In this document: positions 1 to 40,571 of the stretch, piece by piece
How the letters are laid out: each line of letters begins with the position of its first letter
Position numbering within the stretch: position 1 is the stretch's first letter
DNA from: Candidatus Latescibacterota bacterium
GTDB taxonomy: Bacteria > Latescibacterota > UBA2968
Reading direction: 5' to 3'
NCBI GenBank assembly: GCA_022821275.1
Contig: JAJEDY010000042.1
Location: forward strand, 1 to 40,571
Length of the DNA stretch: 40,571 nt
Position numbers and translations under genes: made by a program
Notes under the pieces: model-generated
What the model was told of the DNA's origin: nothing
What the model saw: the letters and a program-made list of their open reading frames with translations, nothing else
The model's database searches: none

Positions 1-1173
1 TTTATGGCTCGAGGTCGGAGGGCTCAGCAACGGCTCGCCGCCGAAGAAGTGGTTCCAGAGGAAGGCGTCTCTATTCTGTTCGTCCTTAGCCGTAGCGACA
101 TGCGGCGTTTGGTCGTGCCCGCCATTGGGTTGATAATAGACTGGCACCTGGGGGTGATTTTGCGCGCCCCAGAGAATATCATAGGCGACATAGTCATGGG
201 TTCCCGGCTCGAACAACACATCGACGCCGCGCTCCATCAACCGATCCCAATTCTCCGTAACGCACGCGCTAGACCATAAACGATCCGCAAAGGCTTGCAT
301 TTCGTCCATGGATTTTCCCGCTTTCAGAGCCATTTGACGCATGCCGCCCCCAGATCCCACCATAACGCGCTGATATAATTTCCCGCGTCTTTGATCCAGA
401 TCGATATCGCCGGCCTTGACGGCTTCAAAGAATGCTTTGTTTGCCTCTTCAGCTTTGGCGACTTCTTCCCTGTCGGCACTTCGAGTCGGCGAAAAGTAAG
501 CAGGCGCATGGTTGGAGCAGGTCGCGGTGAAACGTTCGTCATTGATCAAGGCGACCGCGGGCGACATGCCGTTCTTGGAGCTGCCCGAGCCGGTCACTTT
601 GCCTTTCTCGAAATGATCGGTCTCCGCATACGCCGCGGTGGTTGCCCGCATTAAGGTCATCGACCAAATCCAGAGAGTCGTGTAGCGGGGATTCAGGTCT
701 TTCATAAACTGGCGCCCCATTTTTTGATCCAAGCCCCGTTTGCCCGGAATCTGCCTGAACGCCTTGACGTGCGTCTTGACGATGCCAACGCCACCCGCCA
801 GCAGCTTGGCTTGAAAGGCGGTTGGGCGCGAGTCTTCCATCAGCCCTTCATAGGGATTGGCTCCGGTAATGCTAAAGCCCTTCGCTTTGCCTTCGAGCGG
901 AACAATCATACGCACCGGGATCCGATAATCTTGTCCAGGCCACCATTCGGCGACATTGATTTCGATTAGCTTCTGTCGCGTCGTGCCTGTCACCTCGTCC
1001 ACGTGCCAGTCCTTCAACGTCTTTATATCCAGCGTGCTTTCGTCAAGAATCTCTTCGATATTGAACATGTCGTAGTTCATACCAGAATCCTTCTCAGAAT
1101 CGGCAGCAAACGCTACGGAAACCGTAAAAGTCGCGAGAATAACCAGCGATGCCATTATTCTAATTCTATCCAT
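1..1173 (-). CDS. secreted alpha/beta hydrolase, PhoPQ-activated-protein-like (partial, C-terminus cut)
   Basis: An open frame of 391 codons runs to the window edge with no stop, so the C-terminus is missing. The ATG at 1173 has a GGAGAAGG ribosome site. Residues 1-23 form a signal peptide (basic start, hydrophobic core, cleavage near AFA-ADSE), so the protein is exported. Residues 195-202 read GSGSSKNG, a nucleophile elbow in which Ser199 matches the G-x-S-K-x-G form of PhoPQ-activated pathogenicity-related proteins and some carbohydrate esterases. Later GTHDY and GGHDQTPH segments could supply the acidic residue and His. It lies 46 bases downstream of a sulfatase in a leftward run, which suggests a role in de-esterifying a sulfated glycan. 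The family assignment rests on motif shape; the substrate is unknown. Confidence 0.72.
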   Translation of the reverse strand, partial: MDRIRIMASLVILATFTVSVAFAADSEKDSGMNYDMFNIEEILDESTLDIKTLKDWHVDEVTGTTRQKLIEINVAEWWPGQDYRIPVRMIVPLEGKAKGFSITGANPYEGLMEDSRPTAFQAKLLAGGVGIVKTHVKAFRQIPGKRGLDQKMGRQFMKDLNPRYTTLWIWSMTLMRATTAAYAETDHFEKGKVTGSGSSKNGMSPAVALINDERFTATCSNHAPAYFSPTRSADREEVAKAEEANKAFFEAVKAGDIDLDQRRGKLYQRVMVGSGGGMRQMALKAGKSMDEMQAFADRLWSSACVTENWDRLMERGVDVLFEPGTHDYVAYDILWGAQNHPQVPVYYQPNGGHDQTPHVATAKDEQNRDAFLWNHFFGGEPLLSPPTSSHK

Positions 1174-1219
1174 TGCCTTCTCCTTTCCATGTTCTTTGCT
1201 TCACATCTATACTTCGCGT

Positions 1220-2569
1220 TTACACTTGTTTCCTGCGAAATGCGTGGGGATTGACGATTTCATATCCCCATTGATCCAACAATTCCTGCCCGTTCTCAAA
1301 CGCGTCGTTCTGTTTCTTCAACAGATCTGAAAGCAAACCTTCCAGATGCGTTTGAACAGATTCTACCTCAGGCCGACCACAAAGGTTCTCCAACTGATAA
1401 GGATCTGTCTCGTTGTCATACAACAACCAGGGCCCCTCCAGGTCACGCACATAAGTATAACGGCTCGTGCGAACGCCTCGATATTCTCTGCCACCATGTT
1501 CATAAGAATAATTGGCAAACGGCACGTAGCATCCAAAGAGTGAAGCTTCAAAAGGTGCTTCGGCTTCACCGAGCATGTGTTTGGCAAAACTCACCCCTTC
1601 GACGCCTTCCGGCACAGGCGCGCCTACCAGATCCAGCATGGTTGGCATCATATCCGGTATCCCAAAAGGTGTGTCGATTTGGCGACCCGTGCCATCTGGC
1701 AATCGCAACAGAAAGGGCACAAGAATGGATTCATCCCAGGGCCGTATTTTCCGATCATGGCCTTGCGACCCATTCATTTCACCGTGATCAGACGTAAACA
1801 CAAGAATCGTATCCTCTGTCATCCCGAGGCGTTCAAGTGCTTCTTCAATACGCCCAACACAGTGATCAAGTGCCGTAATATGCGCGTAATAACCCCACAT
1901 GTCATTCCGGGCCGTCGCTACACACTCAGCAGGCACATTATCTCTCAATACAATATCGTCTTCATTGTAAAGCGCTTTGTATTCTTCAGGCACCTTGTGA
2001 AATGGGTTATGGGGCGGGCCATATGAAACAAAAAGGAAAAAGGGATCGTCTTCATCCTGCCTGCCCTCCAGATACTCAATCGCACAATCGGTCTGTGCAA
2101 ACGCATCGTATCCTTCCCACTTTTTCATAATACCCGAGTCATCATAATAGGGCGAATCGTAATAATTGTGCGAGCATTCGTGCGCGCGCCAAAAGTCAAA
2201 GCCCAACCGTCGCTCAGGTGGGATGAAATTTTGCTCGTGGGTATCTCCGTCCAAATGCCACTTGCCAATGTATGCCGTATCATAACCGTGTGACTTTAGA
2301 ACCTCAGCCAATGTGGTTGTATTGGGCTCAAGCCGAATCTGGTTTAAAAAAATCCCATGCGTCAGTGGATATTGCCCGGTCAACAGACAGGCACGAGCCG
2401 GACAACAAACCGGGCATGTTGACACAGTCGTATCCAACCGAATACTCTTTTGAGCCAGGGCATCGAGATTGGGTGTCTTAACATTTGGATCTCCCGCATA
2501 CCCGGTCGCCTGTGCGCGCCACTGATCGGTCAAAATGAATACAATATTGGGCTTTTCTTTGTTGGTCAC
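1220..2569 (-). CDS. type I sulfatase
   Basis: Formylglycine-dependent sulfatase of the alkaline phosphatase superfamily, predicted to hydrolyse a sulfate ester. The N-terminal KPNIVFILTDQWR carries the calcium-binding Asp. The activation motif is C55-C56-P57-A58-R59 followed by ACLLTG, matching CxPxR but with Ala in place of the usual Ser. TSDHGEMNGSQGH supplies the second metal-binding DH pair. The start is set at GTG 2569 because GGGGAGG ends about 5 bases upstream; the frame also opens at GTG 2593, but no ribosome site precedes that codon. About 449 residues, normal for the family. No clear signal peptide is visible, so it is probably cytoplasmic. It is third in a leftward series of sulfatases. 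Confidence 0.93.
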   Translation of the reverse strand: MTNKEKPNIVFILTDQWRAQATGYAGDPNVKTPNLDALAQKSIRLDTTVSTCPVCCPARACLLTGQYPLTHGIFLNQIRLEPNTTTLAEVLKSHGYDTAYIGKWHLDGDTHEQNFIPPERRLGFDFWRAHECSHNYYDSPYYDDSGIMKKWEGYDAFAQTDCAIEYLEGRQDEDDPFFLFVSYGPPHNPFHKVPEEYKALYNEDDIVLRDNVPAECVATARNDMWGYYAHITALDHCVGRIEEALERLGMTEDTILVFTSDHGEMNGSQGHDRKIRPWDESILVPFLLRLPDGTGRQIDTPFGIPDMMPTMLDLVGAPVPEGVEGVSFAKHMLGEAEAPFEASLFGCYVPFANYSYEHGGREYRGVRTSRYTYVRDLEGPWLLYDNETDPYQLENLCGRPEVESVQTHLEGLLSDLLKKQNDAFENGQELLDQWGYEIVNPHAFRRKQV

Positions 2570-2714
2570 AATAACCTCCCCAGATCCCTTCACGCTAATA
2601 AAAGAATCACAGAAATATCAAAAAGATTTGATTCCTTCTTAAACAACCGGTCTGATCTCTGGCGCGCTGTTCTCTATCAATCGACGGTTCTGTCATCTGA
2701 GCCATCGGGGGATT

Positions 2715-4142
2715 CTAAACACTCGGCAAAGGCACAGTATCTCCTGTTTCATGTTGCCATAATCGAATCTTCGCCGCCATATCGCGAATGCGATCGCGCT
2801 GTTCAGGAACATCAAACAGATTGTTTTCTTCATAGGGATCTGTCTTCAGGTCGAACAACTCACACTGATCACCAGCACACAAATTCAACTTCCAGCGATC
2901 ACCCGTCACCACAGACCGCCAGGGCAATGTCGCCATCAAGTTAATGCTTGGATTCCCTAAATTGCGATCGCCAATCCCATTACACTCCATAAATGCAACG
3001 TGATCCTTCAAATCGCGCTCACCGGTGAGTGCACCAGCCAAACTTTCCCCTTCACACTGATCTGAAACTTCAACGCCCGCCAGATCCAAAAGTGTCGGCA
3101 CCAAATCCGCATGCCCAAACACACCATCGATTCGTTTCTGTTCCTTATTCAACCACGGCACACTGAGCAAAAACGGCACTCGCGCAGATTCTTCGTAAAA
3201 CGTCCGTTTTTCCAGCATCGCATGATCGCCCACCATTTCCCCATGATCACTCGTGTAAGCAATAATCGTATTCTCCAGTTGCCCTGTCTCTTCCAATGCC
3301 CGAATGATCCGCCCCACAGCATCATCCACAATCTTCATATTTCCGAAGTATTGCGATCTCACTTTCCGCCATCCCAATTCCGTACTTAAATCTTCACCTG
3401 CCTCTATCTTCGTTGCATAATGCTCTGCTCGCACCCGATTAAATCGCGAATGCCCTTCAGGATGTTTCAAAAACGTCGGGCCAACCGGCAATTCCTCAGG
3501 ATCATACAAACCGTCATACGGCCCTGTATATGGCGGGTGCGGTTCAAACGTACTGCACACCAGCAACCAGGGCTGATCGACATTTTCTCGAATAAACCGA
3601 TCCGCTTCCTGCGCGACAAACGCCCCGACCTGTTGTTCCGCTGGCAAACGTGCGCGATCTCCTGCAGAAAATTGTTTCAAATCCGGTGCCAAATGCGAGG
3701 GTGGTTCAACGCCCTGCGCCACCAACCACTCATAGTGGGAACTCATCGGCGCATCTTGAATCGTATTCAAATGCCGCAAATTATCCTGAATACTGATCCA
3801 CTCATCAAACCCATGTTGGCGAACGGTATCGTTGCCCAAATGCCATTTGCCCATATATGCCTTGCGATATGTATCTGGCATCATTTCCGCAATCGACTTT
3901 GTATCTTCCCGTAGATGAATCCCATTTGCCACACATCCGTGCGAATGAGGGTACAGCCCAGACATCAACGTACCCCGCGATGGCGTACACACAGCCTGAC
4001 CAACATACGTATTCTCAAAAACAAAAGACCGCTCCGAAAGCGCATTCAAATGCGGCGATTGAATCCAATCGTTGCCGTAACACGACATGGTATCTGTGCG
4101 TTGCTGATCTGTGAACACAAAAAGAATATTCGGTTGATTCAT
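2715..4142 (-). CDS. type I sulfatase
   Basis: A 475-residue sulfatase. The start NILFVFTDQQR contains the first metal-binding Asp. C52-T-P-S-R followed by GTLMSG is a canonical formylglycine motif. TSDHGEMVGDHAMLEKR with FYEESARVPF downstream is typical of the broad choline-sulfatase/arylsulfatase branch. The ATG at 4142 lies 2 bases after the stop of the upstream sulfatase gene, and a GAGGG ribosome site sits inside that gene's last codons, so the two are probably translationally coupled. No signal peptide is visible. The substrate cannot be read from sequence; carbohydrate sulfate is likely from context. Confidence 0.94.
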   Translation of the reverse strand: MNQPNILFVFTDQQRTDTMSCYGNDWIQSPHLNALSERSFVFENTYVGQAVCTPSRGTLMSGLYPHSHGCVANGIHLREDTKSIAEMMPDTYRKAYMGKWHLGNDTVRQHGFDEWISIQDNLRHLNTIQDAPMSSHYEWLVAQGVEPPSHLAPDLKQFSAGDRARLPAEQQVGAFVAQEADRFIRENVDQPWLLVCSTFEPHPPYTGPYDGLYDPEELPVGPTFLKHPEGHSRFNRVRAEHYATKIEAGEDLSTELGWRKVRSQYFGNMKIVDDAVGRIIRALEETGQLENTIIAYTSDHGEMVGDHAMLEKRTFYEESARVPFLLSVPWLNKEQKRIDGVFGHADLVPTLLDLAGVEVSDQCEGESLAGALTGERDLKDHVAFMECNGIGDRNLGNPSINLMATLPWRSVVTGDRWKLNLCAGDQCELFDLKTDPYEENNLFDVPEQRDRIRDMAAKIRLWQHETGDTVPLPSV

Positions 4143-4144
4143 AT

Positions 4145-6142
4145 CTATCCCTCAAACTCAGAGGACAGTTCGATTCTCTTCATCACCCGCTCCAATACCC
4201 ACACCCTGACGATGCCATCCCGCTGCCCACCGAGACCGCCTGTGTAATTGTTCCTTTCGACCTGCGCGTTGTGTTCCGGCCCGCACATCTCCTGTTTGTT
4301 TATGGCTTGCTCCAGGACGGGAATAAGCGGTTTCATAGGCTGTAGTTCTTCGCGGCTGCGGTATGACAGATAGGCACCGGCGCGTAGCCGCGCCCAGAGG
4401 ATATCGCTCGATAGTGCGTGCTCAAAAGCGGGCAGAGTTAGGGCGCCTTCGCCTGCCCGCACCAGATAGTCTCCGGCGGCCAGGCTGACGCTGATTGAGG
4501 GGTCGTCAAGCAGGGGGGATAGGCGCTCGACCATCGCGCGTTCCACACCAAGCGAGCAAAGGCCGGTAACGGCCCAGAAACGCACGGCGCTGTCGGGATC
4601 ACCAAGTCGTTTTGCGAGTTCTTCCTTTGCTTCTTCGTCCATGCGCGCCAGGTCCGCTGTTTCCAGGATTCGCTCGTAATGATCACAGTGAGTACCGACT
4701 GCGTGGCTGATGCCGTTGTACTGCTCAGCTCGCGCGGCAATCTCCGGTTCATCGATTAGCCCCAGATCGCGGGTCTCAATCATCCAGCCGAACAACTTCT
4801 GTCGCAATTCCTCTTTGACATCGCTGAAAGCGGGATCATCCGCCAGGTTATGCACCTGTTCAGGATCCTTTTCTATGTCGTATAACTCTTCGGCGGGTTT
4901 GTGATCCTGCCAGATCTGAAACTGCCGGTAATGCTCAGGCAGCCCGTCCTGTTTAATCATGACCGGCGGGCCGAGCATCAGAAACACGCCGTCGGGGTCG
5001 TGGACCTTTTGTTTGCCCGGCAGGCAAGAGGTCTCCCAGAAGGCTCGCTCCGGTGTTCCTTCCTCTGGCACTGTGGCAAAGAACCCGCCGTCCGGATAGA
5101 AGGAAGCGTATGGCTGGTGGGGCAGGAAGTTGCGCATGTAACGGTATTTTTTGGTGCGGATTGTACGGATTACCTCCGGATTGTTGTCCAGCCGATCCCT
5201 GGCACTGCAGACAAACGCCCTCGGTTCATCTCTATTGGGTCCGCACAGGTTTCGACTCTGGATGTGTTCGGCAATAGGAGCGCCTGCCAGTTGCAGGGTC
5301 GTCGCACACAGGTCCATGTGCAAGACGGGTTCATCAACCGCGGTGCCGGGGTCTGCAGGGGATAGGTGCCGGTACTTCTCCGGGAATCGCATGATCAGCG
5401 GAATACTCAATCCGTCGTCGTAGGCATGGATCTTGCCCCGGGGATAACCCGTGCCGTGGTCTCCCCAATAGACCACAATGGTGTCTTCACTGTGCCCCTG
5501 CGCTTCAAGCTGGTCCAGTATCTCTCCGACCTGCTTATCGACATTGGTAAGAGCATCGTAGAAGAGTGCCATCCGTTCCCTGAACAGGGGCGTGTCGGGA
5601 ACAAAACTCGGAACCGGCACCTCATTCGGATCGTGCAACTCGTCGTCGCTCAAGAGCGAGGAACGCGCTTTCCGTGCATCCTCGGGCGTCAGTTTGAATA
5701 CACTTGCGTGGGAACTGCCCAGTCTGTAGTACATGAAAAATGGCTTGTCTTCAGGGCGATTCTCCCAGAAATCGTCAGCGTTGTAATACTGTTCGCGCTC
5801 CTCTTTGGAGACGTATAGATTGATGTCATTGTCCGGCTGCGTGCAGGCATAACCGGCGTTTGTCAGCATTGTGTTTAACAGTTCAACCCCTGTGGGACGG
5901 ATGACCGCACTGCGGTGATGATGTGTGCCCAGCGTGGTCGGATGCATGCCGGTATAGATGCCTGTGCGCGACGGTGAGCAGATTGGGCCTGCAGTAAACG
6001 CGTTGGTGTAGCGCACGCCTTCTGCCGATAGGCGGTCAATATTCGGGGTATGCGCGTTTTGATCTCCGTAGCAACCGTAGTTCCAGGCGCTGGAGTCGTG
6101 GTTGCTGATCCAGAGGAAATTGGGTCTGTCTTGTTTTTCCAT
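4145..6142 (-). CDS. sulfatase (N-sulfoglucosamine sulfohydrolase-like) with C-terminal HEAT-like repeats
   Basis: About 665 residues from ATG 6142 (MEKQDRPNF). The frame is open upstream to 6286, but that extension is Cys/Trp/Tyr-rich and not sulfatase-like, so it was left out; no strong ribosome site marks either start. C55-S-P-S-R followed by TGIYTG is the formylglycine motif. FLWISNHDSSAWNYGCYGD and GTHHHRS resemble the heparan N-sulfatase (SGSH) branch. YWGDHGTGYPRGKIHAYDDG is the second metal site region. After the catalytic domain (to about residue 500), roughly residues 530-650 form helical pairs such as LGDPDSAVRFWAVTGL and LDDPSISVSLAAGDYL, typical of HEAT repeats. This gives a longer protein than its neighbours and suggests a protein- or substrate-docking module. 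It is first of the sulfatase series. Confidence 0.9.
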   Translation of the reverse strand: MEKQDRPNFLWISNHDSSAWNYGCYGDQNAHTPNIDRLSAEGVRYTNAFTAGPICSPSRTGIYTGMHPTTLGTHHHRSAVIRPTGVELLNTMLTNAGYACTQPDNDINLYVSKEEREQYYNADDFWENRPEDKPFFMYYRLGSSHASVFKLTPEDARKARSSLLSDDELHDPNEVPVPSFVPDTPLFRERMALFYDALTNVDKQVGEILDQLEAQGHSEDTIVVYWGDHGTGYPRGKIHAYDDGLSIPLIMRFPEKYRHLSPADPGTAVDEPVLHMDLCATTLQLAGAPIAEHIQSRNLCGPNRDEPRAFVCSARDRLDNNPEVIRTIRTKKYRYMRNFLPHQPYASFYPDGGFFATVPEEGTPERAFWETSCLPGKQKVHDPDGVFLMLGPPVMIKQDGLPEHYRQFQIWQDHKPAEELYDIEKDPEQVHNLADDPAFSDVKEELRQKLFGWMIETRDLGLIDEPEIAARAEQYNGISHAVGTHCDHYERILETADLARMDEEAKEELAKRLGDPDSAVRFWAVTGLCSLGVERAMVERLSPLLDDPSISVSLAAGDYLVRAGEGALTLPAFEHALSSDILWARLRAGAYLSYRSREELQPMKPLIPVLEQAINKQEMCGPEHNAQVERNNYTGGLGGQRDGIVRVWVLERVMKRIELSSEFEG

Positions 6143-6289
6143 AAGTGGCTCGTATTTTTGATTTCCGGTGGGGGTTGGATTAGTCAATTTCCAAAGGAAA
6201 CAATAATATGTCCGAAACTTCCAGTCAAGAAAGTAACAGCACGTCCTCCATCTTACGAAGAAGTTGGAGGATGAGATATATCTCAATGC

Positions 6290-7186
6290 TCAGATGACTT
6301 CGTCGCCTGCCTGAGTAAGCCGGATCATGGGAAGGTCTTCATGGCGGTTTTTTTCTGGCGGATGGATGAGTTCTTCGAGGCGTTTTTTGGTGGCCAGAAA
6401 TTGGGGTGTGAGGAATTGGTCTGGATTGCGGGGGCGGGGCACGGAAACTTCGATAATTTCCTGGATGTGACCGGGGTGGGTACCTAAAACTACGATGCGG
6501 TCAGCCAGATAGACGGCTTCATCCAGGTCGTGCGTAATGAAGAGGATGGTGATATCTACGTTGCGCCAGATTTGGAGTAAGTAGGCCTGCATCTGGCTTC
6601 TGGTTTGGGCATCAAGGGCACCAAAGGGTTCGTCCATGAGCAGGATACGGGGGCGGTTGGCCAGGGCGCGTGCGATGGCCACGCGTTGTTTCATGCCACC
6701 TGAAAGTTCGTGGGGATAAGCGTTGGCAAAATTGCTCAGGCCCACAAGGTCGATCCACTGGAGTGCCTGTTCTTCGGCATAATTGTTGCCGTGGTTAGTC
6801 ATTTTGAGGCCGAACATGATATTCTTTTTTATGGTCAGCCAGGGAAAGAGCGTGTAGCCCTGGAAGACCATGCCGCGATCAGGGGACGGACCTTTCACTT
6901 CTTGATTGTCTAAGAGGACCTGGCCGGAGGTAGGATAGTCTAAGCCAGCCAGGATGCGGATGAGGGTGGATTTGCCACAGCCGGAGGCGCCGATGACACA
7001 GATAAATTCACGCCGGTGTATGTTGAACAGGATGTCGTGGAGGGCGACGATGTCGCCGTCGGCACCCGGAAAGACTTTGCCGAGGTGCTGGACTTCCAGT
7101 ATAACGGGGCGCTGGCGAATTTTTTTAAACCTGGCTCTAACGTCCGGTTCCTGTTCCAGGTAGCTCGGTAAATTCAGGTTATTCAT
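6290..7186 (-). CDS. ABC transporter ATP-binding protein, nitrate/sulfonate/taurine type
   Basis: A 298-residue ATPase that would energise uptake through the adjacent permease. Walker [11 protein letters not shown]-loop [12 protein letters not shown], signature LSGGMKQR, Walker [13 protein letters not shown] and the switch His in [15 protein letters not shown] are all intact. The sequence is of the SsuB/TauB/NrtD type and has short N- and C-terminal extensions. It is the last gene of the five-gene cassette beginning at 12366 and lies 71 bases after the permease. The upstream ribosome site is weak. The transported substrate is inferred from the hydrolase in the cassette to be guanidine; the ATPase itself does not show it. 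Confidence 0.95.
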
Positions 7187-7256
7187 GGTTGGGTTTTTCT
7201 GTCTGAGAGGTTGATTTTTTGAAGACTTTGAAAGTTCGGTTCAGCCGCAGGCGTCC

Positions 7257-8216
7257 TCAGTTGCGGCGTTCCCAGGGGAAGAGGTAGTGACCGATGAAGC
7301 GCAAGATCTGATCGGTGGTAAGGCCAATGATGCCGATCATGACAATGGCCGCGAATACGTTATCGTAGTTGCGGTATTTGGCCTGCTGATTGATAAACCA
7401 CGAGATGCCCGAAGACGCGCCGATGAGTTCGGCAACAATGAGGTAGGTCCAGGCCCAGCCCAGGAGAATGCGCATGTCGCGGTAGAGGTTGGGCAAGATG
7501 CCGGGTACAATGACGTGGAAGATCAGTTTTTTTGAGGTCGCGCCCAGAGTCTGGGCGGCTTCGAGTAGGGATTTGTCCAGCAACCGCGTGGTGTTGCCGA
7601 CCACGAGCACCATCTGGAAGAAGGTGCCGATAAAGATAATGGCCACTTTGGGCGCATCGGCGATGCCTAAAAAGGCGACCATGAGGGCACCAAAAGCCGG
7701 GGCGGGCATGTAGCGGATGAAGTCGATAAAGGGCTCAATAATGCGTGTGAAAAAGGCAAAGGTGCCACATAGAATACCGAGAGGCACGCCGAGGATGGCA
7801 GACAGGGTGAATCCGTAGAATATGACGGTGATGCTGTGCAGAATGCTTTGGTGCAGCCAGGGATCATTACGCCGGATGGGGGCGGTTTGAAAGGCCGTGA
7901 TAAAAGCCTGGACGACCTGATGCGGGGCTGGCAAGTAAATGGGGTTAGCCGGCTCGCCTCGCGCTTCTGATTCGCCCCCTTCGCGCATGAACGCATTTTC
8001 TTTGTTGAATATCTCCCGGTCAACCAGCATGTCTTTTTGAAAGTAGGCTACCCCTCCCGGATCGCTGATACGCACCATCGGATGCCAGATCCAGGGCGTG
8101 TAACTCACCAGGCTCCAGATACATAGCGGCAACAAAAAGGAGCACAGACCCAAAAGCCAACTCCTCTGACCGGACAGATCTTTGCGAATCGCAAACCAGT
8201 GTTTTCTCGTATTCAT
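7257..8216 (-). CDS. ABC transporter permease, nitrate/sulfonate/taurine type
   Basis: A 319-residue inner-membrane permease. The first membrane segment is near residues 20-40, followed by a long periplasmic insert (about residues 45-100, with DPGGVAYFQKDM). A LPAPHQVV segment typical of the family and further membrane helices come next. The EAA loop reads EAAQTLGATSKKLIFHVIVP, the coupling site for the ATPase. A single permease suggests a homodimer. It lies 71 bases upstream of the ATPase gene and 78 bases downstream of the CbiX-like/DUF362 gene, all leftward. The enlarged first periplasmic loop is noticeable and may contact the binding protein. Confidence 0.94.
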   Translation of the reverse strand: MNTRKHWFAIRKDLSGQRSWLLGLCSFLLPLCIWSLVSYTPWIWHPMVRISDPGGVAYFQKDMLVDREIFNKENAFMREGGESEARGEPANPIYLPAPHQVVQAFITAFQTAPIRRNDPWLHQSILHSITVIFYGFTLSAILGVPLGILCGTFAFFTRIIEPFIDFIRYMPAPAFGALMVAFLGIADAPKVAIIFIGTFFQMVLVVGNTTRLLDKSLLEAAQTLGATSKKLIFHVIVPGILPNLYRDMRILLGWAWTYLIVAELIGASSGISWFINQQAKYRNYDNVFAAIVMIGIIGLTTDQILRFIGHYLFPWERRN

Positions 8217-8294
8217 AAAAAGCTCTGATTAAATAAACGACAACGGAGACAAATATTTCTCTCTCGTCATGGGAGAAGGGTGTTTAGGGGCCTC

Positions 8295-10151
8295 CTAAGC
8301 AAATTTCATTTTTAAAGCGTCGTCGATCTCGTTTTCACAAGCCATGGCCGGAAGCCCCAGTTCGCGTTCAACCACATCAAAGAAGGCACTTTTTCGGACA
8401 TTCTGACCCTGAAGGCGGCTGGCCAGTACATCGGCCCCGGGCAGGCCGTGGCTGAGGGTGATCAGGCCGGGATTGGGGATCAGGTCATAGTGCCCCCAGC
8501 GGCTTCGGTAAAGGCCCTGACGGTTCCAGCGGATGGCTACGTTAAGGGATTCAACCAGGCCGAAGGGATTGAAGAGGGTGCTGTAAATTTTGGCCATTTC
8601 ACAACACACACGGGCAAAATAGGTGATATTAGGACCGTGCCAGGCTGCTCTTAAAGGGGCGGGTATGAGGCCGAAGCAATTGGAGATGGACAGGCGTGTG
8701 TGACCTTTGAACCGGGCGAAGGAGATGAAATCATTGCTGGCGTGGTCGAGTAAGAGTTTTGGTATAAATCGGCAGAGTTCGGGGTGATGGGATTTGTGTC
8801 CGGCCTCTTCGAGGCGCCCTGCGATGTCGGAGGGATTGGCACATTGGCCGTCCCAATAGGCCTCGGTGACGTTGAGATAGTGGGCATTGTGGTGGTCGAT
8901 AACGTCCTGGAGGCCAGTGCGTTTGAGGTATTCTTGATCTTGATCGCGAATCCAGGTGCGATGGGCTTTGCTTTCCGTTTTCCAGTCCCAGGAGGTTCCG
9001 CCCAGATTTCGTCCTACAGTATGGCCTTCTAAGAGTACGGCCCGACCGGGCAGAGCCGACAGAAGTTTGTCGAGGGCAATGGGGTCGGTGTAGGTGCCGG
9101 TGGCATACCCATGCCAGGTGACTTTGACGAAGACGGGGTCTGAGGTGATGCCAAAACTTTGAAAGAGGCGGGATAAAGCGTCGGTGTCGTGGATTTCGGC
9201 GATGGTGGCACCCTGATAGGTGTGCGTGTGGGGCACGGAGCCTTCGAGATCTCGGATTGGCAAAGTGCCGTCGGGACCGTGGATACAACTTACAGGTTGG
9301 GCGTTTTTGTTGTGCCTGGGCGAAGGGGTGCGTTTTGCCGTTTTTTCGCGGTGGGCGTTCCATAGGGCGGCCAAACGCTGTTGCATCCATGCTGAGAGGT
9401 GTGCTGTGAGACCCAGTGACTTGCAGAGAATCCAGGTGTCGGCGCGGGGATGCTTTTTGCAGAAATCTTTGTAGATAATCCGGGTATATTCTGCGTGGTC
9501 GTCTTCAAATAGGAGATAGGGGACCAGGATCCAGCGATACGGTGTTTGCGCCGCACAGGCGAGTTGCTCGGGCAGAGGTGTTTTTTCGTGGCGTAAGAAT
9601 GCCACGTCCGCCTGTGCCAGACTCAAGTGTTCCCAGAGCAAGCGCATCAATTGATAGGATTTTGCACGGCCTGCCGGATCGCCGTGTCCACTGGCGACGA
9701 GCATCAGGGCGGTGTTTTGAGGCAATGTGTTGGTGTGGTGCAGGCGGGTGCAGATGTGATCGACAAAGGCCTGGACCAACAAGGGATGGCAGGGGTCTGG
9801 ATCGTCGTAGAAGATATTCATATCCGGATGGTCTCTGCGGGTCCGATTGATGGTTTCTATAAAGATGGTTTTCTGATCGATGCTGAAGTCCAGCAAGAGG
9901 GGCAGTATAAAGACAGCACTGGCACCGTTTTGATGGCAGGCCTGGAGATGTTCGGGCAGATCGCCTCCGGTCCATTGCCCGGCGGGAGGTAGAGACGCAC
10001 AGGTAATAGAAGGGGTAAATCCCAGGATTGGAGCGCATGTTTCGCTCAGAGCCTGGCAGAGGGCTTGGGGCTCGTTCAGACGGTTCGAGCAGGCGTCGGT
10101 CAGGAGGACAAACGCAGGAGGCCCCCCATGTGTGTGGTTACTGGATGCCAC
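8295..10151 (-). CDS. CbiX-like chelatase domain fused to DUF362 domain
   Basis: A 618-residue two-part protein. Residues about 12-265 look like the two-lobed CbiX/SirB sirohydrochlorin chelatase fold. The first lobe keeps the AVFILPLLLDFSIDQ strand but has lost the GHGS site. The second keeps SGHGDP (His156) and VPYLLFEDDHAEY (His219), the positions of the metal-binding histidines. A linker follows, and residues about 335-600 resemble DUF362: FVKVTWHGY, a central AVLLEGHT strand, then FISFARFKGHTRLS and NCFGLIP, matching the family's K-x-H and KNLFGLIP region. The GTG start at 10151 lies 6 bases after the ureohydrolase stop; no clear ribosome site is visible, so coupling is likely. The role is unknown. 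Position beside a predicted nickel enzyme suggests metal delivery; cobalamin or other tetrapyrrole metalation is the alternative. Confidence 0.75.
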   Translation of the reverse strand: MASSNHTHGGPPAFVLLTDACSNRLNEPQALCQALSETCAPILGFTPSITCASLPPAGQWTGGDLPEHLQACHQNGASAVFILPLLLDFSIDQKTIFIETINRTRRDHPDMNIFYDDPDPCHPLLVQAFVDHICTRLHHTNTLPQNTALMLVASGHGDPAGRAKSYQLMRLLWEHLSLAQADVAFLRHEKTPLPEQLACAAQTPYRWILVPYLLFEDDHAEYTRIIYKDFCKKHPRADTWILCKSLGLTAHLSAWMQQRLAALWNAHREKTAKRTPSPRHNKNAQPVSCIHGPDGTLPIRDLEGSVPHTHTYQGATIAEIHDTDALSRLFQSFGITSDPVFVKVTWHGYATGTYTDPIALDKLLSALPGRAVLLEGHTVGRNLGGTSWDWKTESKAHRTWIRDQDQEYLKRTGLQDVIDHHNAHYLNVTEAYWDGQCANPSDIAGRLEEAGHKSHHPELCRFIPKLLLDHASNDFISFARFKGHTRLSISNCFGLIPAPLRAAWHGPNITYFARVCCEMAKIYSTLFNPFGLVESLNVAIRWNRQGLYRSRWGHYDLIPNPGLITLSHGLPGADVLASRLQGQNVRKSAFFDVVERELGLPAMACENEIDDALKMKFA

Positions 10152-10157
10152 GGGGCT

Positions 10158-11315
10158 TTATTCCGGTTCGAGTTTGCCGCCAATCCGGTCGTATTTTACC
10201 AGGGTGGCCAGGGTGTCCATCATGGCGCGAACGCCCAACAGGGCCGTAATGTCGGAGATGTCGTAAGGCGGAGCGACTTCGACAACTTCCATGGCGGCGA
10301 TGCCTTCTTTGGCAATACCACGGAGCAGGGATAGGGCTTCTCTGGGCAGATATCCGCCGGGCTCTGGCCAGCCTGTGCCGGGTACAAAACCGGCATCTAC
10401 GGAGTCGATGTCGAAGGAGAGATATACAGCACTGGCACCTTTCCAGGCCACTTCGAGGGCGATTTCGAGGGTTTTGTCAATACCGAGGGTTTCGACATCG
10501 TCGATGGTGAGTACGGTTGAGCGCATGGTGCGGCCGTGGCGCACACCCGTTCTGGGGACCTGCCAGCCACCAATGCCCAATTGGACCAGGTTGGTGGGGG
10601 GGCAGTTGGGGATATTGGTAGCATGGAACCAGGGGCAGGTGTGCATGATTTCGTCCATGTCTTTTTCCTGGGTGTCCACATGACGGTCCAGATGGATGAT
10701 GCCGACTTTGCCTTCGACGCATTCGGCCACGCCGCGCACACAGGGATAACCGATGGAGTGGTCGCCCCCCATGATCATGGGCAAAGCCCCGCTGGAAAGG
10801 ATATGGGCAACGCCTTTGGTAATTTGGTCGTGCCCTTTGGTGATATTGGCGGGACAGAAAATATCTCCGATGTCACACATTTTGAGGGATTCGCGCAGGT
10901 CGATGCCGAGTTCAAAATTGTAAGGGGTGTAGAGGGAAGATATCCGGCGCATGCCCTGTGGACCAAAGCGGGTGCCGGATCGGTAGGTGGTGCCGATATC
11001 AAAGGGCGCGCCGACAAAGGCCACGTCATAATCGCCGACCTGGCGCACATCTTCGAGGTAGGGGAGTTTTAAAAAGGTGTTGATGCCCGACCAGTGGGGG
11101 AGTTCACCCCGTTGAAAGCAGGAAATGTCGGGGTCAGCAATGGAATCTGATCCGGGCAGGCCAAATTCCAGGCTGCGGGCGATTTCGTTGCGATATTGTG
11201 TGTCCGGAAGTTCGGATTCGGCATCTTGCGCAAGCCAGCCGTTGAGATGGGAGATGTCGGGGAGGTCGCGTTGATGCTCGCGGTAATTGGGGGCATGCGT
11301 GTCGTAAAATGGCAT
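10158..11315 (-). CDS. agmatinase-family ureohydrolase, probable guanidine hydrolase
   Basis: A 385-residue ureohydrolase. The binuclear metal site is complete: MGGDHS (His186), HLDRHVD (Asp210, His212, Asp214) and SFDIDSVD (Asp302, Asp304). It carries an N-terminal extension of about 90 residues (SLEFGLPGSDSIADPD, then RGELPHWSGINTFLKLPY). It has HLDRH where agmatinases have HFDAH, a CPWFHATN segment, and GTGWPEPGG with Trp316 where agmatinases usually have Thr or Ser. From memory these features match the cyanobacterial guanidine hydrolase GdmH (Sll1077), a nickel enzyme giving urea and ammonia. The ATG at 11315 has a GAGGA ribosome site. It sits between a binding protein and a chelatase-like gene, and a transporter completes the cassette. 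Ureohydrolase membership is certain; guanidine specificity is likely but unproven. Confidence 0.85.
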   Translation of the reverse strand: MPFYDTHAPNYREHQRDLPDISHLNGWLAQDAESELPDTQYRNEIARSLEFGLPGSDSIADPDISCFQRGELPHWSGINTFLKLPYLEDVRQVGDYDVAFVGAPFDIGTTYRSGTRFGPQGMRRISSLYTPYNFELGIDLRESLKMCDIGDIFCPANITKGHDQITKGVAHILSSGALPMIMGGDHSIGYPCVRGVAECVEGKVGIIHLDRHVDTQEKDMDEIMHTCPWFHATNIPNCPPTNLVQLGIGGWQVPRTGVRHGRTMRSTVLTIDDVETLGIDKTLEIALEVAWKGASAVYLSFDIDSVDAGFVPGTGWPEPGGYLPREALSLLRGIAKEGIAAMEVVEVAPPYDISDITALLGVRAMMDTLATLVKYDRIGGKLEPE

Positions 11316-11385
11316 GAAGATCCTCGTGTGGCGTTTAGAGATCGGTCAGTGCCGAATTTTTAAGATATCCGGCACCGACGATGTG

Positions 11386-12366
11386 TTATTTCAGTTCCAT
11401 AATCAAGCTGGGATCGAAGTAGGTATCAATGTCCTGCGATTTTTCATAGACCTTGTTATCCACGTTGAATGTGTTGACCACTTCGCTGGATCCATAAACC
11501 GAATCTAACCCCTTGGCTTTGGCAAAGCGTTTTTTGGCCTGTTCTGCGGTGAGCAAGTAGGTGCCTTCCAGGAGTGGGGCATAGTCTTCGGGGGTGAGGC
11601 CCACGCGGGCACTGAGGATTTTGAGGACTTCCTCGCGGTTGCTGTCGTCTTTGATGTAATCTACAATGTCATACCAGATTTTAACGATTTTCTGCCAGTC
11701 TTCCCTGTTGGCCGCCAGGCTTTCGTTGCTTACGTAAAGCAGGTCATAAATGATGCCGGGCGCATTGGCACTGGTGAAAATGGGCCGGGAGCCGGGCACG
11801 GTTTTGAGGGCCTGTCCGGAGTTGGGTTGCCAGGCCACGATGGCGTCGACCTGTTTGGAGGCCAGACCCTGAGGGGTTTCGTGGGTGGGCATGTTGATCA
11901 GGGTGACATCGCTTTCTTTCAGGCCATTGGCTTCGAGGCCTTTGAGCAGCAAGAGGTGGCTGACAAAACCCAGTTCGACACCCACTTTTTTGCCTTTGAG
12001 TTGGGTGATTTTGCGAATGCCCGGTCTGCCAACGACCATGTCGTTGCCGTTGGAGTAGTCGTTGATCAAGATGCCTTTGCAGGCTTTGCCTGTGGCACCT
12101 GTGACCAGGGCGTCCCCGTTGGTCATGCACACGGCATCTACTTTACTGGCGGCAAAGGCGTCCATGGACGGCACATATTCAAACCAGATAAATTCCACAT
12201 CAACGCCGGCTTTTTTGAACCAACCCTTCTGGATGCCAACTTCCCAAGCGACCCAACCCGGCCAGTCGCTGTAGCCAATTTTGAGTTTGGCGGCCAACGA
12301 GGGAGAGGCAAAAAGCAGGGAGAACGCGCACCCGACAATGAGAAATAGGCGTGTGCCTTTTTTCAT
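11386..12366 (-). CDS. ABC transporter substrate-binding protein, NMT1/nitrate-taurine type
   Basis: A 326-residue periplasmic binding protein. Residues 1-25 are a signal peptide ([19 protein letters not shown], cleaved near SLAA). The mature start [18 protein letters not shown] is the classic NMT1/THI5-like opening that lines the ligand pocket. Later [14 protein letters not shown] and [20 protein letters not shown] are hallmarks of the family. The ATG at 12366 has a strong AAGGAG site. It is first in the operon, 71 bases before the ureohydrolase, which points to delivery of that enzyme's substrate. Binding proteins of this family accompany guanidine-degradation genes in cyanobacteria. No guanidine-I riboswitch core was recognised upstream. 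Confidence 0.93.
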
Positions 12367-12680
12367 GGTAATCTCCTTATAGTTGTACTGCTCATAGCGT
12401 ATATGACGAATAGATTTAAGTATAAAGCGAATATGTTTCTTGTAGATTTACTCGATGTGAACGAAGGATTAAATTTACTTCATATCTGCGGTCCAGGGGT
12501 TTGTGCCCAGTACACATGGGGCATGATCTGGTCAATGGCGTTCCAGAGTGTATTGAGATTGGAGGTTTGGATAATTACAAAGAGGTGGGATTTGGGATAA
12601 AGAAAAGAAAAGAGGGGATCGGTACGTGTTTTGATCGGTCTGAAGCAGCCCGGCACAGCCGGTGGCAGGCTGGGTCGTTC
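12367..12680. other. intergenic region upstream of the transport operon
   Basis: A 314-base gap between two leftward genes; it must hold the promoter of the cassette starting at 12366. No clean -35/-10 pair and no riboswitch core was recognised. Near its right end, just after the stop of the BNR gene, is the hairpin listed at 12646-12672. An open leftward frame without a convincing start covers about 12485-12655 and ends with a peptide resembling VYWAQTPGPQI; it may be a gene remnant, but the family was not recognised. Confidence 0.5.
12646..12672 (-). terminator. GC-rich hairpin after the BNR_4 gene
   Basis: An inner stem CCGGC-ACA-GCCGG (12650-12662) is nested in outer CAGCC/GGCTG arms, 9 bases past the stop of the leftward BNR_4 gene. 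No T-run follows on the minus strand, so it is at best a weak or factor-assisted terminator or a transcript-end stabiliser. Confidence 0.35.
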
Positions 12681-14063
12681 TCATTTGTTCTGATCTATAA
12701 TCAGAAATCCTTTCGCTTTACACAGTTCACTGTCTTTCCACCCGTAAAAGAGGAGCATGCCATCTCTTACATTTCCTTTTGGATCTTTAATCGGTTGAAT
12801 ATTGTTAAATTTCCAACCGGCATACTCCGGGGCACGTGGCGTCAAATCTCTTACCCTTTTCCAGGTAAATCCGCTATCGGTGGAGATCCACTCTTCAATA
12901 TCTCCTCCACCTCTGGAGTCCATGTTGCCACGCGTTTCTTTTACAAATTTGTGATCACCTACTATCAGATAAGCATGTAGCGTGCCACTTTCATCCAGCC
13001 TGAGATAGCAACTGTTCCAATCATCAGTGGCAGGGGTGATAGCCGTCTGTATCCATTCGTGATTGCTATATCTCACATAATAGTAATTGCATTTGTCGGG
13101 CACATCTTCCGATAGCACATGCAAAAAGGCCGGATTGTCATTTTCATCTATGACAATATCAGGTGGAACGCCTGCGCCTCTCCAATCGGTATCCCAAATT
13201 TTGCATTTGTCATTTGCAGTGCCAATATCAATGGGCGTTTTGATCGTCTCGCCATCAAAATTCGCGACCTCATGCGTTTGAAGGTTGATTTTTACATAAT
13301 AGAGGTTGTATTTGAGGCCGAGATTCTTTTTGGTTCCATAGCGAGGATTGTAAAACTTTTCGGGGATATCCTTCTTATTGTCATCATAAGAACAAAATAC
13401 GGCGTGCAAAAATTTTCCATCTTTACTCGGAAAGCAAGTGTGATAAGAAGACCACTCATTTAAGTCCATCGGATCATCTACTGTTGCCGTTTCTTCCCCC
13501 ATGTTTAAATCTGTGACATCATTTTCAGGCCCCGACCAGGTCTTACCTTCATCGTCTGAAATTAAATATGACCACGAACTTCTGTGCTCGCCTGTTCGGA
13601 AATAAACCACTTGCCTATTGTTGTATATGTGATAAACCGTAGGGTAAGAAAGCGAGTTTCTTATTTCAGGGGCTGGAGACCAGTCTTCTACACTGTTTCC
13701 AATATCCGCTACCTTTTTGGATATTAAATGTGTTCCTGGCGTTCTGTGACAACCCGACAAAATATGTAAAAAGTCATCATTATCAGCCCAGATTATGGGG
13801 CAATAATGCTGGTCGTTTGAGCCTCTGGTACCCAGTTGTAGGGGAGACGAAAAGGACTTTGTCTCGGGGTTAAAAGAGATAACAAAAGGATATGTCTTTT
13901 CCCTGGTCTCAGCGTCCATTGGTGCCCCGCCATTATAAACGATATATACACGATTGTTGATAAAGATGGCTTGAGGGCGCTGCCTTCTGTCATAGATCAT
14001 TTTTAATTGTCCCCCACTTCCAAAGGGAACAACAGAAAAATCCGTTTGTTTCTCAGTATCCAA
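12681..14063 (-). CDS. BNR_4-family seven-bladed propeller, possible ulvan/rhamnogalacturonan-type lyase
   Basis: About 460 residues. The start is set at TTG 14063 because GGAGGT lies 6 bases upstream; the frame extends further but only by overlapping the mutarotase gene, and MDTEKQTDFSVVPFG is a plausible beginning. Blades recur as FINNRVYIVYNGG, IIWADNDDFLHILSGCH, VVYFRTGEH, LISDDEGKTWSGP (an Asp box) and DIVIDENDNPAFLHVL. This pattern fits the BNR_4 family, whose folds include ulvan lyases PL24 and PL25. The histidine at SGCHRTPG could be catalytic by analogy, but this cannot be proven here. It is last in an operon with L-rhamnose mutarotase and a rhamnogalacturonan-type lyase. No signal peptide is visible, which argues for cytoplasmic action on oligosaccharides or for an unrecognised start. 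Confidence 0.75.
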   Translation of the reverse strand: MDTEKQTDFSVVPFGSGGQLKMIYDRRQRPQAIFINNRVYIVYNGGAPMDAETREKTYPFVISFNPETKSFSSPLQLGTRGSNDQHYCPIIWADNDDFLHILSGCHRTPGTHLISKKVADIGNSVEDWSPAPEIRNSLSYPTVYHIYNNRQVVYFRTGEHRSSWSYLISDDEGKTWSGPENDVTDLNMGEETATVDDPMDLNEWSSYHTCFPSKDGKFLHAVFCSYDDNKKDIPEKFYNPRYGTKKNLGLKYNLYYVKINLQTHEVANFDGETIKTPIDIGTANDKCKIWDTDWRGAGVPPDIVIDENDNPAFLHVLSEDVPDKCNYYYVRYSNHEWIQTAITPATDDWNSCYLRLDESGTLHAYLIVGDHKFVKETRGNMDSRGGGDIEEWISTDSGFTWKRVRDLTPRAPEYAGWKFNNIQPIKDPKGNVRDGMLLFYGWKDSELCKAKGFLIIDQNK

Positions 14064-14115
14064 AGCCTGACCTCCAAATGCTATTGGTAAAATAAGTTCG
14101 CATGGTGAAGTTTCT

Positions 14116-14430
14116 TCAATCTTGATGAAATACCTCGCGCAGTGGTATGCAGACCGGCGAGTTGTCGGGGTTGGTATCCATGATATCGGCCATGTAGGCC
14201 CACCACTTCTTGACGATTGCGGTCTCCGGCAACGCATCTGCAGTATTGCCATCGGACAGCTTCTGTACGGCAAAGAGTGTCAGTGTCTGTTCATCGAGAA
14301 AAATTGAATAATCCGAGACGCCTGCTTTGCCCAATTCTTCAGCCAGTTCCGGCCAAATTTCGTCGTGGCGCTTTTTGTACTCGGCCTCGTAACCGGGCTT
14401 CAGTTGCATCTTGAAAGCATTGCGTTGCAT
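14116..14430 (-). CDS. rhaM: L-rhamnose mutarotase
   Basis: A 104-residue protein that interconverts the alpha and beta anomers of L-rhamnose. The sequence MQRNAFKMQLKPGYEAEYKK, then HDEIWPEL with the active-site His, DYSIFLDEQTLTLFAVQ and a KKWWAYMADIMDTNPDNSP end match RhaM throughout and at full length. The ATG at 14430 has a CAGGAGC ribosome site. A longer frame upstream to 14694 is not conserved-looking and overlaps the next gene. It lies 34 bases after the large toroid-like gene and 52 bases before the propeller gene, so it marks this operon as acting on a rhamnose-containing substrate. Confidence 0.95.
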   Translation of the reverse strand: MQRNAFKMQLKPGYEAEYKKRHDEIWPELAEELGKAGVSDYSIFLDEQTLTLFAVQKLSDGNTADALPETAIVKKWWAYMADIMDTNPDNSPVCIPLREVFHQD

Positions 14431-14464
14431 GATATTTTGCTCCTGACTTCGGGGATGAAGGGTT

Positions 14465-16564
14465 TTAGCATTCGTCCCTTGAATTGTTGTTAAAGTAGAG
14501 GTTGAGTTTGTAATCACCTTTGCAAATTTCAATCTGGCCGCTGTCATAATTGGATTGGATATAAGGGCTGTCGAAAACTTTTGGGTGCTCATAATCGACA
14601 TATTCGCCACCAATTGTGGGCACATCGCTTGTATTGGCTGCATTAAATACCATTTCCTCCATGTCCGGTGCCGCACTCTTGTAAACCACAACAATGCCTG
14701 TTTCTCTTGTGACGACGGTCCTGTGGAGCGTGAGTTCGCCCTGAAAAATCATACGCTGATAACTTTCCAACGTTGGGTGGTCTGCCTTGCGGCCTGCTTC
14801 TATCAGAATGGGACTGTATCTGTTGGTCAGTTGCAAAATCGTCCGATCGTTATTGAATCTGTAACTGTCTTTTCTAAGAACCACTTTGCCCCGGTAGCTG
14901 TCGGTCCCTTTTGCCCAGGCTTTGGCGTCGGCCTCTGCTTCCAAAAGAATAACCCGTATTGCCACATAGACATTTTCCTTCTCTGCAAATATCCATCCAT
15001 CTGTTTCATCAATACGATCCCATCCGTTGCCTAAGAATAACCCGAATTCCCGATCATACCGATTGTCATTGGCTGGATACCAGTCTGGATTGGATTGTGC
15101 CCAACGTCTTCTTTGTTGGGTGATCAACACTTGCTTTTGCTGGACGCTGTGATACACCAATTCCATGTCGTAGGCATTGTTACCATCGCTTTCTGCTTCG
15201 GGTGTATCCAGTGCAATGGTTGCCAAACGGGTGTTGGGATCTCTGGTCACCAGACCTTGCCAGCGTCCGGCGGTTGATAGGTGGTTGTAAAGCGCATAAG
15301 GGTGATCCATCTGAGTACCCAGTATATAATCTGGCGTTACCCAGGTGTATTTGACAAACCGCGATGGCGTATCTCCCATCACGGTGCGCTCCGTGCCCAA
15401 TGGACGAGGGCTGGTAGGCTCTTCTTCTCCAATGCCCCGAGAGAGATATGCAAATGATCCGAGCCCTTTTCGATCCAGAGCCAGTTCCCATACGATTCTC
15501 GGCCAGGCGTAGTCGCTTAAGAGTTGTTGCGGATAGTTGAACGAGGTTTTGCCCTCACCGCCCAGATAGAAAACGGCGAGGTCTGACATGGAATCGTACC
15601 CACCAGCAGTCTTGTGGTGGCGCGTTTTGGGACCACCTCGTAAACCCGCAATTTGTAGCTGTGCCCAATCGGCCCACATGAGATCTAAAAACATGCCAAT
15701 TTTCTTTTTGAGACCTTCATCACCACAGAAATTGTAGAGCATAAGAATATAACTGATGGTGTACTTCATATAGGTCGGCGAACCATTTTCAAGAAAGAAT
15801 CCCCGCTTTGCACGCTCGGTGAAATAGTCATTGAGATAGGGCAACCAGGCATCGTAATGATCGGCTGCGTTGTAAGATTTTCCATCCGCCCAATTTGCGC
15901 GCCCACCACCGTGTCGATCACTGTTGCCCTGCCCACAATAGCCCGACTCGCCGTATCCGATGCCATCTCCATAACCGAGGTCGGGATAAATGCGGTCAAC
16001 ATACTCGGGTTCATTGGCAAAAATACGCGCACTTAAAAGATTACAGGCTTTTGTATTCAGATCGTGATTCTCACTTCCCGCGATCCACCATGTGCTCTTT
16101 TTTGCGACGGAAATATCATTTTTGTACCTGGTTCGCGCCCATAATAAAGCCAGCAAAGTTTGCTCTGTTTCAGGCGTGAGCCGATTTGGCATCTGTGTAC
16201 TTTTAGACCCAAACCAATTGTAGAATGTAATCAGCCTTGGATTGCGCCACAGGCTGTAGAGACTCTGCACGGGTTGTATGCCTTTCGCCTCACATTCTGC
16301 GAGATTTGCCAGTTCGGTTTGAAAATCTATCGTCAATTCTCTGTTGACTTCGTTTAGATTTTGGTTGAGCCACATCTGATCAAATAGCTGGCGGTCTTTG
16401 CCTGAAAAATCTGATTTTGCACCTGCTTCAAAGGCTTGTTGAATGCGTTGTGGGCGCGTTTCCAATTCTTCTGCCATCAATTCGGCGATACGCTTTTCGA
16501 CGGGTGAATCACCAAATTCCATAAGGGATCGAAACCAGTTGTTTTTGGCATCTGCTTCGGGCAT
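14465..16564 (-). CDS. large probable (alpha/alpha) toroid polysaccharide-degrading protein, family not recognised
   Basis: A 699-residue protein with no signal peptide. The first 400 or so residues are helix-rich and contain WWIAGSENHDLN (about residues 159-170), a Gly/His-rich patch with GQGNSDRHGGG, FFLENGSPTYMKYTISYILM and GLRGGPKTRHHKTAGG. The remainder is strand-rich with repeated aromatic segments. This architecture, an alpha toroid followed by a beta sandwich, is shared by heparinase-type lyases and several glycoside hydrolases, but the exact family was not recognised. The ATG at 16564 has GGAAAG upstream and lies 1 base after the PL4 stop, so the two genes are coupled. Context suggests action on rhamnose-uronate oligosaccharides. 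Catalytic residues are not assigned; His and Tyr residues in the named motifs are candidates. Confidence 0.65.
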   Translation of the reverse strand: MPEADAKNNWFRSLMEFGDSPVEKRIAELMAEELETRPQRIQQAFEAGAKSDFSGKDRQLFDQMWLNQNLNEVNRELTIDFQTELANLAECEAKGIQPVQSLYSLWRNPRLITFYNWFGSKSTQMPNRLTPETEQTLLALLWARTRYKNDISVAKKSTWWIAGSENHDLNTKACNLLSARIFANEPEYVDRIYPDLGYGDGIGYGESGYCGQGNSDRHGGGRANWADGKSYNAADHYDAWLPYLNDYFTERAKRGFFLENGSPTYMKYTISYILMLYNFCGDEGLKKKIGMFLDLMWADWAQLQIAGLRGGPKTRHHKTAGGYDSMSDLAVFYLGGEGKTSFNYPQQLLSDYAWPRIVWELALDRKGLGSFAYLSRGIGEEEPTSPRPLGTERTVMGDTPSRFVKYTWVTPDYILGTQMDHPYALYNHLSTAGRWQGLVTRDPNTRLATIALDTPEAESDGNNAYDMELVYHSVQQKQVLITQQRRRWAQSNPDWYPANDNRYDREFGLFLGNGWDRIDETDGWIFAEKENVYVAIRVILLEAEADAKAWAKGTDSYRGKVVLRKDSYRFNNDRTILQLTNRYSPILIEAGRKADHPTLESYQRMIFQGELTLHRTVVTRETGIVVVYKSAAPDMEEMVFNAANTSDVPTIGGEYVDYEHPKVFDSPYIQSNYDSGQIEICKGDYKLNLYFNNNSRDEC

Positions 16565-16565
16565 A

Positions 16566-18503
16566 TTATCTTTCCTGTTCTATTTCCAATTGTAGATAAT
16601 CGTACATAACGCCAAAATGAGGATAGTTCTGTCGCTGCCCGCGGTGTTGTTTCCGTGGGAGGAGATCGAGCGTCAACACATTCTCTCCTGTACGCAACAG
16701 CGACGCATCAAATTTAATAAAGTGCTCACTGAAGCGCCCGTAGATACCACTGCGGGGAAGCGCGCTGTCGTTCTCCAAACCGGTAATTTTATCCAGAGAT
16801 TTGCCATTGAGACCGATGGCGATTCCCCCATCGCGATTCACCGACGCCAGGGCGATTGTGAGGGTCGCACGCCCGGACATTGGCTTATCATCGCATTGAA
16901 ATCGGACCTTCCAGGTAGGCAGTCGCCAGTTGCCCTCTCCAGTCCGATCAGCGGGCTGTATGCGGGGTTGCCATCTACCTTTCTCTTCCCAAATTGCCAT
17001 ATGTGCATAATTCCAGTCGCTTCGCTCTTTACTCTTGCCGATCGCGAAATCGACGTCCTCGGGAAAATCCTTCTGGTAATTGAACCATAGCCCCCAGTTG
17101 CGATAGTCATCTCCGCGTCGAAATTCAGCAGCGGTTCGGTCTGGTTTCCCGACACGCCAGAGCAACTTGCCGAAGGAACGGGGTGACCACTGCAAGCTGC
17201 CGAGTTTGACTTCGCCGGTTGTGTTGATCGTGATGTCGTCTTTTCTAAATTCACCAATCATGCCAGGTGCAAATGCGTAAAGCGTATATCTCCCTTTTCG
17301 AACAGCCGGTATTGCAAAGGAGCCATCATCCGCCATCCTGGCGCGGTAGATGTAGTTCTCTGCGCCTTGCTGCTGCCAGTCCAGCCCTCGATGTTCCTGG
17401 GGCTGCGCCAGAACGACCCATCCATTGCTGTGGTGTGTCAGATCCGTGTCTTTGAATCTTCCCGTAACCACAGCCCTGTTGATCGGGTACTCCGGATGTT
17501 CCAGCCAACTGTAGGGCCAGTGCTTTCGATGTTTTTCACCCTCGCGCTTTGCATCATCCCACAAATGCTGGGCATCTTCCCCTTTGTTCATATAAACAAA
17601 AACCGGCCCGAAGATCTTTTCCCATTTACCGCTGACGTAATCCCCTCTGCTGCCGTAGTGGTGAGAATAAAGCAGCTTCAGGATGATCGGTCCCCGATCA
17701 GTTGCGTGGCTGGTATTGTGTTGCTTTGTCGGACCGCCGCAGAGGTATTCATTGCTCGGCGTGACCATCCACACGCCCTGCTTTCCATTGTGCAAACCGT
17801 GTACAAGAGCCTCCTCTGTTGGAGATGACCAGTTATACTTTGTATCCACCTTTCCCGATTGAAGCGCATGTGTGGCATCCATCACCATGCCCTTTGCGCT
17901 GGATATTGCCTTGCTATCCGGAATTACACCAGAGAGCTTGTCATTGACCCTGATATTCACCATCGAATCATTTAAGCGCATCCCAAAACGAAGCTGTGTC
18001 AGTACGGCGTCGCCCGTATCCTCGGGTTTGCTGGCCACGACATAGTAATAGAACCCCGAATCACCCGCTCTCAAGACATAATGGCGTTCCATCTTGAACG
18101 GAAAACCTTTGGGTTGTTTGGGGGTGAATGAAATATCGACCATTTCAGGGTTATTGACGTGGACGTTAAACTCGGGGTTTTGGTCGCGCAAAAATTTTGC
18201 CCTCGCACTCGACTCTTTGCCCGCCATATAGTTTGTGTCCGAATCATCGACATAACTGGCCAGGATGGTGAAATATCCAAACTGTTTGGGAGATAGGAGA
18301 GCGTCCTCCTGATGCGCCAGCGAGATAATCCGTCCAGACGACTTTTGGATTGTCATCGAAACGGAACTGTTCTCAAGGATGATTCTATTGCCAGATTCAA
18401 CAAGCATCGAAACCTCGGCGAAAATCGGCGTGCTGATCATGCACTGGATGGATAGAAGCAGACTACACGCCGCGAGTCTGCCAAACCCAATTTTTTTGAA
18501 CAT
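16566..18503 (-). CDS. secreted rhamnogalacturonan lyase-like protein (PL4 architecture)
   Basis: About 645 residues from ATG 18503 (MFKKIGFGR). The first 28 are a signal peptide with LAACSLLLSIQCMIST as core and cleavage near PIFA-EVSM; an ATG at 18530 is an alternative. The N-terminal domain (to about residue 330) has the PL4 beta-sandwich flavour with HYVLRAGDSGFYYYVVA and QLRFGMRLND. RFKDTDLTHHSNGWVVLAQP followed by FAIPAVRKGRYTLYAFAPGM is the central FnIII-like domain. The end, with GKLLWRVGKPDRTAAEFRRG, WNYAHMAIW and FIKFDASLLRTGENVLTL, is the CBM-like third domain. These three domains in order are characteristic of rhamnogalacturonan endolyases, which cut Rha-GalA bonds by elimination. 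It is first in the rhamnose operon and diverges from the sulfatase at 18618. Confidence 0.85.
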   Translation of the reverse strand: MFKKIGFGRLAACSLLLSIQCMISTPIFAEVSMLVESGNRIILENSSVSMTIQKSSGRIISLAHQEDALLSPKQFGYFTILASYVDDSDTNYMAGKESSARAKFLRDQNPEFNVHVNNPEMVDISFTPKQPKGFPFKMERHYVLRAGDSGFYYYVVASKPEDTGDAVLTQLRFGMRLNDSMVNIRVNDKLSGVIPDSKAISSAKGMVMDATHALQSGKVDTKYNWSSPTEEALVHGLHNGKQGVWMVTPSNEYLCGGPTKQHNTSHATDRGPIILKLLYSHHYGSRGDYVSGKWEKIFGPVFVYMNKGEDAQHLWDDAKREGEKHRKHWPYSWLEHPEYPINRAVVTGRFKDTDLTHHSNGWVVLAQPQEHRGLDWQQQGAENYIYRARMADDGSFAIPAVRKGRYTLYAFAPGMIGEFRKDDITINTTGEVKLGSLQWSPRSFGKLLWRVGKPDRTAAEFRRGDDYRNWGLWFNYQKDFPEDVDFAIGKSKERSDWNYAHMAIWEEKGRWQPRIQPADRTGEGNWRLPTWKVRFQCDDKPMSGRATLTIALASVNRDGGIAIGLNGKSLDKITGLENDSALPRSGIYGRFSEHFIKFDASLLRTGENVLTLDLLPRKQHRGQRQNYPHFGVMYDYLQLEIEQER

Positions 18504-18617
18504 TTTGTGTTTTGCTATGAGGTGCTGCATAACGAAATGTCTTGATTGAGGTTCATTTTTGTACGTACTATTACGCAGTAGTTCTAAACTCAACTCGAAA
18601 CAATAGGAAGAATGCAT
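18504..18617. promoter_or_regulatory. divergent promoter region, sigma70-like site toward the + strand sulfatase
   Basis: A 114-base gap between the leftward lyase operon and the rightward sulfatase. TTGATT (18542-18547) and TACTAT (18566-18571) are separated by 18 bases and point rightward. An opposing promoter for the lyase operon must also lie here but was not resolved. Confidence 0.4.
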
Positions 18618-20033
18618 ATGGCACAGGCACAAGAACGACCACACATACTCATTCTCACGACGGACCAGCTACGGGCGGATTCCATGGGCTGCGCCGGTCA
18701 CCCGCGGGTCAAAACGCCGGTTATCGACTCGCTTGCCAAAGACGGCATGCGGTTCAGCAATTGCCACACCGTGTCGCCGGTCTGCCAGCCGTCGCGCGTG
18801 TCATTTATCACTGGCACCTATCCCCACAACCACGGCATCTGGTACAACCGCGGCGAACTGCCGGTCAACTACCCGACGTTGTTCTCCCAATTGCGGGACG
18901 CTGGCTACCACACGGCAGCCGTCGGCAAGTCGCACCTCTGGAGCCACAAGAAGGTGTCTCATTTGTGCGAAGGCGAGCCGTATATGCAAGCGCTCGGTTT
19001 TGACGTCATCGACGAACTCGGTGGACCCCGGGGAAGTCTCAACTCGAGTTCGTACTTCACCGACTACTTGCGCGAGAGGGGGCTGTACGAGCTCTTCGTC
19101 AGCGACACGCGCGAACGGGTTCGCGACCCAAAGATCGTCAGACCAGCGGCGTTTGAGGAGGACGATCACATGGACGGGTATGTGGGCAGGCGCTCGGTCG
19201 AGTTCGTCGATTCTGCGCCCGGGGACTGCCCGACCTGTCTGTTCGTCAACTTTCCCGGACCACATGACCCGTGGGACGCGCCGGGGAAGTACGCCACCAT
19301 GTATGATCCGTCCGACTCGCCGCCCGCCATCGGCGTGCCACCACGCCCCGCCACGCTCCCCGACGAAGTCGCTCAGAAGGAGGACTTCAAGACGGAGCCT
19401 GGCTTGACCGCCGAAATCGCCGCTGCGATCAGGGCAAACTACGATGGCAAGATCACATTCGTCGATCACTGGTGCGGTGAGATCCTTGCGGCGTATGAAC
19501 GACGCGGCTGGCTCGATGATCTCTGTGTCGTGTTCTGGTCCGATCACGGCGAAATGACCGGCGATCACGGCAGGGTGTTCAAACGCACCTTTCACGAATC
19601 TGCGTTGCGGGTCCCCCTGATCCTGCGCTGGCCCGGACGGATACCATCCGGTACTGTCTGCGACGCACTGGTGGAAACCATCGACGTCGGCCCTGCCTTG
19701 CTGGACGCTCTGGGGATCGACCAGTTGCAGATGTCCCTTGGGCAGTCGTTGGGGCATCTGCTCGCGGAACCGACCGCACACCACCGCACCGAGGTGCTGT
19801 CAGAGATTTACTACGGTGGTTCGCGCAATACGATGGTGAAAACCGAACGCTACAAGTACGCCATGGATCAGCACGGCATGGGGTACATGTTGTACGACAT
19901 GCAGCAGGACCCGGATGAACAGCACAATCTGATCGGCGATCCCGAGCATCGGGATACGGAGAACGAGATGCGGGACACGCTGCTTCGCCGCCTCGCGGCC
20001 AGCGCGTTTGTCATGGACAGCGTGAACCTGTGA
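18618..20033 (+). CDS. type I sulfatase
   Basis: A sulfatase of 471 residues from ATG 18618; an ATG at 18612 is too close to the AGGAAG ribosome site (18604-18609), while the second has good spacing. HILILTTDQLRADSMGCAG carries the first metal ligands. C56-Q-P-S-R followed by VSFITG is the formylglycine motif. WSDHGEMTGDHGRVFKR is the second metal site, and FHESALRVPLILRWPGR follows as in the family. No signal peptide. Its codon use is visibly richer in G and C at third positions than the genes on either side, and it stands alone on the plus strand between two leftward units. Both observations suggest separate acquisition. The stop is 8 bases from the end of the opposing PhyH gene. Confidence 0.93.
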   Translation: MAQAQERPHILILTTDQLRADSMGCAGHPRVKTPVIDSLAKDGMRFSNCHTVSPVCQPSRVSFITGTYPHNHGIWYNRGELPVNYPTLFSQLRDAGYHTAAVGKSHLWSHKKVSHLCEGEPYMQALGFDVIDELGGPRGSLNSSSYFTDYLRERGLYELFVSDTRERVRDPKIVRPAAFEEDDHMDGYVGRRSVEFVDSAPGDCPTCLFVNFPGPHDPWDAPGKYATMYDPSDSPPAIGVPPRPATLPDEVAQKEDFKTEPGLTAEIAAAIRANYDGKITFVDHWCGEILAAYERRGWLDDLCVVFWSDHGEMTGDHGRVFKRTFHESALRVPLILRWPGRIPSGTVCDALVETIDVGPALLDALGIDQLQMSLGQSLGHLLAEPTAHHRTEVLSEIYYGGSRNTMVKTERYKYAMDQHGMGYMLYDMQQDPDEQHNLIGDPEHRDTENEMRDTLLRRLAASAFVMDSVNL

Positions 20034-20041
20034 AAACAGCC

Positions 20042-20968
20042 TCACATCGCAACGACTCTCTGATCAGAAGCACGCGTTTCGCTATCTTCATTCCCAAAAG
20101 CAGCGTTCTTTTCGTCATAATACCTGTTGTATCGTATGTTATTCCCTCCGCTTACCCACACGGCGCGAAACAGTGTTTGCCGTTTTGGCGGCATTGTAGC
20201 AATCACTTCTTTGGGTACGCTGCGACCTCCCCATCTGCTGTTTACGGCATTGTAGAGATGAAACAAGCTCAACCGCTGGCGATTTTCATTTGTCCACCGA
20301 GTACCGGTATGGCATAGTGCTTCTGTGAAGATCAGCGCAGAACCTGCAGGGCACGTATATGTGTCCCAAATTTCGCTCTCGCGGTTGCTCAATGACTCAG
20401 GTCGTTGAAATGCTGCCTTGTGGCTGCCAGAAGCCAGCATGGTGCCCCCGTCACCCGGCTTGATCTCATTTAATTCCCAAACCACGCGTGTCAATCCCGA
20501 ATGCACCTTGCCTGGAAGCATCTGGTAGATGTGTGAATTTCCAATAAGATTGAAATAGCCGCTGCCACCGTGAGGCTTGAACTGATCGTATCCCGCCTCG
20601 CGATAGTCAGTGCGTGTGCGCTCAAATGTAAACCCATAACAGTCCTCGGTTGCCAACTGTTGACTTGAAACAATCTCATTCAAAATCCCGACAATCACGG
20701 GATGATCCAGCAGCACTTGAGAAGGCCCTCCCACCGGATTCCGTTCTTCTGGCGGAAGCGACTCAGGCTCCTTAACGAGCTTCATCTGGTGTTCGTGGAT
20801 CTCTGCCAACTGATCGCCCTCAACCAATCCCGGCAGACAAATCCAGCCCTTCATATCAAACAGGTACTTGTGCTCTTCGGCCATGGGAACGACCGGGAGT
20901 CCATCGGCATTGGTGGTCGGCAACATTTTGCCCACATCAGATTCCAGGTTTGGACGTCCTCGATTCAT
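20042..20968 (-). CDS. PhyH (phytanoyl-CoA dioxygenase)-like protein with HGG in place of HxD
   Basis: A 308-residue member of the PhyH branch of Fe(II)/2-oxoglutarate enzymes. ATG 20968 is preceded by AAAGGAG; the frame is open upstream, but the added residues do not look conserved. The region KPHGGSGYF holds His133 with Gly135 where the iron-binding Asp or Glu of HxD/E is expected. GDGGTMLASGSHK, the distal His220 in ALCHTGTRW and Arg230 or Arg232 complete the fold. Gly at the acidic position is known from WelO5-type halogenases, where it makes room for chloride, but some PhyH relatives are simply inactive or use another ligand. It diverges from an aldehyde dehydrogenase across a 214-base gap. 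Substrate unknown. Confidence 0.85.
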   Translation of the reverse strand: MNRGRPNLESDVGKMLPTTNADGLPVVPMAEEHKYLFDMKGWICLPGLVEGDQLAEIHEHQMKLVKEPESLPPEERNPVGGPSQVLLDHPVIVGILNEIVSSQQLATEDCYGFTFERTRTDYREAGYDQFKPHGGSGYFNLIGNSHIYQMLPGKVHSGLTRVVWELNEIKPGDGGTMLASGSHKAAFQRPESLSNRESEIWDTYTCPAGSALIFTEALCHTGTRWTNENRQRLSLFHLYNAVNSRWGGRSVPKEVIATMPPKRQTLFRAVWVSGGNNIRYNRYYDEKNAAFGNEDSETRASDQRVVAM

Positions 20969-21182
20969 TGCGTCTAACTCCTTTCTGTCATTGCGGTTCT
21001 CCTTCAGGTTGTTGGGATAAGGCATGTTAATACCACAATCGCTTGCTGGCAATTCAATTTGTTGCGTGGTCTGAGCATGAAAAAGCGAGAGGTTGACATT
21101 TTCTTTGCTTCTGCATTTTAGAAACATATCTTGCGTCTATGGAAAGCAATGATGTTCGGTAATGAAATAGGAGGAAGATGAA
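20969..21182. promoter_or_regulatory. divergent intergenic region between PhyH and aldehyde dehydrogenase genes
   Basis: A 214-base gap holding the 5' ends of both divergent genes. Ribosome sites are clear on each side (AAAGGAG before the PhyH gene, GGAGG at 21170-21174 before the dehydrogenase). The middle is AT-rich, but no confident -35/-10 pair was picked. An upstream in-frame extension of the PhyH gene in this region was judged non-coding. Confidence 0.4.
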
Positions 21183-22571
21183 GTGAGTAAAAAAAGAAGT
21201 GATTTATTGATCGACGGGCAAATGTGTCCCCCCTCAAAAGGACAGTACTATCCCCTGTATAGCCCTGTAGATGGCGAATTGGTCGCCGAAGCCGCAGATG
21301 CCAGTCTGGCCGATGTGGACCGGGCCGCTGCTGCTGCGCGTGAAGCATTCTATTCAGAATGGAAATTTTATGACGTGGAGCAAAAGCGCGCTTTGTTTGA
21401 CAAACTAAAAGAGATGCTCCACGCCATGGCCGAAGAACTGGCGGCAGCCAAAGTTCAGCCTCAGGGTGGGGTAGGCATCCCGCCACTGGTTGAGCGCATC
21501 ATCGATTACTACGCGGCGAAACTCGAGGACGGGGTCGGCACACTGATCGAGCACAACGACCAGCGCACCAATTATCTTTGCAAAGAACCGCTTGGTGTTG
21601 TTGCTATTTTTGCCCCCCTTAATGGACCGATGCTGGGCACTATTTTGTCTGCTGTACCGGCGCTGGTAGCCGGCAATACCGTCGTGCTTAAAGCACCGGA
21701 TCAGGAAGCACCGCAGGCGATCATGACCATGCGGGCATTCCACGAAGCTGGTTTTCCTGCCGGTGTGGTCAATGCGCTCAGTGGCAAAGGTCCCGAAGTG
21801 GGGCAGGCACTCGTCGCACATCCTGCGACACGTCTGATCAGTTTTACGGGCAGCACAGCGACCGGCAAGAAGATCATGGCTTCCGCCGCCGCAGATCTCA
21901 AACGCGTGCAACTCAACCTGGGCAACAAAACAGCGCAGATTATCTTTCCAGACGCAGATCTGGATACGGCCGCGACGGCGGCTGTGGGATCGGCCTTTCC
22001 CGGTCAGGCGTGCTCGGCGATAAGCCGGGTATTGCTGCATAAATCCATACGCGACGAATTTATCGCACTGCTAAAAGAGAAGGCACAACAGGCAGGGCCT
22101 TGCCTGTTGGTTGACAAGGCGGCGGTACAGCGCGTGGCGCGCTACGTCGAAATGGGAAAAGAACGCGGCTCATTGCTATTTGGTGGCACTCGTCCATCGG
22201 GAGATGCGTACGCAAAAGGCTGCTATTTTGAACCTACGGCTTTTGCCTTTGTAGATCAGTCCAGCCCGGTTTGCCGCGACGAAATTTTCGGTCCCGTTGT
22301 ATCTGTGCTGACTTTTGACAGCGAGGACGAAGCACTATCGCTGGCCAACGACACGGACTACGGACTGATCTCTTCGGTCTGGACCCGGGATTCCGAGCGC
22401 CAGCGCTATTTTATCAGGCGATTGGAAATGGGAATCGTGACCATCAACAGCGCCAGTATGCTGAGCCATCGCACACCCTGGGGAGGGTTCAAACAAAGCG
22501 GCATTGGCCGTCGCTATGGGGAGATGGGCCTGGAGCCCTTTTTCGAATACAAAACTGTGTGGATTACCTGA
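21183..22571 (+). CDS. aldehyde dehydrogenase family protein lacking the usual catalytic Glu
   Basis: A 462-residue NAD(P)-dependent aldehyde dehydrogenase fold. Start GTG 21183, with GGAGG 8 bases upstream; the nearby ATG at 21178 runs into a stop at once. VVLKAP (Lys170) and FTGSTATGKKI are cofactor-binding. Asn147 in APLNGPM and Cys277 in GQACSAISR are the oxyanion and nucleophile residues. DEIFGPVVSV and WGGFKQSGIGRR are normal. The usual general-base motif LELGGK reads LNLGNK, so Glu is replaced by Asn245. A stretch between the catalytic Cys and KGCYFEPTAF is shorter than usual, which accounts for the modest length. Esterase or altered activity, or a thioester-retaining reaction, are possibilities; CoA-acylating relatives also lack this Glu. 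It diverges from the PhyH gene, so the two may share a pathway. Confidence 0.9.
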   Translation: MSKKRSDLLIDGQMCPPSKGQYYPLYSPVDGELVAEAADASLADVDRAAAAAREAFYSEWKFYDVEQKRALFDKLKEMLHAMAEELAAAKVQPQGGVGIPPLVERIIDYYAAKLEDGVGTLIEHNDQRTNYLCKEPLGVVAIFAPLNGPMLGTILSAVPALVAGNTVVLKAPDQEAPQAIMTMRAFHEAGFPAGVVNALSGKGPEVGQALVAHPATRLISFTGSTATGKKIMASAAADLKRVQLNLGNKTAQIIFPDADLDTAATAAVGSAFPGQACSAISRVLLHKSIRDEFIALLKEKAQQAGPCLLVDKAAVQRVARYVEMGKERGSLLFGGTRPSGDAYAKGCYFEPTAFAFVDQSSPVCRDEIFGPVVSVLTFDSEDEALSLANDTDYGLISSVWTRDSERQRYFIRRLEMGIVTINSASMLSHRTPWGGFKQSGIGRRYGEMGLEPFFEYKTVWIT

Positions 22572-22634
22572 ATATTCAAAACGGAGTGTGATCCGCTTCA
22601 GAGAGTTCAGTGCAACGGGAGGATGATGTCCATT

Positions 22635-23753
22635 CTATGGCGTGTCGATCCACCAGTGAATGAGGTTGGTCAGGCTCAGTTCATACGCGTGCGATGATTG
22701 TATCAGCAGGCGGTTCTGTCTATTGGGATTGTGTGAACCAACTAAGATGCTGTTCGAATATGCGCCTGTCCCCGCCTCGCGCATCCTTAAAATGGTGCCA
22801 TCATCCCAGTTAAGACCATCTTTTGAAGAATACAGAACAAAGTGGCCTTTGTCCTTCTTCTCGCCCTGCATATGTCCACTGCGTCCGGACATGAAATAAC
22901 TGCCGTTTAGCACGGCCATCTGAGGATTCCGGATCTTCTTTTTAAAGTGTGCGATCTTCGGTTCGGACCAGGTGAGACCATCGTTGTCGCTTATCACATA
23001 GTCCATCGTGTCCTCAGCGTTCTTGTTGTATATGTATGTAATGATGCTTCCCGAAGCGAACTTCTCCATAGTGCCATACGATTTCCCGGTGGTGTCGAAG
23101 GGAAGCTCACTGCGCAGCTCGAATGTCCGACCGCTGTCTTTGCTCACGTACAACTGATACACGTGTTCGTCCTTGTTGCCCAGGAAGTTGATCTCATTGT
23201 CGTTCCTGAAGTGAAGCGCGAGTATCTCTCCGTTGTAATACCGCGCATCGTAGAGCCTTCCCCGGTTGTCGCATAGTTCATACGGCTCACTCCACGTGTG
23301 TCCTCCATCTTCACTGATGATATAGGTCGGGATCTGAAAACGCCTCCAAATGGCATCGTTTGTGATGTTACACACGAGGAAGAAGAGGACGATGTCGCCG
23401 TTGTCTGTCAGAACTGCTTTCTCGCCGAAGGCAGAAAATTTCTCGGTGTTGGGTCCTCCTTCTTGTCCCTCGTCGAACAGGTTTTTTGAATAGTCGAGTA
23501 CGATTGGCTCGCTCCAGGTTTCGCCGTAGTCTTCAGAACGCTTGTATTCCATCCATCCCACGGCCGAGTGACCTTTGTTGTCTCCGTTGCAGTTGGGATA
23601 AAAGGCGAGGATCTTTCCGTCTTCATACTCGACGAGTGCGTGTCCAAGATTTCCACCTCTTCTTGTCGGGGAGTGATCGACGAAGAGAATCCCATCGTTC
23701 GGTGGATTTTTTGGGGTGATCTCATAATCTGCTTTGTTTGAGTTCACGTCCAT
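22635..23753 (-). CDS. BNR-repeat sialidase-fold protein
   Basis: A 372-residue six-bladed-propeller type protein. The start is ATG 23753 (MDVNSNKAD), with a weak GAGAG upstream; the longer frame runs into the preceding sulfatase-fold gene and is Arg-rich shadow. Five Asp boxes are visible: SEDYGETWSEP, SEDGGHTWSEP, SKDSGRTFEL, SDNDGLTWSEP and SSKDGLNW. DHSPTRRGGNLGHALVEYEDG at the start and FSAFGEKAVLTDNGDIVLFF fit exo-sialidase-like proteins, but the sialidase arginine triad cannot be assigned with confidence and no sialic-acid genes are nearby. It is last of a three-gene leftward unit, 20 bases after the Thr-type sulfatase-fold gene, so a role in uronate- or sulfate-rich glycans is more likely. 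No signal peptide. Confidence 0.8.
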   Translation of the reverse strand: MDVNSNKADYEITPKNPPNDGILFVDHSPTRRGGNLGHALVEYEDGKILAFYPNCNGDNKGHSAVGWMEYKRSEDYGETWSEPIVLDYSKNLFDEGQEGGPNTEKFSAFGEKAVLTDNGDIVLFFLVCNITNDAIWRRFQIPTYIISEDGGHTWSEPYELCDNRGRLYDARYYNGEILALHFRNDNEINFLGNKDEHVYQLYVSKDSGRTFELRSELPFDTTGKSYGTMEKFASGSIITYIYNKNAEDTMDYVISDNDGLTWSEPKIAHFKKKIRNPQMAVLNGSYFMSGRSGHMQGEKKDKGHFVLYSSKDGLNWDDGTILRMREAGTGAYSNSILVGSHNPNRQNRLLIQSSHAYELSLTNLIHWWIDTP

Positions 23754-23773
23754 AAGTGTCTCTCTGGGTGAAT

Positions 23774-25222
23774 TTAAGTGCCTTTGTAGATATTGGAAGA
23801 GTACATTTCGAAGCCTTCGGGGCCGGGGTAGCCATCGAAGAGTTTGCATTCGGGTACATTGCCAACTGCGCCATTTTTGAGCCAGTCGATGAAGATGGGG
23901 TCGGCATTGCGGTGTGCGAGTTCGGCGAGGCCCGACGCATGAAGGTCTTGAACGCGATCGGGATTTTGAGAAGCGATATTGTCCAAAGAGCCGTAGGGGG
24001 TGAGGATGCTGTCTTCGGGATTTGGGTGCCATTCGAGATAGCCTTCACGATCGAAGACTGTAAAGTAACCGCGTTGAAGATGTCGCATCATTTTGCCGCG
24101 AGCCACGCCTGATAGGGCGATTTCGCGGTTGCCCATGCTGTTATTGCGCGCAGCGTTGAGGATGTCGTAACTTTCGATATTGTCGGGAATAGGCGCGCCT
24201 GATAGGTTGGCGATGGTAGCGAAGAAGTCCTGAGGTTGAAAGATCGCAGAACTGCGACCTGTGTCGCCTTCGGGTGTTTTGATGAAAAGTGGGATATGGA
24301 TTTCTTGTTCGCGAACGGGTGCGCCTTTGCCGATTTTGCCACGTTCACCCACGTTGGTGCCGTGATCACCTGCGACGATGATGGCGGTGTTTTTGGCCAG
24401 ACCTGTGGATTCAAAGGCTTCGAGGAAGCGTCCAAAGCAGTGATCCATCCAGGTGACTTTGGCTGCATAACTGGCTTTGATGCGTGCTTTGGCTTCGTCG
24501 GAGAAGTTGGGATTGCTGCGGGCTTGTGCGCCTCCCTTGAATGTGCGCGGATCGAGACGTCCATCATAGTCAGGTGTTTTGTCGTATTTGAGCATGAATT
24601 CGGGGGGCACGTCCCAGGGTTCGTGGGGGTCGAAGCAGTCGATCCAGAGGAAGAAATTTTCCCGGTTTTTATTGTCGCGTAAAAACTCGGCTGCGGTGTT
24701 GAAGAGTTTGGCGCAATTCCAGTCGTCTAAGTTGTCGCGGCCTCTGTTGGTGCGGGCATATTGAATGAGTGGTGTTGGAAGTTCGTCTTCGAGGAGATCA
24801 AAGAGCGGGTCTTTTGCCCAGTTGCTGGGCCATTTGGCTTCGTCATTTATCCAGGAGCGGTCAACTTCAGCACCGCGAATGAAGGTCCAGGTGTGAAAGG
24901 GATAGTCAAAGGCGTGCCCCCCGTTGACGAGGTGGGGGGTGTCGTGCAGGAGTTGTGTCGCGTAGCCTGCTTCGCCGAGGACATACGGCAGTGCGTTGGT
25001 GTTAAAGGGCAGTGGTTTCCAGGCGTGAAAGGGGCTGCCGTATTTGCCGGTCATGACGTCGGTGCGATAGGGGATGGTGGGAAAGCTCGCTGCGAAGGCG
25101 CGGTCGAAACACCAGGATTGTGAGGATAGGCGGTCGAGGTTGGGTGTTTCGATCCAGTCATTGCCGTTGGCGCCGATATAGTCGTAGCGCATGGTGTCGA
25201 TGATTAAGAGAATGATGTTCAT
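23774..25222 (-). CDS. sulfatase-fold (alkaline phosphatase superfamily) protein with Thr at the formylglycine position
   Basis: A 482-residue protein. NIILLIIDTMRYDYIGANG has the first metal-binding Asp, and VAGDHGTNVGERGKIGKG the second DH pair, so the metal site is intact. The activation motif reads T49-I-P-Y-R followed by TDVMTG, so Thr stands where Cys or Ser is oxidised to formylglycine in true sulfatases. Thr is the nucleophile in nucleotide pyrophosphatase/phosphodiesterase relatives. Phosphodiesterase, phosphonate hydrolase or a non-canonical sulfatase activity are therefore all open. The ATG at 25222 overlaps the stop of the upstream alginate-lyase/PhyH gene by ATGA, so the pair is translationally coupled. 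No signal peptide is visible. Confidence 0.88.
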   Translation of the reverse strand: MNIILLIIDTMRYDYIGANGNDWIETPNLDRLSSQSWCFDRAFAASFPTIPYRTDVMTGKYGSPFHAWKPLPFNTNALPYVLGEAGYATQLLHDTPHLVNGGHAFDYPFHTWTFIRGAEVDRSWINDEAKWPSNWAKDPLFDLLEDELPTPLIQYARTNRGRDNLDDWNCAKLFNTAAEFLRDNKNRENFFLWIDCFDPHEPWDVPPEFMLKYDKTPDYDGRLDPRTFKGGAQARSNPNFSDEAKARIKASYAAKVTWMDHCFGRFLEAFESTGLAKNTAIIVAGDHGTNVGERGKIGKGAPVREQEIHIPLFIKTPEGDTGRSSAIFQPQDFFATIANLSGAPIPDNIESYDILNAARNNSMGNREIALSGVARGKMMRHLQRGYFTVFDREGYLEWHPNPEDSILTPYGSLDNIASQNPDRVQDLHASGLAELAHRNADPIFIDWLKNGAVGNVPECKLFDGYPGPEGFEMYSSNIYKGT

Positions 25223-27438
25223 TGTAAATCTCTACCGGTATCAAATGCCCATCCGTCCCACATGTTGTCAACGGTCGCTGGCACATCCTCTCGGAAGTTT
25301 CGGGTATCGACCCACCACTGACGGTTTGGTGCTGGTCCATGCGACAGGTTAAAAAATGGCGTCAAACCATCTCGTTGATACTCACAAGGAACGACGAGAC
25401 GCACGACAGGCCGATCGCGGTCAGCAGAGCGATTGACACCTCCCCCGTGAATAAGGCGAGGATGCCAGAAAATAACGTCCCCTGCTTTGCCGGAAAACTC
25501 CACTGGCGCGATCTCTCTCAGCACATTGTCACGGGCTTTGCTATATGGCTCTGCGAGGTCGGGGTCAAGGGGACCGTAAACAGTAGTGTGATACAAGTGA
25601 CTCATGTAATGTGACCCCGGCCAGATTGTAAAGCCACCGGAGTGCGGAGGTACCGTATCTACAAAAACCATTGCAGATAATTGAGCCGCTGTATGGTCTC
25701 CATGGGGGGCCAAATGACTTTCTGAATTTGGTGGTTTTGGAAATATACAATAGACCCCGCGCACCCGTTTTGCACGCTTAACTGGCTCGCCGATAAACAA
25801 TGAAACCAACTGCCGCATACGTGGGTGGTTGGCGATCTTATCGACAAAAAAAGGCTCTGTACCAATTTTACGCGAGCGCATCTTCCATGTGCCGCGCGAA
25901 AAGTGCCCAGCCTTTTCGGCATCCGCCTCTGTCCACTGCCCGTGTGGCGCATCGAACCACGTTTGTACATCGTCGCGTTTGACAATCTCACGCGGCACAT
26001 TTTCCCACACATAATTCACGATCCGGTCAAACGTCTCCTTCTCTTGCAGAAACCCGCGTTTCACAATAAATCCATTCTCTTTGAAAAACGCGACTTCGGC
26101 TTCACTGAGGGTCGGATCTCCGTTCACAAATTCTGGATCGGGCAAGAGGGTCGGGTCTCCGTTCGCAAATTCTGGATCGACCAATACATGGGGATCACGG
26201 ATGACGACGTCTTCGGAAATTCTGATCGCGTGTAAACCGCTTCCTTCAAATGGCGGCACCAAAAGATTGTAGAATTGTTGCGCTTTCTCCTTCTGATTCA
26301 GGCCTGCCAATTCGGCTTTCACAGGTTCAATATCCATATCTAAATAGAGGTAAGCGGCGAGCCTCATACATTCAAATGCAGGCTCCCAAGAAAAGGGTTG
26401 AATCTGTGGAAGCGTCCACTCGAGATCGCCCGTCCAGTAGGGATAAAGCCAATCAAAGGCGCGTCGCATGGATCGCCCATCGGTAGATTCAAAATTGGCG
26501 AGATCAATACCCCACTGTCGGCCAATTTCAGCGAGTTCTAAAAGAAGCTCCAAATTCATACTCGCGTATCCAAGTGCCTTTGTGCGTGCGAGTTCCCGAG
26601 GCTGTTGACCATCTGGCTCAATCTGATCGGCAATTCTTCTTTCTCCCACCCCTTTTAATATCATTCGCGCGAGATCTGATTGCCCTACAAAAAGCGCGAA
26701 TGTCACAACCTGAACATCATAAGCACTCGAATGGTTATTGCCATGACGCGCTTCGTCAACCCCATAAGGATGCTTCAACATCCATTCGAGAAACGCATGA
26801 AACCAGGCCTGCAAATCTTCCATATCTTTTTTGGACCAGTTCTTAGAGTCGCGCAAAAAACTGACCGCAGGGAGCATATCGCGTGCAAATGCAGCCGTCT
26901 CAATAAGCCCGATACCTCGCCCTTCGCATATTCCGGGTATGGCCTGCCCAAACAAAAGGTTGGGATTCATCCTGGTTTCGGGATTCATAAACCATGTTCG
27001 CAACAACAATGCAGCATGAGCCGCGTAGTCTTCTCGATGTGTAAAACCATACGCAAACCCCAGCGTTTTCACCGTTGAAATGAATTTTGCCAATAAAGGG
27101 CGGTCCGTTTTCTCGACCTCGGGATTGACCTCGCCATCTCGTCGAATATAAGGCAAACCGTCAGGCTTATCGGGGTCTGGCCACCAGTAAGGCCCAACAC
27201 TCATGTAATCGTGTTTGTCACTACTGGCAGGCAAGATCGGTTTGTTCACAATGGTCAGCGGTTCCTGCTTCAAAGCGGCATCCGCTTTCACGAGCAAGGC
27301 TTTAAGGGCTTGCCCACACGGGTTATCTTCTCGTTTGCTCAACGAGCGCGCCCGCTTGATGTAATCGGGATCTACTGTAAATATGGGTTCAGCAGGTGAA
27401 AACGCCTTGAGCAGATCAGCTTCTTTGTCCGGATACAT
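25219..27438 (-). CDS. alginate-lyase-like domain fused to PhyH dioxygenase domain
   Basis: A 739-residue fusion. Residues about 15-395 match the alginate lyase alpha-barrel family: DKHDYMSVGPYWWPDP (74-89), PYIRRDGEVNPE, TRMNPNLLFGQAIPGICEGR, and GNNHSSAYD (233-241) with the catalytic-type Asn-His. Residues about 444-735 are a PhyH dioxygenase: LSEAEVAFFKENGF opens it, HGD (His579, Asp581), the distal His664 in RLIHGGG and Arg680 give a full Fe/2-oxoglutarate site. The joint at 420-445 has two 13-residue repeats. The ATG at 27438 has an AGGAGC ribosome site. No signal peptide, so cytoplasmic. It could cleave and hydroxylate uronate oligosaccharides in one polypeptide. It is first in the operon; the next gene overlaps by 4 bases. 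Confidence 0.9.
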   Translation of the reverse strand: MYPDKEADLLKAFSPAEPIFTVDPDYIKRARSLSKREDNPCGQALKALLVKADAALKQEPLTIVNKPILPASSDKHDYMSVGPYWWPDPDKPDGLPYIRRDGEVNPEVEKTDRPLLAKFISTVKTLGFAYGFTHREDYAAHAALLLRTWFMNPETRMNPNLLFGQAIPGICEGRGIGLIETAAFARDMLPAVSFLRDSKNWSKKDMEDLQAWFHAFLEWMLKHPYGVDEARHGNNHSSAYDVQVVTFALFVGQSDLARMILKGVGERRIADQIEPDGQQPRELARTKALGYASMNLELLLELAEIGRQWGIDLANFESTDGRSMRRAFDWLYPYWTGDLEWTLPQIQPFSWEPAFECMRLAAYLYLDMDIEPVKAELAGLNQKEKAQQFYNLLVPPFEGSGLHAIRISEDVVIRDPHVLVDPEFANGDPTLLPDPEFVNGDPTLSEAEVAFFKENGFIVKRGFLQEKETFDRIVNYVWENVPREIVKRDDVQTWFDAPHGQWTEADAEKAGHFSRGTWKMRSRKIGTEPFFVDKIANHPRMRQLVSLFIGEPVKRAKRVRGVYCIFPKPPNSESHLAPHGDHTAAQLSAMVFVDTVPPHSGGFTIWPGSHYMSHLYHTTVYGPLDPDLAEPYSKARDNVLREIAPVEFSGKAGDVIFWHPRLIHGGGVNRSADRDRPVVRLVVPCEYQRDGLTPFFNLSHGPAPNRQWWVDTRNFREDVPATVDNMWDGWAFDTGRDLQ
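26109..26186. repeat. 39-base tandem duplication at the fusion joint
   Basis: Two adjacent 39-base units, starting at 26109 and 26148, begin GGGTCGG(A/G)TCTCCGTTC and stay nearly identical for 32 bases with two differences. On the coding strand they give DPEFANGDPTLLP followed by DPEFVNGDPTLSE. They sit exactly between the lyase and dioxygenase domains, so the repeat lengthens the linker. Confidence 0.9.
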
Positions 27439-27482
27439 GTGAATGCTCCTGTTTTAAGTTGGTCAGGGTATCGTTTGTGATG

Positions 27483-27536
27483 TTACAAGTGATCGGTCAA
27501 TATGAATACAATATTGGACTGCTTTGTACTGGCCAC
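27483..27536 (-). pseudogene. remnant of a sulfatase gene start
   Basis: Seventeen codons from GTG 27536 read MASTKQSNIVFILTDHL and then stop. This is the N-terminus of a type I sulfatase (compare KPNIVFILTDQW in the gene at 1220-2569) with a complete ribosome site AAAGGAGGT at 27541-27549. The nucleotide sequence closely follows 2522-2580. Beyond the stop the sequence switches to an 18-base stretch also found inside the BNR gene at 23355-23372. It is a deletion scar, not a functional gene. Confidence 0.75.
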
Positions 27537-27702
27537 AAAGACCTCCTTTGATTACTGGCTGAGGCACACCCGTTGTCGAGTGGCGATTTCCTTCACCATC
27601 GGCAGTGGGCGCGATGTAAAATCATCTTTGAACAGTTTCTAAACTTTGTTAAGTTTTTGTTGTGATCTTGCCCAGTTCCCAACCCTATTGAGGCTTAAGT
27701 CT

Positions 27703-28755
27703 ATGGCTGATCCCGAAATCCTGGTGCTGGGCGGTCCCGAGCGCGACCTCTATCTGGCCCCGGCCGATCTGGAGCGCCTGGATAGCTTTGCGAATTGGAC
27801 GTGGCTCCCCTGTGAAGCGGGCCAGGTCCAGCCCGGTCACCAGGCCGAATTGTCGCGACGGCTGGCGTCTGTCCAGGCCCTGGTCGTCTATTCGGGGGCG
27901 CCCCACATCGGCCCCGAACTCATGGAACAGGCCCCCGAGCTACGCCTCATCGGCGAATTGAACGGCGATCGTTTCGCCGAGCGCATCGACGTGGAGGCAG
28001 CCTGGCAACGGGATATCCGCGTTGTCGATACCACCAATGGCTCGTCCTACCCTGTCTCTGAGTGGGCCCTGGGCCTTATTCTCGTATCGTTGCGCAACGC
28101 CGGTTATTATCTGCGCCGCTACCTGGAGGGAAATTGCCGCAAAACCCGCGACAACCCCAGCTTCCTGCGCGGCGAACTCACCGGCAAGACCGTGGGACTG
28201 ATCGGCTGCGGCCATGCCGGGCGTCGCCTAATAGAATTGCTGCGCCCTTTCCGGGTCGCCATCCAGGTTTACGACCCCTACCTGCCTGGACCCATGGCCG
28301 AAGCCCTGGGCTTTCTCCTGACCTCACTCGAACAGGTCCTGTCGAGTTCCGATGCGATTGTCTGTCTGGCCCCGCTGACTCCCGGGACCCAGGGCATGAT
28401 CGGTCGGGACGAACTGGATCTGATCCCCTCGGGGGCTGTACTGGTCAACGTCTCCCGCGGTCCCATCATCGATTCGGTCGCCCTGGTCGAACGCCTCAAG
28501 CGCGGCGATATTATCGCCGGCCTCGATGTTTTCGATCCCGACCCTATCCCCGACGGCCACGAAATAACCGGGCTGGACAATGTATTCCTTACGCCCCATA
28601 TCGCCGGCGTCACCCGGGCCGCCTACTGGCGCTTTTTCGAGCTGATGGTAGATGAGCTGGACCGCTTTTTCCACGGCTTTGAGCCCTATTTCGAATTGAC
28701 CCAGCGCACCCTGGACGACCGCAGCGGCCGTCGCCCCGCCACTCATTTGCTCTGA
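27703..28755 (+). CDS. D-2-hydroxyacid dehydrogenase (D-isomer specific, NAD-binding)
   Basis: A 350-residue NAD(P)-dependent 2-hydroxyacid dehydrogenase. The start is ATG 27703, with GAGG 9 bases upstream; the frame opens earlier at 27646, but those residues lack family similarity. LTGKTVGLIGCGHAGRRL is the Rossmann nucleotide-binding turn. NVSRGPIID provides the catalytic Arg, and LTPHIAGVT the catalytic His. The acidic member of the triad lies in DVFDPDP, with Asp where the usual residue is Glu. Conserved VVDTTNGSSYPVSEWALGL precedes the domain. The gene is GC-rich relative to its neighbours and is the only plus-strand gene here. It may reduce or oxidise sugar-derived 2-keto acids, but the substrate is not evident. 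Confidence 0.92.
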   Translation: MADPEILVLGGPERDLYLAPADLERLDSFANWTWLPCEAGQVQPGHQAELSRRLASVQALVVYSGAPHIGPELMEQAPELRLIGELNGDRFAERIDVEAAWQRDIRVVDTTNGSSYPVSEWALGLILVSLRNAGYYLRRYLEGNCRKTRDNPSFLRGELTGKTVGLIGCGHAGRRLIELLRPFRVAIQVYDPYLPGPMAEALGFLLTSLEQVLSSSDAIVCLAPLTPGTQGMIGRDELDLIPSGAVLVNVSRGPIIDSVALVERLKRGDIIAGLDVFDPDPIPDGHEITGLDNVFLTPHIAGVTRAAYWRFFELMVDELDRFFHGFEPYFELTQRTLDDRSGRRPATHLL

Positions 28756-28915
28756 ACACGCTTTCAGATCGCTCACGATTTTCCATCCCTGTCCCATAAT
28801 AACCCCGCCCATCCAAAAAGGCAACAACCTCGCGCTAACAGAAAAAAGTAAATTGAAAGAGATGCGGAACGTTGTCCAAAATATCAGGGGTCAATCATAG
28901 ACTCGGAGATATTAG
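28756..28915. other. convergent intergenic gap
   Basis: A 160-base gap between the converging dehydrogenase and hydrolase genes. No convincing hairpin with T-run and no reading frame of interest was seen. Confidence 0.5.
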
Positions 28916-29899
28916 TTAAGTCTCTTTGGGTGAAAGCAGAAAATGGTCAAACCACGCGACCATCTGCTCGAAGTACTCAACGAGAAAGCGATGATTGCCT
29001 TCGGGTTGATAGACTTTGAAACGATCATCGTGTCCTGTTGCTGCATAGGCTTTTTGTACAACGGGTATAAGGGCATCGACGCCTTGACGCGGCATGTCTT
29101 CGTCTCGGGTGGGCGAGATCATCATAAAGGGTCGCGGGGGCATGCAGGTGGCTACGACGCGCGGATGATCAAAATGACACAGGAAGTTAGGGATGTAGTA
29201 ATAAGCGCTGTGTCGTTCGTCTTCGCCATGGTGAATGACGCTGGCCAGGCTGCCAAGGCCACCGCAGACGGTTACGCCTGCCGCGATCCAGGGTGCACAC
29301 GCCATCGAATACCAGGTTGCGTTGCCGCCAAGCGACATGCCTGTCAGGCCAATGCGGCTTTTGTCAACGCCATTTATCGCGCAAAGAATACGAGCGGCTC
29401 TGAGCGTTTCTTCGACGAGAATGCCCATCTGGCTTCGTCCATAAGGAGCCAGGAGCTTGCACTCGGTTGCCCATTCTTCAATGCTATGGCGCCTTCCTTC
29501 TGTGCCTTTGATCGAGATGGCCAGTGTGGTGAACCCTCTTCTGGCAAGTTCACGTCCCCAGCCGATCAATGGACCATCGGGAGATTGATGGAATTGTGGA
29601 TGAGCGACTCGTTCTGCAGAGCCGGACGTGCCGGAAATGCATACGATTCCCGGTCGCAGTTTTCCAGTATGTCTAAGCGGTTCCATGAGGATGGCGGGAA
29701 CGGTTTCGCGCAGTGAGTTCTGGTAGCTCAGATGGGTGACGCGAATGTCTTCGGTTTCGTGCGTTTCTGAAGTTGTGAAATCTACTTGGTCTGGGACTTT
29801 AGCCAGTCCCAGAAGCTCTATGAGCTTTGCACGGATATCTGAGTCTGCAAGGTCAGATGCGAATGCTGGCTGGATGTCGGGTGGTATGATAGATGACAT
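28916..29899 (-). CDS. alpha/beta hydrolase (dienelactone hydrolase/acetyl esterase-like)
   Basis: A 327-residue serine hydrolase. GMSLGG is the nucleophile elbow, PTRDEDMP carries the likely Asp and EGNHRF the His. PGIVCISGTSGS after the first strands provides the oxyanion region. ELARRGFTTLAISIKGTEGRR resembles acetyl-xylan-esterase and dienelactone-hydrolase relatives. The start is placed at ATG 29899, which has AAAGG upstream; ATG 29920 and the longer frame to 29992 are alternatives, but the latter would overlap the upstream gene. No signal peptide, so cytoplasmic. It is last of a leftward unit with an oxidoreductase and an M55 peptidase. Substrate unknown. Confidence 0.85.
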   Translation of the reverse strand: MSSIIPPDIQPAFASDLADSDIRAKLIELLGLAKVPDQVDFTTSETHETEDIRVTHLSYQNSLRETVPAILMEPLRHTGKLRPGIVCISGTSGSAERVAHPQFHQSPDGPLIGWGRELARRGFTTLAISIKGTEGRRHSIEEWATECKLLAPYGRSQMGILVEETLRAARILCAINGVDKSRIGLTGMSLGGNATWYSMACAPWIAAGVTVCGGLGSLASVIHHGEDERHSAYYYIPNFLCHFDHPRVVATCMPPRPFMMISPTRDEDMPRQGVDALIPVVQKAYAATGHDDRFKVYQPEGNHRFLVEYFEQMVAWFDHFLLSPKET

Positions 29900-29930
29900 A
29901 TCGAGAAACCTTTGGTTCATTGGTTGCGGG

Positions 29931-30965
29931 CTACTCAAACCAATGAGGGGATTGTGGGCGCTTCGTGCGAATCGACTCCAGTGCCGCCTCACAGATAGAA
30001 ACTATGCGTGCACCCCATCGGGCGGGGATCGGATTACTGATTTTGCCGTCGAGCAGATTCAGATAATCGACCACAGAGCGTCCCCAGCCGTGTCCTCCAA
30101 TCACTTCATGGGCAGATGATTCTTCAATTGGAACTGGCTCATGGCCACGGCGGAAGAGTTGGCCTTTCCACAACGTGCCCTCGGTGCCATATACGGCCAA
30201 AAAACCACCGCCCATTCCCTCGCCCATGCCATGTCCGGAGCAGCCGCTTGTCACAAAGACTTTGCCTGTGACGCCATTTTCAAATTGAAGGATCACAATG
30301 TAACAGTCATCATCTGGAAACACCGGAATGCTGAGCTTATTGCTATAGGCATAGACTTCCGCAACCGGGGATTCGACCGTCCACAAAATCAGATCAAGTG
30401 GGTGGCAGCCGCCGCCCAATAAGATATTCTGGGGATTTTGCTGATCAATGCGCCAGGGTGTGTGGTTTTTGCCCTCGGGTGAATAATGACTCCACATGTC
30501 GTGGATGTAATCGCCCTGGACAAAAAAAACATCGCCAATCTCGCCGGATTGGGCCATCAGCGCCATTTCGTGCCAGGGATGCAGATAGCGCATGGTTTGG
30601 TCGGTCATGACGTGTTGGCCACTCTCTGCCTCCGCGTCGAGGATGCGTTGGGCATCTGCCACTGTGGTAGCAAGCGGTTTTTCCACCAGGACGTGGCAGC
30701 CCTGCTCCAATGCCATGACAGTCTGGTCGGCGTGCAGGTGATCCGGTCCTGCCGCGACTACAACATCGGGCTGCGTTTCTCGCAAGAGTCGAGCGTACTC
30801 GTGACCAGTCGAGGCATCCGGATATTGTTCCTGCATAATGTCCAACTGCGCTGGCTGTGGATCGACGAGTCCCACAATTTCTCCACGTCCATCGGCGGCG
30901 GCTACCTGGGCTACGTGGCGGCCAGCGCTTCCACAGCCGCTAATCAAGAATTTGTAACGTTTCAT
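29931..30965 (-). CDS. Gfo/Idh/MocA-family oxidoreductase
   Basis: A 344-residue NAD(P)-dependent sugar or inositol dehydrogenase-type protein. KFLISGCGSAGRHVAQVA is the Rossmann glycine-rich turn. HVLVEKPLATTVADA carries the conserved EKP, and LLGGGCHPLDLILW holds the catalytic-type His and Asp. FENGVTGKVFV and LAVYGTEGTLW are typical of the C-terminal sheet. Length is normal. The ATG at 30965 has GAGG nearby. It lies 60 bases after the M55 gene and 31 bases before the hydrolase, so the three are probably co-transcribed. It likely oxidises a sugar or cyclitol; the exact substrate is not readable. Confidence 0.93.
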   Translation of the reverse strand: MKRYKFLISGCGSAGRHVAQVAAADGRGEIVGLVDPQPAQLDIMQEQYPDASTGHEYARLLRETQPDVVVAAGPDHLHADQTVMALEQGCHVLVEKPLATTVADAQRILDAEAESGQHVMTDQTMRYLHPWHEMALMAQSGEIGDVFFVQGDYIHDMWSHYSPEGKNHTPWRIDQQNPQNILLGGGCHPLDLILWTVESPVAEVYAYSNKLSIPVFPDDDCYIVILQFENGVTGKVFVTSGCSGHGMGEGMGGGFLAVYGTEGTLWKGQLFRRGHEPVPIEESSAHEVIGGHGWGRSVVDYLNLLDGKISNPIPARWGARIVSICEAALESIRTKRPQSPHWFE

Positions 30966-31025
30966 GGCAAATGCCTCAATAATGGTTCCATGTGCCCTCC
31001 AGTACCTCTGAAACCCGAACGTTGA

Positions 31026-31811
31026 CTATCTTCTTTTTGCACTAATTTCGGCGATGGTATCGCCGGTTATTTTGACGGTGTGGGTATCTACTCGCTCAAC
31101 GTCTTCACGGGCAGCTCTGACCTCGGCACTATCAGCGGACTGATATTCGGTCACGAAAATATAGGGAGATGGGATTGTATAAGGTGCGATTTCCCCGATC
31201 CGCCCCATGGCTTTGCGAGCGCCCTCCTGGATCAAATCTCGAGCTTTAGTGGGAGAGAAGGAGAGAGCAGCCGTGCGACTAAGCCCCTCTTTCACGACAA
31301 CGCCTTCGATCGCGGGAACGTAACGTCGGGCCTCATCTACAGCAGCCCGATCCCCACTGACGAAAACCGTGGGTACGCCAACTTCACCGGCATGCGCCAT
31401 GTTGAAACCAATTTCACCGATCAGTTCATCATTCAACCAGCAGTTGGCGATGCTTCGAGAGCTCCAACTGTGACACAGCACACCGTCAGGTGTGTTTTCC
31501 ATCGCGTGATGGCCATACAAAAATTGCGCCTCAAATGTCAATCCCATCTCCCACGCAGAACCTCTGGGGCGACCGTATATCACCCGGGCTTCGCGGTGGA
31601 TGTGTTCGATATTGATGCCACCACTGCCGTGTCCGTCCAGCACGATAGGGTCTGTGGCGCCTCCTTCCATAGCACCGTCTATGAGGGCATTGATCTCCAG
31701 AGTGGCCAGATATTTGGCCTGTTCGTTGTCGCGACCCCCGTCGTAAGTCTGAGTTTTGAAATCTACGACGCCGGCAGTGCCCTCCAAATCGCATAAGATA
31801 AGTATTCTCAT
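31026..31811 (-). CDS. M55-family peptidase (D-aminopeptidase DppA-like)
   Basis: A 261-residue zinc peptidase of the DppA type. The metal and active-site motifs are all present: RILILCDLEGTAGVV, VLDGHGSGGINI, FLYGHHAMENTPDGVLCHSW, GEIGFNMAHAGEVGVPTVFVSGD. The ATG at 31811 has CAGGAGAC upstream with good spacing; the ATG at 31832 is not supported by a ribosome site. It would form a ring-shaped decamer in related enzymes and releases N-terminal D-amino acids. It is first of a three-gene leftward unit and diverges from the BNR gene at 32020. Such peptidases are common in sponge-associated and other uncultured lineages; the reason for pairing with a Gfo/Idh enzyme is unknown. Confidence 0.93.
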   Translation of the reverse strand: MRILILCDLEGTAGVVDFKTQTYDGGRDNEQAKYLATLEINALIDGAMEGGATDPIVLDGHGSGGINIEHIHREARVIYGRPRGSAWEMGLTFEAQFLYGHHAMENTPDGVLCHSWSSRSIANCWLNDELIGEIGFNMAHAGEVGVPTVFVSGDRAAVDEARRYVPAIEGVVVKEGLSRTAALSFSPTKARDLIQEGARKAMGRIGEIAPYTIPSPYIFVTEYQSADSAEVRAAREDVERVDTHTVKITGDTIAEISAKRR

Positions 31812-31934
31812 GGAAAGTCTCCTGATGAACATGGCGGGAGATGTTTCTCGTTGTCAAAGTACATGATTGTGGGGTGTTCCTGCAAGCAGAGATGCGCCTG
31901 CCTCTCTTCTGAGAGATGCTCCGTCCAATTGCGT

Positions 31935-31963
31935 TTGACTCCGGCATGGCCACTTCCTATCTT
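31935..31963 (+). promoter_or_regulatory. sigma70-like promoter for the BNR gene
   Basis: TTGACT (31935-31940) and TATCTT (31958-31963) are separated by exactly 17 bases and point toward the gene starting at 32020. It is one of the cleaner promoter matches in the window. It sits in the 208-base divergent gap upstream of the M55 gene. Confidence 0.5.
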
Positions 31964-32019
31964 GCCCCTGAAAGATATTTTGCTACCTGGATCGTTTTTT
32001 TTTAAAAGAGGATCGGAGG

Positions 32020-33285
32020 ATGGCAGCTAAACCGGATTTTCGCAAGCCAGCACCGGAAGGGGTGGTGGAGCAGACCGGCATCGGTTCCGGTACAGGCAAT
32101 GGGATGGTGGCTTTAGATGACGGCTCCCTGATGATGGTTGTGGGGAGCCACTGCCATATCTCGACCGACGGCGGCCAGACCTGGGGCGAGTCGCGGCCGC
32201 TGAACTGCGAGGGGATGGGAAGTTCGTCCAATCTGTCGTGTATAAAGCTGCAGTCGGGCAAGCTGGCACTGGCGCACCGGGGGAGGGAGGAGGCGGGATG
32301 GGGGACGGAGATGTTTAACTGGAATCCCTTTTATCTGTCGGTGTCTGACGATGACGGCCAGACTTGGGCGGGCGCGTGGCCGATGAAGTTGCTGGGTGGG
32401 CCGTACCACGATGCGATGATTCAGTTGTCGAGCGGGCGGCTGCTGATGCCCAGCCGGATCTGTCACAGCAACAACCAGCATCCGGGTTTGGAATACGAGC
32501 GGGTGAGCAGTTACGGGATCTGGAAGGGTCTGCGGTTGCAGGTAAGCGGACATTATCACTATCCGGAGGTAGATATCGCCGCGGTGAGTTATTCGGACGA
32601 CGAGGGACAGACGTGGCAGCAGTGTCAGGGGCAGTTGATGGGCTGGTTCGACGCGGAGGGCATTCCCAACGGACGCGGAGGAATCACGGCGGTGGATGAA
32701 CCGAGTGTGGCGGAATGCGCGGATGGGCGGGTGATGCTGATGGCGCGATCCACAGTGGGGCGACTGGTACAGAGTGCCAGCGAAGATGGCGGACAGACCT
32801 GGACGCCGATTTTGCCGAGCGATCTGGCGAGTTCGTATTCGCCGCCGAGGCTGCGGCGGATTCCGAGTACGGGCGACTTACTGTGTGTGTGGAATCAGGT
32901 GTCACGGGATGAGATCAAACGGGGCTATCGGCGGGGGAGACTGTCGGCGGCGATTTCCAGGGACAGTGGCGCGAGTTGGGAGCGGTTCAAGACAATCGAG
33001 GTGAGCGACGGTATGGAGGACATGGAGCGGGTGGTGCCGCAAGAGCCGATTACGCCGGTGGTTGGGCTGCCCGAATTGGGCACGCTGCCAGAGGGTTTTG
33101 CCACCTTCGATTATCCCAATGTGTGGTTTGCGAACGATAAGGTGTTCCTGACCTACCACCGAAGCTGGGTCGAAGTAGATGAGGACGCCGGAGAAGCGGT
33201 GACACTGGGGGAACGGAAAGGGAGGGCGAGGAAACCGCGCGAGATGGTGCTGCGCATTTATCCATTGGCGGCGTTTTACCGCTGA
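32020..33285 (+). CDS. BNR-repeat sialidase-family protein
   Basis: A 421-residue propeller protein. Asp boxes appear as STDGGQTWGES, SDDDGQTWAG, SDDEGQTWQQ, SEDGGQTWTP and SRDSGASWER, about one per blade. GNGMVALDDGSLMMVVGSH and IQLSSGRLLMPSR are typical strand repeats, and DEPSVAECADGRVMLMARS resembles the region holding a conserved catalytic-type acid in exo-sialidases. The sialidase Arg triad is not certain. The ATG at 32020 follows an AGAGGATCGGAGG stretch. No signal peptide is visible. It is the only plus-strand gene of this segment, faces a promoter at 31935, and converges on the secreted hydrolase gene with an 8-base gap. Substrate unknown. Confidence 0.82.
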   Translation: MAAKPDFRKPAPEGVVEQTGIGSGTGNGMVALDDGSLMMVVGSHCHISTDGGQTWGESRPLNCEGMGSSSNLSCIKLQSGKLALAHRGREEAGWGTEMFNWNPFYLSVSDDDGQTWAGAWPMKLLGGPYHDAMIQLSSGRLLMPSRICHSNNQHPGLEYERVSSYGIWKGLRLQVSGHYHYPEVDIAAVSYSDDEGQTWQQCQGQLMGWFDAEGIPNGRGGITAVDEPSVAECADGRVMLMARSTVGRLVQSASEDGGQTWTPILPSDLASSYSPPRLRRIPSTGDLLCVWNQVSRDEIKRGYRRGRLSAAISRDSGASWERFKTIEVSDGMEDMERVVPQEPITPVVGLPELGTLPEGFATFDYPNVWFANDKVFLTYHRSWVEVDEDAGEAVTLGERKGRARKPREMVLRIYPLAAFYR

Positions 33286-33293
33286 AATGTCGT

Positions 33294-34532
33294 TTATTCT
33301 ATTTTTGTATAGTCGGACGTGAGCGTTAAACCACCCGACTTCACATTCATAAAGCAGGCAGTTGTTCCCTCGGGCTGCGTGGCGGTTACCACCCACTGAT
33401 CAGCCTTTCTCTTCAGATTTGCAGGTGATTCGAACCACTTTCTGTTACCGGTTATCCCAGTATCAGTAGTTGATATTAGAATGGCCTCATCCAAAGGCCT
33501 TGATGATTCAAAAATCACTGTGAACTGCCCGTTCTCTGTCTCGGACGAAATTTGTCTGGCCCAGGGTTTGCCCTCTTTGACAACGCTGTCTGCGAAGGCA
33601 TAGCTATCCGGCGGTTTCATGCCGGCCTGGTGTCCGTGTCTCATGCCGGGGATCAGGCATACCATGTAGGGTCCAGATACCGTGCGATAGCAGGAGGCCT
33701 GCTTGTCCAATGGAAAGTGCTGATCTCCCGGCCAGGAGAGCCAGAGGGTCGGGGTTTCCACTTTTTTTAAGCGCAGCACAGGATCCCAGACTTCCTTGTA
33801 AAGGGCATTGTTTCCAAGTGCTCTGCCGTATTGATTGGCCGCCTGGGACATGTTCCCGCATCCGTACGTCGGAATCGCAAAAGCAAAGCGGTCGTCGATA
33901 CCGATAACCGTGCTTGCAATAATGCCTCCCCAGGAGATACCCATCAGACCGACTTTCGCACTATCTACCTGCGGCAGGGAACGAAGTAGCGAGTTAGCCA
34001 GGATTGCATCGGCAACGGCGTGATACATCCACTGTTCTTCAATCGGTTTGTCTGAATCACCGTAAATACCTGTGCGAGTTGGTCCTGGCCAGGGATGTTT
34101 TTTCCACCTGTTGCGCCTATTGTCGCCGGGTTTCCCGGAATCCCGTTCATCTATCTGCCCTTCCACTGCGATACTGATTGCCGCGTATCCGCGGGCATTC
34201 CACTTTTCAACCCACTCCTTAAAGGCGGTTCCGCCACCGCCATGGATTAACACAGTCCCCGGGACCTTATGGCTCGACGATGCGTCCTCAGGGATACCGA
34301 TCCAGGCATAGACGCGGGTTGGTTTTCCCTCGTAAATAAGCGCATCAAAGTAGATCGTCTTCAATTCCCCTGCGCCAATACTGACAATTTGCTCTTTTTC
34401 ATTGCGGACAACCGGCGCGTCTGTCAGCTCAGCCAGTGCGAGTATTTTTGTTTCCTCTGTGCGGTAATCAGCTTGCACGCTCAAAGTCCTCAGCATTGCT
34501 GTAAAAATAACCGTCCATTTAATCATTCTCAT
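33294..34532 (-). CDS. secreted alpha/beta hydrolase (acetyl-xylan-esterase-like)
   Basis: About 412 residues from ATG 34532 (MRMIKWTVIF), with a signal peptide ending near SVQA-DYRTE. GISWGG is the nucleophile elbow, GDQHFPLD may give the acid and GMRHGHQ the His. VPGTVLIHGGGGTAFKEWVEKW is the oxyanion strand and turn. These match secreted acetyl-xylan-esterase relatives; a C-terminal beta domain with a WVVTATQPEGT segment follows. The start codon overlaps the stop of a nine-codon leader (MILSQALFK, then TGA) that has its own AAAGAGG ribosome site, so translation may be coupled. The leader is a near copy of the start of the GH-A gene at 37386. It is last of the leftward unit. Confidence 0.85.
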   Translation of the reverse strand: MRMIKWTVIFTAMLRTLSVQADYRTEETKILALAELTDAPVVRNEKEQIVSIGAGELKTIYFDALIYEGKPTRVYAWIGIPEDASSSHKVPGTVLIHGGGGTAFKEWVEKWNARGYAAISIAVEGQIDERDSGKPGDNRRNRWKKHPWPGPTRTGIYGDSDKPIEEQWMYHAVADAILANSLLRSLPQVDSAKVGLMGISWGGIIASTVIGIDDRFAFAIPTYGCGNMSQAANQYGRALGNNALYKEVWDPVLRLKKVETPTLWLSWPGDQHFPLDKQASCYRTVSGPYMVCLIPGMRHGHQAGMKPPDSYAFADSVVKEGKPWARQISSETENGQFTVIFESSRPLDEAILISTTDTGITGNRKWFESPANLKRKADQWVVTATQPEGTTACFMNVKSGGLTLTSDYTKIE

Positions 34533-34534
34533 TT

Positions 34535-34574
34535 GAATAGAGCTTGTGAAAGGATCATAACTGTTTCCTCTTTT
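34535..34574. repeat. duplicated gene-leader sequence, copy A
   Basis: About 40 bases matching 37363-37401 with two substitutions and a one-base insertion across the first 37 positions, including the AAAGAGGA-type ribosome site and the ATG of a leader peptide (MILSQALFK). In copy B the same sequence is the real start of the GH-A-like gene. Confidence 0.8.
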
Positions 34575-34587
34575 CCTTAATCCCGAA

Positions 34588-34734
34588 TTAGTCGAGTCTC
34601 CCTTGATAGCAGGCATCATCCCACAGGGTCGCCTGGAAGCGTGGCTCATTACCCGTTAGTACCGCAACCGCATCCTTGCATGCATCGGTGAAACAGCGTC
34701 GATGGGAATCCGTCTCGAACACAAGAAAGTGCAT
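34588..34734 (-). CDS. 48-residue ORF with strong ribosome site, unknown
   Basis: ATG 34734 lies 6 bases after TTTGGAGGT, a strong ribosome site, and encodes a 48-residue peptide starting MHFLVFETDSHRRCF and containing three Cys/Trp-rich stretches toward its end. No family was recognised. It lies between the BNR gene and the secreted hydrolase, in a segment that appears inserted relative to the related leader at 37363-37424. It may be a small protein or the surviving start of a larger gene cut by rearrangement. Confidence 0.4.
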   Translation of the reverse strand: MHFLVFETDSHRRCFTDACKDAVAVLTGNEPRFQATLWDDACYQGRLD

Positions 34735-34810
34735 GGACTTACCTCCAAATACTTTGCTAATATCAGTTTTGAGGAAAATGGGCGACTGTCTCGCCGATTG
34801 CCTCCCGTGT

Positions 34811-35893
34811 CTATTCACCATTCGACAGCCGTGCGACCTCCCCGTGCAGTCGGGCATTCTCTGTTACGATCTTGCCAGTGCGAACGTCCTCCTCCCTGAA
34901 CTTTGCCATGAAAACCGCTCCGTTTGGAGTGCGATTGTAATCATAAATGATGTAGATTGTTCCATCGCCTGCCTGCACGCCATCGGGATAGGTGACCTTC
35001 TCCCTTTCATCCAGCATGAGTCCGCCCTGCCACGTCTGGCCATCATCGTCGGATACAAACGCCACTAGTTTCTCGCGTCTCGTCTTTTCGGTCATGAATC
35101 CATGCTTGACCAATAACAATGCGCCAGATTTCAAACGACGCACAAAAAACCGGGTGGTCGGATGTGGTATTTTAAGACGTTCAACGGGCGACCAGGTCTT
35201 TCCATGATCGTAAGAAACTGTTTGGCCGATGCCACGGACCCGCACCAGCATCCAGAGTGAGCCATCCTTTCGCTCAACAATCATTGGTTCATCAGGGCCC
35301 CGCAATTCCGCGTTATCAATATTGGCAGTACCGCGAAGCTCGAAAGTCTTGCCCTGATCGCGCGAGGCGTAGACCTTTATGCTGTTATCAGTCTTCCATA
35401 CAGACGAGGTAAAGAGCCAGTCACCATCCGATAGTACCGTTGGTTTGTTCAGCATAATGCCATTGCCCAATCGACGCGGTTTCGACCATGTTGGGTTCTC
35501 AGCATCTGGACTGCTGGTGACAATGGTCCATATGCCGTAACGGCCATCTTGTTGACCAAGACTCTGTCCCCAGAAAACCCACATCCGATCCTGGGGGTCG
35601 ATCCAGATGGAAGCGGACATAGCCCGAACGTCCCTACAGGGCAGTATCATGACTTTTGGATCTGACCAGGTGTGCCCATCGTCATCACTCCGAATCAAGA
35701 CCTGGTAGTTTCGCGGGCTTTCGACATCCCGCCCGTAAACTGCCCACAACCGTCCCTTAGTAGTGCGTTCGATGCCTGGCACGCCCTGTCGTGTGGTCGG
35801 CGGCACATGCTGTTTCCACGGATTGACAATAACCGTCGCCGGTTCGAGTGCAATATCGGCATCACGCTGTTTCTCAGGTTCTGCATCTGTCAT
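34811..35893 (-). CDS. BNR-repeat sialidase-fold protein
   Basis: A 360-residue propeller. The start is ATG 35893 (MTDAEPEKQ) after a TTGAGGAAA ribosome site; ATG 35920 and the longer frame to 35941 would overlap the upstream gene. Asp boxes: RSDDDGHTWSDP, SRDQGKTFELR, SYDHGKTWSPV, SDDDGQTWQGG. DEPMIVERKDGSLWMLVRVR has the motif around a conserved acid in this group, and GVPGIERTTKGRLWAVYGR and VTYPDGVQAGDGTIYIIYDYNR begin and end the propeller in the usual way. No signal peptide. It follows the GH-A-like gene by 41 bases and precedes the 48-residue ORF. Substrate not evident; desulfated glycan fragments are the likely class. Confidence 0.82.
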   Translation of the reverse strand: MTDAEPEKQRDADIALEPATVIVNPWKQHVPPTTRQGVPGIERTTKGRLWAVYGRDVESPRNYQVLIRSDDDGHTWSDPKVMILPCRDVRAMSASIWIDPQDRMWVFWGQSLGQQDGRYGIWTIVTSSPDAENPTWSKPRRLGNGIMLNKPTVLSDGDWLFTSSVWKTDNSIKVYASRDQGKTFELRGTANIDNAELRGPDEPMIVERKDGSLWMLVRVRGIGQTVSYDHGKTWSPVERLKIPHPTTRFFVRRLKSGALLLVKHGFMTEKTRREKLVAFVSDDDGQTWQGGLMLDEREKVTYPDGVQAGDGTIYIIYDYNRTPNGAVFMAKFREEDVRTGKIVTENARLHGEVARLSNGE

Positions 35894-35934
35894 GTTGTTT
35901 TCCTCAATCTGGCAGGTCATGAATGAGAGTCTTC

Positions 35935-37386
35935 TCACCATTTCCTCTTCATCGAAGAATAGACGCCTTCCAATGTTCCGGCCTTTTTATGCCACTCCAA
36001 TGCCTGTTCATTGGCGTCTTTGACATACTTGAGCGCCTCGGTAATGGGCCTGCCCATAGGGTCAAAATATCCGGTCTGGGACTTACCCGTCGCGTCATGC
36101 GTTCCGGCCCAGGTTTCGATATATCCACACGTCTGCCAGCCCAGCATAAAGGGCAGGTTCATGATTCCTTTTAAGTATGTGGCGTACTGCTTGCCTTTAT
36201 CCTCGATTGTGGGGACCTCCACTCCCTTCACCCTATCCATATGGGGGCGTATGAATCCATAGGCGTGATCGCCATTGATGATGGGCTTGCCTGTCTTTTC
36301 ATAAATTTTCCGCAGTTTTTGTTCGTGAGCGGGCGTATAGAAATCGTAATCCTGGATCAGCACCACATCTACGTAATTCTTCACAATATCCCACACCCAA
36401 TCGGGTTGGGGCCTCGCATTTTGAATTTTATCGCCAAAAATCAAATGATTGGGGTCGTGTTTCCTGATGGCATCGTGGTGGGTCTTGAGATAAGCGTCAA
36501 CGATTTTTGCATTCATAAGTGCCTGATCGGTAAAACCCCTTTTGGAATCTCTGGGTAGCCCATACGCGCTTATTTCGAAAAAATCCTCCCATGTATTCAC
36601 ATTTAATCCGTACATTTCCCCGGCCTCCGCAGCGGAAGAATACTGACTTTGTAACACACCAATCCAAACTTTTTTGCCTGGTGTCTTGCCGGGGCGAGAC
36701 AAGATGTCCATGATCCAGGGATGGTGCTCAAAATTTCTAATTGGCTTTCCCAAATTATGAATTGTGTAAGCGGGCAGGTCTTCGTAACTGTATCCCAGCA
36801 GGTATTTTGCATTCTTGTGCTTTGAAGTGTAATTTTTGACAAACTGGTCGAGTTTTTGTTTCCAGGCAGGATCAAACACGTCGGGGTAGCGTTTGTCGGC
36901 TGACCACTGCCTGACCCGTTTGGGGTGAACATGGCTCATTTTCAGCTTGCCGAAATAATACAACTTCAATTCGTTGCAGTAATTCGTGGGCATTGAGAGT
37001 GGATGGTGAAAGGATAGGGTATTGAAACCGTAATCTTTGTGATCTTTAGCTATAATCTCCAGCCAGGTCCTGGCTCCTTCGGACCTGAAATCGACTCTTT
37101 TCCCCTTCATGATCCCTCCGCCAATTTTCTCGACCCAGTGTTCTTTGTTGTAACTGGCAAATCTGGACAAGGGGCCCACGTGATTCATTCCAAGGGGAAT
37201 AAAGGGTTCGCCATCACCGTTGACCATGGTCCAAATTCCTCCTACCTCCTCCAGGTGGACATATTCTTTGTTCCCGATGATTCTAACTGCGTCTTCCTCG
37301 CCGATTTGAGCAAACGAATGACTAAACGCGACTGCACAAAACAAGAAGAGCGTTGTTGCTCTGAATAGAGCGTGTGAAAGTATCAT
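35935..37386 (-). CDS. secreted GH-A-like TIM-barrel glycoside hydrolase (agarase-like)
   Basis: A 483-residue exported protein. The signal peptide covers residues 1-26 (core ATTLFLFCAVAF, cleaved near SFA-QIGEE). PFIPLGMNHVGPLS opens the barrel, GFNTLSFHHPLS is an early strand, LLGYSYEDLPAY holds a candidate acid/base Glu202, DPNHLIFGDK and YVDVVLIQDYDFYTP are later strands, and GKPIINGDHAYG ends at the place where clan GH-A normally has the Glu nucleophile but here has Asp373. The layout resembles agarase-like families. The ATG at 37386 has AGAGGA at good spacing. It lies 168 bases downstream of the beta-helix gene. Activity remains uncertain because of the Asp. Confidence 0.75.
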   Translation of the reverse strand: MILSHALFRATTLFLFCAVAFSHSFAQIGEEDAVRIIGNKEYVHLEEVGGIWTMVNGDGEPFIPLGMNHVGPLSRFASYNKEHWVEKIGGGIMKGKRVDFRSEGARTWLEIIAKDHKDYGFNTLSFHHPLSMPTNYCNELKLYYFGKLKMSHVHPKRVRQWSADKRYPDVFDPAWKQKLDQFVKNYTSKHKNAKYLLGYSYEDLPAYTIHNLGKPIRNFEHHPWIMDILSRPGKTPGKKVWIGVLQSQYSSAAEAGEMYGLNVNTWEDFFEISAYGLPRDSKRGFTDQALMNAKIVDAYLKTHHDAIRKHDPNHLIFGDKIQNARPQPDWVWDIVKNYVDVVLIQDYDFYTPAHEQKLRKIYEKTGKPIINGDHAYGFIRPHMDRVKGVEVPTIEDKGKQYATYLKGIMNLPFMLGWQTCGYIETWAGTHDATGKSQTGYFDPMGRPITEALKYVKDANEQALEWHKKAGTLEGVYSSMKRKW

Positions 37387-37401
37387 AACTGTTCCTCTTT
37401 A
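37363..37401. repeat. duplicated gene-leader sequence, copy B
   Basis: Partner of 34535-34574. Here the ribosome site and ATG drive the GH-A-like gene (first residues MILSHALFR). The adjoining AACTGTCTCGC segment at 37412-37424 also has a counterpart at 34782-34795, about 200 bases away from copy A. Confidence 0.8.
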
Positions 37402-37554
37402 AGGTAAATGAGCAACTGTCTCGCTCTCCTGCGCTACGGTCAAGGCATAGTACGGACACTTGGTTAAGCGTCCGTGTTGTTTTTTGTTATCTTATTTTTG
37501 GGTGGGAAATAAGTTTTGCAGAGAATTCTTGGCAGATAGCGTATCATCAAATGG

Positions 37555-38646
37555 TTAGATTTTATTATTCTCAACAATAACTGATGAACGATCTATTGGA
37601 GCAACATCAATTTCAACAACTAATATCTTTGGGTCGTTGGTATAAAAAACATTGTTCACAACAGTGTTATCCCTCCCTGTTGGAGCAGAGATATTTTTCT
37701 GATCAAGATAGTCCACCCTTACTGGGTCGTCCGTTTTTTTATTTAAAATCTGAATATATCGAGTCAGGTTCTTATTAGATCCGATGAATTTATTATCCTT
37801 TATGATGTTGGCAAATCCCGCTATTTTGACAACTTCTTCATTGTAGGATTTTTCATAACAGTATAGAATATTATTCCGGACGGTTACAAATGAGGCCGCG
37901 TATTTGATATCGATATATTGCCCCAGTAATCCCGGTCCCAATATGCTTTCCTCAATTGTGATATTATGGGCTCTTGCCATTTTTCCTCTTTCTTCAAGCC
38001 CTTTTGATGAACCAATATAAAAGCCTTCTCCTTCATGAGCGTTATAATCTTTATCCAGCCATTCTCCAATATGATGGATTTTCATTCTTCTAAAGGTGTT
38101 ATGGTGACTTTCATTCCTGATAGCTACAGCAGTGTTGTGTGTATGATGTATATGCACATCTTCAATAATATTATGGTGTGATCCCGATCCCAATAAATAT
38201 AAACCGATACGAAAACCATGCGTGTTCCAATACCCCTTGTGTAGAGACACTTTCTTCCCGGTTATTTCTATGCGGGAAATGTTCCAGAACGAGCCACTTA
38301 GTTTGATTGCTACCAAATCCTCTTCCTTTTTTTGGCCAACTGTGGAAATTACGGCATATCGACCCTGGCCTGTGCTGTCTTTTGATGTAAGGGTGATTCT
38401 ATTTTTATCGGACCCATTTGCATGTAGCTTAAAACTCTTATCGATTTCATACACTTTGCCGCCCTGAAGCACAATCGTATCACCCGGCTTGACGGTATCC
38501 AATGCATCGTAAACATCCTTGCTTGTAGCGCATTGATAAATATCGCTAGCGTAAAGCACATTGATATTGGCAATCAACAGGGAAAAGGAAATAATCAAAG
38601 GGGACAAGAGCCGTTTAGGGGCTAAATTGTTAATGACGTTTTTCAT
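37555..38646 (-). CDS. secreted right-handed parallel beta-helix protein (pectate-lyase-like fold)
   Basis: A 363-residue exported protein. The signal peptide covers residues 1-33 (core LLSPLIISFSLLIANINVL, cleaved near YA-SDIY). PGDTIVLQGGKVYEI begins the helix, and coils recur with spaced Asn and His: SGSHHNIIEDVHIHH, NESHHNTFRRMKIHHIG, AHNITIEESILGPG, FVTVRNNILYCYEK, FANIIKDNKFIGS. This is the fold of polysaccharide lyases PL1/PL6 and pectin-acting enzymes, but the exact family is not recognised. The gene is more AT-rich than its neighbours. It lies 21 bases after the APH-like gene on the same strand; the ribosome site (GGGATG) is weak. A lyase role on uronate-rich glycan is likely. Confidence 0.82.
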   Translation of the reverse strand: MKNVINNLAPKRLLSPLIISFSLLIANINVLYASDIYQCATSKDVYDALDTVKPGDTIVLQGGKVYEIDKSFKLHANGSDKNRITLTSKDSTGQGRYAVISTVGQKKEEDLVAIKLSGSFWNISRIEITGKKVSLHKGYWNTHGFRIGLYLLGSGSHHNIIEDVHIHHTHNTAVAIRNESHHNTFRRMKIHHIGEWLDKDYNAHEGEGFYIGSSKGLEERGKMARAHNITIEESILGPGLLGQYIDIKYAASFVTVRNNILYCYEKSYNEEVVKIAGFANIIKDNKFIGSNKNLTRYIQILNKKTDDPVRVDYLDQKNISAPTGRDNTVVNNVFYTNDPKILVVEIDVAPIDRSSVIVENNKI

Positions 38647-38667
38647 ACATCCCGCACCATATCGTTC

Positions 38668-39456
38668 TCAGTCGGCAAAGTCATGGATTCTTTGATATAC
38701 GCTCAATTTGGCCTGGTCCAATTCCTGCCCATACTCCTGGAAGAATAGAGGAATCCACTCATTGCCAAGGTTTCTGCGAATGGTATAACAAACTGCGACG
38801 AAGTCGAGATACCGATCTCCGATTCCCGCATATCCCAAATCAATATAACCGCTCAGGTGGCCATTATGAATCATAATGTTGGGCAGGCAATAATCCCCGT
38901 GGGTGAACACCAGGTCCTCTGGCGGGAGGTCGTCCCGTATGCTGCCCAGTTCGTCCCGAAGAACATTCCTCGTTGCACCATTTGGTATTTGACTGTCCAG
39001 TACGCCTGAGTTTATCAGGTCTGTTGCCCACGCAAAATAGCGTTCCATGCGCCAATCCAATGGGCATGAATCAATCGCTATCGCGTGAATCTCGCGAAGT
39101 CCGTGAGCAAACATGCGTACGAGGCCCGGAATATCACTTTTGGCGTCTTTGTGGATACCAGAGACACCAGCGATTCGGGTCATGAGCAGATACTGAGTAT
39201 TATCCTCTTCGTGGTAGCAAACCACGCGAGGCGCACTCAATTTGCCGTGCAGCCAGGACAGGGCGGCCTGTTCGGCGAGGAGGTCAGACTCCTGCGGCGC
39301 AACAAGCGAATCTCTGACTTTGAGGAACAAGCCGCGCTTACTCGGATGGGTAAATGAGAATACATCGGCGCACGATGCTGTCCTGAGATTGTTGCCATTT
39401 GAGGTGAAACCCTTCAGGTGGACCTGGACTGAATTTGGTAGATCCTGGACTTGCAA
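38668..39456 (-). CDS. aminoglycoside phosphotransferase (APH)-family kinase
   Basis: A 262-residue kinase-like phosphotransferase. LFLKV has the ATP-binding Lys46, FTHGDYCLPN gives the Brenner motif (catalytic Asp188, Asn193), and YIDLGYAGIGDRYLDF gives the metal-binding Asp206. Length and motif order match APH(3')-type enzymes. The start is placed at TTG 39456 because no ATG or GTG lies in frame upstream near it; an AGG stretch precedes it. True resistance cannot be claimed, since the family also phosphorylates sugars and other small molecules. It precedes the beta-helix gene by 21 bases and may share its transcript. To its right lies a truncated gene remnant, so this is near a rearrangement border. 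Confidence 0.87.
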   Translation of the reverse strand: MQVQDLPNSVQVHLKGFTSNGNNLRTASCADVFSFTHPSKRGLFLKVRDSLVAPQESDLLAEQAALSWLHGKLSAPRVVCYHEEDNTQYLLMTRIAGVSGIHKDAKSDIPGLVRMFAHGLREIHAIAIDSCPLDWRMERYFAWATDLINSGVLDSQIPNGATRNVLRDELGSIRDDLPPEDLVFTHGDYCLPNIMIHNGHLSGYIDLGYAGIGDRYLDFVAVCYTIRRNLGNEWIPLFFQEYGQELDQAKLSVYQRIHDFAD

Positions 39457-39537
39457 GGCTAACCTGCCTTCGAGAGTTACTACGAAGCAATTATTCCTAA
39501 AGTAACACTCTCTTTAGTGTGTGAATCTGAGATTCCT

Positions 39538-39633
39538 TCATTTTAAATAGAGGATGCTTGACTTGAAGAACTCAGACCCAAGAATTTGATTCAAGCTGTT
39601 TCCAACATCGCGAAAGTTTTTCACTCCGAGCAT
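39538..39633 (-). pseudogene. truncated start of a tyrosine-phosphatase-like gene
   Basis: Thirty-one codons from ATG 39633 read MLGVKNFRDVGN, then a short helix and SSILYLK before a stop. NFRDVG followed by a leucine-rich stretch and ILY is the opening of Y_phosphatase3-type tyrosine/serine phosphatases, which usually continue with RSG. The catalytic part is absent. It follows the HAD gene by 17 bases, as if it had once been the next gene of that operon. Confidence 0.5.
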
Positions 39634-39650
39634 ATCACCACCCAGTTCAG

Positions 39651-40325
39651 TCAAACCAGGATTCCTCTGGAGACCAGATAGGATTCGAGCGTCTCTACGG
39701 TTGTGTAGTGATGGGTATTCAGCCCAACGGAAATGGCAGTTTCGACGTTTGGCAGCCTGTCGTCGATGAACAGGGATTCCTCTGCAGCAACGCGCATGGT
39801 TCGCAGCACATGTGTGAACGCCCGAGGATCACTCTTGGTGAATCCAGTCTCATATGAATAGAACTGCCGCTCAAAGACCTTCAAAAAAGGGTGATTTTGT
39901 CTGACGAAATAACTCCATTCTCTTGCATGATCTGACAGGATGACTACATCCATCTTCTCTGCCAATGATGTAACGAGTGCGATTGCGCGATTGTCGGATC
40001 GAAGAAGGTTCCGCCTTATAATTTCTTTCATCTCCTCTACAGTGATTGGCCAGGAGTTATCGGAGATTATCTCGCTAAAATACTCGTCCTCCGTTATACG
40101 CCCCACAAACAAAGTTGCGAGCAGATTCCCACCAAAGCATGGCAGGATTTCATCTTGTGGGATTCCCAGTATTGGCTGAAGTTCTACTTCTATTCCGTAC
40201 AGGCCAGAAATAAGTACCTCAGAGAGATCGGAGATGATGAGCCTTATCATAGGGCTGTGATTCTTTCGGCAAATAAGCCTTGTAGTTTCAAAATTAAGAA
40301 TTAAACCTCTGTAGTAAATTTTCAC
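39651..40325 (-). CDS. HAD-superfamily hydrolase
   Basis: Up to 224 residues. The GTG at 40325 overlaps the stop of the upstream trpD-like gene (GTGA), which favours coupling; a start at ATG 40250 (MIRLIISDLSEV) would give 199 residues and fits the family's usual beginning, so the start is uncertain. DLSEV is the nucleophile motif with Asp first, but the usual second Asp or Gly is Ser. VVILSDHAREW is motif II, the Lys of TGFTKSDPRAF motif III and SLFIDDRLPNVETA motif IV. It resembles the YihX-type phosphatase group. The substrate is unknown, and it may serve the pathway of its upstream neighbour. Confidence 0.85.
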   Translation of the reverse strand: MKIYYRGLILNFETTRLICRKNHSPMIRLIISDLSEVLISGLYGIEVELQPILGIPQDEILPCFGGNLLATLFVGRITEDEYFSEIISDNSWPITVEEMKEIIRRNLLRSDNRAIALVTSLAEKMDVVILSDHAREWSYFVRQNHPFLKVFERQFYSYETGFTKSDPRAFTHVLRTMRVAAEESLFIDDRLPNVETAISVGLNTHHYTTVETLESYLVSRGILV

Positions 40326-40571
40326 TCCTGCCTGCTGGACAGTCGCCTATATTCAAAAAAATTCTCTTGGACCAACCCTTTAACAAAGAGATCCTTGCTC
40401 AGATCAAAACCTTCCTTGATCGAATCTGTTCGTCCAAAACAGTAGAAAGCTGCACCGGCATTCAAACAAACCAGATCCAGAATCGGTTCGGGGGTTTGGT
40501 ACTGTAAAAGAGACAGGAAGATTTCTGCATTCTCATCACTATCACCACCTGGAATCTTACTGTAATCCCGT
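40322..40571 (-). CDS. trpD: anthranilate phosphoribosyltransferase-like protein (partial, 3' end only)
   Basis: The last 82 codons of a gene entering from the right edge. The sequence begins with a GGDSDENAEIFLSLL motif and continues with LVCLNAGAAFYCFGRTDSI and a helical end, matching the C-terminal region of TrpD and close relatives (GG-x-x-x-ENA, LNAGAA). The N-terminal part lies outside the window, so a TrpD paralogue with another role cannot be excluded. The stop overlaps the HAD start by GTGA. It marks the transition from accessory glycan genes to more ordinary metabolism. Confidence 0.7.
   Translation of the reverse strand, partial: RDYSKIPGGDSDENAEIFLSLLQYQTPEPILDLVCLNAGAAFYCFGRTDSIKEGFDLSKDLFVKGLVQENFFEYRRLSSRQE

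Follow-up and report, generated by a model that had tools for sequence, protein, structure and literature searches.

Guanidinase operons described so far often hold hypA and hypB together with SsuA-family, permease and NrtD/SsuB-type genes, and in Synechocystis and the picocyanobacteria the corresponding clusters contain hypA and hypB beside a transporter of this kind (PMC8390497; PMC10119275). The related metformin hydrolases depend on co-expressed HypA and HypB (PMC11399263). The guanidinase of Nitrospira inopinata has no known chaperone, yet is partly nickel-loaded and active, and how a guanidinase is supplied with nickel where HypA and HypB are missing has been posed in print as a question for that organism (PMC11410670). 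Two further families bear on the locus described here. In the class II chelatase SirB, the metal ligands His10, Glu43 and His76 lie in lobe 1, with Arg134 and Leu200 at the matching positions of lobe 2, and all four corresponding positions are His in the CfbA dimer (PMC11301274). DUF362 and the LarA nickel-pincer racemases belong to one Pfam clan (PMC11770544).

We analyzed a 40,571-nucleotide stretch of DNA from a Candidatus Latescibacterota bacterium (contig JAJEDY010000042.1; this whole stretch is called the window below), in which a gene next to a predicted guanidinase gene encodes a two-part protein, hereafter the fusion. The features discussed are collected in Table 1.

Table 1. Predicted features of the guanidinase operon and of the fusion, with positions in the window.
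Feature	Position	Strand	Basis
SsuA/NMT1-type substrate-binding protein (SBP), 326 aa, first operon gene	11386..12366	-	Pfam NMT1_2 3.8e-18; NCBIfam TIGR03427 1.2e-49, below cut-off
GdmH-type Ni-dependent guanidine hydrolase, 385 aa	10158..11315	-	full-length PDB matches
Chelatase-like/DUF362-like two-part protein (fusion)	8295..10151	-	618 aa, GTG start
Chelatase lobe 1 (residues about 12-140)	9732..10118	-	alignment with two-lobed CbiX/SirB proteins; canonical metal His lost
Chelatase lobe 2 (residues about 145-262)	9366..9719	-	invariant H156, H188, E189, H219; Pfam CbiX best stretch
C-terminal half (residues 312-618)	8298..9218	-	weakly DUF362-like; most conserved part
DUF362-matching stretch (residues 474-524, DFISFARFKGHTRLSISNCFGLIP...)	8580..8732	-	Pfam PF04015 E 0.067, below cut-off
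ABC transporter permease of operon	7257..8216	-	Pfam BPD_transp_1 4.1e-25; order conserved
ABC transporter ATPase (NrtD/SsuB-like) of operon	6290..7186	-	TIGR01184 7.5e-76, below its cut-off; order conserved

The 618-codon ORF of the fusion begins 6 bases past the stop codon of gdmH, and the earlier note, which had placed this start 6 bases after a predicted nickel ureohydrolase, is borne out by the ORF coordinates and by the kinship of the neighbor. Going by its sequence, that upstream neighbor is closely related to the Ni-dependent guanidinase GdmH; its best PDB matches, full length, are 9fek from N. inopinata (E 1.8e-148) and 7esr/7oi1 from Synechocystis (E 1.8e-146), and it keeps the key stretches GTTYR (Thr97) and VPGTGWPEPGG (Trp305), the roles of these two residues being taken from PMC11410670. 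The SBP gene, which probably encodes a guanidine-binding protein, is kept beside gdmH in all four genomes that carry the fusion, and the five-gene unit SBP-gdmH-fusion-permease-ATPase is likewise conserved in 4/4 carriers. No guanidine riboswitch was found within the window, and no tetrapyrrole or lar genes were recognized among the operon genes using Pfam and NCBIfam. Beyond the operon, on the same strand, lie three sulfatase-family genes in a row (window 1220-6286), of which the one at 4145-6286 has weak HEAT-repeat matches as well. Flanking sulfatases were not found at the most divergent locus (L004), whose contig is short, suggesting that their absence marks the border of the unit on that side.

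The fusion is a genuine gene rather than a chance ORF, since 4 of the 64 Latescibacterota genomes searched (two genera of one family) carry it at full length and without stops, and since it is under purifying selection as a whole, with a dN/dS of 0.15 against a 94%-identical orthologue (L002). By part, this ratio was highest in lobe 1 (0.40), followed by lobe 2 (0.14) and the C-terminal half (0.05). Three fusion loci also turned up in a second genome collection in a single-sequence search, while no relatives were found on viral contigs and no phage family was matched. Identity between the window and L004 is 90% for GdmH, 76-79% for the transporter genes and 61% for the fusion. We would like to note that at one locus (L003, genome G032) gdmH (5215-6372) contains an in-frame stop and the upstream binding-protein gene (4708-5118) is shortened, despite which the fusion, permease and ATPase genes are intact. 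These changes may be due to recent decay or to a faulty assembly, or may hint at a second role of the fusion, and this case weakens a strict coupling of the fusion to gdmH.

The N-terminal part of the fusion matched Pfam CbiX (PF01903) with 44.7 bits, over the curated cut-off of 22 (E 1.8e-11), with residues 155-257 as the best stretch, and each of the four orthologues matched this family as well. A profile of residues 1-272 proved colinear with both lobes of Bacillus subtilis SirB (SirB residues 58-211, E 2.9e-4), and the fusion also aligned colinearly with full-length two-lobed CbiX/SirB homologues. In these alignments lobe 2 of the fusion is closer to lobe 2 of the homologues than to their lobe 1, which points to descent from a two-lobed chelatase type. 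Residues about 12-262 are thus supported as a divergent two-lobed class II chelatase of the CbiX/SirB type. A structure prediction of the whole fusion was too poor for use (mean pLDDT 36.5). Foldseek placed SirB at the top for a model of the N-terminal half (E 7e-5), which is weak support given the model's mean pLDDT of only 52.7.

Both lobe-1 His positions of class II chelatases are replaced in the aligned fusion orthologues. In lobe 2, H219 aligns with the Leu200 position (the CfbA His75 type), whereas H156 falls two residues after the Arg134 position (the CfbA His9 type) in an ungapped alignment, a His-to-His register being possible with a short gap; R187 occupies the Glu position, with H188 and E189 beside it. 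H156, H188, E189 and H219 are invariant in 4/4 orthologues, although these are few sequences. From this pattern, the fusion lacks the catalytic site that ordinary chelatases have, and lobe 2 possibly holds a new or shifted metal site. The earlier note had claimed metal-type histidines 156 and 219 in the second lobe only, and the loss from lobe 1 and the position of H219 agree with this, whereas H156 is two residues off.

These results bear on whether the fusion is an ordinary cobalamin or siroheme chelatase that inserts metal into a tetrapyrrole and sits in the operon by chance. Its score over the Pfam CbiX cut-off would fit, as would its plasmid relatives, which are CbiX-only and, in all five that were examined, adjoin cobalamin or siroheme genes. 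Nevertheless, we consider this very improbable, as the catalytic lobe has lost its metal ligands, the operon offers no recognized tetrapyrrole gene, a separate, ordinary small single-domain CbiX is encoded on another contig of the window's genome, and relatives without gdmH do not carry the fusion. A second, partial CbiX-like protein of 237 aa was seen elsewhere (L029 1390-2103, G000:C36), next to what by eye are thymidylate synthase-like and phytanoyl-CoA-dioxygenase-type genes.

The C-terminal half is 70-98% identical among orthologues and has many invariant His, Asp, Glu and Trp residues. Against Pfam DUF362 (PF04015) it scored 13.7 bits (E 0.067), under the gathering cut-off of 24, the match covering a stretch typical of that family (DFISFARFKGHTRLSISNCFGLIP in the fusion, DEFVSVAKLKNHAFMGVTLTLKNLFGLMP in DUF362). 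Against 20 DUF362 proteins taken from relatives, a profile-profile comparison scored 28.0, which was equaled by 1 of 200 column shuffles, and a forced full-length alignment with DUF362 was colinear. A KxH...KNxxG stretch, a pattern written after the sequences had been seen, reads KGHTRLSISNCFG in three orthologues and has KGP in the fourth; in the most divergent orthologue (L007 1336-3336), which carries an N-terminal extension and whose start is uncertain, the His of KxH is missing. The C-half profile retrieved no match from the PDB. One match to the C-half in genome G011 (L008, E 9.7e-4) was dropped because it runs antisense to an aminotransferase-like gene. We therefore describe this half as possibly DUF362-like and do not treat it as a DUF362 member. 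The earlier proposal of a chelatase-like half joined to a DUF362-like half accordingly holds for the former, whose similarity was kept in profile searches (Pfam over cut-off, SirB alignment), and is weaker than claimed for the latter, which lies below cut-off.

The strong conservation of this half and its invariant residues could also point to an enzyme that works in guanidine or cofactor metabolism, its catalytic DUF362/LarA-clan half being supplied with metal or a metal-tetrapyrrole by the chelatase half. Membership of DUF362 and the nickel-pincer enzyme LarA in one Pfam clan (PMC11770544) would be in keeping with such a role. We find it unlikely, given the weak link to DUF362, the lack of recognized lar or tetrapyrrole genes among the operon genes, and a GdmH without any known need for an extra enzyme.

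Using a presence threshold of E<=1e-60, GdmH was found in 4 of the 64 Latescibacterota genomes, and the fusion occurs in exactly those four, adjacent to gdmH every time. The chance of such a co-occurrence is 1.6e-6 if the genomes are independent, although their kinship leaves maybe only one or two independent events. No HypA was detected in any of the 15 genomes of the family, with or without the fusion, so that its absence is not specific to the carriers. No HypB over cut-off was detected in the four carriers; matches below cut-off were present, at the level of UreG in three of them, and in the window's genome this match is a UreG with a His-rich N-terminus beside the urease genes. The fusion itself matched no NCBIfam family, HypA and HypB included. 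The co-occurrence with the hydrolase that the earlier note proposed to check, especially where hypA and hypB are absent, thus holds within the phylum, with no HypA and no recognizable HypB in the carriers. The outcome that would have spoken against it, homologues of the fusion beside tetrapyrrole genes, did not occur, since all the fusions that were found adjoin gdmH.

Urease was found over cut-off in 12 of the 15 family members, including all four carriers, and in the window's genome UreF, UreG and UreD adjoin it. GdmH might accordingly receive its nickel from UreG and other urease accessory proteins, with the fusion redundant or engaged in something unrelated. The UreG-level HypB matches in three carriers speak for this supply, and the His-rich UreG of the window's genome, which could deliver nickel, also counts against a nickel role of the fusion. 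We nonetheless judge it improbable as a full account, since it leaves unexplained why the fusion stands in this operon and occurs only with GdmH; because most close relatives without the fusion have urease too, the fusion tracks GdmH and not urease.

Other guanidinase operons were compared at the same position. On plasmids of Limimaricola and Sinorhizobium (L015 and L016), gdmH is followed directly by a gene for a His-rich protein that has no Pfam match (L015 8160-8705, L016 8166-8705); the two proteins are related to each other (E 1e-12), and are candidates for another nickel partner of the guanidinase. On the Sinorhizobium fredii NGR234 plasmid, a HupE gene follows the His-rich protein (L016 8731-9318). 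HupE is a known type of Ni transporter. Two Rubrobacter plasmid gdmH loci have no annotated HypA or HypB nearby, one of them with urease genes close by. Nickel-type genes are thus common beside gdmH but not present at every locus.

Taken together, we read the fusion as a guanidinase-specific accessory, most likely one that delivers or inserts nickel in place of HypA and HypB, and give this a probability of roughly 45%. The reading draws on the same 4 of 64 genomes, the conserved unit and the lack of a detected HypA or a HypB over cut-off, set beside published operons that contain hypA and hypB; on the alphaproteobacterial gdmH operons with other nickel-type genes in the same slot; and on the separate single-domain CbiX of the window's genome and the purifying selection on the whole fusion. 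We counted against it the off-canonical position of H156, the stop in the gdmH of G032, and the restriction to four genomes in two genera. An accessory may also be unnecessary, considering that the N. inopinata guanidinase is active without a known chaperone and that the Rubrobacter loci lack annotated HypA and HypB.

In this main reading, the ABC transporter of the operon would import guanidine, GdmH would cleave it to urea and ammonia, and the urease of the genome would complete the breakdown. Nickel would most likely be bound in the rebuilt cleft of the two-lobed chelatase, in lobe 2, by H219 with H156 and perhaps H188/E189, and the fusion would interact with apo-GdmH and hand the metal over, the C-terminal half perhaps docking GdmH, or gating or driving the transfer. 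The fusion would thereby take over the task that HypA/HypB perform for GdmH in cyanobacteria. More tentatively, a class II tetrapyrrole chelatase whose metal site has moved to the other lobe, joined to a LarA-clan-like domain, may have become a metallochaperone that inserts nickel into the guanidinase independently of HypA/HypB.

The same locus can be read without metal: the fusion could be a partner of GdmH or the guanidine pathway built on a dead chelatase fold, serving assembly or stability, or acting on the hexamer or the transporter in an allosteric or regulatory way. Its strict linkage with gdmH, the loss of the canonical metal site from a lobe 1 that is also its fastest evolving part, and the strongest constraint falling on the C-terminal half and not on the chelatase would all suit such a partner. 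We hold this to be rather unlikely, in view of the invariance of H156, H188, E189 and H219 in the four orthologues, few as these sequences are, and of the metal-handling genes that occupy the same slot in other guanidinase operons. On comparative evidence from four genomes of one family, the fusion, a dedicated gene of the guanidinase operon not homologous to hypA or hypB, is a good and specific candidate, easy to express, for nickel loading free of HypA/HypB. If it does load nickel, a tetrapyrrole chelatase fold would be serving a protein target.

Compared with known systems, the fusion resembles HypA/HypB of the guanidine and metformin hydrolases in operon company and proposed job, but is unrelated to them in sequence, being neither a HypB-type GTPase nor a HypA-type protein. 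The operons with a His-rich protein and HupE likewise have a gene after gdmH in the position of the fusion, again with unrelated sequences. With the two-lobed class II chelatases CbiX/SirB (PF01903), the fusion shares a colinear alignment across both lobes and a Pfam match over cut-off, and differs in lacking the lobe-1 metal His, in having lobe-2 His, in its extra 300-residue C-terminal half, and in its linkage to gdmH rather than to tetrapyrrole genes. Its C-terminal half may have one conserved, K-x-H...N-x-x-G-like stretch in common with DUF362 (PF04015, LarA clan), while falling below the Pfam cut-off and having the His of KxH replaced in its most divergent orthologue. The nickel sirohydrochlorin chelatase CfbA belongs to the same family as the N-terminal half and shows that this fold can handle nickel (PMC11301274), yet CfbA, a small homodimer, has four His and acts on a tetrapyrrole, whereas the fusion is one polypeptide with a single, shifted set of His.
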